Assembly (NCBI GenBank): GCA_937142855.1
Contig: CAKZQZ010000046.1
Coordinates: forward strand, 1-64,000
Source of the DNA: an uncultured Alphaproteobacteria bacterium
GTDB taxonomy: Bacteria > Pseudomonadota > Alphaproteobacteria > Puniceispirillales > Marisalimonadaceae
Direction of reading: 5' to 3'
DNA length: 64,000 bases
Shown: one piece after another, positions 1-64,000 of the stretch
Position numbering within the stretch: position 1 is the first letter of the stretch
How the letters are laid out: each line of letters begins with the position of its first letter
Translations under genes and position numbers: made by a program
Notes under the pieces: generated by a model
Seen by the model: the letters and a program-made list of their open reading frames with translations, nothing else
Databases searched by the model: none
Told to the model about the DNA's origin: nothing

Positions 1-1
1 A

Positions 2-157
2 AGCTCTATTTCCTATGAATATTCCCCAGATCAAAAACGTTTTGCCGTTTTGATATGTCATATACAATCAATTCAACTTTTGCTTTTAGGAGACAAACAT
101 ATTCGTGCTAAATTTAAAAATGAAACGAATTGGCAAGGAGAATGGCTCTCTCCATAA
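2..157 (+). CDS. C-terminal fragment of a pyridoxamine 5'-phosphate oxidase-like FMN-binding protein (5' end outside window)
   Basis: An open frame enters from the left edge in frame 2 and stops with TAA at 155-157, leaving 51 residues. The fragment carries a beta-strand-rich segment, then a H-I-R-A-K-F stretch and a terminal W-x-G-x-W-L-S-P. That H-R-A-x-F ... W-L-x-P ending is what I recall for small split-barrel flavoproteins annotated as pyridoxamine 5'-phosphate oxidase family. The FMN-contacting N-terminal part lies outside the window, so neither the substrate nor the true length can be judged. Family assignment is from memory of the C-terminal motif only. Confidence 0.5.
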   Translation, partial: SSISYEYSPDQKRFAVLICHIQSIQLLLLGDKHIRAKFKNETNWQGEWLSP

Positions 158-627
158 GTCATGATTTAATTTGACATAAAAGGATTTATGAATTTTTTTT
201 TATTTTAGAAAATACTTTTAATTTTAATCAATCTACCAGCTAATGATTGAGCCCTTGTCTGTGCTCCATTGACTACGGTCAATGGGCAGACCACCTCCGA
301 CCATTGACCATTGTTGATTAGGAAAAGGATACAGTAACCCCTACTCTGTATATATTTTGTGGGATAAATAGTGGGGTAAGATTATTATTATCGTATTTTG
401 TTGTTTAAAATCAATGATTTATACATTTTTTTAGCTAACACCCCATCCACAATATTTTTTTAATTACATATCAATAATATGTTAATAAATTATAAAAACA
501 ATGTTAATTTCAATGACTTATATCTTAAAGCTAATATTTAAATTAAAAACCTGTATCCAAATACTCCTATCGTTTATAAATTAATTTTTAGTTGAAAATT
601 AACATGTGCATGGTCTAAATATTTATT
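158..627. other. 470-bp gene-free stretch with a locally GC-richer repeat patch
   Basis: No credible reading frame is seen on either strand. Most of it is very AT-rich, but about 245-380 is clearly richer in G and C than its surroundings. That patch holds an 8-bp inverted repeat (266-285), a further copy of the same CCATTGAC octamer at 301-308, a tandem GACCATT pair at 299-312, and G/C runs at 337-341 and 372-376. The SRAP gene starts at its right end. It could be an old integration or deletion scar; I see no tRNA or integrase to prove that. Confidence 0.6.
266..285. repeat. Inverted repeat CCATTGAC-tacg-GTCAATGG
   Basis: Two perfect 8-nt complementary arms (266-273 and 278-285) flank a 4-nt loop. 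The left arm recurs as a direct copy at 301-308. There is no T-run after it on either strand, so it does not look like a standard intrinsic terminator. It may be a protein-binding palindrome or part of an old attachment site. Confidence 0.55.
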
Positions 628-1194
628 ATGTGTGGTAGATTTGTAATTTCCATTAATAAACCCTATGGTTTAAAATATGACGCTTCATATAATGTAGCCC
701 CTTCACAATTAGTACCGGTTAAAATAAAAGAAAACGCAAAATTACTAAAATGGTCATATGCACCATTATGGAAAAAAGATATGCATCTTATTAATTGTCG
801 TTCTGAAACAATGAATGAGAAACCTTCATTCAAAAATGCAAAAAGATGCGTAATTTTTAACAACGGTTGGTATGAGTGGCAAAGAAAAGATAAAGAAAAA
901 GTGCCTTATTATCATTACTCTAAGTCAAATAATTTTGCTGGGCTTTATAATGATGTTGGTTGCTTAATACTAACTAGAATTTCCACTGACAAGATAAATC
1001 ATATTCATCATAGACAGCCTGTTTTGTTGAATGATGATGAAGTGTCACGTTACCTTGAAGGTGAAAACATTTTAGATAGCAAGGCGAATTATGAAATTAA
1101 CTTCCATAACGTTAGTAAAGACGTAAATAATCCTCGTAACAATGGTTCATATCTTGTTAATGCGATAGCAAGCAATTTTGTTAGTCGTTTATAG
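628..1194 (+). CDS. SRAP-domain protein (YedK/HMCES family, DUF159)
   Basis: SRAP proteins form a stable thiazolidine crosslink with abasic sites in single-stranded DNA and so protect them during replication. The start Met is followed directly by the obligatory catalytic Cys2 in M-C-G-R-F, which fixes the start. Other family landmarks are Y-N-V-A-P (21-25), L-I-N-C-R-S-E-T (54-61, with the Asn and Glu of the active site), W-Y-E-W (81-84) and H-H-R-Q-P (127-131, catalytic His). At 188 aa it is shorter than the usual 210-230. The R-C-x-x-P that normally precedes G-x-Y-E-W reads R-C-V-I-F here. It appears to be a single-gene unit between a long gene-free stretch and an ABC operon. Confidence 0.95.
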   Translation: MCGRFVISINKPYGLKYDASYNVAPSQLVPVKIKENAKLLKWSYAPLWKKDMHLINCRSETMNEKPSFKNAKRCVIFNNGWYEWQRKDKEKVPYYHYSKSNNFAGLYNDVGCLILTRISTDKINHIHHRQPVLLNDDEVSRYLEGENILDSKANYEINFHNVSKDVNNPRNNGSYLVNAIASNFVSRL

Positions 1195-1238
1195 ATTAAG
1201 AAAAGTTTACCTTACCTTCCCTATTATATTTTTTATAA

Positions 1239-1269
1239 TTGACATCATCTTCTCTTTTGTGAGTAAATT
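1239..1269 (+). promoter_or_regulatory. Possible sigma-70 promoter for the ABC importer
   Basis: A perfect TTGACA -35 hexamer lies at 1239-1244. A weaker TAAATT -10 candidate lies at 1264-1269, a 19-nt spacer and so longer than ideal. It is followed by a strong GGGAGAGG ribosome site just before the ATG at 1309. The position fits transcription of the importer genes, but the -10 match is poor. Confidence 0.3.
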
Positions 1270-1308
1270 AAATCATGTAAAATTTTATATAAGTGTGGGA
1301 GAGGTTTA

Positions 1309-2325
1309 ATGAAAATAAGTCGTAGAAAATTAATTGTTTTGGGTGGAGGTGCCATAGCATCATCAGCTCTGTCAATGCCTGCAATTGCATCTAATAAAAA
1401 AATAAAAGTTGGTGCTTTGCGATTTACTTCTCATTCAGCAAGTTTCATAGCCAAGGAGCGTGGATATTTTAAACAAGCAGGGCTTGATGTAGAGTTTGAA
1501 TTTTTTCAAGCTGCACAGCCCATGGCAATTGCGATTGCATCTGGAGATATTGATTATGCAGTAACAGCTATATCTGGAGGCCTTATATCACTTGCGGAAA
1601 AAGGAGCAGTAAAGGTCATTGGAGGTGCTTTAAGCGAAGAAGAAGGAATTGATGGACAAAAATTTCTTGTTTCTGATAAAGCCTATAAGGCAGGAGTAAG
1701 AAGTCCCAAAGATCTTAATGGCAAAAGATATGCTGTAACTCAGTCAGGATCGTCATTTCATTATATGGGATCAAAAATGGCAGCTGCAGAGAATATTAAT
1801 CTATCTTTTGTACCTTTGCAAAAAGTTGGAGCAATTATAGGAGCTCTTAAATCTGGGCAGGTAGACGCATGGTCAATTGTTCCACACATTGCAAAACCAT
1901 TATCACGAGGAGGATCTATTCATATTATTGGTAATGTAGCTGATTATCTTCCTAACTATCAAATAACAACAGTTTTTACTTCGTCGAATAATGCAAAAAA
2001 TGAACGTGCTCTTACTAAAAACTTTTTGACTGGTTTTAGTAAAGGCGTAGACGATTATGCATCCACCATGATTGATAAAAATAAGGGAGATGCAGGTGTA
2101 AATGAAATGGTAGATTTAATACATAAATATGTCTACACCAGTCGTCCAAGGGAAAAAGCAGCGCCTTCTATCATTAACGGCACGATGCGATTAAGTGATG
2201 GAGCATCCTTGAATCTTGCTTCAATTAAAAATCAACTTGAATGGTTTAAGTCTGAAGGTTTAGTTAAGAAAAGTATAACCATAGATACGTTAGTTGATCA
2301 GTCTTATGTAAAAATCATTAGTTAG
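1309..2325 (+). CDS. ABC transporter substrate-binding protein, NitT/TauT type, Tat-exported
   Basis: Periplasmic solute receptor of the ABC importer encoded by the next two genes. The N-terminus has a twin-arginine signal (S-R-R-K-L-I-V, residues 4-10), a hydrophobic stretch and an A-I-A-S cleavage region near residues 25-28. The mature part opens with I-K-V-G-A-L-R-F and contains G-Y-F-K-Q-A-G-L-D-V, the usual pattern of the NMT1/SsuA/TauA-like fold. At 338 aa the length is normal. The family takes up nitrate, taurine, alkanesulfonates, thiamine precursors and other small molecules, and nothing here identifies the ligand. Tat export implies folding before export. Confidence 0.9.
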   Translation: MKISRRKLIVLGGGAIASSALSMPAIASNKKIKVGALRFTSHSASFIAKERGYFKQAGLDVEFEFFQAAQPMAIAIASGDIDYAVTAISGGLISLAEKGAVKVIGGALSEEEGIDGQKFLVSDKAYKAGVRSPKDLNGKRYAVTQSGSSFHYMGSKMAAAENINLSFVPLQKVGAIIGALKSGQVDAWSIVPHIAKPLSRGGSIHIIGNVADYLPNYQITTVFTSSNNAKNERALTKNFLTGFSKGVDDYASTMIDKNKGDAGVNEMVDLIHKYVYTSRPREKAAPSIINGTMRLSDGASLNLASIKNQLEWFKSEGLVKKSITIDTLVDQSYVKIIS

Positions 2326-2333
2326 TCAAAATT

Positions 2334-2360
2334 GTCCTGAGTTCAATCTGGGCTCAGGGC
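2334..2360 (+). promoter_or_regulatory. Stem-loop between the binding-protein and ATPase genes
   Basis: Arms 2334-2341 (GTCCTGAG) and 2353-2360 (CTCAGGGC) pair over 8 positions (one G-T) around an 11-nt loop. It lies 8 nt after the stop of the binding-protein gene. The AGGG that would serve as ribosome site for the ATPase start at 2371 is inside the right arm. Such hairpins in ABC operons commonly protect the upstream mRNA and reduce downstream expression, and here it could also block the ribosome site directly. That effect is inferred. Confidence 0.55.
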
Positions 2361-2370
2361 AAGATAATTT

Positions 2371-3138
2371 ATGAATATAAAAATCAAAAATCTTAATCAT
2401 TCTTATGATAAATCAAAAGTTCTAAGTGATATAAATTTAGAAATAATGGATGGTCAGATATTGTCTATTATTGGCCCTTCTGGTTGTGGCAAATCAACTT
2501 TATTACGCCTCATCGGTGGCCTTGAGAAACCATGTTCTGGTGAAATTACTCAAATTGGTTCTCCGCCTGCAGGTTGTCTAAATGCCATGACTTATATTTT
2601 TCAAGATTTTGCATTACTTCCATGGAGAACTGTCGAAGAAAATGTGTCACTTGTACTAGAAGATCATTCATTATCTAATGAAATTAAACGCTCAGTAATT
2701 GATGATGTTTTAGACAGAACCAAACTGAAAGATTTTTCTTATGCATTCCCTAAACAACTATCTGGTGGAATGAAGCAGCGTGTAGCCATTGCCCGAGCAT
2801 TAGCAGTCAATCCAGCAGTTCTTTTAATGGATGAACCTCTATCAGCTCTAGATAGTCAAACACGAGAATTACTTTTAGAAGATTTTATAAATTTATGGCA
2901 CCGAAAACCTTTTACTGCAGTTTATATTACTCATAATCTTTCAGAGGCGGTTCGTCTTGGACATAAAATTCTAGTTCTTTCACGTAGGCCAGGAAAAATC
3001 ATAGAAACTATTAGTATTGAAAAACCAATCGCAGATAGAAAATTAATTGATAAAGATCTAGATCAATATCAAAAACATCTTTGGAATATAATGCATGATG
3101 AAGCCAGGGCAGCTGATGCTGAACTACTAAATGTATGA
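2371..3138 (+). CDS. ABC transporter ATP-binding protein, NitT/TauT type
   Basis: Cytoplasmic ATPase of the importer. All nucleotide-binding motifs are present: Walker A G-P-S-G-C-G-K-S-T (35-43), Q-loop F-Q-D (77-79), signature L-S-G-G-M-K-Q-R (130-137), Walker B L-L-M-D-E-P (151-156), D-loop S-A-L-D and the switch His at T-H-N (about 188). At 255 aa it is the normal size for the SsuB/TauB/NrtD group. It follows the binding-protein gene with a hairpin in between and overlaps the permease gene by 8 bp, so the two are probably translationally coupled. Confidence 0.95.
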   Translation: MNIKIKNLNHSYDKSKVLSDINLEIMDGQILSIIGPSGCGKSTLLRLIGGLEKPCSGEITQIGSPPAGCLNAMTYIFQDFALLPWRTVEENVSLVLEDHSLSNEIKRSVIDDVLDRTKLKDFSYAFPKQLSGGMKQRVAIARALAVNPAVLLMDEPLSALDSQTRELLLEDFINLWHRKPFTAVYITHNLSEAVRLGHKILVLSRRPGKIIETISIEKPIADRKLIDKDLDQYQKHLWNIMHDEARAADAELLNV

Positions 3139-3958
3139 TATAAAAAATAAATCTAATAATTCAAACAATTTAAACGTCAACAAACCTGTACCTTTTATTG
3201 GTAAAGGTTTTCAGCCAAAAACAAGAAGTTGGATGGGTTATTTTGTTTTTTTTATAATCATTTTTGTCTTAGAGCTTGGTACCTCAACTGGAGTAATATC
3301 TTCTTTGACCTTGCCTAAGCCATCAGATGTTCTTGAAACTATCATTCAACTTTTCCAATCTGGTTTACTATTTAAACACCTAGTGCCCTCTATCTTGAGG
3401 CTTGTTATTGGAGCACTTATTGGTATAAGTCTTGGGATAAGTATTGGTACACTTATTGGATTATTTTCATATTTCCGATCTGGCTTGGTTCCAGTTATCG
3501 CAGCTATATTTCCTATACCCAAAATAGCATTACTACCATTATTTGTAATTTGGTTTGGAATTGGAGAAGGGTCAAAATATGCACTAATAGCATTAGGAAG
3601 CTTTACGCCTACCGTAGTTGCTACTTATGGAGCAGTTGATAATGTTGACAGAACATTAATACGTATGGGACAAAGTTTTGGCCTAAGTTGGATCTCAATT
3701 GTTTATAAAATTGTTTTGCCTGGAGCAATGCCAGGTATTTTGTCTGGTTTAAGGATTAGCCTTGCAATATCAATAATTCTACTTGTTGCGGCCGAAATGC
3801 TTGGTGCAGAATATGGTATAGGTGCATATATTTTAGAGGCAGGTTCTCTGTATGATTTAGAAAGATTATTTGCTGGAGTAACTATATTATCTCTGTTGGG
3901 TATAACAGTAAGTGTTTTTGTTACAAAACTTGAACAGAAAATTTTAAAGTGGCGTTAA
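3131..3958 (+). CDS. ABC transporter permease, NitT/TauT type
   Basis: Inner-membrane permease of the BPD_transp_1 family, presumably a homodimer. About six hydrophobic helices follow a polar N-terminal extension of roughly 30 residues. The cytoplasmic EAA loop is recognisable as G-Q-S-F-G-L-S ... V-L-P-G-A-M-P-G-I-L-S-G, the ATPase contact. The family-typical I-A-L-L-P-L-F-V-I-W-F-G-I-G-E segment lies before it. At 275 aa the length is normal. It is the last gene of the importer operon; 229 bp of AT-rich DNA follow in which I see no clear gene. Confidence 0.94.
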   Translation: MYDIKNKSNNSNNLNVNKPVPFIGKGFQPKTRSWMGYFVFFIIIFVLELGTSTGVISSLTLPKPSDVLETIIQLFQSGLLFKHLVPSILRLVIGALIGISLGISIGTLIGLFSYFRSGLVPVIAAIFPIPKIALLPLFVIWFGIGEGSKYALIALGSFTPTVVATYGAVDNVDRTLIRMGQSFGLSWISIVYKIVLPGAMPGILSGLRISLAISIILLVAAEMLGAEYGIGAYILEAGSLYDLERLFAGVTILSLLGITVSVFVTKLEQKILKWR

Positions 3959-4187
3959 TAAAATCATTAGCTCATTATATTTAATACTATGTCCAAGGAC
4001 TTTTACTTCTTTATAGCTAGGTTTAGTTTCAATTATAAATCGATTAAAGATCAAAAAGTTAAGAAACATTAACGTTTAATTAATATTGTTTGAATGAATT
4101 TTCTTAAAAACTTGTGTCTACATTTTATATTGGTTAAATAATTGTATAAAATCTTAAAAAATATTAATTATTAAATTAAGGATTATT

Positions 4188-4490
4188 ATGAAAGCTTATT
4201 GGGTAGCACGTTCAAAAATATTAGATCCTATTAAATATAAAAAATATACGGATCAAGTTCCTGAAATAATATCAAAGTTTGGTGGGAAAGTCTTAGCAAG
4301 GGGTGGAAATTTTAAAATTCTAGAAGGAACAGATAAGTTTCATAGATTTGTAATCATAGAATTTCCATCTTTAGAAGATGGAGAAAATTGTTGGAACTCT
4401 GAAGATTACAGAAATGCTTCTTTTCATAGGAAAAATGGTGCTGGAGAGGTTGACTTAATACTTGTTGAAGAAGGCGATGCAACAAAATAA
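4188..4490 (+). CDS. DUF1330 family protein
   Basis: A 100-aa dimeric alpha/beta-barrel (ferredoxin-like) protein of unknown biochemical role. The family pattern is clear: A-Y-W-V-A at the start, Y-x-x-Y near residue 19, F-G-G-K-V-L-A-R-G-G in the middle, then R-F-V-I-I-E-F-P-S and a W-x-x-S-x-x-Y-x-x-A segment. An AAGGA ribosome site lies upstream of the ATG. A 10-bp hairpin follows the stop codon immediately, so it is probably transcribed alone or ends its unit. Its neighbours suggest a role in small-molecule metabolism, but no substrate can be named. Confidence 0.9.
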   Translation: MKAYWVARSKILDPIKYKKYTDQVPEIISKFGGKVLARGGNFKILEGTDKFHRFVIIEFPSLEDGENCWNSEDYRNASFHRKNGAGEVDLILVEEGDATK

Positions 4491-4518
4491 TAAATATTAA
4501 CTCCCTTCTTAATATTTA
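4491..4518 (+). terminator. AT-rich hairpin directly after the DUF1330 gene
   Basis: Perfect 10-bp arms TAAATATTAA (4491-4500) and TTAATATTTA (4509-4518) enclose a pyrimidine-rich 8-nt loop, starting at the base after the stop codon. There is no long T-run behind it, so termination would be weak. It may instead stabilise the 3' end or separate this gene from the methyltransferase gene at 4607. Confidence 0.45.
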
Positions 4519-4606
4519 AAGTTAATAATATATTATTCAGCAATAAAAAATCATACCTAATTAATTTTTTTGTTAATTTTTATAAATAATAATATATGAT
4601 TATTTT

Positions 4607-5629
4607 ATGACTATTAAAACTACCATTGCAGGAAGTCTTCCTAAACCCATTTGGTTGGCTGAACCAGAAAAATTATGGGGTGAATGGAAATTAAAAGATA
4701 CAGAATTATTTATAGGACAATGTGAAGCTGCACTTAATTGGATAAAATTCCAGGAAAATACAGGTGTCGATATAATATCTGACGGTGAACAATTTAGAAA
4801 ACATTTTGTCCATGGATTTTTAGAATTAATTCATGGTATTGATTGGAATAAAATGACAACCATGGGCATCAGAAATGATCGCTATGATGCCGAAGTTCCA
4901 ACAGTAGTAAATGAATTGAAAAGATTAAATTCAGTCCACTCTAAAAGCACAGAATATTGTCTTAAAAATACTTCAAAAGATTTTAAAATCACTCTACCTG
5001 GACCAATGACCATTTGTGACACTATTGCAAACGGCTTCTATAGTTCTAGAAAAGAAATGGCATATGAATTTGCAAAAATATTAAATGCAGAAGCTCTTGA
5101 ACTCGAAAAGCTTGGGGTTCACACAATTCAATTTGATGAACCTGCTTTTAATGCTTTCACCAAAGAAGCGTCTGAATGGGGTGTTGAATTACTAGAAGTT
5201 GCAGCTTCTGGCCTCAAATGTAAGACAGCTGTTCATATTTGTTATGGATATGGAATTAAACAAAATATTGATTGGAAAAAAACTCTTGGAAATGAATGGA
5301 AACAATACGAAGACTTTTTTCCTACTTTAAATAATAGTTCTATTGATCAAGTATCACTTGAATGTGCAAATAGTCGTGTTCCATTAGAAGTTTTAAAGAT
5401 GTTAAACTCTAAAGAAATACTTGTGGGCGTAATAGACGTAGCAAGCCTAAAAATAGAAACACCTGAAGAAGTTTTTAAAATTTTGAATGAAGTTTCAAAA
5501 TATGTTGATTATAAAAACATTATTGCTTGTACAAATTGTGGAATGGCACCAATGCCTTATAATATTGCTGAAAAAAAAATAAAATCTTTAGTTGCTGGAG
5601 CAAACTTATTTGCTAAATCTTATAATTAA
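4607..5629 (+). CDS. Cobalamin-independent methionine synthase-like methyltransferase (MetE C-terminal domain only)
   Basis: A 340-aa TIM-barrel protein matching the catalytic (C-terminal) half of MetE. It lacks the N-terminal half of the classical ~750-aa enzyme. Putative zinc ligands are His210 and Cys212 (H-I-C), Glu252 (L-E-C) and Cys311 (T-N-C-G-M). Other landmarks are A-G-S-L-P-K-P near the start, S-D-G-E-Q (58-62) and P-G-P-M-T (131-135). Core-MetE proteins transfer a methyl group to a thiol, typically homocysteine, and several use donors other than methyltetrahydrofolate. The donor here is unknown. No obvious Shine-Dalgarno precedes the ATG. The neighbouring flavin reductase-like gene is convergent. 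Confidence 0.85.
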   Translation: MTIKTTIAGSLPKPIWLAEPEKLWGEWKLKDTELFIGQCEAALNWIKFQENTGVDIISDGEQFRKHFVHGFLELIHGIDWNKMTTMGIRNDRYDAEVPTVVNELKRLNSVHSKSTEYCLKNTSKDFKITLPGPMTICDTIANGFYSSRKEMAYEFAKILNAEALELEKLGVHTIQFDEPAFNAFTKEASEWGVELLEVAASGLKCKTAVHICYGYGIKQNIDWKKTLGNEWKQYEDFFPTLNNSSIDQVSLECANSRVPLEVLKMLNSKEILVGVIDVASLKIETPEEVFKILNEVSKYVDYKNIIACTNCGMAPMPYNIAEKKIKSLVAGANLFAKSYN

Positions 5630-5645
5630 AGTCTAATACTAATTT

Positions 5646-5666
5646 AGTGTTTAATAATTTAACACT
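5646..5666. terminator. Possible bidirectional terminator between convergent genes
   Basis: AGTGTT (5646-5651) and AACACT (5661-5666) form a 6-bp stem with a 9-nt loop. A second pair, AAGTCT (5629-5634) and AGACTT (5671-5676), can extend it with internal bulges. It sits exactly between the ends of the methyltransferase gene (+) and the small Cys-rich gene (-). The stem is short and AT-rich, so the call is weak. Confidence 0.35.
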
Positions 5667-5667
5667 T

Positions 5668-5835
5668 CTAAGACTTATCTAATTCATTTAACTTCAGTCT
5701 AGCATTCCACACTATTACACACTCCTCGCAACGCTCAGTAGCTTTTCTGATGGCTCTATATGCTGGATGTTTTTTACAACCCTTTGCTAAAACTTTCAGT
5801 AAATCTATTTTTTTTTCTAATATTTTATTATTCAT
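5668..5835 (-). CDS. Small Cys/His-rich protein, probably metal-binding (55 aa)
   Basis: I chose the ATG at 5835 because AAAGGA lies 6 nt before it. A longer form starting at 5862 would overlap the upstream gene by 10 bp. The protein has a C-x2-H-P-x-Y-x-A-x-R pattern (C20, H23) followed by C-x2-C-x3-W (C36, C39, W43), which looks like a compact zinc site. Small proteins with this C-x-x-H-P-x-Y ... C-x-x-C layout occur in bacteria and phages without a defined function, as far as I recall. It follows the flavin reductase-like gene by 17 bp and is probably co-transcribed with it. Confidence 0.7.
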   Translation of the reverse strand: MNNKILEKKIDLLKVLAKGCKKHPAYRAIRKATERCEECVIVWNARLKLNELDKS

Positions 5836-5852
5836 ATTTAATCCTTTAATAG

Positions 5853-6500
5853 TCATTTCCAACCCTTTGTCATCTTTCCTTTGTCCTTAAAATCAACAAT
5901 AGAAAATGTTTTCTCTATTAAAGTGTAATCATTATACCCTAAACGGGCTATAACCTTCATTTTTAGCACATCAACCATACCTTCATCGGTAATAAACTCA
6001 TCTTTTATATGAATTCCTATCACTTGACCAAACACAACATGATGAAAACCTTCTTTTCCTGGTAGTTGAACTGTTTGGTGATATTTACATTCGAAGTGAA
6101 CTGGTGACTCAGCTACTCTTTTGGGTTTAACATTTATTGAATCTATAGGTGTTAAGCCAGTCTTAATCAATTCGTCTGTTTCAGCTTCCAATATCCAGCT
6201 TGTATCATTCATTTGATGGCGTGTATCCCATGTACTAATATTTACCACAAACTCACCTGTTTCTTCAGCATTTAAAACACTATCTTTTTTGCTACCATCA
6301 GGCCTGTTTCCTGCAGAAAACATTACAAATGGAGGATTATAAGAAAGGCCATTAAAATAACTATATGGAGCAAGGTTACCTATGCCCTTTTTACTTACTG
6401 TACTAATCCATCCAATTGGGCGAGGAACTGTTAGAGCCTTGAAAGGATTGTAAGGAAGTCCATGATTGTTTTTGCTAGTGTCATAATACATTTGAAACAT
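5853..6500 (-). CDS. Flavin reductase-like (FMN-binding split barrel) protein
   Basis: A 215-aa protein of the flavin_Reduct fold. The N-terminal signature is typical: Y-Y-D-T-S-K-N, then A-L-T-V-P-R-P-I-G-W-I-S-T-V, then N-L-A-P-Y-S-Y-F-N-G and P-P-F-V-M-F-S. Members reduce free flavin or use bound FMN to modify small substrates; the partner here is unknown. The frame also opens with a GTG one codon earlier (6503) and a second ATG at 6491; I took the ATG at 6500. It is divergent from the Gfo/Idh/MocA gene across about 175 bp and is followed by the small Cys-rich gene. Confidence 0.88.
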   Translation of the reverse strand: MFQMYYDTSKNNHGLPYNPFKALTVPRPIGWISTVSKKGIGNLAPYSYFNGLSYNPPFVMFSAGNRPDGSKKDSVLNAEETGEFVVNISTWDTRHQMNDTSWILEAETDELIKTGLTPIDSINVKPKRVAESPVHFECKYHQTVQLPGKEGFHHVVFGQVIGIHIKDEFITDEGMVDVLKMKVIARLGYNDYTLIEKTFSIVDFKDKGKMTKGWK

Positions 6501-6675
6501 CACCCATAATTGCTAGTTTTGAATAATTAATTTTAGATATAAAATTTAATCATACAAACAAATTCGGGTTCTACCTCATATTTACCTGATTTAGTATTAT
6601 AGAACTAATATTTGTTAAGTTAACAATTTAGTTTAAAGTATCTAATTATAAATTTTAAATTTTCATAGGTATAAA

Positions 6676-7635
6676 ATGTCGATTAAAGTAGCTATAATTG
6701 GTTTAGGGATAATGGGAACCCGAATGTTAACTCATATGAGGTTACATGAAAAATTTAAACCAGATTACTTATGGGACCCTAACCCAAAAGCTTGTGAAAA
6801 TGCCCTAAAACTAGATAATCAATGTTCAATTATGAAAAGTGCTGAAGAAGCAATAGAAAATGCTGATTTAGTCTATCTTGCTTGCCCTCCTACAGTGAGA
6901 GAATCTTATGCTATGAAAGTGGTTGAAATGGGCAAAGCTCTTTTTTTAGAAAAACCTTTTGGGATAAATATTCAAGAAAGTAAAAATTTTATTGATAAAC
7001 TTAAAAAATTTGATGTTCCAATTGCTGTTAATTTTACTCAAGCTGGAGGTGCTCCTTTATCAGATCTATTAGAAAGCAAAGATAAAGGAGAAATGGGAGA
7101 AATGCTTGGGGCTGATATTATTGTTACTTACTCTAAATGGCCACGTGAATGGCAAAAAGAAGCTGATTGGCTACGCTTTAAAAAAGAAGGAGGTATGACA
7201 AGAGAAGTAATATCTCATTTTATTTTTTTTATAGAACGTGTACTAGGGCCACTTAAAGTGAAATGGGCCCAGACTTCTTACCCAAGTGACACTTCGTTAT
7301 GCGAGACAGATGTTCTTGCTAAATTAGAAACTGAAAATGGCTTGCCAGTCAATATATTAGCGAGTGTTGGAGGTGTTCAACCAGATCGTCAAGAATTCAC
7401 GATTAAAGGTTCTAGACAAAGTAGAAAAATAGAAGAGTTTCATAAGGATTCATTATCAACTGGTAATCAATTTGTTCCTCTTAGAGATGAAGAGCAAGAC
7501 CCAAGAGCTGTAAGTTTGAGGTCACAACTTGATGCTTTATTTCTTAAAATAAATAATAAACCTAATAGTTTAGCAACAATTGACGAAGCATTTAGAGTAC
7601 AAAAGTTAGTAGAAGAAATATTATCAAAAAATTAA
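6676..7635 (+). CDS. Gfo/Idh/MocA family oxidoreductase
   Basis: NAD(P)-dependent dehydrogenase, 319 aa. The Rossmann motif G-L-G-I-M-G is at residues 9-14 and the family hallmark E-K-P-F-G at 92-96, followed by the alpha/beta C-terminal substrate domain. Related enzymes oxidise or reduce sugars, inositols or similar polyols, and the sequence does not allow a narrower choice. It is divergent from the flavin reductase-like gene and convergent with a secreted hypothetical protein, so it probably has its own promoter in the 6504-6675 gap. Confidence 0.9.
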   Translation: MSIKVAIIGLGIMGTRMLTHMRLHEKFKPDYLWDPNPKACENALKLDNQCSIMKSAEEAIENADLVYLACPPTVRESYAMKVVEMGKALFLEKPFGINIQESKNFIDKLKKFDVPIAVNFTQAGGAPLSDLLESKDKGEMGEMLGADIIVTYSKWPREWQKEADWLRFKKEGGMTREVISHFIFFIERVLGPLKVKWAQTSYPSDTSLCETDVLAKLETENGLPVNILASVGGVQPDRQEFTIKGSRQSRKIEEFHKDSLSTGNQFVPLRDEEQDPRAVSLRSQLDALFLKINNKPNSLATIDEAFRVQKLVEEILSKN

Positions 7636-7723
7636 TAGTCCAAATTCACTTATTAACTCTTTTATTTGTTATTTTAATAGAATTTTTAACTACTGATTTA
7701 TATATTTTTTTAAATAAAATATT

Positions 7724-8248
7724 TTATAAACCGCAAGCTTTTTTAAGGTTATTATAATTTTCTAGAAAACCTGAAGTATTATGTGTGAAATATTTAAGTC
7801 CCTGATTAACCCAGTTAATTTCTAATGAAACATTTTTGGTATTAATAAGTTTTTTAACAAATAAATTATTATTGTTTGTTAAATAAAAGTTTGATCTCCA
7901 TCTTCTAGGATTATAAAGATCTATGTCGTGTTTTTTATCATCATATTTTATAGTTGTAGACACCACATTAAACATACCTTCAGTTTTATTATTTTTTATA
8001 TTTGGTTTGTTTGTGAAGCCAAAAAATGAAGATAGTTTCTTATTAGCATCACATTTAAACATAATAGCAGAATATGTATTTTTAAAAGGACCATCTATAC
8101 CAGGAATAGACAAAACCTTATTACTTATTAAAAAAAATGTTTTGTTTTGATTTCCTTCATTTATTGTTTCTACAATTTTCCAATTTTGATTACTGTAGGC
8201 AGAAAAACTAATAAAAAAAATTAAAATAAAAAAAAAGGATGATTTCAT
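7724..8248 (-). CDS. Secreted hypothetical protein (174 aa)
   Basis: I do not recognise a family. The N-terminus is a clear Sec signal peptide: M-K-S-S followed by a hydrophobic stretch and an A-Y-S cleavage region near residue 19. The mature part is polar, Asn- and Lys-rich, and has two Cys residues (one near the middle, one two residues from the C-terminus) that could form a disulfide in the periplasm. The frame spans 525 bp with no competing real gene. Its promoter would lie in the 8249-8432 gap shared with the divergent DUF3422 gene, where I see no other feature. Confidence 0.72.
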   Translation of the reverse strand: MKSSFFFILIFFISFSAYSNQNWKIVETINEGNQNKTFFLISNKVLSIPGIDGPFKNTYSAIMFKCDANKKLSSFFGFTNKPNIKNNKTEGMFNVVSTTIKYDDKKHDIDLYNPRRWRSNFYLTNNNNLFVKKLINTKNVSLEINWVNQGLKYFTHNTSGFLENYNNLKKACGL

Positions 8249-8432
8249 AATGATACTTTCGAGGAATTAAGAAATTTACTTAATATGTTTATACTGTCTA
8301 TAGAATATAAATATAAAGATTTATATTATCATATTTTGAAATATTATTTTCTAAAATTATATAGAATTAAACGAGTTTTTAACAATAAATAAAAAATAAT
8401 ACATAAAATATTACAAAATGTTATAATTAAAT

Positions 8433-9776
8433 ATGAATAATTTAATAAATAACAATTTATTATCTTTCAAAGATGAATTGCACGCTAGACCATATATAAA
8501 GTTAGGGAATAACTTAAGGACTTTTCATTTTGCCTATTTAATTAGAGATAATGACGAAAAAAAAGCTTGGACTTACCTAAATAAATTTTTAATAAGCGAA
8601 GGTTTTCAAAAATTACCTAAAGAACGTTATAAATATTGGGTAGCAGAAAATGAAAATTTAATTATAAGATATGAATGCCATACAGAATTTATCTCATTAA
8701 CTTTAATATATCCTAATAAAATTGATATAATTAATAAAAAAACACCAAACCTATTTGATACAAATTTTTTAATTAAATTACCTTCTGATTTTTTACAAAA
8801 TTTTCCTGGTCAATATTTACTTTCTTCTTGGATTGAAATGGTTTCATCAGAATATGATTACGAGCCCATTGATATTGAAAAGTATTTCTTCCATGATAAT
8901 TTTGCTGGTTCAAATGTTGCTGAAAATGGTGCAAATGTTTTTATGTCCTTTAAAACGGATAACACTAATTTTATAGGTTCTGGATTTAGAAGAGTATTTG
9001 TTCAGAATAAGAATCTTAGAACACGTAGAACTGGAAGACTTTTACAGAGAGTTGTTGAACTTGAGACATATCAGGTGCTATCTTTATTAGGTCTTCCTCA
9101 AGTAAGAGAAGAAACTATTAATTTAAGTTATCTTGAAAAACAAATAACAGAAATTACTAAATCTGTTTCTAATACAGCAAAGAAAAATTTAGTAAATAAA
9201 TCTAAAACAAAACCTAATTATCAAAATGACCTTAATGAACTTTCTTATGTAGTTGCAAAAATTGAAGAAATTGCTTCATCTACAAATTATCGTTTATCCG
9301 CTACATCAGCTTATTACAAACTTGTTGAACAAAGAGTAAAAGATCTAAGAGAAGAAAGGCTTGCTTCATTTCAAACACATAATGAGTTTTTAAGTAGAAG
9401 ATTACAACCAGCTATAAGAACTTGTGAAGCTTTTTCAAGAAGGCTCGAGTCACTAGCTGTTAGAGCACAAAGAGCTGATAATTTGGTAAGAACGCAAATT
9501 GAAATGAGAATTCAAATACAAAACAAAAATCTTCTAGAATCTATGGAATTAAGGGCAAGAGCCCAACTTCGCTTGCAAGAAACTGTAGAGTCTTTATCAA
9601 TTGTTGCAATCACTTATTATGTTATAGGTCTCTTATCAACTTTAGTTGACCCAATTGATTTTGAAAAAATGCATATAAGTAAATCTGTATTTTTATCATT
9701 ATGCGTTCCTGTTGTATTAATTTTCATATGGTATATAGCTAAAATAGTTAGAAAAAAAATTAAAAAAATTAATTAA
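8433..9776 (+). CDS. DUF3422 family membrane-anchored protein
   Basis: A 447-aa protein matching DUF3422. It opens with the typical F-K-D-E-L-H-A-R-P-Y motif near residue 13. The C-terminal half has the strongly conserved helical block with R-R-L-Q-P-A-I-R-T-C, R-L-E-S-L-A-V-R-A-Q-R-A and Q-E-T-V-E-S-L-S-I-V-A-I-T-Y-Y. Two transmembrane helices at the C-terminus (about 388-406 and 418-438) would anchor a cytoplasmic coiled-coil-rich domain. Function is not established. It stands alone between a divergent secreted protein and a convergent metallopeptidase-like gene. Confidence 0.92.
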   Translation: MNNLINNNLLSFKDELHARPYIKLGNNLRTFHFAYLIRDNDEKKAWTYLNKFLISEGFQKLPKERYKYWVAENENLIIRYECHTEFISLTLIYPNKIDIINKKTPNLFDTNFLIKLPSDFLQNFPGQYLLSSWIEMVSSEYDYEPIDIEKYFFHDNFAGSNVAENGANVFMSFKTDNTNFIGSGFRRVFVQNKNLRTRRTGRLLQRVVELETYQVLSLLGLPQVREETINLSYLEKQITEITKSVSNTAKKNLVNKSKTKPNYQNDLNELSYVVAKIEEIASSTNYRLSATSAYYKLVEQRVKDLREERLASFQTHNEFLSRRLQPAIRTCEAFSRRLESLAVRAQRADNLVRTQIEMRIQIQNKNLLESMELRARAQLRLQETVESLSIVAITYYVIGLLSTLVDPIDFEKMHISKSVFLSLCVPVVLIFIWYIAKIVRKKIKKIN

Positions 9777-9855
9777 ATATTTTTAATATAATTCAGTTAC
9801 TTAATTGTATTTTTAGACAAATTACTACATAATATTTAAGCATATACTTATTAAA

Positions 9856-10431
9856 TTAATATTTTGTATCAATATTCTTTTTAATTATATTTTCAATATA
9901 AGCTGATAAAGAAATGTTTTTATTAAAGCAGTTTAATATATTATCCTCCCTACTTTTAATTGTAGATTTATCAAAACCGATATATTTCATTGCTTTGTTA
10001 AGTTCCAAAAGAGCTTTTTTAATATAAACTCTTCCATTAATATTATCTGATTTCATTCTAATGGCAGCAATGCAATCAGCTATACTTTCTTTCATTAAAT
10101 GCTCAAAACTATTTTGTGGTGGATGTGGTTTATCTAAATCACCAGTCTGGTGATGAGCACATTCATGATAATCTATAAACATTTGCAGAGGGTTTGAAGA
10201 TTGATTGTAATTAAATCTATATATAATTGGCTTACCTTCACCATCTTTCTTTGCTATACCTAGAGTAATCTTACTAGTTTTAGATTTCATGTTTTGAAAC
10301 TTTACCTCTTCTCCTTTATTATTAACGCAGTACGGTGCATCAATAATCTTATATTCTGCATAAGTTTCCTGTGAAAAAAAAATATATGTGAAGTTAAAAA
10401 ATATTAGGAATAAAAAAATATTTATCTTCAT
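9856..10431 (-). CDS. Secreted protein with HExxH zinc-peptidase motif
   Basis: A 191-aa protein with a Sec signal peptide (hydrophobic residues 4-20, cleavage region near E-T-Y-A). Residues 89-94 read H-E-C-A-H-H, a zinc-binding HExxH site, and E115 in K-E-S-I-A-D-C is placed like the third (glutamate) ligand of gluzincins. This H-E-C-A-H-H ... E-x-x-A-D-C arrangement suggests a small periplasmic metallopeptidase. Its substrate is unknown and activity is inferred from the motif alone. It lies 10 bp downstream of the alpha/beta hydrolase gene and is probably co-transcribed with it. Confidence 0.72.
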   Translation of the reverse strand: MKINIFLFLIFFNFTYIFFSQETYAEYKIIDAPYCVNNKGEEVKFQNMKSKTSKITLGIAKKDGEGKPIIYRFNYNQSSNPLQMFIDYHECAHHQTGDLDKPHPPQNSFEHLMKESIADCIAAIRMKSDNINGRVYIKKALLELNKAMKYIGFDKSTIKSREDNILNCFNKNISLSAYIENIIKKNIDTKY

Positions 10432-10441
10432 ATGATTTTTG

Positions 10442-11338
10442 TTATTTATTAAACAAGTTTCTACAAAAATTTCCTATATTATGAATGGCTTTTTCAGCAT
10501 CTTTTAAAATATGTGCATTTCCATGCCATCCATGAAACATATCTTTCCAAATTTCAATATTAATATCAACCTTTGCTTTCTTTGCTTTTTCAACAAATCT
10601 TGTGCTATCATCTAACATTGTTTCAGCAGTTCCAACTTGAACTAAAATTGAGGGCAAACCTGACAAATCACCAAAAAGAGGTGAGGCTAAAGGTGATGAA
10701 AATGATGTATCTTTGAGATATAGGCCAGCCATTCTATCTAAATATTTTTTGCTAATTACAGGATCCACGTCTGCATTAGTTACCATTGTTTTTCCAGATT
10801 GAGAAAGGTCGGTCCAAGGACTTATAGCAACAGCACCCTTAGGTTGAGAACCTTTATTATCTTTAATTTTTAATAATAATGCTAAACATAATCCTCCTCC
10901 TGCTGATTGACCACTAACAATTATGTTTTGTGGTTTAACACCTTTCTTTAATAACCAGTTATAAACTGTATAAATATCATCAATTGCTGCTGGAAATGGG
11001 TGTTCTGGTGCTAACCTATAGTCGACAGATAAACATTTAATGTTTGCTTGGGCTGATATTCTCGCAACTGTAGCACGAGTTGAGGCAATTGAACCTCTGT
11101 AATAACCTCCTCCATGAATAAACATAAATATTTTATCTGTATCTACATTTCCACAAGAGATCCATTCTGCATTTACATTGTCAGCAAGTATTTTTTCTAT
11201 TTTAGTATTTTCCGGTAATGGAATGCGTGATGCTGATATTTCAGTTTCTTCACGTAATTGTTCTATAGATTTATTTTCTGTGTAGGGATTTTTTCTTTTT
11301 GTGGCTATTATTTCTTGTAGAATTTTATTTTCTGTCAT
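10442..11338 (-). CDS. Alpha/beta hydrolase, hormone-sensitive-lipase-like esterase
   Basis: A 298-aa hydrolase of the bacterial HSL family (carboxylesterase on short acyl esters). The oxyanion-hole motif H-G-G-G is at 75-78, the nucleophile elbow G-Q-S-A-G at 143-147 (Ser145), the acid at D243 or D244, and the catalytic His at about 269 (F-H-G-W). The usual D-Y-R-L-A-P-E-H-P-F-P segment is present (106-116). All catalytic parts are intact. It has no signal peptide, so it is cytoplasmic. It precedes the secreted HExxH protein by 10 bp. Confidence 0.95.
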   Translation of the reverse strand: MTENKILQEIIATKRKNPYTENKSIEQLREETEISASRIPLPENTKIEKILADNVNAEWISCGNVDTDKIFMFIHGGGYYRGSIASTRATVARISAQANIKCLSVDYRLAPEHPFPAAIDDIYTVYNWLLKKGVKPQNIIVSGQSAGGGLCLALLLKIKDNKGSQPKGAVAISPWTDLSQSGKTMVTNADVDPVISKKYLDRMAGLYLKDTSFSSPLASPLFGDLSGLPSILVQVGTAETMLDDSTRFVEKAKKAKVDINIEIWKDMFHGWHGNAHILKDAEKAIHNIGNFCRNLFNK

Positions 11339-11403
11339 TTTATAATACTCTATTATTTATTGATAATTTGATGTTAATAATAAATTTAAATGATTTATAC
11401 TTA

Positions 11404-12096
11404 TTATTTTTGTAAACCTTTGTTTTTTAAATATTTAAAAACTTGTTTAACTATTATTGGGAAAATCCCAATAAATATAAACGTTACTATTAATGTTGGT
11501 GACATTATATCCGATAATGATTTAATTTCAGATAATTGAGTTCCTGCAAAAACATAAAGGATAGTTCCTGGTAACATACCGACCTGACTAACCCAGTAAA
11601 ACGTCCATGTCTTTATAGGCATTAAAGCGGTAACAATATTTATTATAAAAAATGGAAATAAAGGAACCATTCTTAGGGCAAATAAATAAAAAGCACCTTC
11701 TTGCTTAAAACCAATAAAAAATTTAGAAAATTGATTTTTATACTTTACTCTAACATATTCATAACCAATAAAACGAGCTATAATAAAAGCTATTGTTGCG
11801 CCTATTGTGCTTCCAAATGATACTAAGATCAAACCATACCAAAATCCAAACAATGCCCCCCCAATCAAAGTAAGGCCAAGGGCAAATGGTAATGACAAAG
11901 AAGTAGTGATAATATAAATTAAAATAAAAATAATATGTACTAGCAAGTTATTTTTATCATAGTAATGTAATAAACTTTGGTATTGTATTTTTACATTCTG
12001 GAGAGATGAATATTCATTCATTTCAAAAATAAAAAACAAAGATATTAATGAAATTAAGAATAATAATAATGAAATTTTTAATTTTTTTACAGACAT
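11404..12096 (-). CDS. TVP38/TMEM64 family (VTT domain) membrane protein
   Basis: A 230-aa inner-membrane protein related to DedA/SNARE-associated Golgi proteins. After an N-terminal helix (9-25) the VTT core has the G-A-L-F-G-F-W-Y-G motif and G-S-T-I-G-A-T-I-A-F-I-I-A-R, then F-A-L-R-M-V-P-L-F-P-F-F-I-I-N re-entrant-loop residues and a final hydrophobic helix. The family is implicated in lipid scrambling or membrane homeostasis; a specific role here is unknown. It runs in the same direction as the esterase gene with a 65-bp gap. Confidence 0.9.
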   Translation of the reverse strand: MSVKKLKISLLLFLISLISLFFIFEMNEYSSLQNVKIQYQSLLHYYDKNNLLVHIIFILIYIITTSLSLPFALGLTLIGGALFGFWYGLILVSFGSTIGATIAFIIARFIGYEYVRVKYKNQFSKFFIGFKQEGAFYLFALRMVPLFPFFIINIVTALMPIKTWTFYWVSQVGMLPGTILYVFAGTQLSEIKSLSDIMSPTLIVTFIFIGIFPIIVKQVFKYLKNKGLQK

Positions 12097-12152
12097 ACAT
12101 CAATGCTATATTATAATTTAATGAATAATATATATTTTAGTTATTACGCTTA

Positions 12153-13307
12153 CTAATAACTATAACCTCTGGCAGAAACAGGCCATAAATCAATAACTTT
12201 TTCATTTTTTATTACAACATACCAGTCATGTAAGTTACATGTAGGATCACAATGACCTGGTATTAAGTATAATTTATCATTTATCTTAAGGGTATTTTCA
12301 GGATCATATATTATTCCATGTTCATCTGAACATTTTATATAGTTAATATTATTAGTGTTAGTTTTTGGTAACCCACTATCAACAGAAATAGATTTTAACC
12401 CCGCATCAACAACGGCATGTTTATCTAATGCTTTAGACATAACAGAAGACAATATAAAAAGTGAATTTTCAAAGTTATTGGTGTTATTTATCTTATTATC
12501 ATGTTTTAAAGAAGAATAATGCGCATCCATAAAAGCATATGAACCTACTTGGATTTCGTCATATATATTTTCACTAACCTCTAAATCAAAACAGCCAGTT
12601 CCAACACCAGTTATAATCGGGAAAAATTCTTTAAAAGAATTTTTTAATTCTTTAATTTTATAACAAGTTTTAACAACTTCTTCTTTTCTAATGACAAAAT
12701 CTTCAATATGTTGAATTGAACCATTATAAGCTTGAAAACCAACAAATTTCACAAAATTTAAACTATTTATTAATGATATTAAATTTTTAATTTCTCTGTG
12801 GGACTGAAGACCACATCTATTAGCACCACAATCAAACTCTATAAATAAATCTATTGAAGTCTTATTTTCTTTGGCAGAATTATTAATATTAATAACGTTT
12901 TGTTCATCATCAACACAACATGCAATTTTTATATCAGCTTTAGAAATGTTCGTTAGCCTATTGATTTTAAATAAGTCAGTTATTTGGTTCGTTATTAAAA
13001 TATCTTTAATTCCTTCTCTTGCAAACACTTCAGCTTCACTGACTTTCTGACAACATATACCATGGGCGCCTCCAAATTTTATTTGGTAGTTAGCTACATT
13101 AAATGATTTATGCATTTTGGCATGAGGTCTTAACTTTACATTATTATTGACCACAAAGTTCTTCATTTTAAGAATGTTGTTTTCAAATTTATTATAATCT
13201 ATGACTAAGCATGGTGTTTGAATTTCATTAATTTTCATTCCTGTTTTAGCTGGAATATTAAACCCAACCTCGTAATCATCAAAATCCATAAAAAATCTAT
13301 CTTTCAA
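12153..13307 (-). CDS. 3-hydroxy-D-aspartate aldolase-like / D-threonine aldolase-like PLP enzyme
   Basis: A 384-aa fold-type III PLP enzyme (alanine racemase-like barrel). The PLP lysine is K64 in R-P-H-A-K-M-H-K. The metal site is H352-C-D354 in G-H-C-D-P-T-C. Sequence blocks such as D-Y-E-V-G-F, C-C-Q-K-V-S-E-A-E, G-S-Y-A-F-M-D-A and V-V-D-A-G-L-K resemble, from memory, BhcC of the beta-hydroxyaspartate cycle more than classical D-threonine aldolase. BhcC splits 3-hydroxyaspartate to glycine and glyoxylate. The partner genes bhcA, bhcB and bhcD are not in the window, so pathway membership is unproven. It is divergent from gloA over 72 bp. Confidence 0.85.
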   Translation of the reverse strand: MKDRFFMDFDDYEVGFNIPAKTGMKINEIQTPCLVIDYNKFENNILKMKNFVVNNNVKLRPHAKMHKSFNVANYQIKFGGAHGICCQKVSEAEVFAREGIKDILITNQITDLFKINRLTNISKADIKIACCVDDEQNVININNSAKENKTSIDLFIEFDCGANRCGLQSHREIKNLISLINSLNFVKFVGFQAYNGSIQHIEDFVIRKEEVVKTCYKIKELKNSFKEFFPIITGVGTGCFDLEVSENIYDEIQVGSYAFMDAHYSSLKHDNKINNTNNFENSLFILSSVMSKALDKHAVVDAGLKSISVDSGLPKTNTNNINYIKCSDEHGIIYDPENTLKINDKLYLIPGHCDPTCNLHDWYVVIKNEKVIDLWPVSARGYSY

Positions 13308-13323
13308 CTTTGTTAATGGTATG

Positions 13324-13343
13324 TATATTATATATATAATATA
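13324..13343. promoter_or_regulatory. Perfect 20-bp AT palindrome in a divergent promoter
   Basis: Arms 13324-13333 and 13334-13343 are exact reverse complements with no spacer. The palindrome lies in the 72-bp gap between the aldolase-like gene (-) and gloA (+), where both promoters must be. It could be an operator for a dimeric regulator. Because it is made only of A and T in an AT-rich spacer, chance is a real alternative. Confidence 0.4.
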
Positions 13344-13379
13344 GTTATTAAATTAAATTTAATTCTTGAAGGTTTAAAA

Positions 13380-13820
13380 ATGAAATATTTGCACACAATG
13401 ATAAGAATAACAAATATAGAGGAATCTCTTGACTTTTTCTGTAACAAACTTGGTTTAGTAGAAATTAGAAGAAAAGAAGTTCCTGAAGGAAAGTTTACAC
13501 TTATTTTTCTTGCTGCACCAGAAGATGAAAACAATGCCATTGAAACTCGATCTCCTGAGATTGAATTAACTTACAATTGGGATCCTGAAAATTATGATAA
13601 GGGTAGAAACTTTGGACATTTAGCATTTTCAGTAAAAAACATATATGAAACTTGTCAAAAACTTATGGATGGCGGTGTTACTATTAATAGACCTCCAAGA
13701 GAAGGACGAATGGCTTTTGTTAAATCACCAGATAACATCTCAATTGAATTGCTTCAACAAGGTGAAAACCTTGAGATTTCAGAACCTTGGGCTAGCATGG
13801 AAAACATTGGTAGTTGGTAA
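13380..13820 (+). CDS. gloA: Lactoylglutathione lyase (glyoxalase I)
   Basis: A 146-aa VOC-fold metalloenzyme that isomerises the hemithioacetal of methylglyoxal and glutathione to S-lactoylglutathione. The four metal ligands are in the expected places: His5, Glu62 (I-E-L-T-Y-N-W), His80 (F-G-H-L-A-F) and Glu123 (S-I-E-L-L). The opening K-Y-L-H-T-M-I-R and F-C-N-K-L-G-L are typical of bacterial GloA. AAGG lies upstream of the ATG. It is divergent from the aldolase-like gene and followed by a small hypothetical gene. Confidence 0.95.
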
Positions 13821-13877
13821 TAAGAACATTAAATGTCATTAATTTGCATCTTACAACTTAAATGATTGAGGTTAAAT

Positions 13878-14183
13878 ATGTCAGGTATTATTGGTTTTTT
13901 AGGATTGTTATTAATTTCAATTGATAACAACAATCTTGTTTTACCTGAAAAAAAACAAATTCAAAATTTTGAAAATAAAAAAACTATTTCTAACAACTTA
14001 ATTTACAATGAAAAAGAATTTACCTTATCATGGAATATCAAAAATAATTCTATAACCAATATTCCAATAGAAATAAAAAAGAAACTAAAGATTATTTGTA
14101 AAAATCATAATAAATCAGCCTTAGTTAAGATTAATTCATATGTTGATGATAAAGTAGTTGGAACTTTTGATTGTAGATTATGA
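13878..14183 (+). CDS. Small hypothetical protein (101 aa)
   Basis: I do not recognise a family. The ATG at 13878 has GAGG six nucleotides upstream and is preferred to the TTG at 13866. The N-terminal 15 residues are hydrophobic (G-I-I-G-F-L-G-L-L-L-I) and could be a short membrane anchor or signal. The rest is polar, Asn/Lys-rich, with the C-terminus F-D-C-R-L and a Cys near residue 72. It follows gloA by 57 bp and ends 8 bp from the convergent end of mfd. Confidence 0.6.
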   Translation: MSGIIGFLGLLLISIDNNNLVLPEKKQIQNFENKKTISNNLIYNEKEFTLSWNIKNNSITNIPIEIKKKLKIICKNHNKSALVKINSYVDDKVVGTFDCRL

Positions 14184-14191
14184 GTTATATT

Positions 14192-17100
14192 TTATAGAGT
14201 TTCTAATTGATTAATAAGGCTTAATGCAGTTTCAATTTTATCTTCATTTGTTTTTAAACTTTTTTGAAAAAATAATTTTTGATCAGGTCTAATTTTTAAT
14301 TGACCTGATGAATTGTTAACCAATGTTATTAACTTCTCTGTTTCTTTAAAAAAATTGTTTTTAAACCCTAATAAAAGACCTTTGGGACCCGCATCAACAA
14401 AATTAATTTTACATTTAAGACATTTGTTTTTAATCATTAATGTAGTTAATAAATTATTCACTTGAGAAGGAGGAGGGCCAAATCTATCAAATAATTCATC
14501 TGAAAAGTTTTTAATATCATCAGAGTTTAACAGCTCTCCAGCTTTTCTATACAAAGACATTCTTGTTGATAGATCATACACATAATTTTCTGGTATTAAC
14601 ACAGAAAGTCCTAATGAAATAGAAGGTGACCAAACTTCTTCAATTTGTTTACTACCATTTTTAAAAGAATTAACAGCATCCTTTAACATATCTTGATATA
14701 ATTCGACACCCACCTCTTTAATTTGACCAGATTGTTCGTCACCTAAAAGGTTCCCTGCTCCTCTAATGTCCATGTCATAACTTGCTAATGAAAAACCCGC
14801 TCCTAAGTTGTCTAGAGTTTTAATAACATCTAGCCTTTGTTGAGATTTTTTTAATAAAATTTTATTCTTTTCTATTGTGAAATAAGTATATGCTCTTTGT
14901 TTTCCTCTTCCAACTCGACCTCTTAATTGATAAAGTTGAGACAGACCGAACATGTCTGATTTATGAATGATCATAGTGTTGGCATTTGGAATATCTATTC
15001 CAGATTCAATTATATTAGTGGATATTAAAATATCAACTTTACCTTCAGAAAAATCATTTATTGATTTATCAAGTTCATTAACTTTCATTTGACCATGAGC
15101 GACGCTTATAGACAGCTCTGGTGTCATCTTATTTATTCTATCGTATAAACTATCAATATCTTTAACTCTCGGACATACAACGAATATTTGACCTCCCCTA
15201 TTCTTTTCTCTGAGAAGAGCATCTATTAAAACGACACTATCCCACTCTATTACAAAAGTTCTTATAGCTAATCGATTAACTGGAGGTGTTGATATTAGAC
15301 TTAACTTTTTAATTCCAGATAAAGATAGTTGGAGTGTCCTAGGAATTGGTGTTGCCGTAAGTGTCAACACATGAATATTGCCTTGTAACTCTTTTATTTT
15401 TTCTTTTTGCGCAACTCCAAAATGTTGTTCTTCATCTATTATTAAAAGTCCTAAATTATTAAAATCAACATCATTTGATAGAAGTGCATGAGTACCAATT
15501 ATAATATTAATATCACCAGAAATAAGATCTTGTTTTATAGATTGCCTTTCACTTACATTTGTCATTCTAGACAAAGCAGAAACTTTAATCGAAGTATTCT
15601 TAAATCTTTCGAAAAAACTTTTATAATGTTGTTTAACTAAAATTGTCGTTGGTGCAACTAAAGCTACCTGGTACCCTGCACTAGCAATTATAAAAGAAGC
15701 TCTGATGGCCACTTCAGTTTTACCAAAACCAACATCACCACAAATAAGTCTGTCCATCAATTTACCAACTTCAAAATCAGATATTATTTCATTAATTGCA
15801 TTCTCTTGATCATCAGTTAATTCGAATGGAAATTTATTTGAAAATTCTTCATAGTTTTTAGGAATTTCGATCCTATCAGTATTGATTACTTCTCTTTGTG
15901 CAGCTACTCTAATGAGTTTTTCTGCCATATCTCTTATTCTTTTCTTTACATTTGCTTTTCTACTTTGCCAACTAGCTGCTCCTAACTTATCAAGCTCTCT
16001 ACTAAAACTAGAATCGCCAACCCTACTTAGGAGATTCATGTTTTCTACTGGTAAATACAATTTGTCTCCACCATAGTAAATAAGTCGCAAACAATCATGA
16101 TCTATACCATTAGATGAAATCTTTTCTAATCCATCGTAACGACCAATTCCGTGATCAATATGAGCTACTAAATCACCAGCATCAATAGAATTAACGTCTT
16201 TAAGAAAATTTTCAGTTTTTCTTCTCCATGAACGTTTTTTTTGTTTGGGTATACCAAACAAATCACGATCAAAAATTACATATTGGTTGTTAAAATAAAA
16301 ACTTTCTAAATAAGGGGAAACAGTGAAACTAAAACTTAATTTCAAATTATCAACTATTAAATTCTGAATTTCTATAGTCTCAAATTTAATATTATTGTTT
16401 ACTAATGACTCTTCAAAAAAGTTTATTAAATTTTTTAACCTAGCCTGTTCCTCTGTTACTAATAATACTTTTTTTCCTTTTTTATTTTCATTAATGCAAA
16501 ATTCAATAATGTTGTGAACTTTGTTTTTATGTTCATCATCTTTAACAAAATTATCAATTATCAATGGTTTAGAGTTCAAATTTAAATTGCTTTTCTCATT
16601 ATCAAGAATATCAAACTCATTAAATTTAATTGTTTTAAAATAATTAAATTTATCTTCTATCTCAAATTTCGTTAAATATAAATCTTCTACTTTAATTGAT
16701 GAATAGTCTTCATTATTCAATATTCTATCTTCACTAAAACTTAAAATTTCTTCTTCTCTTCTAGAAATTAAATTTGAAAAATTTTTAGTTAATAAAACAA
16801 TCAGATTTTTTTTATTTAAAAAATCAAAAATTGAACATAAGGAATTTTGATGCATTAATGGTAAAAAATGTTCAATGCCATTGAACTTAATGCCAGAAGT
16901 TATCTTTTCATATATGTCGCTATCTAAACTTTTTGAACCAACAACCGATCTGAATTTACTTCTAAAATTTTGAATATTTTTTTCGTTTAATAGATATTCA
17001 TTTGATGGATATATATCGATTTCCGTTATTGATAAATTAGACCTTTGAGTTAAGGGATCCATTTCTTTTATGGAATCTATATAATCACCTAAAAAATCAA

Positions 17101-17644
17101 TTCTAAAAGCTTTTCCATGTCCAATAGGGAAAACGTCTAAAATACTACCTCTTATACTAAATTCACCTAACTCTCTTACAGTTTGGACTCTTGAATAACC
17201 AATTTTTATAAGAAAATCTCTTATATTATTAAATGAAATTTCTTTTTCTTTTTTTATATTTATAAAATTTTGCTTATAGAAATCAACTGATGCAGTTTTT
17301 AAAAAAACACCATTAATTGTGGTTAAGAAAAGATTATTATTATTACTTTCATCATTTAATTTGAAAGACATGTCTGTAAACGTTTTAACACGCTCGCTTA
17401 TAATGTTATAATTAGGTGATGAAACGTCAAAAGGTAAACAATCCCATGATGGAATGGAGTAAACATTTATTTCTTTAAAATTTGAAGATATGAACCTGTT
17501 TATTTGTGATAACTCTAGATCGTTCATTGCGATATAAAAAACATTATTTTTTTTAGTCAAATAAGCAAGAACAAATGGAATAAGACCGTCTCTTATTCCA
17601 TTAATTGAATTGATGTCTTTAAATTCGGTTTTAAAGTCAAACAA
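14192..17644 (-). CDS. mfd: Transcription-repair coupling factor Mfd
   Basis: A 1150-aa SF2 translocase that removes stalled RNA polymerase from DNA lesions and recruits UvrAB. Domains in order are an N-terminal UvrB-like module, the CarD-like RNA polymerase interaction domain (D-L-V-A-H-I-D-H-G-I-G-R-Y-D-G-L at about 495), the helicase core with Walker A G-D-V-G-F-G-K-T (about 633-640) and a D-E-E-Q box, motif VI Q-L-R-G-R-V-G-R-G, and the C-terminal TRCF domain. Length is normal. It lies 1 bp downstream of sdhE in the mfd-sdhE / recG arrangement common in alphaproteobacteria. Confidence 0.98.
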   Translation of the reverse strand: MFDFKTEFKDINSINGIRDGLIPFVLAYLTKKNNVFYIAMNDLELSQINRFISSNFKEINVYSIPSWDCLPFDVSSPNYNIISERVKTFTDMSFKLNDESNNNNLFLTTINGVFLKTASVDFYKQNFINIKKEKEISFNNIRDFLIKIGYSRVQTVRELGEFSIRGSILDVFPIGHGKAFRIDFLGDYIDSIKEMDPLTQRSNLSITEIDIYPSNEYLLNEKNIQNFRSKFRSVVGSKSLDSDIYEKITSGIKFNGIEHFLPLMHQNSLCSIFDFLNKKNLIVLLTKNFSNLISRREEEILSFSEDRILNNEDYSSIKVEDLYLTKFEIEDKFNYFKTIKFNEFDILDNEKSNLNLNSKPLIIDNFVKDDEHKNKVHNIIEFCINENKKGKKVLLVTEEQARLKNLINFFEESLVNNNIKFETIEIQNLIVDNLKLSFSFTVSPYLESFYFNNQYVIFDRDLFGIPKQKKRSWRRKTENFLKDVNSIDAGDLVAHIDHGIGRYDGLEKISSNGIDHDCLRLIYYGGDKLYLPVENMNLLSRVGDSSFSRELDKLGAASWQSRKANVKKRIRDMAEKLIRVAAQREVINTDRIEIPKNYEEFSNKFPFELTDDQENAINEIISDFEVGKLMDRLICGDVGFGKTEVAIRASFIIASAGYQVALVAPTTILVKQHYKSFFERFKNTSIKVSALSRMTNVSERQSIKQDLISGDINIIIGTHALLSNDVDFNNLGLLIIDEEQHFGVAQKEKIKELQGNIHVLTLTATPIPRTLQLSLSGIKKLSLISTPPVNRLAIRTFVIEWDSVVLIDALLREKNRGGQIFVVCPRVKDIDSLYDRINKMTPELSISVAHGQMKVNELDKSINDFSEGKVDILISTNIIESGIDIPNANTMIIHKSDMFGLSQLYQLRGRVGRGKQRAYTYFTIEKNKILLKKSQQRLDVIKTLDNLGAGFSLASYDMDIRGAGNLLGDEQSGQIKEVGVELYQDMLKDAVNSFKNGSKQIEEVWSPSISLGLSVLIPENYVYDLSTRMSLYRKAGELLNSDDIKNFSDELFDRFGPPPSQVNNLLTTLMIKNKCLKCKINFVDAGPKGLLLGFKNNFFKETEKLITLVNNSSGQLKIRPDQKLFFQKSLKTNEDKIETALSLINQLETL

Positions 17645-17645
17645 G

Positions 17646-17903
17646 TTAAAAGCCTTCGAATTCTTTTATAAGGCTTATAATAGTATTTTCTTTTTCAGAA
17701 TTGGTTTGTTCAATATCTATGGATAATCTCCATATTCTTGGGTCACCTGAGTCCAGCAATTTTTCATAAGTTAATAAATTGTCATCAGAAAGGTTTACAA
17801 GATGTTTTTCTGCAAATGAACCAAGTAATATATCCGTTTCTCTTGTACCTGTATATTTTGATCTATAAATCAATTTTTTTATATAATGACTTCTATTTTC
17901 CAA
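17646..17903 (-). CDS. sdhE: FAD assembly factor SdhE
   Basis: An 85-aa five-helix protein that promotes covalent flavinylation of the succinate dehydrogenase flavoprotein. The conserved block reads R-S-K-Y-T-G-T-R-E-T-D-I-L-L-G. The Gly and Glu of the R-G-x-x-E signature are kept, but the Arg before the Gly is a Thr. L-L-D-S-G-D-P-R-I-W-R-L in the second half is also typical. It is divergent from recG over 63 bp and abuts mfd, so the two are co-transcribed. The sdh operon itself is not in the window. Confidence 0.92.
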   Translation of the reverse strand: MENRSHYIKKLIYRSKYTGTRETDILLGSFAEKHLVNLSDDNLLTYEKLLDSGDPRIWRLSIDIEQTNSEKENTIISLIKEFEGF

Positions 17904-17966
17904 TTTCTTCTCTTTACAATTATGTATAATCTTATGTTATTATTATAAATAAAGGTTTTTAATTTC

Positions 17967-20090
17967 TTGTCCAATTTAATAGTACAACGACCCGATAACA
18001 TATTTAGTTTGTTTGCGTCCTTAAATAATCTAAATGGAGTTGGAGAAAAAAAATTAAAATTGTTGGAAAAAAAAATTGGTCCATATTTAATTAACTTATT
18101 GTTCTATTTGCCCTTAGGATCAATAGACAGATTTAAAAATACTTCTTTAAAAACAATTCAGCATAATGAAATTATTACATGCGAATTGGAGGTTCTTGAG
18201 GTTAATATACCTCCTTACAATTATAGAAAAAAAGTTAACGTGTCTAAAATTATAACTTTTGGGTTAAACAATGAAAGCAACGTAAGATTAGATATAATAT
18301 ATTTTGGTCAAAACACTCAATATCTTAAAAATATTTATCAAATTGGAAAAAAAATAATTGTTAGTGGGAAGTTTGAGAGTTTTAATGGACTTGGTCAAAT
18401 TGTGCATCCTGATTATGTTTTTCCTATAAAAGATAAATATAAAATCCCAAAAATTGAAAATATTTATTCTCTATTTGAAGGTGTTAATCAAAAGTTTATT
18501 TCAAAAATATTAAAGGAATCTCTAAAAAAAATACCTGAAATTCCTGAATGGCTTTCACAGAGAACACTTAAGGATTATCAATTTGTTGACTGGAAAACCT
18601 CAATTAATAAACTTCACTCTCCAGACGATATATCTAATAATCAATTAGATAGTATTTTTAGAAAACGTCTGGCTTTAGACGAACTGATAGCAAATCAGTT
18701 ATCTATGCTAATGTTAAAAAATAAAATTTCAAAAGTTAAAATTAAAAGTTCTGAAATAAACTCAAAACTTGTTATAGACTTTTATAAAATAATACCATTT
18801 CAACTTACTCAAAATCAAGAAAAGGTCATTAATGAGATAAAAGAGGACATAAACACCAATAGTACAATGGTTAGAATGTTACAAGGTGATGTAGGTTCAG
18901 GAAAAACTATTGTCGCACTAATCTCAATGTTACATGCAATATCAGATGGTTCACAAGCTGTACTTTTAGTACCTACAGAAATATTAGCTATACAACACTA
19001 TAATTCTATTAAAAATCTAACAAAAACTATGAACTTAGAAATAAATCTTTTGTTAGGAGAATCAAGGCACGTTGGAAGTAAAAAGAATAGGTTAGAAACT
19101 ATCGAAAAAATAAAATCCGGTGTATCTCAAATTATTATTGGAACACATGCGTTATTTTCGAAAAAAATTGAGTATAGAAATCTATCTTTAGCAGTAATAG
19201 ATGAACAACATCGGTTTGGAGTTAAACAGAGGCTTGAAATAACAGAAAAAGGTCAAAATGTTGATGTTTTAGTAATGACAGCTACACCAATACCAAGATC
19301 ATTGGCTTTAACGGCTTATGGAGATATGAACATATCTTCAATTAAAGAAAAACCTATTGGAAGAATACCAATTAAAACTTATGTAATGCCTCATAGTAAA
19401 TTAGAGGATGTACTTTTATCAATTAGGCGAGCAATAAGTAAGGGTGATTTAATATATTGGGTCTGTCCCCTCATTGAAGAATCTGAAGGGTTAGATTTAG
19501 TAGCTGTTAATGAAAGATATGAATTTTTAAAAAATTATTTTGGAAATCTTCAGATTTCACTTGTACACGGAAAACAAAATCAGGATGAAAGAGAAAAATC
19601 AATTGAAGAATTTAAAATTGGAAAAAGCAAAATACTTGTAGCTACAACTGTAATTGAAGTAGGAGTTGATATTCCAGATGCAACAATAATGGTTATAGAG
19701 TGTGCTGAAAGATTTGGATTAGCTCAAATACACCAGTTAAGAGGTAGGGTTGGAAGAAGTAGCAAGCAATCTTCATGTATCCTCTTGTATAAATCTCAAT
19801 TAACACCAGTAGCTCATTCTAGATTAAAAATACTAAAAGAGACTGACGATGGTTTTGAAATTGCTGAAAATGATTTAATATTAAGAGGTCCTGGTGAAAT
19901 TTTAGGAAGCAAGCAATCTGGTAATATTGATTTTAAATTTGTAGATTTGCATATTCATGGCGATTTAATTTCATTAGCTAGAAAAGAAGCAGAATATTTA
20001 TTAGAAACTGATACTGAATTCAAAAAAATAAATGTTTTATTGTCTATTTTTGAAAATAATGAATCTATAAAATTATTAAAAGGTGGATAA
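17967..20090 (+). CDS. recG: ATP-dependent DNA helicase RecG
   Basis: A 707-aa helicase that regresses stalled forks and migrates branched DNA. The wedge/OB-fold domain opens with L-N-G-V-G-E-K-K-L-K-L-L. The helicase core has Walker A G-D-V-G-S-G-K-T (about 307-314), D-E-Q-H (about 411) and Q-L-R-G-R-V-G-R-S. The start is TTG at 17967 with AAAGG upstream. No ATG lies in frame before it because a stop occurs at 17946, and the next internal Met would remove the N-terminus. It is divergent from sdhE and ends 2 bp from the convergent DUF502 gene. Confidence 0.97.
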   Translation: MSNLIVQRPDNIFSLFASLNNLNGVGEKKLKLLEKKIGPYLINLLFYLPLGSIDRFKNTSLKTIQHNEIITCELEVLEVNIPPYNYRKKVNVSKIITFGLNNESNVRLDIIYFGQNTQYLKNIYQIGKKIIVSGKFESFNGLGQIVHPDYVFPIKDKYKIPKIENIYSLFEGVNQKFISKILKESLKKIPEIPEWLSQRTLKDYQFVDWKTSINKLHSPDDISNNQLDSIFRKRLALDELIANQLSMLMLKNKISKVKIKSSEINSKLVIDFYKIIPFQLTQNQEKVINEIKEDINTNSTMVRMLQGDVGSGKTIVALISMLHAISDGSQAVLLVPTEILAIQHYNSIKNLTKTMNLEINLLLGESRHVGSKKNRLETIEKIKSGVSQIIIGTHALFSKKIEYRNLSLAVIDEQHRFGVKQRLEITEKGQNVDVLVMTATPIPRSLALTAYGDMNISSIKEKPIGRIPIKTYVMPHSKLEDVLLSIRRAISKGDLIYWVCPLIEESEGLDLVAVNERYEFLKNYFGNLQISLVHGKQNQDEREKSIEEFKIGKSKILVATTVIEVGVDIPDATIMVIECAERFGLAQIHQLRGRVGRSSKQSSCILLYKSQLTPVAHSRLKILKETDDGFEIAENDLILRGPGEILGSKQSGNIDFKFVDLHIHGDLISLARKEAEYLLETDTEFKKINVLLSIFENNESIKLLKGG

Positions 20091-20092
20091 GA

Positions 20093-20737
20093 TTAACTTT
20101 TCTTTATCCTTTTGACTTCAGGAGTTACAATGCCACCAGAAATAACCATTTTAACGGCGTCTTCGACTTTCATTTTCATATAGATCAGATCTTTTTTAGG
20201 CAGAAACAAGAGAAAACCACTAGTAGGGTTTGGAGTGGTTGGTATAAAAACATTTATCAATGTTTCTTTATTTAAAGACTGAACTTCACCTTTTGTCTCG
20301 CCTGTAACAAAACCGATTACCCAAATTCCTTTTCTGGGATATTCTACTAAAACAACCTCTCTAAAGCTCTCAGAGTTAGTTGACATTACAGTTTCCATTA
20401 TTTGTTTAATTGCACCATAAATACTTCTAACTACTGGGGTATTATCTAAAACTCTTTCTCCAACCTTTAATAATGTTCTACCGATAAAACCTGGCGTTAT
20501 TGCGCCAATAAAAGTAATAACTATAATACTTATAATCAATCCTAGGCCAGGTATTTGATGAGGTAATTGTTTGGTAAAGTCTAAGCTATTTGGAAGTAAC
20601 CCTGCAACCTGAACATCAATAAAAGTAATAATTAACCATGTAACATAAACAGTTATTAGAATTGGTGATGTTACCAAAATGCCAGCAAGAAAATACCTTC
20701 TAAATCTTGCAAAAATACCTAATTTAACTTCAGACAA
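20093..20737 (-). CDS. DUF502 family membrane protein
   Basis: A 214-aa inner-membrane protein. Helix 1 (about 15-35, R-R-Y-F-L-A-G-I-L-V-T-S-P-I) and helix 2 (about 66-86) are followed by a soluble domain with N-T-P-V-V-R-S-I-Y-G-A-I-K-Q, V-L-V-E-Y-P-R-K-G-I-W and P-T-T-P-N-P-T-S-G-F-L, all hallmarks of DUF502. The function is not known. In alphaproteobacteria it often sits beside recG, as here. The two genes converge with only 2 bp between their stops, leaving no room for a terminator. Confidence 0.93.
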   Translation of the reverse strand: MSEVKLGIFARFRRYFLAGILVTSPILITVYVTWLIITFIDVQVAGLLPNSLDFTKQLPHQIPGLGLIISIIVITFIGAITPGFIGRTLLKVGERVLDNTPVVRSIYGAIKQIMETVMSTNSESFREVVLVEYPRKGIWVIGFVTGETKGEVQSLNKETLINVFIPTTPNPTSGFLLFLPKKDLIYMKMKVEDAVKMVISGGIVTPEVKRIKKS

Positions 20738-20807
20738 TTATTTCTCCTGATTATATATGTCAAATAAGTTATAATTTATTAATAAATAACATATAAAAGA
20801 AAAAATA

Positions 20808-21632
20808 ATGAAAAAATTAACAAATAAAAAACTTAATGAAATTAACAGACTAAGCCCTATTGAAAAAATTAGAAAGGTTATTCAGATCTTAAGAGATCCT
20901 GTCTATGGATGTCCTTGGGATTTAAAACAAAATTATAATACTCTTGCCCCATATTCATTAGAAGAGGCCTACGAATTAGTCAATGCTATAGAAAGTAAAG
21001 ACACTAATGAAATTAAAGGTGAATTAGGTGACTTATTATTACAAGTAGTATTAATTTCACAAGTGGCATCGGATCAAGGAGATTTTACTTTTGACAGTGT
21101 AGCTGAGGAAATATCAAAGAAAATTATACGTCGACATCCTCAAATCTTTGATATTAATTACAAAGAAAACGACTTGCCTCATGAAAGCTGGGAAAGAATT
21201 AAAAATTCAGAATCTAATCAAGGAAGTTATAAGTCAAAAAAAACTCTGGATAAAATTGAAAAAAATATTCCATCAATTTTAAGGTCTTTAAAAATTCAAA
21301 AAAAAGTATCCTCACTAAATTTTGATTGGCCTAATCATGAAAGAGTTTTAAAAAAATTAGATGAAGAAGTAGATGAATTAAAATTAGCTATAGTTTCAAA
21401 AGAAGAGGAGCATATTGAAGAAGAGCTTGGAGATGTCTTTTTTACATTAATAAGTTTATCAAGACATTTATCCAAGGATCCCGATAATATTATTAGAAAA
21501 GCTAATGAAAAATTTATTAAAAGATTTAATGAATTGGAAAACATTGTTGAAGATAAGAACATTAAATGGCATGATTTAGATCATAAAGATATGTTAGAAC
21601 TTTGGAATAAAGCTAAAAAAAATATTCAATGA
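20808..21632 (+). CDS. mazG: Nucleoside triphosphate pyrophosphohydrolase MazG
   Basis: A 274-aa all-alpha NTP pyrophosphohydrolase that cleaves (d)NTPs to monophosphates and PPi and removes non-canonical nucleotides. There are two MazG repeats. The first has C-P-W-D-L-K-Q, E-E-A-Y-E-L and G-E-L-G-D-L-L; the second has F-D-W-P, E-E-V-D-E-L and E-E-E-L-G-D-V-F-F. The E-x-x-E plus E-x-x-D metal sites are present in both. It is divergent from DUF502 and is followed 7 bp later by an SDR gene, so they probably form one operon. Confidence 0.96.
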   Translation: MKKLTNKKLNEINRLSPIEKIRKVIQILRDPVYGCPWDLKQNYNTLAPYSLEEAYELVNAIESKDTNEIKGELGDLLLQVVLISQVASDQGDFTFDSVAEEISKKIIRRHPQIFDINYKENDLPHESWERIKNSESNQGSYKSKKTLDKIEKNIPSILRSLKIQKKVSSLNFDWPNHERVLKKLDEEVDELKLAIVSKEEEHIEEELGDVFFTLISLSRHLSKDPDNIIRKANEKFIKRFNELENIVEDKNIKWHDLDHKDMLELWNKAKKNIQ

Positions 21633-21639
21633 GGATAAT

Positions 21640-22404
21640 ATGAATTCTATACTACATAAGACGATTTTTATAACTGGTGCAACATCAGGGTTTGGAAGAG
21701 CTACAGCTAAATTATTTAATGATAAAGGTTGGCAGACAATAATCACTGGTAGAAGAGGAGAAAGATTAGAAGAGCTAGCTAAAGAATTAGGTGAATTATC
21801 ACTACCTCTGTCTTTTGATATAAGTGATAGACAAGCTGTAAAAAAAGCCATTGAAAACCTACCACCAAATTTCAATCAAATTTCTGTTTTATGTAACAAT
21901 GCTGGTTTAGCCTTAGGTTTAGAAGGTGCTGATGAGGCGAATTTAGATGATTGGGATCAAATGATTGATACTAATATTAAGGGCCTTGTTTATGCAACAA
22001 GAAACGTGTTGCCCTTAATGATAGATAATGGAGAAGGTCATGTTATTAACATAGGTTCAGTTGCTGGTTCATACCCTTATCCAGGTGGTAATGTATACGG
22101 TGGGACAAAAGCTTTTGTAAGTCAATTTTCATTGAACCTAAGAGCAGATTTGGTTGGTAAAGGAATTAATGTTACTTCCTTAGAACCAGGTTTAGCCGAA
22201 ACTGAGTTTTCTATTGTTAGATTTAAAGGAGATAAAGAAAAAGCGTCTCATGTTTATAAAGATACGAGGTTTATAAAACCTGAAGATATAGCAGAAACTA
22301 TTTACTGGGTAGCAACAAGACCTAAAAATATCAATATAAATAGAATAGAAATAATGGCTGGTGATCAAGCGTTTAACCCTTTTAAAATTGTTAAGAAAGA
22401 TTAG
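21640..22404 (+). CDS. Short-chain dehydrogenase (YdfG-like, NADP-dependent 3-hydroxy acid dehydrogenase type)
   Basis: A 254-aa classical SDR. The cofactor motif T-G-A-T-S-G-F-G (12-19) and N-N-A-G (86-89) are present, and the catalytic set is Ser140, Tyr153 and Lys157 (Y-G-G-T-K). The S-G-F-G form of the glycine motif and L-E-P-G-L-A-E-T-E-F near residue 190 resemble E. coli YdfG, which oxidises serine and 3-hydroxy acids and reduces malonic semialdehyde. The exact substrate is inferred. The Arg-rich G-R-R-G-E-R after beta 2 supports NADP use. It follows mazG closely. Confidence 0.9.
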   Translation: MNSILHKTIFITGATSGFGRATAKLFNDKGWQTIITGRRGERLEELAKELGELSLPLSFDISDRQAVKKAIENLPPNFNQISVLCNNAGLALGLEGADEANLDDWDQMIDTNIKGLVYATRNVLPLMIDNGEGHVINIGSVAGSYPYPGGNVYGGTKAFVSQFSLNLRADLVGKGINVTSLEPGLAETEFSIVRFKGDKEKASHVYKDTRFIKPEDIAETIYWVATRPKNININRIEIMAGDQAFNPFKIVKKD

Positions 22405-22421
22405 CATATATTATTTTATGT

Positions 22422-23270
22422 TTAGTTATTTTTGAAAGCTAAATCTCTTATAGATTGCCATATTTGATCATTAGATGCTGCTATTATTGGTCCCTCAGAA
22501 AAAGCGTTGAACACGGTTTTGTTATTTGCCATATATACGCAACCACCAGCCTCTTTGGTAATTAAATCTAGAGGGGAATGATCCCAAGGCGTAACTCTTC
22601 CATGAAAAACAAATTGTATCTCATTAGATGCAAGCATAATTGTTTCTATACCTGCACTCCCTATAAATAATCTATTTGTGTGTTTTCTTAAATTTTTTAA
22701 TACTAATTGTCTAAGTGGTTCTTCTATTCCTTTGGTACCTCCAGATCCCAAAATATTAGAAGTATTTGTTGTTTGAATTTTTAAATTAGTGATTTTTTTT
22801 GTTTTTGTGTTTATTGAGTATGCGCCAAAACCTTTAAAAGCGTAGACAAGTAAGTTTTTTAAAGGATAGAAAATAAATGTGGCAATGGGTACTGCATTTG
22901 AAATAAGTGATATCATAGAGCAGAATTCTTTTTTACCTTTAATATAGTTTTTAGTACCATCAATTGGATCAATGACCCATGACAAAGATTGATATTTTTT
23001 TGATTTATATTCGTTTTTATTAAGGTAAGAAGTTTCCTCTCCTATGTAATGATTTATATTTAGAAAACCCACTAGTTTTCTAACGATGAATTCTTCACTT
23101 TCTTTATCAGCAATAGTAACAAAATCATCCTCAGATGCTTTTGTAGATATCTGTCTGGATTCAAGGTCTTTATAATATCTTAGTAGAACTAGGTTATTAA
23201 CCGCGAGCACTAAAGAACTGATATAATTTAATAATTTATTCCTTGTATTCTCTCTAGTAATAATTTTCAT
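22422..23270 (-). CDS. Inositol monophosphatase family phosphatase
   Basis: A 282-aa Mg-dependent phosphatase of the IMPase/CysQ/HisN fold. Metal motifs are G-E-E-T (the E-E pair), W-V-I-D-P-I-D-G-T-K-N-Y and, near the C-terminus, W-D-H-S-P-L-D. The W-D-H variant occurs in several histidinol-phosphatase and inositol-phosphatase groups, so the substrate is open. The frame also opens at a TTG (23276) that overlaps the hflX stop; the ATG at 23270, 2 nt after that stop, is the more natural start. It is tightly linked downstream of hflX. Confidence 0.9.
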   Translation of the reverse strand: MKIITRENTRNKLLNYISSLVLAVNNLVLLRYYKDLESRQISTKASEDDFVTIADKESEEFIVRKLVGFLNINHYIGEETSYLNKNEYKSKKYQSLSWVIDPIDGTKNYIKGKKEFCSMISLISNAVPIATFIFYPLKNLLVYAFKGFGAYSINTKTKKITNLKIQTTNTSNILGSGGTKGIEEPLRQLVLKNLRKHTNRLFIGSAGIETIMLASNEIQFVFHGRVTPWDHSPLDLITKEAGGCVYMANNKTVFNAFSEGPIIAASNDQIWQSIRDLAFKNN

Positions 23271-23272
23271 TA

Positions 23273-24598
23273 TCAAATAATTTTCTTTTGTATATTATTA
23301 ACTTTAATGTCTGGAAAGTTAGATAAAAAAGATTTGAGCTTTTCTATTGTGATTTTTGCGGTTATTCTATTACCTATAAACTCTTCGTTAATATAGGTTT
23401 GTTTATAAACATATGAATTTTTATAAAGCCACGAAGAAATTTTTTCATTTTTAGTTGGTATAAAGAAAGTAGCATTAGACAAATTATTTTCTAATAAGTT
23501 TTCTATATATAGTTTTAACTCTCTTAATCCGTCTTTTTGTATGGCTGAGGTTGTTACATTATTATTTTTAAACTTGATATCAATATCATCGATTGTTGAT
23601 TTTAAATCTGATTTATTAAAAACATTAATAATTTTTTTTTCTAATTCTTCGCTGCTGAATCCTATTGAAAGCAAGGTATTAAACACAAGTTTAGCTTGAT
23701 TCTCAATATTAGAATTTGATAAATCATGAACTAATAGTAAATAATCAGAAGAGAAAAGTTCTTCTAAAGAAGAATTAAATGAGTCAATTAATTCTGTAGG
23801 TAATGCTGATATAAATCCTACAGTATCAGATAATATAATCTTTTTTTTCTGACCCAAGGGAACCATTTTCATTTTTGTATCAAGGGTTGCAAACACCATG
23901 TCTTTCACAAGTACATTTGAAGAACTGAAATTATTAAAAATTGATGATTTTCCACTGTTGGTATATCCAACTAATGAAAAGATTAACATTGAGTTATCAA
24001 GTCTTGACTTACGTTGTATTGATCTAGTTTGCTTTACTTTTTCTAATTGTTTTTTTAACTGTTTTATTTTTGTATTAATAATTCTTTTATCTAATTCTAT
24101 CTGACTTTCACCAGGGCCTCCAACCTTACTTAATCCACCTCTTTGTCTTTCTAAATGTGTCCAAGACCTAACTAATCGTGTTTTTTGAAAGCTTAAATTA
24201 GCTAATTCAACTTGCAATTTTCCTTCTTTTGTATTTGCTCTTAAACCAAATATTTCAATGATTAATTGAGTTCTATCAATTACCTTTTTATTAAGGCTCC
24301 TTTCTAAATTACGATGCTGAATTGGGGTTAAAGAACAATCGAAAACAATTAAATCAATATCATAATTATCTAAAGTAGTTTTGATATTGTCTATAACGTT
24401 TTCACTTACTAATAATGATGGCTTGGGAAAATTAATATTTATAATTTTTTCAAAAATAATAGTACCGTGTAATGCCTCTACAAGACTTCTTGTTTCTTGG
24501 GTACGAGGAATTAAATTCTTTTCATTAAAAATTACATCTTGGCAATATTTAAAATTTTTGAAAATAGGTACACATAGAAAAGTTTTATATTTATTCAT
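23273..24598 (-). CDS. hflX: GTPase HflX
   Basis: A 441-aa ribosome-associated GTPase that splits stalled 70S ribosomes. The N-terminal domain ends in the glycine-rich G-G-L-S-K-V-G-G-P-G-E-S-Q-I-E (154-168), followed by a coiled-coil rich in Lys/Gln. The G domain has G-Y-T-N-S-G-K-S (G1, 211-218), D-T-V-G-F (G3) and N-K-S-D (G4). The length fits. In many alphaproteobacteria hfq lies just upstream; here the upstream gene is the D-amino-acid transaminase, only 8 bp away, and hfq is absent. Confidence 0.96.
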   Translation of the reverse strand: MNKYKTFLCVPIFKNFKYCQDVIFNEKNLIPRTQETRSLVEALHGTIIFEKIININFPKPSLLVSENVIDNIKTTLDNYDIDLIVFDCSLTPIQHRNLERSLNKKVIDRTQLIIEIFGLRANTKEGKLQVELANLSFQKTRLVRSWTHLERQRGGLSKVGGPGESQIELDKRIINTKIKQLKKQLEKVKQTRSIQRKSRLDNSMLIFSLVGYTNSGKSSIFNNFSSSNVLVKDMVFATLDTKMKMVPLGQKKKIILSDTVGFISALPTELIDSFNSSLEELFSSDYLLLVHDLSNSNIENQAKLVFNTLLSIGFSSEELEKKIINVFNKSDLKSTIDDIDIKFKNNNVTTSAIQKDGLRELKLYIENLLENNLSNATFFIPTKNEKISSWLYKNSYVYKQTYINEEFIGNRITAKITIEKLKSFLSNFPDIKVNNIQKKII

Positions 24599-24606
24599 TA
24601 AATAAA

Positions 24607-25458
24607 TTATAAATTTTCAAAGTTTTTAAAATATAGTGTTTTAAGTTTAATAGACATCTCACCAACAACACCTTCATTTATTTTAACATTATCAATCTCA
24701 GTAATAGGGGTAACAAATGATGAAGCGCTAGTGAGAAAAACTTCTTTGGCATTTAACATTTCATCTTTAGAAAACTTATTTTCTATAACTGTTAAATCAT
24801 TTAATTTTGAAAACTTAGCAATAGTTTTACGAGTTATACCAGACAAAATTTTTCCATCTATACTCCTTGTGATTATTTCGTTATCTTTATTAATAATCCA
24901 AATATTAGAACTTGAACCTTCTGTAACATAACCTTCATCATCAATAAAAATGCTTTCATAAGCACCTTGTTTATTAGCCTTTGTCTTTGCTAATACATTA
25001 GGAAGTAACTGAGTAGTTTTGATATCTGGCCTAGCCCACCTATTATCTCTAACAGTGATAGCTTTAACACCTATTATATCATTATTGATATTATTATGCT
25101 TTTTTGAAGTTATTATTGTTAATATTGGTTTAATATTTAAGTTATTAAAGGTATGGTTTCTATCAGCAATTCCTCTAGAGACTTGTATATAAACACTTCC
25201 AAAAGAAATTTTATTTAACCTAATAAGATTTTTTACAATTAATTTGATTGTCTTCTTTGAAATTGAGAACTGAATATCTATAGAATGTAATGATCTAAAA
25301 AGTCTATTGATATGATCATCAAAATCATAAAACACCCCTTGGTTATATAAAATCACTTCGTATACAGCGTCACCAAAGTGATATCCCCTATCATTAATAT
25401 GGATTTTAGAATCGTAATAATCATAATAGTTTCCATCAATATATGATAAATTTGGCAT
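24607..25458 (-). CDS. dat: D-amino-acid transaminase (class IV aminotransferase)
   Basis: A 283-aa fold-type IV PLP enzyme that interconverts D-alanine and D-glutamate with their keto acids, feeding peptidoglycan precursors. The PLP lysine is K147 in D-I-K-T-T-Q-L-L-P-N, and E180 (V-T-E-G-S-S-S-N) contacts the cofactor nitrogen. R-G-Y-H-F-G-D-A-V-Y-E near the start and R-G-I-A-D-R-N-H fit the D-alanine group better than branched-chain aminotransferases. It shares 1 bp with the trkA stop, so the two genes are coupled. Confidence 0.9.
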   Translation of the reverse strand: MPNLSYIDGNYYDYYDSKIHINDRGYHFGDAVYEVILYNQGVFYDFDDHINRLFRSLHSIDIQFSISKKTIKLIVKNLIRLNKISFGSVYIQVSRGIADRNHTFNNLNIKPILTIITSKKHNNINNDIIGVKAITVRDNRWARPDIKTTQLLPNVLAKTKANKQGAYESIFIDDEGYVTEGSSSNIWIINKDNEIITRSIDGKILSGITRKTIAKFSKLNDLTVIENKFSKDEMLNAKEVFLTSASSFVTPITEIDNVKINEGVVGEMSIKLKTLYFKNFENL

Positions 25459-26843
25459 TAAAAGAAATCCAAATTTACTGCAAGTAACTCTTCAACTTTT
25501 TTCATAGATTTGATAGGCACAAACATTACCACAATATCTCCCGCTTCTAAAATCGTATCACCTCTAGGAGATAATATGTTATCATTTTTTTTAACAACTG
25601 CACCTAAAGAAACGTCTTTAGGTAATTTTAAATTTTTCAAAGGTTTTCCTATAATAGAAGAAGATTTTAAAGCTTCAAAGGAAATAATATCACCAAATTC
25701 TTCAATAATTGAATGAACGTGTTCAATTTGTCCACTTCTAACTTCTTGAAGAATAGATGAAGCTGTTAAGTTTGGAGGACTTACTACTCCTTCTAAATCA
25801 AGAGAATTAAATAATGGTATAAATACTGGTAAATTAATCAAAGCAACAGTGTGTGAAGCACCAGATCTTTTTGCAAGCAAAGATGATAAAATATTAACTT
25901 CATCATTATTCGTTGCAGCAATGTAAGTTTCACCTTGACCTAGTCTTGCCTCAGAAATTATTTCAGGGTCTAATGAATCTCCATGTATTACAGTTGCATA
26001 CTCTAATGTCTCGGCAGCATGTCTTGCTATTTCTTTATCTAATTCTAACATAGTTAAATTTGTTTCCGGAGATAATTTATGAATTTCCTCCGCTACCCTT
26101 ATACCTATAGCACCAGCTCCAGAAATAGTCACTTTTTCAGCCGTTGTTTCTACATGACCAAAAGCCGTTAAGGTCCTGTTAATTTGATTAGTAGGGCATG
26201 CTAAATAAACTCTATCACCTGATAAAATTATATCCTCTCCACCCCTAGGAACAATTAATTTATTTCCTCTAATTATAGCCATTACGGTTACTATTAAATC
26301 AGGAAATAAACTTATTAAGTTTCTTAATGGAGTATCAAGGATAGGACAATCTTCTTTACAAGATACACCTAACATAGTAACAGAATTTCTAGCAAACTCT
26401 GCAACATCAAATGCTCCTGGCGTTCTCCATTGATTGACTATTGCCGTAGCAACTTCATCTTCTGGTGAAATTATTTTATTAACACCAATACTTTTAAGAA
26501 GAAAGTCAGAGTATTTTGGATCAAGATATTCTTTAGATCTAATTCTTATTATCATTGTGGGGGTTAAAAATATCGATTTTGCAGCTTGACAAGCTGCTAT
26601 ATTTATCTCATCTGATTGAGTAACAGCTATAATCATATCAGCATCTTTAATTCCAGCGTCCTCTAGAATATTAGGGTAAGACGCAAGCCCTAAAACACCT
26701 TGAACATCGTATAACTCAGTAACTTTTTGAATAGCCTCTAAGTTGGAGTCTATTACAGTTATGTCAAAACCTTCATTTGACAAGTGTTCTGTGATTGATA
26801 AACCGACTCTACCAGCACCACAAATAATAATTTTTTGTTTCAT
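25458..26843 (-). CDS. trkA: Trk potassium uptake regulator TrkA
   Basis: A 461-aa peripheral membrane NAD(H)-binding subunit that gates the TrkH/TrkG potassium channel. Two RCK_N Rossmann domains are visible, at C-G-A-G-R-V-G (8-14) and S-G-A-G-A-I-G (about 240), each followed by an RCK_C domain. The length is typical. No trkH gene is in the window. The position between ntrX and dat is the usual alphaproteobacterial one, and it probably belongs to the long ntr transcript. Confidence 0.95.
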   Translation of the reverse strand: MKQKIIICGAGRVGLSITEHLSNEGFDITVIDSNLEAIQKVTELYDVQGVLGLASYPNILEDAGIKDADMIIAVTQSDEINIAACQAAKSIFLTPTMIIRIRSKEYLDPKYSDFLLKSIGVNKIISPEDEVATAIVNQWRTPGAFDVAEFARNSVTMLGVSCKEDCPILDTPLRNLISLFPDLIVTVMAIIRGNKLIVPRGGEDIILSGDRVYLACPTNQINRTLTAFGHVETTAEKVTISGAGAIGIRVAEEIHKLSPETNLTMLELDKEIARHAAETLEYATVIHGDSLDPEIISEARLGQGETYIAATNNDEVNILSSLLAKRSGASHTVALINLPVFIPLFNSLDLEGVVSPPNLTASSILQEVRSGQIEHVHSIIEEFGDIISFEALKSSSIIGKPLKNLKLPKDVSLGAVVKKNDNILSPRGDTILEAGDIVVMFVPIKSMKKVEELLAVNLDFF

Positions 26844-26862
26844 AAAAACACCATTAAATAAA

Positions 26863-28260
26863 TCAATTTATATCACTAACATTTATGTTTAATTCTTTAA
26901 GTTTTCTGTGTAATGCTGATCTATCCATTCCTATATAGGTAGACGTTCTAGCTATATTACCTTTAAACCTATTCAATTGTTCTTTTAAATAATTAGTCTC
27001 AAATAATTTACGTGCATCCTTTAGAGATAATTCCAAAGAATTAACATTTTGTTTATTTTCAGAATTATTTAGTCCAATAATTTCTGGAGGTAGATGAGAA
27101 GGCAAAATAATAAAGCCTTCTATCTGTCCATACATTATTATTAACCATTCTAAAACATTTTTTAATTGCCTGACATTTCCTGGCCAATCATAAGATTTAA
27201 GCACAACCAAACTTTCAGGAGAGAAATTTAACTTACCACTTCCAAACTCTTTTGTTAGTAATTTAACAAAGTGTTGTATTAAAAGGTCAACATCTTCACT
27301 ACGGTTGCTAAGTGATGGTATTTGTATTGGGACAACGGATAATCTATAAAATAGATCTTCTCTTAAAAATCCATCCTTAATACTTTGTGACAAACCTTTA
27401 TTACTAGCAGAAATAATTCGTACATCTACAGTAACCTTTTTGTTAGATCCAATTTTATAAAAACTTTGATCTTGGATTACTTGCACAAGCTTACCTTGAG
27501 TTTCAAGAGGAAGATCACAAATTTCATCAAAAAAAAGGGTTCCATTATTAGATTGTTCGAATAGACCTAAACTTGATTCATTATCATTTTTAATATTTGA
27601 GCTTTTATCCCACCCAAATAGTACTTCTTCAGCTCTTTCAGGTGATAATGTAGCGCAGGAAGCAACAATAAATGGAAAATTTTTTCTTTCTGAATTTTTA
27701 TGAATCCATCTAGCTATAAGCTCTTTTCCTGAGCCAGAGGGTCCATTAAGTAATACTCTACTATTACTTAGCACTATTTTATCTAATTGTGATTTAACAT
27801 TTTTAAATAGATTTGAGTCACCTATTAGTTCTGTTTTTTCATTTTCACTTGTCTCATAATCAAATATTTTAATTTTTAGTATTCTATCCTCTAGAGCCTT
27901 TTCAATTAAAAGAATAAGTCTTTCTGATTTAAACGGTTTTTCTATAAAATCAAAAGCACCACTTTTAGCGGCTTTCATAGCAGTTTCAATATTACCATGG
28001 CCAGACATCATAATGACTGGAGTGAGATGGTTATTTTTTTTGCTCCATTCAAGTAATTGGAGACCTGCTACTGTATTATTATCCATCCAAATATCAGTTA
28101 ATATTAAGTTTATGTTTTCATTTTTTATTACATCTAACGCACTATCATATCCATAAGCTGTAAAAACTTTAAATCCCTCATCTTTTAATATTTCAGCTAC
28201 CATATTACAAATGTCTTGCTCATCATCTACAACAAGTATAGTAATTTTGTTTTTTAACAT
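26863..28260 (-). CDS. ntrX: Response regulator NtrX with a degenerate sigma-54 contact loop
   Basis: A 465-aa three-domain regulator paired with NtrY. The receiver has the acidic pair D12-D13, phospho-acceptor D56 (L-T-D-I-W-M-D) and K108 (E-K-P-F). The AAA+ domain keeps Walker A G-P-S-G-S-G-K-E (173-180), Walker B T-L-F-F-D-E-I (241-247) and the arginine-finger region L-R-E-D-L-F-Y-R-L. The GAFTGA loop that touches sigma-54 should lie at about 217-230, where the sequence is G-W-D-K-S-S-N-I-K-N-D-N-E-S. A Fis-type HTH ends the protein. Activation through sigma-54 is therefore doubtful. It starts 1 bp after ntrY. Confidence 0.93.
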   Translation of the reverse strand: MLKNKITILVVDDEQDICNMVAEILKDEGFKVFTAYGYDSALDVIKNENINLILTDIWMDNNTVAGLQLLEWSKKNNHLTPVIMMSGHGNIETAMKAAKSGAFDFIEKPFKSERLILLIEKALEDRILKIKIFDYETSENEKTELIGDSNLFKNVKSQLDKIVLSNSRVLLNGPSGSGKELIARWIHKNSERKNFPFIVASCATLSPERAEEVLFGWDKSSNIKNDNESSLGLFEQSNNGTLFFDEICDLPLETQGKLVQVIQDQSFYKIGSNKKVTVDVRIISASNKGLSQSIKDGFLREDLFYRLSVVPIQIPSLSNRSEDVDLLIQHFVKLLTKEFGSGKLNFSPESLVVLKSYDWPGNVRQLKNVLEWLIIMYGQIEGFIILPSHLPPEIIGLNNSENKQNVNSLELSLKDARKLFETNYLKEQLNRFKGNIARTSTYIGMDRSALHRKLKELNINVSDIN

Positions 28261-28261
28261 A

Positions 28262-30430
28262 TTATTTGCCTACTTTATTTTTTAATGGAATTTTAAAAAC
28301 CACTGAGGTTAATCTTGGCTTTTTTATGGATTTTATTAAAAAAGTTCCATTGTGATCTTCTATAATTTTTTTAGTAATTGCTAAACCTAACCCAGTACCA
28401 CCCTCTTTAGTTGTAAAGTATGGTTCAGTAATTTCTGAAATATGAGATTTACTTATACCTGTTCCATTATCATTAATAGAAACTATTACAAAACTATTCT
28501 TAACTTCAAATAAAATACAAATTTCACCATTTTCAATTTTATTTAAGAAAATATTTTCATATGAGTTTTTTATTAAGTTACCACATGCTTGTCTAATCTG
28601 TTTTTCATCTCCCATTATTAAAGCGTTTTTTTTAGGTTGATCTAATTTAAAAACTACATAAGGAAATGAAGGTATCAGCGGTTGAATAAAATCAAAAATA
28701 ATTTCAGATAAATTTATAACTTTTAATTTTGGAGAAGGCATTCTAGCAAAAGATGAAAACTCGTTTACTAAGTGATCTATGTCATCAACTTGTTTGTTAA
28801 TCATTGTTAATGAATTTTTAAACAATTCTTTATTTATATGTGAGTCATTATTAAGTTTTTTTATTAATCTTTCAGAACTTAATCTAATTGGAGTCAATGG
28901 ATTTTTGATTTCATGAGCAATACGCCTTGCTACATCGGACCATGCAGCCATTTTTTGAGCGGCTATTAAATTAGTAACGTCATCAAAGGTTATAACGTAT
29001 CCAATGATAGTATTCTCAGATTTCTGAACAACCAATCTTGTTATTAAATTTAAAACTTTATCATCTCTAATAATTGATATTTTTTCTTCAACAACATTTT
29101 GTTTTAAACTCAACATAAGATTAATTAAATTTTTAAATTCAGGAACGATTTCTATAATTGGCTTTCCGTAATCTTTTGCAATAGATATACCTAACAAATT
29201 AGATGCGGTAATGTTGGGTAGGTTAATTTCAAGATTTTTATTTAAACCAATTACTCCCGAATACACTCCAGACAAAACTGACTCTGAAAATTTTCTTCTT
29301 TTATCTAATTGATCATTAGCATATTCAAGGTCAACCCTATTTGATTTCAAATCTGAAATCATTAGATTAAAAGATACAGCTAATGCTTTGATTTCATTAA
29401 TATTTATTTTTGAAAGTATTGATTTTGGTATTTTGTAATCTAAATTACCCCCTCCAACTTCTTCTGCGCCTTTAATTAATAATGTGATAGGATTTAGCAA
29501 TCTATTTGCTATACTTAAACCTATAATCAATGATGATAATAGCAAAATAATCGTGATTAAAATAAAAATAACTATAAAAGATATTTTGATATCAAGTGTT
29601 TTTAGTTCAATTGATTGATAATCAGAAGCAGCAATTGAAGTGCTCTCTATTGCATTTAGGACTCTTTCATCAACAAACCTTGTTATCAGTAAATATGCGT
29701 CTACAAACTGCGATAATTTAATAAACGCCCTTAACTTATTAGAATTTTCTTCTTTAGAAATTATAATTTCGTTTTTATTTGCTAAATTATAATAATCTGC
29801 AGGTATATCTGCATAAGTGTACTCAAAAACAAATTGTGAAAAAGCTAATACATTTCCTATAGAATCAATAATTACTGCTTCTGACAAATTGTGACTAAGT
29901 GTGTATTTATCTAAAAATTTATTAAATTTAATTTTATCAGAAGATAAATTATTAGAATTAGAGTTAATTATATTAACCAGCTCTAAAATATCACCTCTCA
30001 TTGCACTTTGGTGCTCTTCAAGGTATTGATTGGCAACTTCAACAGATTGTGAGATGGCAGTAGAAATTTTCTTGTTAAACCATCCACTTAAAGCAGTATC
30101 AAAAATAAAAATTGAAAAAAAAGCGATTAACAAAGTAGGAGTCATCACAATAGTTGCGAAAATTAATAAAATCTTCTTTTGTAATTCTTGGCCAGTTTTC
30201 TTTAATTTATAATTTTGGTAAAAAAAGGATATTCTATTGACTATAAAAAAAGTTAAAAAAGAAAATAAAACGAAAAATAATACTAAAGATAAAATAAAAA
30301 CATTATGAAAATTATTTAATTTATCAAATTTAAAAAAATTAAAATAAACAAACATAATTATTACAAAAGAAAATGTAATAGATATAAAAAATGATTTCTG
30401 TTTTAAGAGATTATTTAAAGAATAATTCAT
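28262..30430 (-). CDS. ntrY: Sensor histidine kinase NtrY
   Basis: A 722-aa membrane histidine kinase. N-terminal transmembrane helices (about 12-30, 40-65 and 88-110), a periplasmic sensor segment and a further helix (about 285-308) lead into a HAMP domain, a PAS-like domain and the kinase. The H-box is R-R-I-A-H-E-I-K-N-P-L-T-P-I (His near residue 507), the N-box has G-N-L-I-K-N-S-Y-E-N, and the G-boxes D-N-G-T-G-I and G-G-T-G-L-G-L are intact. I prefer the ATG at 30430 over the adjacent GTG (30433) because AGG lies about 7 nt upstream. NtrYX is linked to nitrogen and redox or envelope control in alphaproteobacteria. Confidence 0.94.
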   Translation of the reverse strand: MNYSLNNLLKQKSFFISITFSFVIIMFVYFNFFKFDKLNNFHNVFILSLVLFFVLFSFLTFFIVNRISFFYQNYKLKKTGQELQKKILLIFATIVMTPTLLIAFFSIFIFDTALSGWFNKKISTAISQSVEVANQYLEEHQSAMRGDILELVNIINSNSNNLSSDKIKFNKFLDKYTLSHNLSEAVIIDSIGNVLAFSQFVFEYTYADIPADYYNLANKNEIIISKEENSNKLRAFIKLSQFVDAYLLITRFVDERVLNAIESTSIAASDYQSIELKTLDIKISFIVIFILITIILLLSSLIIGLSIANRLLNPITLLIKGAEEVGGGNLDYKIPKSILSKININEIKALAVSFNLMISDLKSNRVDLEYANDQLDKRRKFSESVLSGVYSGVIGLNKNLEINLPNITASNLLGISIAKDYGKPIIEIVPEFKNLINLMLSLKQNVVEEKISIIRDDKVLNLITRLVVQKSENTIIGYVITFDDVTNLIAAQKMAAWSDVARRIAHEIKNPLTPIRLSSERLIKKLNNDSHINKELFKNSLTMINKQVDDIDHLVNEFSSFARMPSPKLKVINLSEIIFDFIQPLIPSFPYVVFKLDQPKKNALIMGDEKQIRQACGNLIKNSYENIFLNKIENGEICILFEVKNSFVIVSINDNGTGISKSHISEITEPYFTTKEGGTGLGLAITKKIIEDHNGTFLIKSIKKPRLTSVVFKIPLKNKVGK

Positions 30431-30486
30431 CACTAAACCTAATCGTATAGTAACATTATATTCTATAGCTTAATTAATACCAACAT

Positions 30487-31926
30487 TTAAACTTTTCTTT
30501 TTTTAATTACTTCAATTCCATAAAAATTAATTTTTGATCTAAGAGTGTTTCTATTAAACCCTAGACATTTTGAAGCTTTAATTTGGTTTCCTCTAAACAG
30601 TTTTAAGGTAGTTTCAATAAGAGGTTTTTCAATTTTTGAAATGAACTGTTGATGCAAGTTGACAAGAGTTGAGCTTTCATCAAAATCTTTGAAAAACCTT
30701 TTAAGGTAATTATTAAAAAAAATTTCTAAATTTTCTTGATTTTTATTATCATCTAAAACCCTGTCCTCTAACAAAACATCTCGAATAATAGAAGGTTCAA
30801 TATACTCAACGGATGAAAGAAGACAAATTCTATCTATTACGTTTTTCAACTCTCTAATATTCCCTGGCCAAGAATAATTTTTTAAAATATTAATGCCCTC
30901 ATAACTAATTGACCTTTTAGAACCTTTAAGGTTCAAATAATTGTTCAAAAATAATGTAGTTAATTCAAAAATATCTTCAAATCTATCTTTTAATGATGGC
31001 AATTTAATTGGAACAGCATTTAACCTGTAAAATAAATCTTCTCTAAATAAACCTTTATCTACTAAGTTTAGAATGTTTACCTTAGAAGAAAAAAATAATC
31101 TTGGTCTTTTAATATCAAAATTGATAGGAAAAAATTTAGGCATTGTGTTTTCAATAAAATTTAAAACATTCTTTTGTTGAAAGAGAGAAAACTCAGAAAT
31201 ATTTTTTATATAAAAGGAACAACCGTAGAAACCTTCAACTGCATTAATTTTGTTAGGTAAATAATTATTTATTTTGTCTAAAAATTTATCATTTGTAAAT
31301 TCATTGAAAAATTCAGCATCTAAATTAATAAATGGTTTATCATTAGAAGAGCTCAGGTCATGAATAGATTTACAAATAAGATGTTTGCCAGTCCCACTTT
31401 CTCCAGAAACTAAAATTATGTGGTCGGTATTTACTACACGAGAAATTGTTTTGTAAATTTCTTGCATTGCAATAGATTTTCCAATTACTGGACCTGAATC
31501 GTATATACTTTTAGGAGTGTTACTTTGTAAATTGTTAATTTTAATTATTTTGTTTGAGTTGAAAGTGTTAGATACTAAATTCAACAGCTCATCCAAGTCA
31601 AAAGGTTTAGGTAAATATTCAAAGGCACCCTTTTTTTCTGCCCTAACAGCAGTTAAAAGCGTAGACCTGGCAGACATAACAATAATTTTAAGGTTTGGTT
31701 TCATGTTTTGAAATTTTGGTAAAATATCAAGAGCATCACCATCAGGCAAACCTACATCAGTAATTAAAATATCTGCGAAGTCTGACTCAACTAACCTCCA
31801 CATTCCAGCAGCTGTTCCACTTGATTTTACGTTATAACCTGCTCTTGTTAGAGCAGTGGAAATTACAACTCTTATACTTCTATCATCATCAACCACAATA
31901 ACGTTTTTTCCAATTTTTGTATCCAT
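30487..31926 (-). CDS. ntrC: Response regulator NtrC with a degraded AAA+ domain
   Basis: A 479-aa partner of NtrB. The ATG at 31926 has AAGGAG 8 nt upstream; the GTG at 31935 overlaps that ribosome site. The receiver is intact (D57 in L-I-T-D-V-G-L-P-D, K107 in L-P-K-P-F-D). In the central domain Walker A is kept (G-E-S-G-T-G-K-H, 165-172) and so is G-L-F-R-E-D-L-F-Y-R-L-N. The GAFTGA loop is absent, and the Walker B region reads S-F-Y-I-K-N-I-S-E-F (227-236) instead of T-L-F-L-D-E-I. The Fis-type HTH is present. It is probably a DNA-binding phospho-switch that does not work through sigma-54. Confidence 0.9.
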   Translation of the reverse strand: MDTKIGKNVIVVDDDRSIRVVISTALTRAGYNVKSSGTAAGMWRLVESDFADILITDVGLPDGDALDILPKFQNMKPNLKIIVMSARSTLLTAVRAEKKGAFEYLPKPFDLDELLNLVSNTFNSNKIIKINNLQSNTPKSIYDSGPVIGKSIAMQEIYKTISRVVNTDHIILVSGESGTGKHLICKSIHDLSSSNDKPFINLDAEFFNEFTNDKFLDKINNYLPNKINAVEGFYGCSFYIKNISEFSLFQQKNVLNFIENTMPKFFPINFDIKRPRLFFSSKVNILNLVDKGLFREDLFYRLNAVPIKLPSLKDRFEDIFELTTLFLNNYLNLKGSKRSISYEGINILKNYSWPGNIRELKNVIDRICLLSSVEYIEPSIIRDVLLEDRVLDDNKNQENLEIFFNNYLKRFFKDFDESSTLVNLHQQFISKIEKPLIETTLKLFRGNQIKASKCLGFNRNTLRSKINFYGIEVIKKRKV

Positions 31927-31948
31927 AAAGAACACTCCTTAAAAAAAT

Positions 31949-33004
31949 TTAGTTCATCCCTTGAGGAAAATTTATACGAAAACAGGTTGAACCATTATCT
32001 GAAGAAACATCAATATTAGCACCCATTTCTTCCAAACCACTTGAAACAACAGAAAGCCCTAACCCCTTGCCATCTTTTTTAGAAGTTACAAAAGGGTCAA
32101 AAATATTAGGAAGTATGTCTGATGGAATACCTCTACCATAGTCAATTATTTCAATTTGTAATGGTAAAATGGTCTGTAATCCATTTTTTGAATAAGATTT
32201 TATATTATTAGAATTATACGTTGTTATAATTTTAACTTTTCCATCAAGAGAATATGCCTCAGCAGCATTTTTCAATAGGTTCAAAATAATTTGTATCATA
32301 AGATTTTTGTTAATGAATATTTGAGGTAGTGATGGGTCATATACTTCTATAAAATCAATATTAGTTCCAAAACTACTTTGAGCTACCTTAATGCAATGAC
32401 TTAAAACTTCATGGATATTTAAGTACTCTAAATCTAATTTGACATTGTTATTACTTATTTGTTCCATTCTATTTAATAAAGAAACTATTCTATCGCTTTC
32501 AATGGTAATTAGCTGAGTTAGTTCTAATAAATTTTTATCCGCTTTTAGATCAGACTCAATTAGTTGTGAAGCCCCTTTTATACCAGCTAAAGGATTTTTT
32601 AATTCATGCATAAGCATATCAACCATAGAAGAAAAAGACTTTGATATTTTGCTATTTATAGTTTGTTTTTGAATTATCTCGGATATAGATAACTGACTAA
32701 TTTGAACAATTATTTTATTATCACTAATAGGAAGAATATGAGCCCTAACATTTTTATTTTGAAAATGATGGTTCCCAAGGTTTAAACTTTCTTCAGTTAA
32801 ACCTAAATTTGATTTTCTAACTCTGATTAATAAATTAAAAATTGGTGAATCTTCATTAATAAAAAAATCAAGGTGTTTACCTATAATTAACTTTGCACTG
32901 TAACCTAAAAACTCTTCTCCTATTGAATTAACATACTCAATAATATTATTTTTATTTATTAAAAAAACTGGAGTTCTTAATTCATTTAAAATATCTTCAT
33001 GCAT
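31949..33004 (-). CDS. ntrB: Nitrogen regulation histidine kinase NtrB
   Basis: A 351-aa soluble kinase/phosphatase that controls NtrC phosphorylation in response to PII proteins. A PAS domain (about 1-100) precedes the H-box L-M-H-E-L-K-N-P-L-A-G (His133). The N-box L-N-L-L-K-N-A-A-E-A and G-boxes D-Y-G-R-G-I and G-K-G-L-G-L-S are complete. The ATG at 33004 is chosen over an upstream in-frame TTG at 33016. It leads the ntrB-ntrC-ntrY-ntrX-trkA-dat-hflX series. dusB, which often precedes ntrB in this phylum, is not there; ispDF lies divergently instead. Confidence 0.93.
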   Translation of the reverse strand: MHEDILNELRTPVFLINKNNIIEYVNSIGEEFLGYSAKLIIGKHLDFFINEDSPIFNLLIRVRKSNLGLTEESLNLGNHHFQNKNVRAHILPISDNKIIVQISQLSISEIIQKQTINSKISKSFSSMVDMLMHELKNPLAGIKGASQLIESDLKADKNLLELTQLITIESDRIVSLLNRMEQISNNNVKLDLEYLNIHEVLSHCIKVAQSSFGTNIDFIEVYDPSLPQIFINKNLMIQIILNLLKNAAEAYSLDGKVKIITTYNSNNIKSYSKNGLQTILPLQIEIIDYGRGIPSDILPNIFDPFVTSKKDGKGLGLSVVSSGLEEMGANIDVSSDNGSTCFRINFPQGMN

Positions 33005-33027
33005 ATAAAAAACCAAATAAACAATTT

Positions 33028-33069
33028 AAAATATCTTGATTATTATTTAATCATTTTGAAAGATATTTT
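33028..33069. repeat. Nested inverted repeat in the ntrB / ispDF divergent spacer
   Basis: AAAATATCTT (33028-33037) pairs perfectly with AAGATATTTT (33060-33069). Inside it GATTA (33038-33042) pairs with TAATC (33048-33052). The element lies in the 113-bp gap where the two divergent promoters must be. It could be an operator or a transcript hairpin. The AT content makes chance possible. Confidence 0.4.
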
Positions 33070-33117
33070 TAATGATACGTATTTTAATGATTAAAATTTA
33101 AGCATAAAGAGGCTATT

Positions 33118-34320
33118 TTGAAAAATCATGAAAAAAATTTAGTTATAATATTACTAGCAGGCGGAAGTGGCAAAAGATTAAGTCTAGCAATTGACAAACA
33201 AATGATAAAAATTAATGAAATTACTGTTTTAGAAAAAAATATTATTAATTTTCAAAAATATTTACCTAATATCGATATACAGATTGTTACAAATAAAAAT
33301 AATTTAAAAAAAACATGCGAAATTGCTGAAAAATATAATATTTATAAACCAATCATAGGAGGTAAGGAGCGTCAATCTAGTGTTTGTAATGCATTAAATT
33401 CTCTAAAAAAAATAAATCCAAAATATGTATTAATTCATGACTCAGCAAGGCCTATAATTTCTTCAGAAGTTTTAAATAATTTATTAAGCTTTATGAATAC
33501 AAATTTTAATTGTGTCGTACCAGTATTGCCAATTAATGACGCAATTAGAGCTATAAATAATGATAAAATTGAATCGGTATTAGATAAAAAAAATAAAGTA
33601 TTAGTTCAAACACCACAATTTTGTGACTATAAAGTTTTATTAAATGCTCATAAAAAAGCTACTAATTTATTTGAAGACGAAAGTGCACTACTTTTAAGTC
33701 AATCTATTGAAATTAAAACAATTAAAGGCAACCCTAAAACTTTAAAGTTAACTTACATTGAAGATTTAAATTTATTGGAACCACATTTGTTAAAAAATCA
33801 ACAGAACTATATCACTAAAGTTGGTAATGGCTTTGATATACATAGATTTGATTTAAGTTCTACAAATCAAAATAATTTTATTATGTTAGGGGGGATAAAA
33901 ATAAATAACATTAGACCCTTGATAGGACATTCGGACGCAGATGTTTTACTTCATGCTATAACTGATAGTATATTAGGAATAGTTAATTTAGGAGATATAG
34001 GAAGTTTTTTCCCCCCTACTGCTAATGAATGGAAAAATGCTGACAGTTCTATTTTTTTAGAACATGCCTCTAAATTACTTAAAAAATTAGATGGGAAAAT
34101 TAATAATATTGATGCCACTATAATATGTGAAAAACCTAAAATTTTAGATTTTTCTGAAGAAATTAGAGAGAATATTGCCAATATTTTAGCAGTTAATTCT
34201 AAAATTATAAGTGTTAAAGGTAAAACTTCAGAAAGTATCGGGTTTATAGGAAGGCAAGAAGGAATTGCTGCTATGGCAGTGACATCTGCTCAAGTAAAAG
34301 ATTATAATGCAGATTTTTAA
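33118..34320 (+). CDS. ispDF: Bifunctional IspDF (MEP pathway isoprenoid enzyme)
   Basis: A 400-aa fusion. The N-terminal IspD half forms CDP-methylerythritol (L-L-A-G-G-S-G-K-R-L at about 12-21, then H-D-S-A-R-P). The C-terminal IspF half cyclises to MEcPP (G-F-D-I-H-R-F, G-H-S-D-A-D-V-L-L-H, and D-I-G-S-F-F-P-P). Such fusions are characteristic of alpha- and epsilonproteobacteria. The start is TTG at 33118, with GAGG 5 nt upstream. IspE substrate handling lies elsewhere. It overlaps pgpA by 14 bp, and cinA follows, a conserved trio. Confidence 0.96.
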   Translation: MKNHEKNLVIILLAGGSGKRLSLAIDKQMIKINEITVLEKNIINFQKYLPNIDIQIVTNKNNLKKTCEIAEKYNIYKPIIGGKERQSSVCNALNSLKKINPKYVLIHDSARPIISSEVLNNLLSFMNTNFNCVVPVLPINDAIRAINNDKIESVLDKKNKVLVQTPQFCDYKVLLNAHKKATNLFEDESALLLSQSIEIKTIKGNPKTLKLTYIEDLNLLEPHLLKNQQNYITKVGNGFDIHRFDLSSTNQNNFIMLGGIKINNIRPLIGHSDADVLLHAITDSILGIVNLGDIGSFFPPTANEWKNADSSIFLEHASKLLKKLDGKINNIDATIICEKPKILDFSEEIRENIANILAVNSKIISVKGKTSESIGFIGRQEGIAAMAVTSAQVKDYNADF

Positions 34321-34831
34321 TAAAAATTATACACTTTTTATATTTGCAAAATTAGCTGAAGCTTACCCTATAGGAAAAGTTAAAATTGCTCCTGGAACAC
34401 TAGCTTCATTTTTTGCTCTTATTATAGGATATTATACCTTAATAAAATTTGGTGTAACTTTATACATCGCTTTTATCTTTATATTTGTAATTTTAGGATA
34501 TATTTTATGTGAAGCTCATATAAAAGTTTATAAAAAAAAAGATCCCAGTGAAGTTGTTGTTGATGAGTTTGCTGGTCAATTTATAGTTATATTAGCGACA
34601 ATAGATACAGATGACAAACTTCATGTAGCACTTTCTTTGTTAATTTCCTTTTCACTATTTAGGTTCTTTGACATTACTAAATTAGGTCCTATTAAAAAAA
34701 TGGAAAATCTTAAAGGAGGTTTAGGAATTATGGCAGATGATATTCTAGCAGGGATTTTTGCCTTAGTTACGCAATCAGCATTACTAACTTTTTTAAACCA
34801 ACCAATTATATTAAAATCTTATATGAGTTAA
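34307..34831 (+). CDS. pgpA: Phosphatidylglycerophosphatase A
   Basis: A 174-aa inner-membrane phosphatase that converts phosphatidylglycerol phosphate to phosphatidylglycerol. The family signature is visible: A-P-G-T-L-A-S near residue 28, then D-P-S-E-V-V-V-D-E-F-A-G-Q (metal-binding acidic residues), and late G-L-G-I-M-A-D-D-I-L-A-G. Hydrophobic helices surround them. It overlaps the end of ispDF by 14 bp and is followed 2 bp later by cinA, indicating one coupled operon. Confidence 0.95.
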   Translation: MQIFNKNYTLFIFAKLAEAYPIGKVKIAPGTLASFFALIIGYYTLIKFGVTLYIAFIFIFVILGYILCEAHIKVYKKKDPSEVVVDEFAGQFIVILATIDTDDKLHVALSLLISFSLFRFFDITKLGPIKKMENLKGGLGIMADDILAGIFALVTQSALLTFLNQPIILKSYMS

Positions 34832-34833
34832 AT

Positions 34834-35328
34834 ATGTGGAATAAAATTAATAAAGAGGCAGAACTACTTTATAATAATTGTGCTAAAAAAGGTATATTTA
34901 TTACGACGGCTGAGAGCTGCACTGGTGGCTTAATTGCATCTTCTATTGTGTCAATAAGTGGTTCAAGCAATATTTTTAAATCTTCATTTATTACCTATTC
35001 TAATCAAATGAAAACAAAATTACTAAACATTGATTCCGAAATTATAGAAATTAATGGTGCAGTAAGTGAAATAGTAGCTACAAAAATGGCAAAAAATATT
35101 TTAGATGTTCTAGAAGCTGATATCTCTATAGCTGTTACAGGTATAGCTGGACCAGGAGGTGGAAGTAAAGACAAACCTGTAGGTTTAGTGTGGATTGCGA
35201 TTGGTAACAAGAATTTGACAATCACAGAAAAATTTTTATTTAGCGGGAACCGTTTAGACGTAAGACAAAAAACAACTTTAGAAGCTCTAAAATTAGCAAA
35301 CTCAGTTATTATAAATACAAAATTTTAG
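34834..35328 (+). CDS. pncC: Nicotinamide-nucleotide amidohydrolase (CinA C-terminal domain, PncC)
   Basis: A 164-aa stand-alone CinA_C domain that deamidates NMN to NaMN for NAD recycling. Landmarks are T-A-E-S-C-T-G-G (24-31), S-S-N-I-F-K-S-S-F-I-T-Y-S-N, G-A-V-S and T-G-I-A-G-P-G-G-G. The N-terminal molybdopterin-like half of full-length CinA is absent, as is usual for short bacterial forms. It ends the ispDF-pgpA operon. Its stop region overlaps the convergent ratA gene by 4 bp. Confidence 0.94.
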   Translation: MWNKINKEAELLYNNCAKKGIFITTAESCTGGLIASSIVSISGSSNIFKSSFITYSNQMKTKLLNIDSEIIEINGAVSEIVATKMAKNILDVLEADISIAVTGIAGPGGGSKDKPVGLVWIAIGNKNLTITEKFLFSGNRLDVRQKTTLEALKLANSVIINTKF

Positions 35329-35753
35329 GTATATAGTTCATTTGCTCTAGTCTCAAAGGCTTTTACCATTCTCTTAACAGCCTCAGAAAATAATGTTTCC
35401 ATAATTGTTTGTAAAAATACTGATTTAAATTTAAAGTCAACCATAAATTCAACTTTGCACCCTTCATTGTTTTCTTTAAAAATCCAATGATTTTCCAAAC
35501 GCTCAAAAGGACCATCCTTATATTCTACTTTAATTATATTTTGAACATTATCTAAAAAAATTCTGGATGAGTAAATTTCTTTATAAATCTTAAAACCAAT
35601 AATTAAATCAGCATCAAAATTGTTTTGTTTTATATTTTTAACCCTAGCTCCTAAACACCAAGGTAAAAATTCTGGATATTTACTTACATCTGAAACTAAA
35701 TTAAATAAATTTTTAGGAGTATGTTTAATAACTCTACTTTCTTCATACCTCAT
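35325..35753 (-). CDS. COQ10/RatA-type START-domain protein
   Basis: A 142-aa polyketide cyclase/START-fold protein. The opening R-V-I-K-H-T-P-K-N-L-F-N-L-V-S-D-V-S-K-Y-P-E-F-L-P-W-C is diagnostic for the COQ10/RatA group, and the C-terminal F-K-S-V-F-L-Q-T-I-M fits too. In alphaproteobacteria it is thought to bind ubiquinone and support respiration. E. coli RatA was described as a ribosome-association toxin, but the quinone role is more likely here. It directly follows lipA with no gap, so it is co-transcribed with the lipoate and pyruvate dehydrogenase genes. Confidence 0.92.
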   Translation of the reverse strand: MRYEESRVIKHTPKNLFNLVSDVSKYPEFLPWCLGARVKNIKQNNFDADLIIGFKIYKEIYSSRIFLDNVQNIIKVEYKDGPFERLENHWIFKENNEGCKVEFMVDFKFKSVFLQTIMETLFSEAVKRMVKAFETRANELYT

Positions 35754-36704
35754 TTAATCGTTTCTTTTGTTATTATTATTTTTAATTCTAGCTTTTTTTA
35801 AAGATTCAAAATCTTCACTTGCATGAAAACTACTTCGTGTTAAAGGAGATGATGATACTAACAAAAAACCTTTTGATAAGGCGACTGACTTATATTTTTC
35901 AAATTCTTTTGGATTAACAAATCTATCAACCTCGTGGTGTTTCAAAGTAGGCTGAAGATACTGACCTATTGTTAAAAAATCAATATCAGCCGATCTCATA
36001 TCATCCATCACTTGAAATACTTCATTTTCAGTTTCGCCTAATCCAACCATTATGCCTGATTTTGTAAATATATTAGGGTTTGATAATTTCACCTTTAAAA
36101 GTAAATTCAAAGAATGAAAATACCTAGCTCCAGGCCTAACAGAAGGATAAAGCCTTGGAACCGTTTCTAAATTATGATTAAAGACATCAGGCTTAGCTTC
36201 AATTACTTTTTCAAGAGCCCCATCTTTTCTTAGAAAATCAGGAGTAAGAATTTCAATTGATGTCTGAGGTGAAATTTCTCTAATACTTGAAATAGTGTTC
36301 ACAAAATGAGAAGCTCCACCATCATTTAGATCATCTCTGTCGACAGACGTTATCACTACATGTTTAAGATTTAATCTTAAAACAGATTTCGCAACTCTAA
36401 CAGGTTCAGATGGATCTAACAATTTGGGTTTTCCGGTTGCCACATTGCAAAAAGAGCAGGCTCTTGTGCATATATCACCCATAATCATCATAGTGGCATG
36501 TTTTTTTTCCCAACAATTACCTATATTAGGACAAGCCGCCTCTTCACAAACTGTTGTTATATTTAAATCATCCAAAAGAGATTTTGTTTTTAAAAACAAA
36601 TCACCCTGAGGGGCTTTAACCTTTAACCAAGATGGTTTAGATGGAGATATATTGTCAGGTTTGTTTACTTTTTCGGGATGCCTGATGTTTTTAATTTCAT
36701 TCAT
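35754..36704 (-). CDS. lipA: Lipoyl synthase
   Basis: A 316-aa radical-SAM enzyme that inserts two sulfurs into protein-bound octanoyl groups. The auxiliary cluster cysteines are C53, C58 and C64 ([12 protein letters not shown]), the SAM cluster is C79-x3-C83-x2-C86 (C-T-R-A-C-S-F-C), and the conserved R-S-S-F-H-A supplies the C-terminal serine ligand. All are intact. Its products, lipoyl groups, are used by the neighbouring pdhC, pdhB and other complexes. It sits 11 bp after lpd. Confidence 0.97.
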
Positions 36705-36715
36705 TTTCTTAGCAA

Positions 36716-38125
36716 TTAGTAATGAATAGCTTGGTTATATGCATCTAGGACTGATTCATGCATGCCTTCTGATAAGGTAGGATGAGGAAAAATCGTATGC
36801 ATTAACTCATGTTCAGTAGTTTCTAGTTTCTTTGCAATAGAAAACCCTTGGATAAGTTCGGTGACTTCTGGACCAACCATATGAGCACCGACAAGTTCGC
36901 CTGTATCATTGTTAAAAATTGTCTTTATTAGCCCCTCTGAATCACCTAAAGCAATTGCTTTTCCATTACCGATAAACGGAAATTTGCCAACTTTAATGTT
37001 TATATTTTTTATTTTTGCAGCTTTTTCTGTTAATCCGATTGAAGCAACTTGAGGCCTACAATAGGTACATCCTGGAATTGATGATTTATCAAGAGGAGTT
37101 AAATTACTTAGACCTGCAATTTTTTCAACACACAATATAGCCTCATGACTCGCCTTATGGGCTAACCAAGGTCCACCTGTAACATCACCAATTGCATAAA
37201 TTCCTTTTTCATCTGTTTCAAGATATTCATTTGTTACAATATGACCTTTGTCAATTTTAATATTAAATTTTTCTAGACCTATGTTTTGTGTGTTTGCAAT
37301 GATACCTACAGCAAGTATTAATTTTTCAGATTTTATTAATGACTTTATTCCATCTGTAGATATTTCAGAAGAGACAGAATTATTATCAATTTTTACTGAT
37401 TTTAAACTTGTATTTGTTTTAATATCAATACCTCTTTTTATAAAATTGTTTTGTACAATCTTTGAAATATCTTCGTCCTCATTTGGCAAAATATTTGTTA
37501 ATGTTTCAATTACCGTTACCTTAACTCCTAAATCATTATAAAATGAGGCAAATTCCATTCCAATAGCTCCAGAACCAATTATTACCAAAGAATTAGGAAG
37601 ATCTTGGGGCGTCATTGCTGTTTTATAATCCCATACATTGATACCGTCTGATTTTACGAATGGCAAATTTCTTGATTTTGCACCTGTTGCAATAATAATA
37701 TTTTTGGCAAGTTCAGTATTAATACCATCTTTGCTTTTAATTTTAACTTTTTTGATTTGGTCGGTGTTTTTGTCAATTTCTGCAAAGCCATTAAAAACCT
37801 TAACTTTATTTTTTTTTAATAAATGACTAATACCAGCAGACAATTGAGATGCTACTTTTCTAGAACGTTCAGTAACCTTCTTAATGTCTACCTTAATATT
37901 TGATACACTAAATCCAAATTCGTTAACATTATCTAACATATGTTTAATTTCACTGGCTCTTAACAAGGCCTTTGTTGGAATACATCCCCAATTTAAACAA
38001 ATACCACCAAGATGTTTGTCTTCAACCAAAGCAACAGACAGTCCTAATTGAGAAGCTCTAATTGCAGCAACATATCCACCAGGACCGCCACCAATGACAA
38101 TAACGTCATAAATTTTATTATTCAT
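36716..38125 (-). CDS. lpd: Dihydrolipoyl dehydrogenase (E3)
   Basis: A 469-aa FAD disulfide oxidoreductase that reoxidises dihydrolipoyl groups with NAD+. The FAD motif G-G-G-P-G-G is at 12-17, and the redox pair is C43 and C48 ([13 protein letters not shown]). The NAD motif G-S-G-A-I-G is mid-protein, and the catalytic H-P-T-L-S-E is at the C-terminus. It is the E3 of the pdhA-pdhB-pdhC operon, starting 7 bp after pdhC, and probably serves other 2-oxoacid complexes too. Confidence 0.97.
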
Positions 38126-38132
38126 ATTTTAC

Positions 38133-39407
38133 CTATAAAAGCATAAGAGATGGGTTTTCAATAAACTCTTTAAATTTAGACAAATATTCTGCTCCAACAG
38201 CTCCGTCAACCACTCTATGGTCACATGAGAGTGTAACAGTCATCATTGTTGCAATTGATATTTGGTTATTAGTAACTATTGCCCTTTGTTCTCCAACCCC
38301 AATCGCAAGAATACACCCTTGAGGTGGGTTAATAACAGCAGAAAACTCTTTAATGCCATACATACCAAGATTAGAAATCGAAAAAGAACCACCAATATAA
38401 TCCTCTGGCTTTAATTTTCCTTCTTTAGCCTTTTGAGCTAAAGTTTTCATTTCATTTGATATTTCTAATAAACCTTTAAACTCAACGTTTTTTATAATAG
38501 GAGTAATCAACCCCCCGTCAATAGCAACTGCAACTGAAATGTCAGTATTTTTAAAATATCTTGTGTTTTCATTTTCCCAACTAGCATTTGCTTTGGGTAC
38601 CTTCAATAAGGTAGCACTAGCAGCTTTGATAATCATGTCATTTACAGATATTTTATATTCATTGTTTGACTTACTGTTAATTGTAGATCTTGCTTTTAAT
38701 AGTTGTTCAATATTACAGTCAATTGACAGATAAAAGTGCGGAGCTTCATTCTTAGATTTGACTAATCTTTCAGCTATAGTTTTTCTCATAGATGAGTTTT
38801 TTATAAGCTCAGAATTATTATTTGATAAAGGAATATTATCAACTTGAGATTTTTTTTCTTCTTTAAAATTTTCTATATCAATCTTTAATATTCTACCATT
38901 TGGTCCTGACCCTGTTAGTAAACTTAAATCAATATCTCTCTGTTTTGCAAGACGTTTTGCTAAAGGTGTAGCAAAAAGTCTATTAGAGTTTATTGTATTT
39001 AAAACTTCATTTTTTTGTACAAAACTAGTTTTTTCAGAAATCAATTCATCTTCTGATAATGAAGGCAAATCATTTTCTTCATTATTAGTATCATTAACAA
39101 CATTTTTCTTTGGCTTTGGTTCCTCAGGAATATTATCATCAATAACAATTTCAGATAATTTTTCTCCATTTATTAAAAGGACAGCAATTGGTTGATTAAC
39201 TTGAATTGATTCTTGCCCCTCAGTTACTAAAATTTTACCTATAACCCCTTCATCTACAGCCTCAACCTCCATTGTAGCTTTGTCTGTCTCAATCTCAGCT
39301 ATCAAATCTCCTGAATTAACTTTATCACCTTCTTTAACTAGCCATTTAGCTAAAGTCCCCTCTTCCATAGTAGGGCTAAGAGCAGGCATTAAAATATTAA
39401 TACTCAT
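38133..39407 (-). CDS. pdhC: Pyruvate dehydrogenase E2, dihydrolipoamide acetyltransferase
   Basis: A 424-aa core subunit. One lipoyl domain with K43 in [11 protein letters not shown] is followed by an acidic linker, a peripheral-subunit-binding domain (about 143-180, [10 protein letters not shown] ... G-S-G-P-N-G-R-I) and the catalytic domain ending with D-H-R-V-V-D-G-A (His397, Asp401). The single lipoyl domain matches alphaproteobacterial E2. Its lipoyl domain is nearly the same as the one on PdhB next door. Confidence 0.97.
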
Positions 39408-39416
39408 AGTATATCC

Positions 39417-40751
39417 TTAATTTTTATAACAAACATCCTTGCAAGCTTTAATTATATCATCAACTTGAGGTAGCGCTAATTTTTCTAAATTGGCTGCGTA
39501 AGGCATTGGCACATCTTTACCAGTCACTCTTTTAACTGGGGCGTCAAGCCAATCAAATGCATTTTCATTAATTAAAGCAGAAATTTCTGCTCCAATTCCA
39601 GCAAATGGAAAGCCTTCTTCACAAGTGACTACCCTATTTGTTTTTTTAACTGATTCTATTATGGTTGAAGTATCTAAAGGGCGAAGAGTTCTTAGGTTAA
39701 TAACTTCAGCGTTTATTCCCATTTCCCTGAGTGCATCAGCAGCTTCAATTGATTTACCTACCATAATAGAAAAAGCTATAATGGTAACGTCGTCACCTTC
39801 TTTTTCAACATGAGCTTTACCAATAGGTAACAAAAAATCATCAGATTCCGGACAGCTAAATGATTGGCCGTACATAACTTCATTTTCTAAAAAAATTACA
39901 GGGTCAGGGTCTCTAATAGCAGATTTTAAAAGACCTTTAGCATCCTTACTTGACCAAGGAGAGACCACTTTAAGGCCTGGGCAATGCGCATACCAGCTTG
40001 CATAACATTGACTATGCTGTGCCGCAACCCTTGATGCAGCTCCATTTGGGCCTCTAAAAACAATTGGGCAACCCATTTGGCCACCAGACATATAAAGAGT
40101 TTTTGCCGCTGAATTAATTATTTGATCCATTGCTTGCATAGCAAAATTAAATGTCATGAACTCAACAATTGGACTCAAATTACCAAATGCTGCACCTACA
40201 CCAATTCCAGCAAATCCATGTTCTGTAATTGGTGTGTCATAAACTCTTTTGTCACCAAACTCATCTAGCAAACCTTGTGTTACTTTATAAGCTCCCTGAT
40301 ACTCTGCAACTTCCTCTCCCATGACAAATACTTTTTTATCTAGTCTCATTTCTTCAGCCATAGCATTTCTTAGAGCTTCTCTGACTGTAATAACACTCGA
40401 ATTAGGTTCTAAATTATTTTGATTTCCTGATAATACCTTGTTTTTAGGTATTTCCTTTTCTATGTATGGTTTTTCAGCAATTGTTTTTATAGTAGCATGA
40501 GGGGTTTCTTTACCATCATTTAAAATAGCTATGGGAGTATTAACTTTTATTCCTTCAGAACCCTCAGCAACAAGTAACTTACCTATTTGACCATCATCAA
40601 CAGCTTCAACCTCCATAGTTGCTTTATCTGTTTCAATCTCAGCGATTAAATCACCAGACGTAACTATATCTCCTTCATTAACGAGCCATTTAGAAAGAGT
40701 GCCCTCTTCCATTGTAGGACTAAGGGCAGGCATTAAAATTTCTATAGACAT
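39417..40751 (-). CDS. pdhB: Pyruvate dehydrogenase E1 beta subunit with N-terminal lipoyl domain
   Basis: A 444-aa subunit. Residues 1-80 form a lipoyl domain (K43 in [11 protein letters not shown]), then a linker of about 40 residues leads to the transketolase-like E1 beta domain ([28 protein letters not shown]). E1 beta proteins with their own lipoyl domain are known in alphaproteobacteria such as Zymomonas and rhizobia. It lies between pdhA and pdhC with about 10-bp gaps. Confidence 0.97.
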
Positions 40752-40761
40752 CAGATATCCT

Positions 40762-41766
40762 TCAATTAATAGTTATATCCGTAAATAATTCTTCAGGTGA
40801 TGGTTCAGGAGATTCTTGAGCAAAATTCGCTGCGTCGGCAATGGTAGCCTTAATTTGAGTATCTATCTCTTTTATCATCTCTTCATTTGTTCCATGCTTA
40901 ATGAGAAGCTCTTTAATATTTTCAATTGGATCAGAAGTTTTTCTAATTTTATCAACTTCATCTCTAGTTCTATATTTAGCAGGGTCTGACATTGAATGCC
41001 CCCTATACCTATATGTTTTCATTTCTAAAATATAAGGACCTTTTCCAGATCTACAATATTCCATAGCCCTAATAGCAGAATCTCTTACTGCAATTACATC
41101 CATACCATCAACTATTTCAGACTTTATGCCATATGCTTTGCCTCTATCAGACAAATTGTCTCCAGCAGAAGATCTGTTTACAGAAGTACCCATTCCATAC
41201 TTATTATTTTCTATCACAAAAATAACTGGAAGCTTCCAAAGTGAAGCAATATTATAAGCTTCATAAACCTGTCCTTGATTTGCAGCACCATCACCAAAAT
41301 AAGTAATACATACATTTTTAGTTTCATTATACTTATGTGAAAACGCAAGACCTGTTCCTATTGGCACTTGAGCCGCAACAATACCATGACCACCAAAAAA
41401 ACCTTTCTCACGGCTAAACATATGCATGGAACCACCTTTGCCTTTTGAATAACCATCTTTTCTACCTGTTAATTCAGCCATTACTCCTTTGGGATCCATG
41501 TCACATGCAATCATATGACCATGATCACGGTATGAAGTAACAATACTGTCACCTTCGATTTGAGCAGATTGAATACCAACAACAACTGCCTCTTGCCCAA
41601 TATATAAATGACAAAAACCTCCAATTTTTCCCATACCATATAATTGACCAGCTTTTTCTTCAAATCTTCTAATCAAAAGCATTTTTGAGTACATATCTTT
41701 CAAAAGATCTATATCATAGTTAATTTGCGATTTAGAAAGTTTCTTTTTAGGAGCTGAGTTATTCAT
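40762..41766 (-). CDS. pdhA: Pyruvate dehydrogenase E1 alpha subunit
   Basis: A 334-aa thiamine diphosphate subunit of the heterotetrameric E1. The TPP/Mg motif starts at G-D-G-A-A-N-Q-G and ends in E-N-N about 30 residues later. The phosphorylation-loop-like Y-R-G-H-S-M-S-D-P and the early [11 protein letters not shown] are typical. It is the first gene of the pdhA-pdhB-pdhC-lpd-lipA-ratA series and follows ftsB after 71 bp of AT-rich DNA that probably holds its promoter. Confidence 0.97.
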
Positions 41767-41837
41767 TTCTTACCTATTTGTATAAATAAAACTATAAATT
41801 TTTAACAAAAATATTAATAATTTACTAATAAATAATA

Positions 41838-42149
41838 TTAATTTTTTAAATCTAAAACTATTTGATCAGACTCAATAAGACCTAAATTTTTATGAGCAAT
41901 TTCAGAAATTAAATCTGGGTCTAAATTATTATCTCTCAATAGATTGATTTCTAATAAAACTTTATTTTTATTAGCAACTAAAACTTGATATTGTTTTTCA
42001 TAAGTTGAAATTTGGTTTTTAAGCTGAAAAATTTTCCATACTGATCTATCTCCAAAAAATATATGTGAAAGAAAAAATATAAAAATTAGACAACTTATTA
42101 AAGTTATTGAGTAAGAAAAATTATTATTTTTAATTAAATATCTATACAT
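41838..42149 (-). CDS. ftsB: Septum formation initiator family protein, FtsB-like
   Basis: A 103-aa bitopic membrane protein of the FtsB/DivIC type, part of the FtsQLB divisome complex. One transmembrane helix (about 12-32) is followed by a coiled coil (about 42-72) and a short C-terminal segment with L-D-P-D-L-I-S-E-I-A. The frame is open further upstream inside eno, but the ATG at 42149, with AAGG 8 nt before it, gives the normal topology and overlaps the eno stop by 8 bp. The position after eno and before pdhA is typical. Confidence 0.87.
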   Translation of the reverse strand: MYRYLIKNNNFSYSITLISCLIFIFFLSHIFFGDRSVWKIFQLKNQISTYEKQYQVLVANKNKVLLEINLLRDNNLDPDLISEIAHKNLGLIESDQIVLDLKN

Positions 42150-43419
42150 CAAAGAAACCTTTACCAAAATATTTAGCGTCACTGCCAAGCATTTCTTCAA
42201 TCCTAATTAGTTGGTTATATTTAGCAGTTCTATCTGTTCTAGAAACAGAACCTGTTTTAATTTGACCAGTATTCAAGCCAACAGACAAATCACTAATAAA
42301 AACATCTTCTGTTTCACCTGACCTATGAGAAACAATAACGCCAAATTGTGAATTTTTTGCTAGTTCTATTGTTTCAATTGTTTCAGAAAGTGTTCCAATC
42401 TGATTTAATTTAATTAAAATTGAATTGGCTGAATTATTCTCAATCCCTGTCAAAAGTCTATTTTTGTTAGTAACAAAGAGATCATCACCTACAATTTGAA
42501 CATTTTTACCAATTTTTTTAGTAAGCTCTTTGAAACCATTCCAATCATTTTCATCAAATGGGTCTTCAATTGAAATAACAGGAAACTTTTTACAAAGATC
42601 TTCCCAATATTTAACTAATTGATCAGTATTAAGTTTTTTATTTTCACCTTTTAAAAAATAGTTTTGACCATCAAACAATTCACTCGCTGCCGCATCAATT
42701 GCAATGTAAATTTGTTCACCTAATTTATAACCACTCTTTTCAATAGCATCTGAAATATTTGCAAGTGCATCATAAAGATTATTAACGTCAGGAGCAAAAC
42801 CACCCTCATCACCTACTGCAACAGAATATCCTTTATCTGATAAAATTTGTTTTAAATTATGAAAAACTTCAGTTCCCGCTCTTAAAGCATCTGAAAAGTT
42901 AGAAAAACCAATAGGCATTATCATGCATTCTTGAAAATCCAAACCATTATTGGCATGTGCACCACCATTTATAATATTCATCATAGGAACTGGCAATGTA
43001 TTAGACCTTATACCTCCTAAATATTGGTATAGGGGTACATTGAGCGATAAGGCAGCGGATTTTGCAACAGCCATTGAAAATCCAAGCATGGCATTTGCAC
43101 CTAATTTATTTTTATTATTTGTACCATCGAGTTCTATCAAATCTTGATCAATTTTATTTTGTTCGAATGGGTTTCTTCCAGAAAAAGTATTTGAAATATC
43201 TATGTTTACATTAGATATAGCATTTAGCACACTCAAACCTCTATATAAACTATTATTTCCATCTCTTAACTCATAAGCTTCATATTCTCCAGTAGAAGCA
43301 CCTGAAGGAACAGCAGCTCTTCCAATTATTCCATCTGATAATAAAACATCCACCTCTACCGTAGGATTACCCCTACTATCTAAAATCTGCCTGGCATGTA
43401 TGTCTGAAATATAAACCAT
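42142..43419 (-). CDS. eno: Enolase
   Basis: A 425-aa glycolytic enzyme that converts 2-phosphoglycerate to phosphoenolpyruvate. The signature motifs are complete: R-G-N-P-T-V-E-V-D and G-A-S-T-G near the start, S-I-E-D-P-F-D-E-N-D-W and G-D-D-L-F-V-T-N (Mg ligands), L-I-K-L-N-Q-I-G-T (catalytic Lys), and V-S-H-R-S-G-E-T-E-D. The length is normal. It is followed by ftsB with an 8-bp overlap and preceded by kdsA, a conserved order. Confidence 0.98.
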   Translation of the reverse strand: MVYISDIHARQILDSRGNPTVEVDVLLSDGIIGRAAVPSGASTGEYEAYELRDGNNSLYRGLSVLNAISNVNIDISNTFSGRNPFEQNKIDQDLIELDGTNNKNKLGANAMLGFSMAVAKSAALSLNVPLYQYLGGIRSNTLPVPMMNIINGGAHANNGLDFQECMIMPIGFSNFSDALRAGTEVFHNLKQILSDKGYSVAVGDEGGFAPDVNNLYDALANISDAIEKSGYKLGEQIYIAIDAAASELFDGQNYFLKGENKKLNTDQLVKYWEDLCKKFPVISIEDPFDENDWNGFKELTKKIGKNVQIVGDDLFVTNKNRLLTGIENNSANSILIKLNQIGTLSETIETIELAKNSQFGVIVSHRSGETEDVFISDLSVGLNTGQIKTGSVSRTDRTAKYNQLIRIEEMLGSDAKYFGKGFFDV

Positions 43420-43440
43420 TTAATCTCCAACAATTATATA

Positions 43441-44268
43441 TTATGATGTTTTAACTAATTTATCTAATTGAATTAATTTAGAAAGCAAAGCTGAAAGTTC
43501 AGATATTTTAAGCATATTAGGGCCATCACTAGGAGCATCGTCAGGATTTTCATGGACTTCAACAAATAAACCAGAAACACCTATAGAAATAGCTGCTCTA
43601 GCTAAGACAGGTACAAATTCACGTTGCCCTCCTGAAGTTGTCCCCATTCCACCAGGTTGTTGGACTGAATGAGTTGCATCAAATATAATAGGGTAGCCAA
43701 ATTGAGACATTTGAGGAATTGCTCTCATGTCTGAGACTAAAGTATTATATCCAAAAGACGTCCCTCTTTCAGTAAGTAAAACTTGGTTATTACCATAATC
43801 AACTATTTTGTTAAGAACATTTTTCATATCCCATGGAGCTAAAAATTGACCTTTTTTAACGTTTATTATTTTATTAGTTTCAGCTGCGGCATATAATAAA
43901 TCAGTTTGCCTACATAAAAAAGCAGGTATCTGAATTATGTCTACAACATTAGCTACATCTTTACATTGATAAGATTCATGGACGTCTGTAATTAAAGGTA
44001 TACCAAAAGTTTTTTTTACATCAGAAAGAATTTTTAAGCCTTGATCAATACCAACGCCTCGACTCGACAATGAACTTGATCTATTAGCTTTGTCAAAAGA
44101 AGATTTATAAACAAAATTAAGATTAAGTTGTTTACAAATTTCATTAATTTTTCCAGCATGATCTATTGCATGATCTTTACTTTCAATAGAACACGGACCT
44201 GCAATTAAAAAAAATGGAAGATCATTAGAAACATTAAAATTATTTATTTTAATAGCGTTATGTTTCAT
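43441..44268 (-). CDS. kdsA: 3-deoxy-D-manno-octulosonate 8-phosphate synthase
   Basis: A 275-aa aldolase that condenses PEP with arabinose 5-phosphate to KDO 8-phosphate for lipopolysaccharide. Visible landmarks are I-A-G-P-C-S-I-E-S, Y-K-S-S-F-D-K-A-N-R, D-V-H-E, D-I-I-Q-I-P-A-F-L-C-R-Q-T-D-L and F-D-A-T-H-S-V-Q-Q-P. The Asn of the K-A-N-R motif points to the metal-independent class. Its presence implies an LPS outer membrane. It is between pyrG and eno. Confidence 0.97.
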   Translation of the reverse strand: MKHNAIKINNFNVSNDLPFFLIAGPCSIESKDHAIDHAGKINEICKQLNLNFVYKSSFDKANRSSSLSSRGVGIDQGLKILSDVKKTFGIPLITDVHESYQCKDVANVVDIIQIPAFLCRQTDLLYAAAETNKIINVKKGQFLAPWDMKNVLNKIVDYGNNQVLLTERGTSFGYNTLVSDMRAIPQMSQFGYPIIFDATHSVQQPGGMGTTSGGQREFVPVLARAAISIGVSGLFVEVHENPDDAPSDGPNMLKISELSALLSKLIQLDKLVKTS

Positions 44269-44286
44269 TGGTAAAATTCCATTATA

Positions 44287-46259
<1,973 letters not shown>

Positions 46260-46279
46260 TGTTTACCCTAACATCTTAA

Positions 46280-47014
46280 TTAACTATTTATGTGTTTAAC
46301 AACTGCCTCATAAATTGCAAGAAAATCTTTTACCTTTAGACTTGCACCACCAACTAAAACTCCATCTACATTACCTACTGATAAAACTTCTTTAATGTTA
46401 TGTATATTGACAGATCCTCCATATAAAACTTTTATATTTCTTTTTAAAAATGAGTATGCCACTTCTTTTATGTGTTCATGCATTTCAAATATTTCATCTT
46501 TGTCAGGAATCTCTCCAGTACCTATCGACCAAATTGGCTCATAAGCTATACATAAATTTTTTTCAGTTGAAGGTATTGAGTTTAAAATTTGTTCTTTTAC
46601 AAAATTAAGTGCATTTTTATTTTTACGATCATCATAACTTTCGCCAACACAAATAATAGGGATTATAGAATTATTTATTGCAGATTCAGAACATTTTTTT
46701 ATGTACGAGTTGGATTCATTAAAAAGTTGTCTTCTTTCAGAATGGCCTAAAATCACATATTCACAACCCATTTCTTTCAGAGAAAAAGCAGAGATTTCTC
46801 CAGTAAATGGACCACTAATATCATGATGACAATTTTGTCCACCAACATAAACAGGTGTATTATTTAATAATTTAGCTAATAAATCTATATATATAGATTG
46901 AGGAAAAATGCATGTTTTAACATGATTAGAAAAGTTATTTTTTTTTAAAAATTTAGAAAATAGTTTTATCTCATTCTTATTAAGATTCATTTTCCAATTA
47001 GCTGCAATTAACAT
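46280..47014 (-). CDS. tpiA: Triosephosphate isomerase
   Basis: A 244-aa TIM barrel that interconverts DHAP and glyceraldehyde 3-phosphate. Active-site residues are N6 and K8 (A-N-W-K-M), His91 (G-H-S-E-R-R) and Glu159 (A-Y-E-P-I-W-S-I-G-T-G). The C-terminal phosphate loop V-L-Y-G-G-S-V and G-V-L-V-G-G-A-S-L are intact. It leads the tpiA-secG-pyrG-kdsA-eno-ftsB series and is divergent from ppiD over 97 bp. Confidence 0.98.
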   Translation of the reverse strand: MLIAANWKMNLNKNEIKLFSKFLKKNNFSNHVKTCIFPQSIYIDLLAKLLNNTPVYVGGQNCHHDISGPFTGEISAFSLKEMGCEYVILGHSERRQLFNESNSYIKKCSESAINNSIIPIICVGESYDDRKNKNALNFVKEQILNSIPSTEKNLCIAYEPIWSIGTGEIPDKDEIFEMHEHIKEVAYSFLKRNIKVLYGGSVNIHNIKEVLSVGNVDGVLVGGASLKVKDFLAIYEAVVKHINS

Positions 47015-47111
47015 ATGAACGACCTTATATTAATTATTAAAATAAAACATTTATAAATTAAGCTAAATGTTATATTAAATACTCAAAAAAATAAAACTTT
47101 TCAGGTATAAA

Positions 47112-48968
47112 ATGTTAAGAGCTCTTAGAAATCAAACTCAATCAATTTTTTTTAAAATTTTTCTTGTTTTGTTAATTTGTGGATTTGCATTATGGGGTGT
47201 AGGTGATCTAACTGGTGGAAACACCTCCAAATCAATTTTGAAAACAAACAATCAAAATATAACAATTGAAAGAGCTATTAACGATTTAAATAGAGCAAGA
47301 TACTCTACTCCTACAAGACCTAGCATGAAAGAAACTCTAGAAAATGGAATGTATAACAACGTTTTAAATAAGTTAGAACAAGAAATTCTTTTAAATTCTG
47401 AAGGAGAAGAATTAAAGCTTTACGTGCCAATGCAAGTTTTAACAAGAATAATTAGTGATGAAAATTCATTTAAAGATCCTTTAGGAAAATTTTCTCAAAC
47501 AAAATTTGTTCAATCATTAAATAATGCTGGTTTATCTGAGTCAAAGTATCTTGAAATGCTAAAAACTGAAGCAAATTTAAAACAAATTTCAACACCATTT
47601 GCTATTAATGAACATTATAATGAAAAAATTATAAAAAAAATTATTGATTGGCAAAATGAAATTAGGACTATTGATTACGATGTGTTTCCCTTAGTTGATA
47701 AGAAAAATATCAATAAACCTTCAAGTTCTATATTAGAAGAATTTTTCACACAAAATAAAAATAATTATAAGTTACCTCAAACAAGAAATTTTCAATATAT
47801 AGAAATAAACCCATCAGATTTCCAAAATAAAATAAATGTTACAGATAAACAAATAAAAGAAAAATATGATAACGAAAAATCGACTTACATAACTGAAGAA
47901 AAAAGAGAAATATTACAAATAACCACTCAAGATGAACAAAAAGCTATAGACTTTGTTAAGGAAGTAAAAAATAATAATAACTTTGCTGAAGTTGCAAAGA
48001 AGCTGTTTAGATTAACAATGAACGATATTAATCTAGGCCTATTAAAAAAAGATGATCTACCATCCACAAATAATAATGCTGTTTTTAATGCTAAATTAAA
48101 CGATATAATTGGGCCAGTTAAATCTCAATTTGGCTTTAATGTCTATAAAATAAATAAGATAATACCTGAAACAAAAAAAGAATTCCTTGAGGTTAAAAAA
48201 GAAATCAAAGATAAGTTAATTTACGACCTTTCTGTAGAAATTTTGTTTGAGAAATTAGATACCATAGAAGATATAGTAGCAGAAGGTTCAAACATATCTG
48301 AAATAGCTTCATCGAATATATTTGATAAAAAATTACCTATTATTGAAATTAATAATATTTCTAAAAATGGTTTAATATACTCATTTGCTGAGCAGAAGAA
48401 ATTTTTCAATCAACCTAATATTTTTCTAAAACAAATTTGGGATGCAAATATTAATCAAATGAGTGAAATTTTTAATACAAAAAATGACACTTATGTTTTA
48501 TTAACGGTTTTAGAAGAAAATAATGAACTACAACCATCTTATGAACAATCAAAAGAACTTGTCTATAAAGACTGGTTAGAAAAAGAATTAATTGTAAAAT
48601 CAAAAGAAAATGCAAAACAATTATTGCTTAATAAAAATTTTAAGTTTTCAAAAAACATATCAATTAAGAGAGATAGTAAAAAGTTAGATGAGATTAATGA
48701 TATATACTTAATCAATCAGATTTTTGAAATTAGTGGCGATGATATCACTTATTTAAATTCACAAAACAAAATAATCGCAGTAAAACTTTTAAATACTAAG
48801 ATAGATAATTACGTCTTTGAGAAACAGCTTTATAATCAGATCAATTCGTCATTCTCAAAAAGTTATTTTAATGATTTTGCAAATTTTTACATAAACCATC
48901 TTTCATCAAAACATGATTTAAAAAGAAATTATAATGAAATGGAAAGTCTATTAAGGAACACTGAATAA
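47112..48968 (+). CDS. ppiD: PpiD-type periplasmic folding factor (SurA N-domain plus rotamase)
   Basis: A 618-aa inner-membrane-anchored chaperone. The N-terminus M-L-R-A-L-R-N-Q-T precedes a single transmembrane helix (about 13-30, F-L-V-L-L-I-C-G-F-A-L-W-G-V-G-D), then a SurA-like N-terminal domain, a central PPIC rotamase-like segment (about 255-350, with F-A-E-V-A-K-K and L-G-L-L-K-K-D-D-L) and a long C-terminal helical part. It assists outer-membrane and secreted proteins leaving SecYEG. Divergent position from tpiA is common in alphaproteobacteria. Isomerase activity cannot be judged from sequence. Confidence 0.9.
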   Translation: MLRALRNQTQSIFFKIFLVLLICGFALWGVGDLTGGNTSKSILKTNNQNITIERAINDLNRARYSTPTRPSMKETLENGMYNNVLNKLEQEILLNSEGEELKLYVPMQVLTRIISDENSFKDPLGKFSQTKFVQSLNNAGLSESKYLEMLKTEANLKQISTPFAINEHYNEKIIKKIIDWQNEIRTIDYDVFPLVDKKNINKPSSSILEEFFTQNKNNYKLPQTRNFQYIEINPSDFQNKINVTDKQIKEKYDNEKSTYITEEKREILQITTQDEQKAIDFVKEVKNNNNFAEVAKKLFRLTMNDINLGLLKKDDLPSTNNNAVFNAKLNDIIGPVKSQFGFNVYKINKIIPETKKEFLEVKKEIKDKLIYDLSVEILFEKLDTIEDIVAEGSNISEIASSNIFDKKLPIIEINNISKNGLIYSFAEQKKFFNQPNIFLKQIWDANINQMSEIFNTKNDTYVLLTVLEENNELQPSYEQSKELVYKDWLEKELIVKSKENAKQLLLNKNFKFSKNISIKRDSKKLDEINDIYLINQIFEISGDDITYLNSQNKIIAVKLLNTKIDNYVFEKQLYNQINSSFSKSYFNDFANFYINHLSSKHDLKRNYNEMESLLRNTE

Positions 48969-48973
48969 CTTAT

Positions 48974-49315
48974 TTAATTTATGTGTTTGGTTAAAAAGTT
49001 CTTTCCTTGAGATATTAGACTTTCAATTTCTAAAATTTTTTTGTTGATTTGAAGCTCTTTAATTTCAACATTATCATTTTTGTTTTTATTAATAAAATTT
49101 GTTGCTCCTTTTATTGTGAAGCCTTCATCGTAAAGTAACTTTTTAATAAATGATAAATTTTTTATGTCTAAAGAAGAATAGTACCTTCTTCCATTAATGA
49201 TTTTGTTTGGCTTCGCTAATTTAAATTTTTTTTCCCAAAATCTTAATACATGTGACTTAACACCAATTAAATTAGACGCTTTGGAAATTGTATAATAATT
49301 ATTTTCTTCATACAT
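48974..49315 (-). CDS. MerR family transcriptional regulator
   Basis: A 113-aa regulator. The winged HTH is at the N-terminus: Y-Y-T-I-S-K-A-S-N-L-I-G-V, then L-R-F-W-E-K-K-F, and N-G-R-R-Y-Y near residue 43. The rest is a short helical dimerisation segment without a Cys-rich effector site. This small MerR protein directly after ihfA is a conserved alphaproteobacterial neighbour with no well-defined target. It lies 3 bp downstream of ihfA, and its end is 5 bp from the convergent end of ppiD. Confidence 0.9.
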   Translation of the reverse strand: MYEENNYYTISKASNLIGVKSHVLRFWEKKFKLAKPNKIINGRRYYSSLDIKNLSFIKKLLYDEGFTIKGATNFINKNKNDNVEIKELQINKKILEIESLISQGKNFLTKHIN

Positions 49316-49318
49316 AGA

Positions 49319-49606
49319 CTAATTAAGTTTTGATTTAAGAATATTAGAAGGATTAAAAGTAACAACATTTCTAGCACTTATAGGTGCTTCAATACCTGTT
49401 TTTGGATTTCTGCCTAATCGTGATTTTTTATTTCTTATAATAAACGAACCAAATGATGATATTTTTACGTCCTGTTTATTTTCAAGTTCTGATAAAATAA
49501 AATCAAAAATATTCTCAATTATCAGTGATGAAGTAGAATTTGGCAAACCTACGTTTGAAGATATTTTCTCAACCAAATCATTTCTTGTCCAAGTTCTAGA
49601 TTTCAT
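49319..49606 (-). CDS. ihfA: Integration host factor alpha subunit
   Basis: A 95-aa DNA-bending protein of the HU/IHF family. T-W-T-R-N-D-L-V-E at the start, the F-G-S-F-I-I-R core and R-N-P-K-T-G with the DNA-intercalating proline place it with IHF. The alpha assignment follows from its position between fabH and the merR gene, the usual alphaproteobacterial ihfA location. The ATG at 49606 is the natural start. No ihfB is in the window. Confidence 0.92.
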   Translation of the reverse strand: MKSRTWTRNDLVEKISSNVGLPNSTSSLIIENIFDFILSELENKQDVKISSFGSFIIRNKKSRLGRNPKTGIEAPISARNVVTFNPSNILKSKLN

Positions 49607-49648
49607 AAAATTATATTAATACAAATTAGATAAGTTTAAAGTTATTTT

Positions 49649-50641
49649 TTAAATATTTTTGGGTTGCCCAATTCTAACTAAAGAAGCACCCCAACTCAAA
49701 CCTCCCCCGATAGCCTGAAATGCTATTAAATTACCATCAACAATCCTACCAGATAAAACTGCATTATCTAAGGCAAGAGGGATTGATGCTGCTGAAGTGT
49801 TGCCATGCTCTGAAACTGTAGAAATTATTTTATTATGATTTATTTTTAATTTATCAGCCACTGCAGTGATTATTCTTTGGTTCGCCTGATGAGGAACAAC
49901 CCAGTCAATTTGATCTATTTTTTTGTTTGATATTTTTAGCGCATTTAGGAGTGAAGAAGAAAGTTTTTCCACAGCGTGTTTAAAAACTTCTTTTCCTAAC
50001 ATTTCTATAGAACCAACAGTTTTATTTGTTGAAACACCCCCATTTGTTTTCAATATGTCATAATACTTTCCGTCGGTAAATAAAGCAGTGGATAAAACTC
50101 CCCAATCATCTAAGTTGAATTCTTTAGTATTAAATTTTTGTAAAACAACTGCTCCAGCACCATCACCAAATAAAACTGAGGTTGATCTGTCTGTCCAATC
50201 TAAAAGTTTAGACATAGAATCAGCTCCAATTACTAAGCAATTTTTATAAAAAGAATCTAACATCATTGATTTAGCAACAGATAATGCAAACACAAAACCT
50301 GCACAAACAGCTTGAACATCAAATGATACTGCGTTTATGTTTAGTTTTTTTTGAACAAGAGCTGCAGTTGCTGGAAAAGTATTATCAGGAGTAGTTGTAG
50401 CAACAATTATTAAATCAACATCATTTTTGTCTAATTTAGCTGATTTAATTGCTTTTAGAGCTGCAAAATAAGCTAAGTCAGAAGTTGTTTCATTAGCTGA
50501 AACAAAATGTCTTTTTTTTATACCAGATCTTTTAGAAATCCATTCATCTGATGTTTCTATTTTCTTAGATAAATCATGATTGGTTAAATAATCATTGGGT
50601 AAATAAGACCCAACACCTGTTAATAAAATCGAATTAGTAAT
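49649..50641 (-). CDS. fabH: 3-oxoacyl-ACP synthase III (FabH) with apparent ATT start codon
   Basis: FabH condenses acetyl-CoA with malonyl-ACP to start fatty acid synthesis. The triad is intact: Cys113 (A-V-C-A-G-F), His251 (V-P-H-Q-A-N) and Asn281 (H-G-N-T-S). The frame is continuously open from the plsX stop at 50660 to 49649. It has no ATG, GTG or TTG before codon 117 (GTG at 50293), which would remove the catalytic Cys. The N-terminal homology (L-L-T-G-V-G-S-Y-L-P, T-S-D-E-W-I) requires a start close to 50641. There an ATT lies 7 nt after GGAG. From it the protein is 330 aa, normal for FabH. An out-of-frame ATG at 50655 is closed after six codons. A 1-nt sequencing or assembly indel is the main alternative. 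Confidence 0.88.
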   Translation of the reverse strand: MTNSILLTGVGSYLPNDYLTNHDLSKKIETSDEWISKRSGIKKRHFVSANETTSDLAYFAALKAIKSAKLDKNDVDLIIVATTTPDNTFPATAALVQKKLNINAVSFDVQAVCAGFVFALSVAKSMMLDSFYKNCLVIGADSMSKLLDWTDRSTSVLFGDGAGAVVLQKFNTKEFNLDDWGVLSTALFTDGKYYDILKTNGGVSTNKTVGSIEMLGKEVFKHAVEKLSSSLLNALKISNKKIDQIDWVVPHQANQRIITAVADKLKINHNKIISTVSEHGNTSAASIPLALDNAVLSGRIVDGNLIAFQAIGGGLSWGASLVRIGQPKNI

Positions 50642-50652
50642 GAATATTCTCC
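50639..50652 (-). promoter_or_regulatory. Ribosome binding site and ATT initiation codon of fabH
   Basis: On the minus strand GGAG (50652-50649) is followed by 7 nt and then ATT (50641-50639). The spacing is ideal for initiation and there is no canonical start codon in frame nearby. The competing ATG at 50655-50653 overlaps this Shine-Dalgarno and opens only a six-codon frame. ATT starts are known for infC and pcnB in E. coli. Confidence 0.6.
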
Positions 50653-50659
50653 ATGAAGC

Positions 50660-51685
50660 TTATTTTAAGGAATCCATATCTACTTTACTCATTTTCTTTT
50701 TAAGATTAGATACAAATTCATACTCAACCATATCTGCTGCTACGCTTATTGCATTAGCAAAACCAAAAGCATCTGTTCCACCGTGACTTTTTACTGCAAT
50801 AGCATTTAACCCAAGAAAAACAGCACCATTGTACTTTCTAGGATCCATTTGCAGACGGAAATTTTTTAATGATTTTTTTGAAAACAAATAACCAATTTTA
50901 GAGCTAAATGAACTTGACAATGCCTTTTTAAGATAAGTAGTAACTAACAATGCAGTACCTTCAGCTGTTTTTAAAGCTACGTTTCCAGTAAATCCGTCAG
51001 CAACAATCACATCCGTTTCACCTTGAGCAATTTTATCACCCTCTATGAAACCTTTATAATTAATTTTATCTTTCATAGTAGATAAAATCAGTGATGCTTC
51101 CTTAATATAATCCAAACCTTTTTGTTCTTCTTCACCAATGTTTAGCAGTGAAACAGTAGGGTTTTTTATGCCCATAATAATACTAGCAAAAGCTTGACCC
51201 ATAAAAGAAAATTGAACAAGGTTCTTTGCATCACAATCAATGTTGGCTCCTAGGTCGAGCATACAACTTTCACCTATAATTGTAGGAAAATATGCGGCTA
51301 TAGCAGGTCTTGAAATGCCTTCAATAGGTCTAAGATATAACTTTGACATTGCCATTAATGCACCAGTATTCCCAGCAGATACCACAGCATCACAGAACCC
51401 AGACTTAACTTGATTTATAGCATGTGCCATTGACGAGTTTTTACCTGTTCTAAGAGCAACACTGGGCTTTTCATTTGCAGAAATAAATTCTTCAGTATGA
51501 ACGATGTTTGAATCTTGAAGATTAGAAAATGAATTAATCAAAGAGGAAATAATATTTTCATCACCTGAGAAAGTAAATTTCAAATTTGGATGTCTTACTT
51601 TTGCTTGAGCAGCTCCATCGATTACAATCTCTGGAGCAGAGTCACCGCCCATAGCGTCCAATGAAATATTTATTAATTTTTTCAA
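50660..51685 (-). CDS. plsX: Phosphate acyltransferase PlsX
   Basis: A 341-aa enzyme that makes acyl phosphate from acyl-ACP for glycerolipid synthesis. Landmarks are S-L-D-A-M-G-G-D near the start, G-K-N-S-S-M-A near residue 80, V-S-A-G-N-T-G-A-L-M-A, G-A-N-I-D-C, and A-D-G-F-T-G-N-V-A-L-K. It precedes fabH with 18 bp between its stop and the proposed fabH ATT, and both genes are in the same reading frame. The DUF177 and rpmF genes that usually lie upstream are not here. Confidence 0.96.
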   Translation of the reverse strand: MKKLINISLDAMGGDSAPEIVIDGAAQAKVRHPNLKFTFSGDENIISSLINSFSNLQDSNIVHTEEFISANEKPSVALRTGKNSSMAHAINQVKSGFCDAVVSAGNTGALMAMSKLYLRPIEGISRPAIAAYFPTIIGESCMLDLGANIDCDAKNLVQFSFMGQAFASIIMGIKNPTVSLLNIGEEEQKGLDYIKEASLILSTMKDKINYKGFIEGDKIAQGETDVIVADGFTGNVALKTAEGTALLVTTYLKKALSSSFSSKIGYLFSKKSLKNFRLQMDPRKYNGAVFLGLNAIAVKSHGGTDAFGFANAISVAADMVEYEFVSNLKKKMSKVDMDSLK

Positions 51686-51768
51686 AACAGCTCCAGATTA
51701 ATTAAAATAGTAGACTATTAACAATAAGAGTTAACTATTGCAAATTAATAAATAGTGCAAAAAAACCT

Positions 51769-52323
51769 TTAATTAAAACTTTCTTTATATTCAGGAAAAC
51801 AAAACTGATTTGACAAAAGTGAATCATTTGTTGTTTTTTTTAATAGAGAAAAACATGATTCACAATAGTCAGTTAGTAATTGTGGTGAAGACCCAAAGTC
51901 ACTTATATTTCTATATACATTTTTTATTAGGTGTATTTTTAATGTCTCAAAATCATTTTTCTCAAAGCATTGACAGTAAACCTTTTGTCTTCCCATATAG
52001 GAGTCGATCATTTTTTTTATTTTAATGTGAACTCCTGTATCTCCAGCTCCCATTTCTCTTAATGTTAAATCTAAATCTAAAAACATTTTATCAAATAAAA
52101 CTTGAGAAATTTCTTTTCCTTTTGCACCAGATTTTGATAAGAAAAATGTTAAAATAATAGAAAATAAAATTAAAAGATCAAATCTACCATCTATGGTGTC
52201 AGGAACCATTAACTTTGTATAAAATACCTTGTTTCTTGAAATTTTTATAATTTTATCATAATACCCATCAATTAAATCTCTTTTTTTATAATTAGATGAA
52301 GTATATGAGTTAAAAAATAGCAT
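51769..52323 (-). CDS. Ubiquinol-cytochrome c chaperone family protein
   Basis: A 184-aa protein related to mitochondrial Cbp3/UQCC1, which helps assemble cytochrome b of the bc1 complex. The recognisable core is P-D-T-I-D-G-R-F-D-L, then F-D-K-M-F-L-D-L-D-L-T-L-R-E-M-G-A-G-D-T-G-V-H. This family is typical of alphaproteobacteria and mitochondria and supports the taxonomic call. It is divergent from bamE over 71 bp. The 83 bp to plsX contain repeated ACTATT/AATAGT hexamers but no gene. Confidence 0.9.
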   Translation of the reverse strand: MLFFNSYTSSNYKKRDLIDGYYDKIIKISRNKVFYTKLMVPDTIDGRFDLLILFSIILTFFLSKSGAKGKEISQVLFDKMFLDLDLTLREMGAGDTGVHIKIKKMIDSYMGRQKVYCQCFEKNDFETLKIHLIKNVYRNISDFGSSPQLLTDYCESCFSLLKKTTNDSLLSNQFCFPEYKESFN

Positions 52324-52394
52324 AATATTAATATCTTTATATATTTAAATAAATTATCATAAATAAAGTTTATTTAATAGGAACAAATATAATA

Positions 52395-52829
52395 ATGCGT
52401 TATCTAAATTGTTTTTTGATTATAATTGTATTTTTATTAACTGGTTGCGTTCAAACCAAACAGATAAATGGAATATCCTTCAATAAAATTAATGATTTTA
52501 ATGTGGAAATAGGCAAAACTTCTAAAAATTCACTAATAAATAAATATGGACCACCTTCCTTCGAGAGCCCTTTCAATAAAAATATTATTTATTATATATC
52601 TCAAAATACCATTTACAAAAACCTTGATGCTCCCCAAGTAAAAAAAATGATACTTTATAAAGTCAATTTAGATAAAAACAATATTGTTAAAGAATTTAAA
52701 CAATATGACGAAAAAAATATAGAAAAAATAGAAATTGCAGAAGATGCTGTAGGACAAAATGATAATAAATTAATGTTAATAATCAAAGAAATGATAGGAA
52801 ACATGCAGAAGAGAAATTTACAAAATTAA
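52395..52829 (+). CDS. bamE: Outer membrane assembly lipoprotein BamE (SmpA/OmlA)
   Basis: A 144-aa lipoprotein of the BAM complex. A lipoprotein signal with lipobox L-T-G-C (Cys18) is followed by a SmpA/OmlA domain with I-G-K-T-S-K-N-S-L-I-N-K-Y-G-P-P-S, a Y-Y-I-S strand and a V-N-L-D-K-N-N-I-V-K segment. The Asn/Lys-rich C-terminal tail is longer than the E. coli form. It is divergent from the cytochrome chaperone gene, as in many alphaproteobacteria, and its last 4 bp overlap the convergent thiL gene. Confidence 0.88.
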   Translation: MRYLNCFLIIIVFLLTGCVQTKQINGISFNKINDFNVEIGKTSKNSLINKYGPPSFESPFNKNIIYYISQNTIYKNLDAPQVKKMILYKVNLDKNNIVKEFKQYDEKNIEKIEIAEDAVGQNDNKLMLIIKEMIGNMQKRNLQN

Positions 52830-53764
52830 AAGTGCAAATATGATTTATTTTTTGGAATTTCTGAATTGTTTTTAAACTTTAAAAATTTATCCTCATAAAT
52901 ATCAAAATTACCTATTTTAGTAATTTTAATATTAACTTCTTTAGAAATTTTTTTAATTAACTGTTCCTGGTCTTGGTTGCAAGAAAATAACAACTCATAA
53001 TCATCTCCTCCATATAATGCAGATTCTAACAACAAATTATTGGTAACATTTTGAATATGAGGTATCGGAATTTTATCTAAATCAAGGTGAATACATAAAC
53101 CAGAATTAACAGCTAAATGAGTTGCATCTTGAATTAATCCATCAGATATATCTATCATAGAATTCGCTACATTATTTAAAAGCAAACCTAAACTAACTCT
53201 TGGTTGTGGTATTAAATATTTTTTTTGTGCTATTGATAAATGATTTGATGTTTTATTAAAGTTATCTAATCCAATTTTCGATAAGCCTAAGACACCAGAT
53301 ACAAATAAGAAATCACCATTCTTAGCACCACTTCGGGAGATAGAAGTACCCGTTCGTGTTTGTCCAAAAATAGTTATAGTAATATTTATATGAGATGGCG
53401 AGCTTGTTAAGTCTCCGCCTATTAATTCTAAATTAAATATTTCTTGATCTTCTTTTAAACCTTTACAAAAATTAGGAATAAAAAAGTCTACCTTGTTTTT
53501 GGGAATACTTAAAGACAGGTTATAAAAGAGAGGTTTAGCACCCATTGATGCCATGTCAGATAGATTAACTCTTAAACTTTTTTTGGCAATATCTGCAGGA
53601 TGTTCTGTTCCAAAAAAATGGACACCTTCAACCAACGTATCTGTACTAATTATAAGATCTTTATTAGCATTTTGTTTAAAAACAGCTGCATCGTCTTTTA
53701 AATTTCTTCCAATATTTCCTGTAAGAGGTTTAAAATATTTATTTATATAATCAAATTCATTCAT
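52826..53764 (-). CDS. thiL: Thiamine-monophosphate kinase
   Basis: A 312-aa AIR-synthetase-fold kinase that makes thiamine diphosphate from thiamine phosphate. Motifs are D-D-A-A-V (25-29), S-T-D-T-L-V-E-G-V-H-F, V-N-L-S-D-M-A-S-M-G-A-K-P, G-G-D-L-T-S and D-I-S-D-G-L. The nusB-thiL pair is common in proteobacteria. Thiamine diphosphate serves the pyruvate dehydrogenase encoded in the same window. No thiamine biosynthesis genes are nearby. It is 3 bp after nusB. Confidence 0.95.
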   Translation of the reverse strand: MNEFDYINKYFKPLTGNIGRNLKDDAAVFKQNANKDLIISTDTLVEGVHFFGTEHPADIAKKSLRVNLSDMASMGAKPLFYNLSLSIPKNKVDFFIPNFCKGLKEDQEIFNLELIGGDLTSSPSHINITITIFGQTRTGTSISRSGAKNGDFLFVSGVLGLSKIGLDNFNKTSNHLSIAQKKYLIPQPRVSLGLLLNNVANSMIDISDGLIQDATHLAVNSGLCIHLDLDKIPIPHIQNVTNNLLLESALYGGDDYELLFSCNQDQEQLIKKISKEVNIKITKIGNFDIYEDKFLKFKNNSEIPKNKSYLHF

Positions 53765-53767
53765 ATT

Positions 53768-54226
53768 TTATTCAGAAATTTTTTCTAAAATAGCATTTGC
53801 AAAATTTGGATCACCTCCAAAAACTGTCATAATACTAATATATTCATTTACAATAGTTGTTTTTTTAAAATTTTTTTCAAAACAGAGTTCATATGTGGCT
53901 AATCTTAAAATTGTTTTTTCAGTTACACTTAGCCTTTCAAATGACCAATCACATGACAAATTATCAGATATTAACTTATCAATATTATCTATATTATCTA
54001 AAACCCCATTTATAATAGATTTAAAAAGATTTAAATCTATTTCTTTGATGTCCAATTTTTTTAAAATAAATGAAGAATAATTCTCCAAAAATGTATTAAT
54101 AATTGTATTTATATCTGAATTTAAAAAGAAAGCTCCATAAAGAACTTGGGTTGAACAAATTCTAGAACCTGTTTTTTTTCTAACTGAAGCATGTCTAATG
54201 TTAGACTTTTTATAACATTTAATCAT
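53768..54226 (-). CDS. nusB: Transcription antitermination factor NusB
   Basis: A 152-aa helical protein that binds boxA with S10 in rRNA antitermination. The pattern is weak but recognisable: R-I-C-S-T-Q-V-L-Y-G near residue 22 (the A-x-Q-x-L-Y region), L-S-V-T-E-K-T-I-L-R-L-A-T-Y-E-L near residue 105, then T-T-I-V-N-E-Y-I and a C-terminal F-A-N-A-I-L-E-K. The start overlaps ribH by 8 bp, and thiL follows. The ribH-nusB-thiL order backs the call. Confidence 0.92.
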   Translation of the reverse strand: MIKCYKKSNIRHASVRKKTGSRICSTQVLYGAFFLNSDINTIINTFLENYSSFILKKLDIKEIDLNLFKSIINGVLDNIDNIDKLISDNLSCDWSFERLSVTEKTILRLATYELCFEKNFKKTTIVNEYISIMTVFGGDPNFANAILEKISE

Positions 54227-54686
54227 AAATGGAATTTTGTTTTATATCTAGTAAAGACAAACAAGCGAGTGCAGCTCCACCACCCTTATCTGAACCTAAA
54301 GGGTCAGATCTTTTAAGGGCTTGGTTTTTATTTTCTACTGTTAAAATACCATTTCCAATAGGAACAGAAAAGTTTAATGCCAAATCAGTTATACATCGAG
54401 CAGACTCATTTGATACAATTTCAAAATGATAAGTCTCACCCCTGATAATACAGCCAAGAGCTACATAACCATCATAAATTTTCTTTTTTGATGATTTATC
54501 TAAAATAATTTTTATAGCAGGGCCAATCTCTAATGCACCAGGAACAAAAAGGGTTTCATACATAATTTTTTTTGACTTAAGTATGCTTGAAGCACCTTCA
54601 ATTAAATTATTAGTTATATCTTCATAATATGGCGAGCAAACCAAAAGAATTTTTTTGTTAACAATACTCAATTTATTTTTTTCCAC
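54219..54686 (-). CDS. ribH: 6,7-dimethyl-8-ribityllumazine synthase
   Basis: A 155-aa enzyme that condenses the ribityl-aminopyrimidine with dihydroxybutanone phosphate. Landmarks are V-P-G-A-L-E-I-G, L-G-C-I-I-R-G-E-T-Y-H-F-E (catalytic His), S-V-P-I-G-N-G-I-L-T and K-G-G-G-A-A. The longest frame starts with GTG at 54686 inside the ribB end. A TTG at 54671 overlaps the ribB stop as TTGA and would give 150 aa; the sequence does not settle which is used. It is coupled to nusB by an 8-bp overlap. Confidence 0.95.
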   Translation of the reverse strand: MEKNKLSIVNKKILLVCSPYYEDITNNLIEGASSILKSKKIMYETLFVPGALEIGPAIKIILDKSSKKKIYDGYVALGCIIRGETYHFEIVSNESARCITDLALNFSVPIGNGILTVENKNQALKRSDPLGSDKGGGAALACLSLLDIKQNSIYD

Positions 54687-55762
54687 CCCTTGATGGTCAA
54701 TCCAAAACCATTTAATGCAATTGCAGAAGCTTTTTTATTAGATAAAATAGTCATATTTTTTACTCCTAAATCAGTTAATATTTGAGCTCCAACCCCATAA
54801 TCTCTTATGTTATTATTTTTAGTTATTAAATTTTTTGGCTTAGACAAATTATTTGATATAGATATTGGTGATTCATCTCTAATTAAAATTATTATTCCAT
54901 TTTTATTTTCAGAAATTTTTATCATTGCCTTAGAAAGTTCTGAGCCATTCCTTTCACTAGATTGGTCACCTAATACATCAGAAAAAAGATCCAAAGCATG
55001 AACCCTAACAAGGATTGTATCATTACTATCAATAACTCCTTTTACTAATGCAATGTGCTCTGAATTATCAATTATATTTTTAAAAAAAATTATTCTCCAA
55101 ACACCTCCAAATTGACTCTCCAAAATAGATTCAGAAATCCTTTTAACGTAAACTTCATTCTTTCGACGATAAGAAATTAAATCTGCTATTGAAGCAATCT
55201 TGATATTATGTTTTTTAGAAAATTTTATAAGGTCGGGCAACCTTGCCATTTCACCATTATCATTCATTATTTCACAAATAACACCAGAAGGATTAGAGTT
55301 TGCCAATTTAGCAATATCAACCACAGCTTCGGTATGACCAGCTCTTATAAGAGAACCTCCATCCTTTGATATAAGGGGGAAAACATGCCCAGGAGTAGTT
55401 ATATCATTTTTTGTAGAATTAATATCTATTGCAGTTTTAATAGTTAAAGATCTATCTGCAGCAGATATGCCTGTAGTTACCCCTTCAGTTGCTTCTATTG
55501 AAACTGTAAATGCTGTCTCAAACCTTCCCTCATTTCTTCTCTCCATAAGAGATAAGCCTAGTTTTTCTGATTGAGTACGTGTCAATGATAAACAAATAAG
55601 TCCTCTACCATATTTAGCCATGAAATTAATAGTTTCAGGAGAAGCATACTCTCCCAAAACACATAGATCTCCTTCATTTTCTCTATTTTCGTCATCAACT
55701 AAAATGAATATTTTACCTTCCGAGGCGTCTTTTATAACCTCTTCAATACTAGATAAACTCAA
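54668..55762 (-). CDS. ribB: 3,4-dihydroxy-2-butanone 4-phosphate synthase with a degenerate GTP cyclohydrolase II domain (RibBX type)
   Basis: A 364-aa RibBA-like protein. The DHBP synthase domain (about 1-200) is intact: D-D-E-N-R-E-N-E-G-D and R-A-G-H-T-E-A. The C-terminal RibA-like domain (about 205-364) keeps R-V-H near the start and R-D-Y-G-V-G-A-Q-I-L-T-D-L-G near the end. Where GCHII has three zinc cysteines (C-D-C-G type loop), it reads D-V-L-G-D-Q-S-S-E-R-N-G. The catalytic E-G-R-G-I-G-L is missing too. GTP cyclohydrolase II activity is therefore unlikely, and another ribA must exist elsewhere. Confidence 0.93.
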   Translation of the reverse strand: MSLSSIEEVIKDASEGKIFILVDDENRENEGDLCVLGEYASPETINFMAKYGRGLICLSLTRTQSEKLGLSLMERRNEGRFETAFTVSIEATEGVTTGISAADRSLTIKTAIDINSTKNDITTPGHVFPLISKDGGSLIRAGHTEAVVDIAKLANSNPSGVICEIMNDNGEMARLPDLIKFSKKHNIKIASIADLISYRRKNEVYVKRISESILESQFGGVWRIIFFKNIIDNSEHIALVKGVIDSNDTILVRVHALDLFSDVLGDQSSERNGSELSKAMIKISENKNGIIILIRDESPISISNNLSKPKNLITKNNNIRDYGVGAQILTDLGVKNMTILSNKKASAIALNGFGLTIKGWKKIN

Positions 55763-55791
55763 TTAAATCTCCAAAAATACTTTTACAAAAG

Positions 55792-56400
55792 TTATTTACT
55801 TGCATTAATTCTTTCTAAATATCTTGCTAAAATATCAATTTCTACATTAACAAGTGTGTTTGGTTTATAAATTTTAAAACTAGTATTGTCCCATGTAAAA
55901 GGGACAATATTTACTGAAAATGTATTATCTATTATTTCATTAATAGTTAAAGAAACCCCATCAATTGTTACAGATCCCTTAGGAGCAAAATATTTCATAA
56001 ATTTCTTATTTACTAAAAAAACAACTTTAAAAGAACCATTAATTTTTTTTATCTCTTTGACTGTGGCTGTAGTATCAACATGTCCATACACAAAGTGACC
56101 ACCTATTTCATCACCTACTTTTAATGATTTTTCTAAATTTATGAAATCACCAACCTTCCATTCTAAAAAATTGGTTTTTGAAACAGTTTCATCACTTACA
56201 TCAAAAAATAATACACAATCATTTCTTTTTTTTAGGGTAAGGCATATACCTGAACATGAAACAGATGCACCAATCAATAAATCATCAGAATTAAAATCAG
56301 AAGAATATTTATTATTCTCTACTTTAACTGAAAGTTCCCAATCACTTGGTTGAGCAATGTTTTCAATTTTACCAATATGACTAATTATGCCTGTAAACAT
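55792..56400 (-). CDS. ribE: Riboflavin synthase alpha subunit
   Basis: A 202-aa enzyme that dismutates two lumazine molecules to riboflavin. The two tandem lumazine-binding repeats are visible: M-F-T-G-I-I-S-H-I-G-K-I with S-V-S-C-S-G-I-C-L-T-L, and G-H-F-V-Y-G-H-V-D-T-T-A with G-V-S-L-T-I-N-E. The M-F-T-G-I start is diagnostic. It lies between ribD and ribB with short gaps. No FMN riboswitch is visible upstream of the rib genes. Confidence 0.96.
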   Translation of the reverse strand: MFTGIISHIGKIENIAQPSDWELSVKVENNKYSSDFNSDDLLIGASVSCSGICLTLKKRNDCVLFFDVSDETVSKTNFLEWKVGDFINLEKSLKVGDEIGGHFVYGHVDTTATVKEIKKINGSFKVVFLVNKKFMKYFAPKGSVTIDGVSLTINEIIDNTFSVNIVPFTWDNTSFKIYKPNTLVNVEIDILARYLERINASK

Positions 56401-56402
56401 TT

Positions 56403-57512
56403 TTAAGCCTCATTTGAATGATTACGTATTTCTAAAACATCATCATCAAGTATTCTTAAAAATGATATTTGGTATTTTTTAAGTTGTTCAATATCTTTAT
56501 GGTTTAAATCATTGATAAAAGGAAGTCCATCATTTCCAATAATTTTACCCGAACGAAATATAATTAGTTTATCAACCATATTTAAAGATAATAAAATTGT
56601 GCTGAGTTTTGATCCTGATTCAATTAATAAGTTATTAATACCTTTGTTACAGAGATCCCTAAAAATAAAATTAAAGAATTCCTTATTATTTAGATCTTTA
56701 TTAACCATTATTTTCTTAATATTAGATAGTTTGTTAAGATGGTTACTAGAGTCATTTAAAGAATATAGATAAATATCATTGTTTATATTGTCTTGAAAAA
56801 TTTTATAACTAGAGTTTAATTTCAAATATCTATCTAAAATTACTATTGCTGGAGATCTATTTTCCATTCCTTCAAGTCTACAATTTAACATAGGATTATC
56901 AGTTATAATTGTTGAACTTGATGTTAAAATAGCATCATTTTGTGCTCTAATAAAATGTGTGCTTCTTCTACTTAATTCATTTGTAATCCATTTTGATTTT
57001 TTGTTTTTAAGAGCTATTTTTCCATCTAATGAACATGCAATCTTCAGAGTAACAAAAGGCTTGTTATTATGTAATCTTGAAAAAAAACCATCATAAATGT
57101 CTAAAGCGTCTTTTTCCATATACTTACTATGCACTTTTATATTATTTTTTTTAAAAAGATTTATACTTTTTCCATTTGTTCTTGGATCTGGATCAACACA
57201 GGAAATAAAAACTTCAGAAATACCAGACTCAATTATTAAGTCTGCACAAGATTTTCCATTAGTGTTTTTATGCGAGCAAGGTTCAAGAGTTACATAAATT
57301 GATGCATTTAGTAAAACTTTTTTATCTAAGACCTTATTTAAAGCATTTTCTTCAGCATGGGGTCGACCTGAGAAAGATGTTCTACCTGAAGAAATAAATA
57401 TATTGTTTTTTACAATAACACAGCCCACTGGAGGGTTTTGTCCAGTTGAACCTTTTGATCGAAAGGCCTCTAATAAAGCAAGATTCATCCATTTTTTATC
57501 ATCATTTGGCAT
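56403..57512 (-). CDS. ribD: Bifunctional riboflavin deaminase/reductase RibD
   Basis: A 369-aa enzyme for steps 2 and 3 of riboflavin synthesis. The N-terminal cytidine-deaminase-like domain has H-A-E-E-N (zinc His and catalytic Glu) and E-P-C-S-H-K-N-T-N-G-K-S-C. The two Cys ligands are there, but the usual C-S-H-x-G-x-T-P-P-C loop has one extra residue and no T-P-P. The C-terminal reductase domain has P-F-V-T-L-K-I-A-C-S-L-D-G-K and, late, N-L-L-I-E-S-G-S. It follows nrdR and overlaps no gene. Confidence 0.94.
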   Translation of the reverse strand: MPNDDKKWMNLALLEAFRSKGSTGQNPPVGCVIVKNNIFISSGRTSFSGRPHAEENALNKVLDKKVLLNASIYVTLEPCSHKNTNGKSCADLIIESGISEVFISCVDPDPRTNGKSINLFKKNNIKVHSKYMEKDALDIYDGFFSRLHNNKPFVTLKIACSLDGKIALKNKKSKWITNELSRRSTHFIRAQNDAILTSSSTIITDNPMLNCRLEGMENRSPAIVILDRYLKLNSSYKIFQDNINNDIYLYSLNDSSNHLNKLSNIKKIMVNKDLNNKEFFNFIFRDLCNKGINNLLIESGSKLSTILLSLNMVDKLIIFRSGKIIGNDGLPFINDLNHKDIEQLKKYQISFLRILDDDVLEIRNHSNEA

Positions 57513-57535
57513 GTTTAAATAAATTTTAGTAAAAA

Positions 57536-57988
57536 TTAGTCATTGATTTCTTTTTCAACAAACTTTTCAAAATCTTTTGCTTCTCTAAAATTTCTATAGA
57601 CAGAAGCATATCTAATGTAAGCTACGTTATCAATCTCTGCTAATGCATTCATTACCAGTTCTCCAATAAGCTTGGATTGAACATCACTGTCACCGCTTGA
57701 TTCTAATTGTCTGACAATACCGTTAGCAGCTCTATCAATATCATCATCATTAATTTGCCTTTTTCTTAATGCCATAAGCATTGATTTCATCAACTTATCC
57801 CTATCAAACGGTATTTTTTTACCATTTCTCTTAATTACAGATAAGTCTCGTAGTTGTATTCTTTCAAAAGTAGTAAAACGAGAACCACAACTAGTACATA
57901 ATCTTCTACGTCTAATAGTTGCTCCATCATCGCTAGCTCTAGAGTCTTTAACTTGGGTGTCCTCTTTACCACAAAATGGACATCTCAT
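57536..57988 (-). CDS. nrdR: Transcriptional repressor NrdR
   Basis: A 150-aa repressor of ribonucleotide reductase genes that senses ATP/dATP. The zinc ribbon is C3-x2-C6 ... C31-x2-C34 (M-R-C-P-F-C, C-T-S-C-G), with the family-specific V-K-D-S-R and R-R-R-R-L-C between. An ATP-cone follows ([16 protein letters not shown]). The length is normal. Linkage glyA-nrdR-ribD is widespread in alphaproteobacteria. No nrd gene or NrdR box is evident in the window. Confidence 0.97.
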
Positions 57989-58003
57989 TATTTACTCCTT
58001 ATA

Positions 58004-59275
58004 TTAATAAATTGGAAATTTTGAGCAAAGTTTTTTCACATCCTCAAAAACAGTTTTTTCGCACTCTTCGTTTGATTGTCCATTATCAAAAGAATCTAAA
58101 ACATCTGCTATAAAATTTCCAATTAAAGCAAATTCTTGAGAGCCAAAACCTCTGGTCGTTGCTGCAGCTGATCCAAATCGAATACCGGAAGTTATAGTAG
58201 GAGGTAAAGGATCAAATGGAATACCATTTTTATTACAAGTTAAACCAGCATTTTCTAAGGCAATTTCGGCATTTGCTCCAGTAATATTTTTACTTTTTAA
58301 ACTTAATAAAACTATATGATTGTCAGTACCACCCGAAATAATTTCAAAACCTCTATTTAATAAAGTATTAGATAGAGTCTGTGCATTCGAAACAATATTT
58401 TTGGCGTATACTTTAAATTCATCTGTAAGAGCTTCTCCAAAACCAGCGGCCTTTCCTGCTATCACATGCATTAAAGGTCCACCTTGAAGACCTGGAAAGA
58501 CTGCAGAGTTAATTTTTTTAAAAAAATTCTCATTATTAGTTAAAATCATTCCACCTCTTCCAGACCTAAGAGTTTTATGAGTAGTAGTTGTTACAATATC
58601 TGCGTAATCAATTGGATTTGGATGAACACCTCCAGCAACTAAACCAGAAAAGTGAGCCATATCAACTAAGAAAAATGCATTAACTTTATCAGCAATTTCT
58701 CTAAATTTTTTAAAATCTATAATCCTAGAATAGGCAGAACCACCCGCAATTATTAATTTAGGTTTATGTTCAAGAGTCAATTTTTCAATTTCATCAAAAT
58801 CTATTAATGAATTATCTTTTCTTACACCATACTGAATCGCATTAAACCACTTACCAGAAAGGTTAGGTTTAGCACCATGAGTAAGGTGACCTCCAGCTGC
58901 CAAACTCATACCAAGGATCGTATCTCCAGGCTTAAGCAAGCTTAAAAAAACAGCTTGATTTGCTTGTGCGCCAGAATGAGGTTGTACATTAACAAATTTG
59001 GCGTTAAATAATTTTTGCGCTCTATTTATGGCTAATTGTTCTACTTCATCAACAAATTCACAACCTCCATAATATCTTTTACCAGGTAAACCCTCAGCAT
59101 ATTTGTTAGTTAGAACAGAACCTTGCGCTTGTAACACAGATCTAGAAACAATATTCTCAGAAGCAATCAATTCTATTTGATTTTGTTGTCTAAAAAGTTC
59201 TTTATTTATAATGCTAGATAAAGAAGGATCATAATCAGCTATATCTTTGTTAAAAAAACCTTCTTTGTAGTACAT
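58004..59275 (-). CDS. glyA: Serine hydroxymethyltransferase
   Basis: A 423-aa PLP enzyme that interconverts serine and glycine, the main source of one-carbon units. The PLP lysine lies in [10 protein letters not shown]-like [11 protein letters not shown]. Other motifs are [23 protein letters not shown] and V-D-M-A-H-F-S-G-L. The length is normal. It sits between rpiB and nrdR with gaps of about 20 bp. No glycine riboswitch is visible upstream. Confidence 0.98.
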
Positions 59276-59296
59276 TATAAACCTCTTAATAATTAA

Positions 59297-59725
59297 TTAT
59301 ATTTTGTTTACTCTGAGACTATGTCTTCCAGCCTCAAAATCAGTTTTCAAAAACTCTTCAACAATCTCTAGCGCTATTTTTTCACTTAAAATTCTTCCAC
59401 CCAATGCCAGTACATTTGCATCATTGTGTTTTCTACTTTTAGACGCCATTTCTACTGAAGTACATAATGCTGCTCTAATATGTTTAAATCTGTTAGCAGC
59501 CATAGATATGCCAATACCAGTGCCACAAAACAAAATACCAGTGGTATCCTTATTGTTTTTCAATTTATCTGACAAAATTCTTGCATAATCTGGATAATCT
59601 ACAGCATCCAGTGAGTTACATCCTACATCTTCAACTTGAAAATTCTGTTTAATTAGAAAATCCTTTACTTTTTCTTTTAAATTAAAACCACCATGATCTG
59701 AAGATAGAACGATTTTTTTAAACAT
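59297..59725 (-). CDS. rpiB: Ribose 5-phosphate isomerase B
   Basis: A 142-aa enzyme that interconverts ribose 5-phosphate and ribulose 5-phosphate. Motifs are S-S-D-H-G-G (8-13, with the catalytic acid/base His), D-Y-P-D-Y-A, the catalytic Cys67 in F-C-G-T-G-I-G, and N-V-L-A-L-G-G-R. The product ribulose 5-phosphate is the second substrate for riboflavin synthesis a few genes on. It is just upstream of glyA, a conserved pair. The 87 bp before it are AT-rich with no further gene. Confidence 0.96.
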   Translation of the reverse strand: MFKKIVLSSDHGGFNLKEKVKDFLIKQNFQVEDVGCNSLDAVDYPDYARILSDKLKNNKDTTGILFCGTGIGISMAANRFKHIRAALCTSVEMASKSRKHNDANVLALGGRILSEKIALEIVEEFLKTDFEAGRHSLRVNKI

Positions 59726-59812
59726 AAAATAATACCTAGTTTGTAAATTATATTTAACTCAGATACTAACAAACTTCAATTTTAAAGTTGATTTTTAGAA
59801 CAAATTTAAAGT

Positions 59813-60061
59813 TTAATAATCAAAATTAATTATTAAATTAAATAAAATATTATTGTTAATTAACCAATAAATAATAAGTGTGGGAATTAGTGATATAAAA
59901 AGTGAAATTAGGAGTTTTAATTTTAAGTTAGGATTATCGGGTGCAGATTTAGCATTACCTATGATTTTATCTCCAGATACATTAACTCCAAATGGAAGAG
60001 ACATAAAAAACACAATTAACCAAATCATTAAAAAAACTAAAAACAAAGAAACTGGACTCAT
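59813..60061 (-). CDS. DUF1467 family membrane protein
   Basis: An 82-aa protein with two transmembrane helices (about 4-23 and 51-70). The family marks are W-L-I-V-F-F-M-S-L-P-F-G-V near residue 14 and A-P-D-N-P-N-L-K-L-K-L before helix 2. The function is unknown. DUF1467 near rnj is a recurrent alphaproteobacterial arrangement and supports the taxonomic call. It is 9 bp after the RNase J gene. Confidence 0.88.
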   Translation of the reverse strand: MSPVSLFLVFLMIWLIVFFMSLPFGVNVSGDKIIGNAKSAPDNPNLKLKLLISLFISLIPTLIIYWLINNNILFNLIINFDY

Positions 60062-60070
60062 CTATACTTC

Positions 60071-61726
60071 CTAAACCCTGTTAATATGAATATCTATTAT
60101 CGGCCTTTTAGAAAAAGAAGATTTAAATTCACGTCTCACTAGTTTTGAAATTTGATAAGATAATTCACTATCTAAATTATCTAAGTTTGTATTTTCGTTC
60201 TCTATTAACCCTTCTATTTTTATAGCTGTATCAGCTATAACAGTTGAAACATTTTTTTCATTTGATACTCCTGTTTGAGTAATTTGAGGAGAAATTAAGA
60301 GATCTCCATCTTTATTTAAAACAATAGAGATAGATACAAATCCATTCCATAAACCGTGTCTTCTAGAAACAAACCTTTCATCATCTATAGGTATAACCTC
60401 GCCAGCATCATAAACATGTGTGGTAAAATTAAGCTTTGATACAACTCCATGAGAATTTTCATTAAGTTTAATAAATTCTCCATTCTTTGGTTTTATAACA
60501 ACTGGAACTTGGCATTCATTTGCTAATATTGAATGTGCTTCAATGTGCTCCCTAGTTCCATGAACGGGAATAGAAATTTTAGGTTTTATGAATGAGTACA
60601 TATCAATTAACTCATCTCGTGAAGGATGTCCTGAAACATGAACATTTTTATCATTATCAGTAATTATTTCGACCCCTTTTTCTAGAAATCTATTTTGAAC
60701 CTTAGAAATTGCATTTTCATTACCAGGAATTTGTCTGCTAGAAAATATTACCGTATCACCTCTAGTTAAATTAATATATTTATCTAAATCTTTAGAAATT
60801 CTGGAAAGTGCTGAATTAGGTTCTCCTTGTGAACCTGTACAAATAATAAGAAGATTAGATTTGGGTATTAAATTTATATCTTTGAAAGAGACTAGATCCG
60901 GAATATTCGTTAAATAACCAACTTCTTTAGCAGCATCGATAGCTCTTAATAAGGCTCTTCCAATGATCACAACAGATCTACTTGTTTTTAAAGCTATATC
61001 AAGAAGTGATTTAATCCTGCTAATATTTGAAGAAAAACATGTGGTAAGAACTATATTTTTTTTATTTTTAATTTCTTTTAACAATCCATTATAAGCAAAC
61101 GTCTCAGAAGGTGTTCTTCCATCAACTAATGCATTAGTTGAATCACATACCATTGCCAAAACACCATCACTACCTATTGATCTAAAGCTTTTAAAATCAA
61201 TATTTTCACTCAAGTTTTTTGATTGTTCTAGCTTCCAATCGCCAGAATGAAATATTTTACCTTTTGGAGTAGATATTAAGATTGATATTGGATCAGGAAT
61301 TGAATGCGAAGTGTCTATAGCTTTTACCTTAAAGTCACCAATTATTATTTCTTGGTTTACATTAAGGACATTAAGCTTTAATAGCCCTCCTTTTTTATTT
61401 TCGTTTAATTTTCTTTTTAATAACGCAATTGTAAAGGCAGTTCCCCAGACAGGACAATTTATATATTCTGCAAAATATGGAATTGCACCAATATGATCTT
61501 CATGTCCATGAGTTAAAAAGATACCTAAAAATTTATCTCCTAAAGATTTAATAAATTCAAAATCAGGTAATAAAACATCAATTCCTAAATCTGTTTCATC
61601 TGGAAAAGAAATTCCTAAATCTATAAGTATCCATTTGTCATTAAAATGATATAAATTTGCATTCATACCTATTTCTTCGGACCCACCAACAGGAAGAAAA
61701 ATTAAATCTGATTTATCAAAACTCAT
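60071..61726 (-). CDS. rnj: Ribonuclease J
   Basis: A 551-aa metallo-beta-lactamase/beta-CASP ribonuclease with 5'-to-3' exo- and endonuclease activity in mRNA decay and rRNA maturation. The zinc motif is H73-G-H75-E-D77-H78 (L-T-H-G-H-E-D-H-I-G). Further landmarks are H-S-I-P-D, F-H-S-G-D-W-K, G-S-Q-G-E-P and V-S-G-H-P-S-R-D-E-L, with P-V-H-G-T-R-E-H near residue 380. The order birA-coaX-rnj is typical of alphaproteobacteria. Confidence 0.97.
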   Translation of the reverse strand: MSFDKSDLIFLPVGGSEEIGMNANLYHFNDKWILIDLGISFPDETDLGIDVLLPDFEFIKSLGDKFLGIFLTHGHEDHIGAIPYFAEYINCPVWGTAFTIALLKRKLNENKKGGLLKLNVLNVNQEIIIGDFKVKAIDTSHSIPDPISILISTPKGKIFHSGDWKLEQSKNLSENIDFKSFRSIGSDGVLAMVCDSTNALVDGRTPSETFAYNGLLKEIKNKKNIVLTTCFSSNISRIKSLLDIALKTSRSVVIIGRALLRAIDAAKEVGYLTNIPDLVSFKDINLIPKSNLLIICTGSQGEPNSALSRISKDLDKYINLTRGDTVIFSSRQIPGNENAISKVQNRFLEKGVEIITDNDKNVHVSGHPSRDELIDMYSFIKPKISIPVHGTREHIEAHSILANECQVPVVIKPKNGEFIKLNENSHGVVSKLNFTTHVYDAGEVIPIDDERFVSRRHGLWNGFVSISIVLNKDGDLLISPQITQTGVSNEKNVSTVIADTAIKIEGLIENENTNLDNLDSELSYQISKLVRREFKSSFSKRPIIDIHINRV

Positions 61727-61743
61727 TAAAATACCAAAGTTAC

Positions 61744-62538
61744 CTAAACACTTTTATTTTTTAAATATAAGTAAACCAAACCCACTAAGGTAAGATCATC
61801 TCTTATTAAATCCACACAAGAAAGAGATTTCTTAAACAAATGACTTAACCCCCCTGTTGCTATGACTTTATAATCACTATAATCATCATTTGATTTAATC
61901 TTTTGAATTAAGCCCTCGATCATTGAAACATAACCCCAAAAAATACCTGACTCCATGGCGTTAATAGTATTTTTACCTATTATTGAACTTCTATCAGTTA
62001 AAGCTTTCAGGGATACCCTTGGAAGACTTGCAGCTGCCATATAAAGAGATTCTAAAGATAAATTTATACCAGGTGCAATTATACCGCCATTATAACTACC
62101 ATCTTCACCAACCAAATCAAAAGTAGTCGCAGTGCCAAAATCAATTACAATTGCTGGAGAAAGTCCTAGTTTTTCAGTGGCATAAGAATTAACTATTCTA
62201 TCAGCCCCAGCTTCTTTGGGGTTGTCAATATTAACCTTTAGTCCTAAATCCATACCCTCTTCACCAACAACCAGTGGTGATATTTTAAAATATTTTCTAA
62301 TTAGTGATTTAATATTAAACAAACTCTCTGGAACAACAGATGCTATACATATACCAGTAATATCTTTTATTTTAAAATTTGACAAATCCAGCATTTGCAA
62401 AAGCCAGGGATAATACATATCAGCGGTTCTTTTGGTATCATTATTTATTCTCCAACAACCACATTGCTCAATTTTTTTGGAATAAGAATATAACGCAAAA
62501 ACAGTATTTGTATTTCCACAGTCAATTACTAATATCAT
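61744..62538 (-). CDS. coaX: Type III pantothenate kinase
   Basis: A 264-aa enzyme for the first step of coenzyme A synthesis, of the ASKHA fold. Motifs are V-I-D-C-G-N-T-N-T (4-12), the G-A-D-R-I-V-N segment with the catalytic Asp near residue 107, I-D-F-G-T-A-T-T-F-D and G-G-I-I-A-P-G. Type III kinases are insensitive to CoA feedback. It overlaps birA by 4 bp (ATGA), so translation is coupled, and rnj follows after 17 bp. Confidence 0.96.
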   Translation of the reverse strand: MILVIDCGNTNTVFALYSYSKKIEQCGCWRINNDTKRTADMYYPWLLQMLDLSNFKIKDITGICIASVVPESLFNIKSLIRKYFKISPLVVGEEGMDLGLKVNIDNPKEAGADRIVNSYATEKLGLSPAIVIDFGTATTFDLVGEDGSYNGGIIAPGINLSLESLYMAAASLPRVSLKALTDRSSIIGKNTINAMESGIFWGYVSMIEGLIQKIKSNDDYSDYKVIATGGLSHLFKKSLSCVDLIRDDLTLVGLVYLYLKNKSV

Positions 62539-63275
62539 GATAAACCTTTATTAATAATAGAATAATTATCAATAGAATTATACTCATATATATCTGTACC
62601 AGAAGCTAATTTTATAGTACCAGCATCCCCTAACCCTAAAAAAGTACCTGAGATAGTCTCCGTATTCGAATTAAATTTTATAGAAATAGTTTTCATTTTA
62701 TATTTTAAGAAGCTATTAATTTTATCTTTAAAAAAAATGAACCCATTTTCATTCCAAATTTTATAATTAAAAAAAAATTGGTTTAGAACTTCATAAGCAA
62801 TTTCTTGAAGTGACATTTTCAAATCAATATAATCGGTAATATTTGTTGTTTCCCATTTATCTTCAATTTCAGGTGATTTTTTTACATTGAGACCAATTCC
62901 TGCAACAATAAAATCATGAGAAGATTCTAAAAGAATACCTGAAATTTTTTTGTTTTTAACTAGAATATCGTTAGGCCATTTTAATTCTATTAATTTTTGA
63001 TTAATGCCAAATTTAACTAACAGCTCAATGATTGAAATTCCTAAAATCAATGACAATTGTTGCCAATACTTTTTTTCTTGTTTAGGCCTTATAATTGTTG
63101 ATAAAAACAAGTTACCTTCCAAAGAAGTCCATTTATTATCATTTCTTCCTCTACCCTTTGTTTGCGAATAGGATAGATAAGATGTGCCCTCGTCCAAACC
63201 AGCCTTAGCACCCTCCAATGCAATATCATTGGTGCTTGAACAAGTAGTAAGTGTTTTTAAATTTATATTTACCAA
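62535..63275 (-). CDS. birA: Biotin-[acetyl-CoA-carboxylase] ligase (monofunctional BirA)
   Basis: A 246-aa enzyme that attaches biotin to the carboxylase carrier protein. Motifs are S-S-T-N-D near residue 13, K-G-R-G-R-N (38-43, adenylate loop), L-K-W-P-N-D-I-L-V and G-I-G-L-N-V. The DNA-binding HTH of E. coli BirA is absent, so it is a ligase only, as is usual in this class. The start is TTG at 63275; no ATG or GTG is available near the domain boundary. It lies downstream of nqrF, with 80 AT-rich bp between. Confidence 0.94.
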   Translation of the reverse strand: MVNINLKTLTTCSSTNDIALEGAKAGLDEGTSYLSYSQTKGRGRNDNKWTSLEGNLFLSTIIRPKQEKKYWQQLSLILGISIIELLVKFGINQKLIELKWPNDILVKNKKISGILLESSHDFIVAGIGLNVKKSPEIEDKWETTNITDYIDLKMSLQEIAYEVLNQFFFNYKIWNENGFIFFKDKINSFLKYKMKTISIKFNSNTETISGTFLGLGDAGTIKLASGTDIYEYNSIDNYSIINKGLS

Positions 63276-63355
63276 ATAATACTCAATACTTGTTAATATG
63301 AAGCTATAAAAAGATATTGCTATTGTTTAATTGTAGAAAAAAAATTTATTTTTAA

Positions 63356-64000
63356 TTATCCACCAAAATCATCTAACATAATGTCTTCTCTATCGACACC
63401 TAAATCAAGAAGCATATTAATAACAGATTGATTCATCATAGGTGGGCCACACATATAATACTCACAATCTTCTGGAGCAGGATGGTCTTTTAGATATTGT
63501 TCATATAACACATTATGAATAAATCCTGTGTGACCTTCCCATTTATCTTCTGGCATTGCATCAGACAAGGCTACGTGCCAAGAAAAATTTGGATTTTCTT
63601 TATCCAATTTATCAAAGTCTTCAACATAAAACATTTCTTTCTTTGATCTTGCACCGTACCAAAAAGTTATTTTTCTTTTTGTTTTAATTCTATTAAATTG
63701 ATCAAATAAATGACTTCTCATTGGAGCCATGCCTGCGCCACCACCAATAAAGACCATCTCTTTTTCTGTCTCTCTGGCATAAAACTCTCCAAAAGGTCCA
63801 GAAATAACAACTTCATCACCTGCTTTTAAATTAAAAATATATGAAGACATTTTTCCAGCAGGAATACCTGATGAGCCTGGCGGAGGTGAAGCTATTCTTA
63901 CATTTAACATGACAATGCCCTTTTCATCAGGACAATTCGCCATAGAGTAAGCTCTTTCAATTGGTTCATTACTTTCTGCATTAAAATCCCATATTTTAAA
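63356..64000 (-). CDS. nqrF: Na+-translocating NADH:quinone reductase subunit F, C-terminal part (5' end outside window)
   Basis: The frame runs to the right edge without a start, leaving 214 residues of a protein normally about 405-410 aa. This is the FAD/NADH half. It contains R-A-Y-S-M-A-N (FAD site), [41 protein letters not shown] and the terminal L-D-D-F-G-G, all typical of NqrF. A Met inside the fragment at 63943 is not the true start. NqrF accepts electrons from NADH in the sodium-pumping complex; the other nqr genes should lie upstream, beyond the window. It precedes birA. Confidence 0.96.

Follow-up and report, generated by a model that had tools for sequence, protein, structure and literature searches.

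An ATT initiation codon predicted for fabH and conserved throughout a genus of Puniceispirillales

The stretch of DNA analyzed here (the window) comprises 64,000 nucleotides of contig CAKZQZ010000046.1, from the assembly of an uncultured alphaproteobacterium of the family Marisalimonadaceae (GCA_937142855.1). On its minus strand, a gene for beta-ketoacyl-ACP synthase III (fabH; positions 49649 to 50641, 330 amino acids when read from the proposed ATT start) lies between plsX upstream, in the same orientation (50660 to 51685), and a gene resembling that for integration host factor alpha downstream (49319 to 49606). The predicted FabH protein scored well above the cut-off of TIGR00747 (381.6 bits; cut-off, 292.1) and matched NF006829 with 403.9 bits. 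Searches against solved FabH structures returned relatives with E values down to 9e-91, with the cysteine of the VCAGF motif aligned. PlsX likewise scored above the cut-off of its family (TIGR00182, 332 bits; cut-off, 243.4), and the score of the downstream gene fell just below the threshold of its family (NF001401, 109 bits; cut-off, 111). The plsX gene of the window itself appears to start with TTG (51685).

The fabH reading frame extends without interruption from the stop codon of plsX (TAA, 50662 to 50660) down to 49649. The first ATG, GTG, or TTG within it is a GTG at 50293, which is codon 117 counted from the ATT and lies past the catalytic Cys113. The ATT proposed as the initiation codon (50639 to 50641) stands 18 nt after the plsX stop and 7 nt after a Shine-Dalgarno sequence, GGAG (50649 to 50652). 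A preliminary description of this DNA had reported this arrangement and suggested initiation at the ATT; the sequence and the extent of the frame were as it had stated. Initiation there would extend the N terminus of FabH by about two residues relative to the Escherichia coli enzyme, as judged from the alignment offset against 1hn9.

The junction was compared across the genus, whose members are nearly all represented by draft assemblies. Of 40 genus genomes searched, fabH was found in 26, and these carry the compared junction. In 13 of the other 14, plsX was likewise unmatched, so that gaps in the drafts explain the missing fabH more simply than a genuine loss of the gene from some members, a possibility that was considered and set aside. 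In all 26 genomes, the codon homologous to the ATT of the window is ATT, at FabH identities of 69 to 95%. Each of the six other invariant isoleucine columns of fabH contains a mixture of codons in the same genomes, and overall isoleucine codon usage in these genes is 438 ATT, 294 ATA, and 39 ATC. The uniformity of the putative start codon therefore exceeds what chance or codon usage would produce. The distance from the plsX stop to the ATT is 18 to 28 nt in every genome, and GGAG precedes the ATT by 7 to 8 nt in 25 of 26, the exception (L022) retaining only GGA. Thus, alignment with close relatives, which the preliminary description had proposed as a check, found both elements kept and neither ATG nor GTG at the ATT position in any genus genome.

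The same comparison bears on whether the ATT might be an artefact or a relic, with a sequencing error, a 1-nt indel, or decay of the gene having displaced an original ATG at 50654. An ATG does lie out of frame there and overlaps the ribosome site of the window. The same in-frame ATT occurs in 25 other species assemblies, no relative shows an indel, and the remainder of FabH is intact and conserved, so that the probability of such an origin is negligible. The short frame opened by this ATG (MENIHY, 50634 to 50654) does exist, as had been noted earlier, with positions that need correcting by one: the ATG occupies 50654 to 50652 rather than beginning at 50655, and the stop occupies 50636 to 50634 rather than 50637 to 50635. 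Its suggested role as a leader peptide is not supported by the relatives, most of which lack the ATG; where ATGGAG recurs (L014, L015, L018 to L020, and L025), the frame differs in both length and sequence. It was judged to be a nonfunctional chance frame.

A second alternative is that translation of fabH begins at a usual codon elsewhere, such as a TTG at codon 6 or 7, a TTG farther upstream, or the ATG seen in L022. Some usual codon (ATG, GTG, or TTG) is indeed present near the fabH start in 19 of the 26 genomes, and many relatives have a TTG at codon 6 or 7. These codons vary in position by subclade, however, with TTG at codon 6 in one and at codon 7 in another, and five or seven codons upstream in three genomes. 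In seven genomes, that of the window included, no ATG, GTG, or TTG occurs from the in-frame stop upstream of the ATT as far as codon 10. Since the positions differ and seven genomes have none, the genomes cannot all start fabH at one and the same usual codon. In one genome (L013), an in-frame TAA two codons before the ATT leaves almost no space for an upstream start. Moreover, TTG at codons 6 and 7 alternates with the synonymous TTA and CTA, a start at either would drop the residues that immediately precede the conserved GSYLP strand, and the spacing of the ribosome site suits the ATT. Initiation at a usual codon is accordingly regarded as very unlikely, and the conserved ATT is well supported by these alignments as the genuine start of fabH rather than an error.

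Relatives outside the genus suggest how the codon arose. In the sister genus represented by L048, the homologous codon is ATG within an otherwise matching context (GGAG-N8-ATG-TCT). The L048 sequence reads GGAGTTTAATTA-ATG-TCT, compared with GGAGATNNNAAA-ATT-TCT as the typical form in the genus, and the codon position, the second residue, and the ribosome site correspond. An ATG near the fabH start was also found in another genus of the family and in the three other sampled families of the order; in the drafts of genus g2 of the family, neither fabH nor plsX was matched. In a FabH tree, the ATT genomes formed one clade (support, 98/96) adjoining L048. The simplest history consistent with these sequences is that ATG was ancestral in the family, changed to ATT by a single substitution on the branch leading to the genus, and has been retained as ATT since. 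A switch of this kind is extremely rare: among 61,358 ancestral AUG starts in one survey, 1 had become AUU (PMC5622118). One member of the basal pair, L022 (paired with L023), has an ATG immediately before the conserved ATT, and pairing at its ribosome site is weakened (−4.0 kcal/mol, compared with a mean of −7.2 kcal/mol). This may represent a partial reversal to a usual start, in which case at least one species may have abandoned the arrangement.

The frequency of unusual starts in the genus was surveyed in stretches of 11 contigs from ten genomes, in which 300 conserved gene groups were tested for a shared ATG, GTG, or TTG near the start of homology. Seven groups were flagged as having no shared usual start, and two of these were clear, namely, infC, which served as a positive control, and fabH. 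On inspection, the other five were rejected as displaced or unaligned ATGs and apparent antisense or overlapping frames. Because only infC and fabH stood out clearly among 300 groups, the genus does not appear generally tolerant of odd starts. The usual starts sampled (269 gene groups, about 1,100 starts) consisted of 974 ATG, 109 TTG, and 16 GTG codons; TTG thus outnumbers GTG by about 7 to 1 as an alternative start in this AT-rich genus, the sampled contigs of which have 29 to 32% GC. The genus, whose order Puniceispirillales corresponds to SAR116, probably belongs to the uncultured low-GC SAR116 subclade described previously (PMC8547437). Among the infC loci examined (L053 to L079 and L160 to L179), all 27 matches from the genus start with ATA, preceded by GGAGAT, and ATA was also found in relatives across the order where the start was readable, which indicates that starts discriminated by initiation factor 3 (IF3) are in use in this lineage. 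This uniform infC start follows a strong Shine-Dalgarno site, and gene finders may misplace it.

The components expected to act at the fabH start were examined. The 3′ end of the 16S rRNA was GGCTGGATCACCTCCTT in 14 drafts of the genus, with a canonical anti-Shine-Dalgarno sequence; it was read from these relatives because no 16S gene was found in the assembly of the window. Predicted pairing at the fabH ribosome site was −6.8 kcal/mol, compared with −4.1 kcal/mol for the median gene (rank 43 of 269; infC ranked 9), as would be expected if a good ribosome site must aid a poor codon. RNAalifold found no conserved RNA structure at the fabH start, and its accessibility was ordinary (rank 105 of 269). 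IF3 of the genus aligned with that of E. coli over nearly its full length and has kept R99 and R131, sites of fidelity mutants in E. coli. The initiator tRNA carries the canonical CAU anticodon, so an unusual anticodon was rejected as the cause of the ATT start. Its anticodon stem is AGG/CCU rather than GGG/CCC (L290, L292, L293, L294, and L297, near position 1500), and GGGCTCATAACCC was present in 0 of 40 genus genomes; the AGG/CCU stem is probably common in Alphaproteobacteria. Many genus genomes also contain extra copies that apparently comprise only the 3′ half of tRNA-fMet, with up to five AGGCTCATAACCT matches per genome (L291, L295, and L296, near position 1500 in each; G000:C8:28886 and 34905; G000:C27:294; G000:C48:35506), a pattern like that of attachment sites where elements have integrated at the initiator tRNA.

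The AGG/CCU anticodon stem could be taken to favor relaxed start-codon rules in the genus, with ATT as one of many tolerated starts. Such relaxation is highly improbable, given that infC and fabH alone clearly lacked a usual start in the survey and that IF3 is well conserved.

The reading favored here, to which we assign a probability of about 0.58, is that the ATT is a weak start discriminated against by IF3, which keeps FabH synthesis low and probably makes it sensitive to the balance between IF3 and ribosomes. The codon, its conservation, its ATG ancestor, the ribosome site, and the rarity of such starts within the genus are well supported by comparison of sequences. From the published behavior of non-NTG starts, we infer that translation of fabH would be weak and IF3 sensitive, and that the low initiation rate could serve to match fatty acid initiation to translation capacity. 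IF3 destabilizes initiation at non-NTG codons, an effect through which infC regulates itself; IF3 represses sigR at its GTC start (PMC5472188), and in Staphylococcus aureus, AUU and AUA starts yield about 10% of the output of AUG (PMC13009471). At fabH, the ordinary CAU initiator tRNA would read the ATT, aided by the conserved GGAG, and IF3 discrimination against this codon would hold FabH synthesis low relative to that of the neighboring genes. Synthesis would then be expected to drop whenever IF3 outnumbers the 30S subunits and to rise when IF3 is short. A link to IF3 is plausible in this genus, in which infC itself starts with ATA and IF3 is well conserved; beyond the codon, nothing specific to IF3 was seen at the fabH start, where local RNA structure is ordinary.

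The ATT could instead be real but static, a low-efficiency start that fixes a low dose of FabH and has no natural response to IF3. This possibility deserves serious weight, although we consider it to have less than an even chance of being correct. It draws on the same comparative evidence for the ATT, on the precedent of pcnB (Binns and Masters 2002, as cited in PMC13009471), and on a cvfC1 AUU reporter that showed no medium dependence in S. aureus (PMC13009471). A low dose could, however, have been set by a weak TTG, which is common in the genus (109 of about 1,100 starts), yet ATT, and not TTG, ATA, or ATC, is found in 26 of 26 genomes. The constancy of ATT where TTG was readily available suggests, though only indirectly, that the codon itself matters. 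If the IF3-discriminated start is accepted, a further, tentative step, which we consider rather doubtful, is that FabH synthesis reads the ratio of IF3 to ribosomes. In this streamlined ocean bacterium, discrimination at the start codon would then suffice by itself to let translation capacity set the first step of fatty acid synthesis and hence membrane supply.

Searches of an open-access library of papers yielded no description of a fabH gene that starts with ATT. The kind of system is known from infC, pcnB, sigR, and ccpN; the gene, the genus-wide fixation, and a switch that can be placed on a tree appear to be new. Here, a central metabolic gene has retained a rare ATG-to-ATT switch through a whole genus, and fabH offers a natural case for testing IF3 discrimination as metabolic regulation beyond IF3 itself. 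In practical terms, gene finders that accept only ATG, GTG, and TTG will cut fabH short or put its start in the wrong place in these genomes.

Compared with systems already described, fabH resembles infC (AUU, AUA, or AUC starts with IF3 autoregulation) in having a clade-fixed, AU-type non-NTG start and a good Shine-Dalgarno sequence. It differs in that infC encodes the discriminating factor and thereby closes a feedback loop, whereas fabH would be an open-loop target, and in that the non-NTG start of infC extends across the order, whereas the ATT of fabH is confined to one genus. The pcnB gene of E. coli shares with fabH an AUU start, a chromosomal location outside the translation machinery, and an expected limit on translation, but it is nonessential and belongs to RNA metabolism, whereas fabH belongs to central lipid metabolism. 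Like fabH, sigR of Streptomyces (PMC5472188) is a nontranslation gene in an operon with a conserved noncanonical start, its product being low relative to its partner; its codon is GTC, however, and its IF3 dependence is experimental, whereas that of fabH is predicted. The staphylococcal cvfC1 (AUU) and ccpN (AUA) genes also combine a conserved start of this type with a Shine-Dalgarno sequence, with an output about 10% of that of AUG (PMC13009471), but they encode small or regulatory proteins behind extended Shine-Dalgarno sequences, whereas fabH encodes a biosynthetic enzyme behind a moderately strong site.
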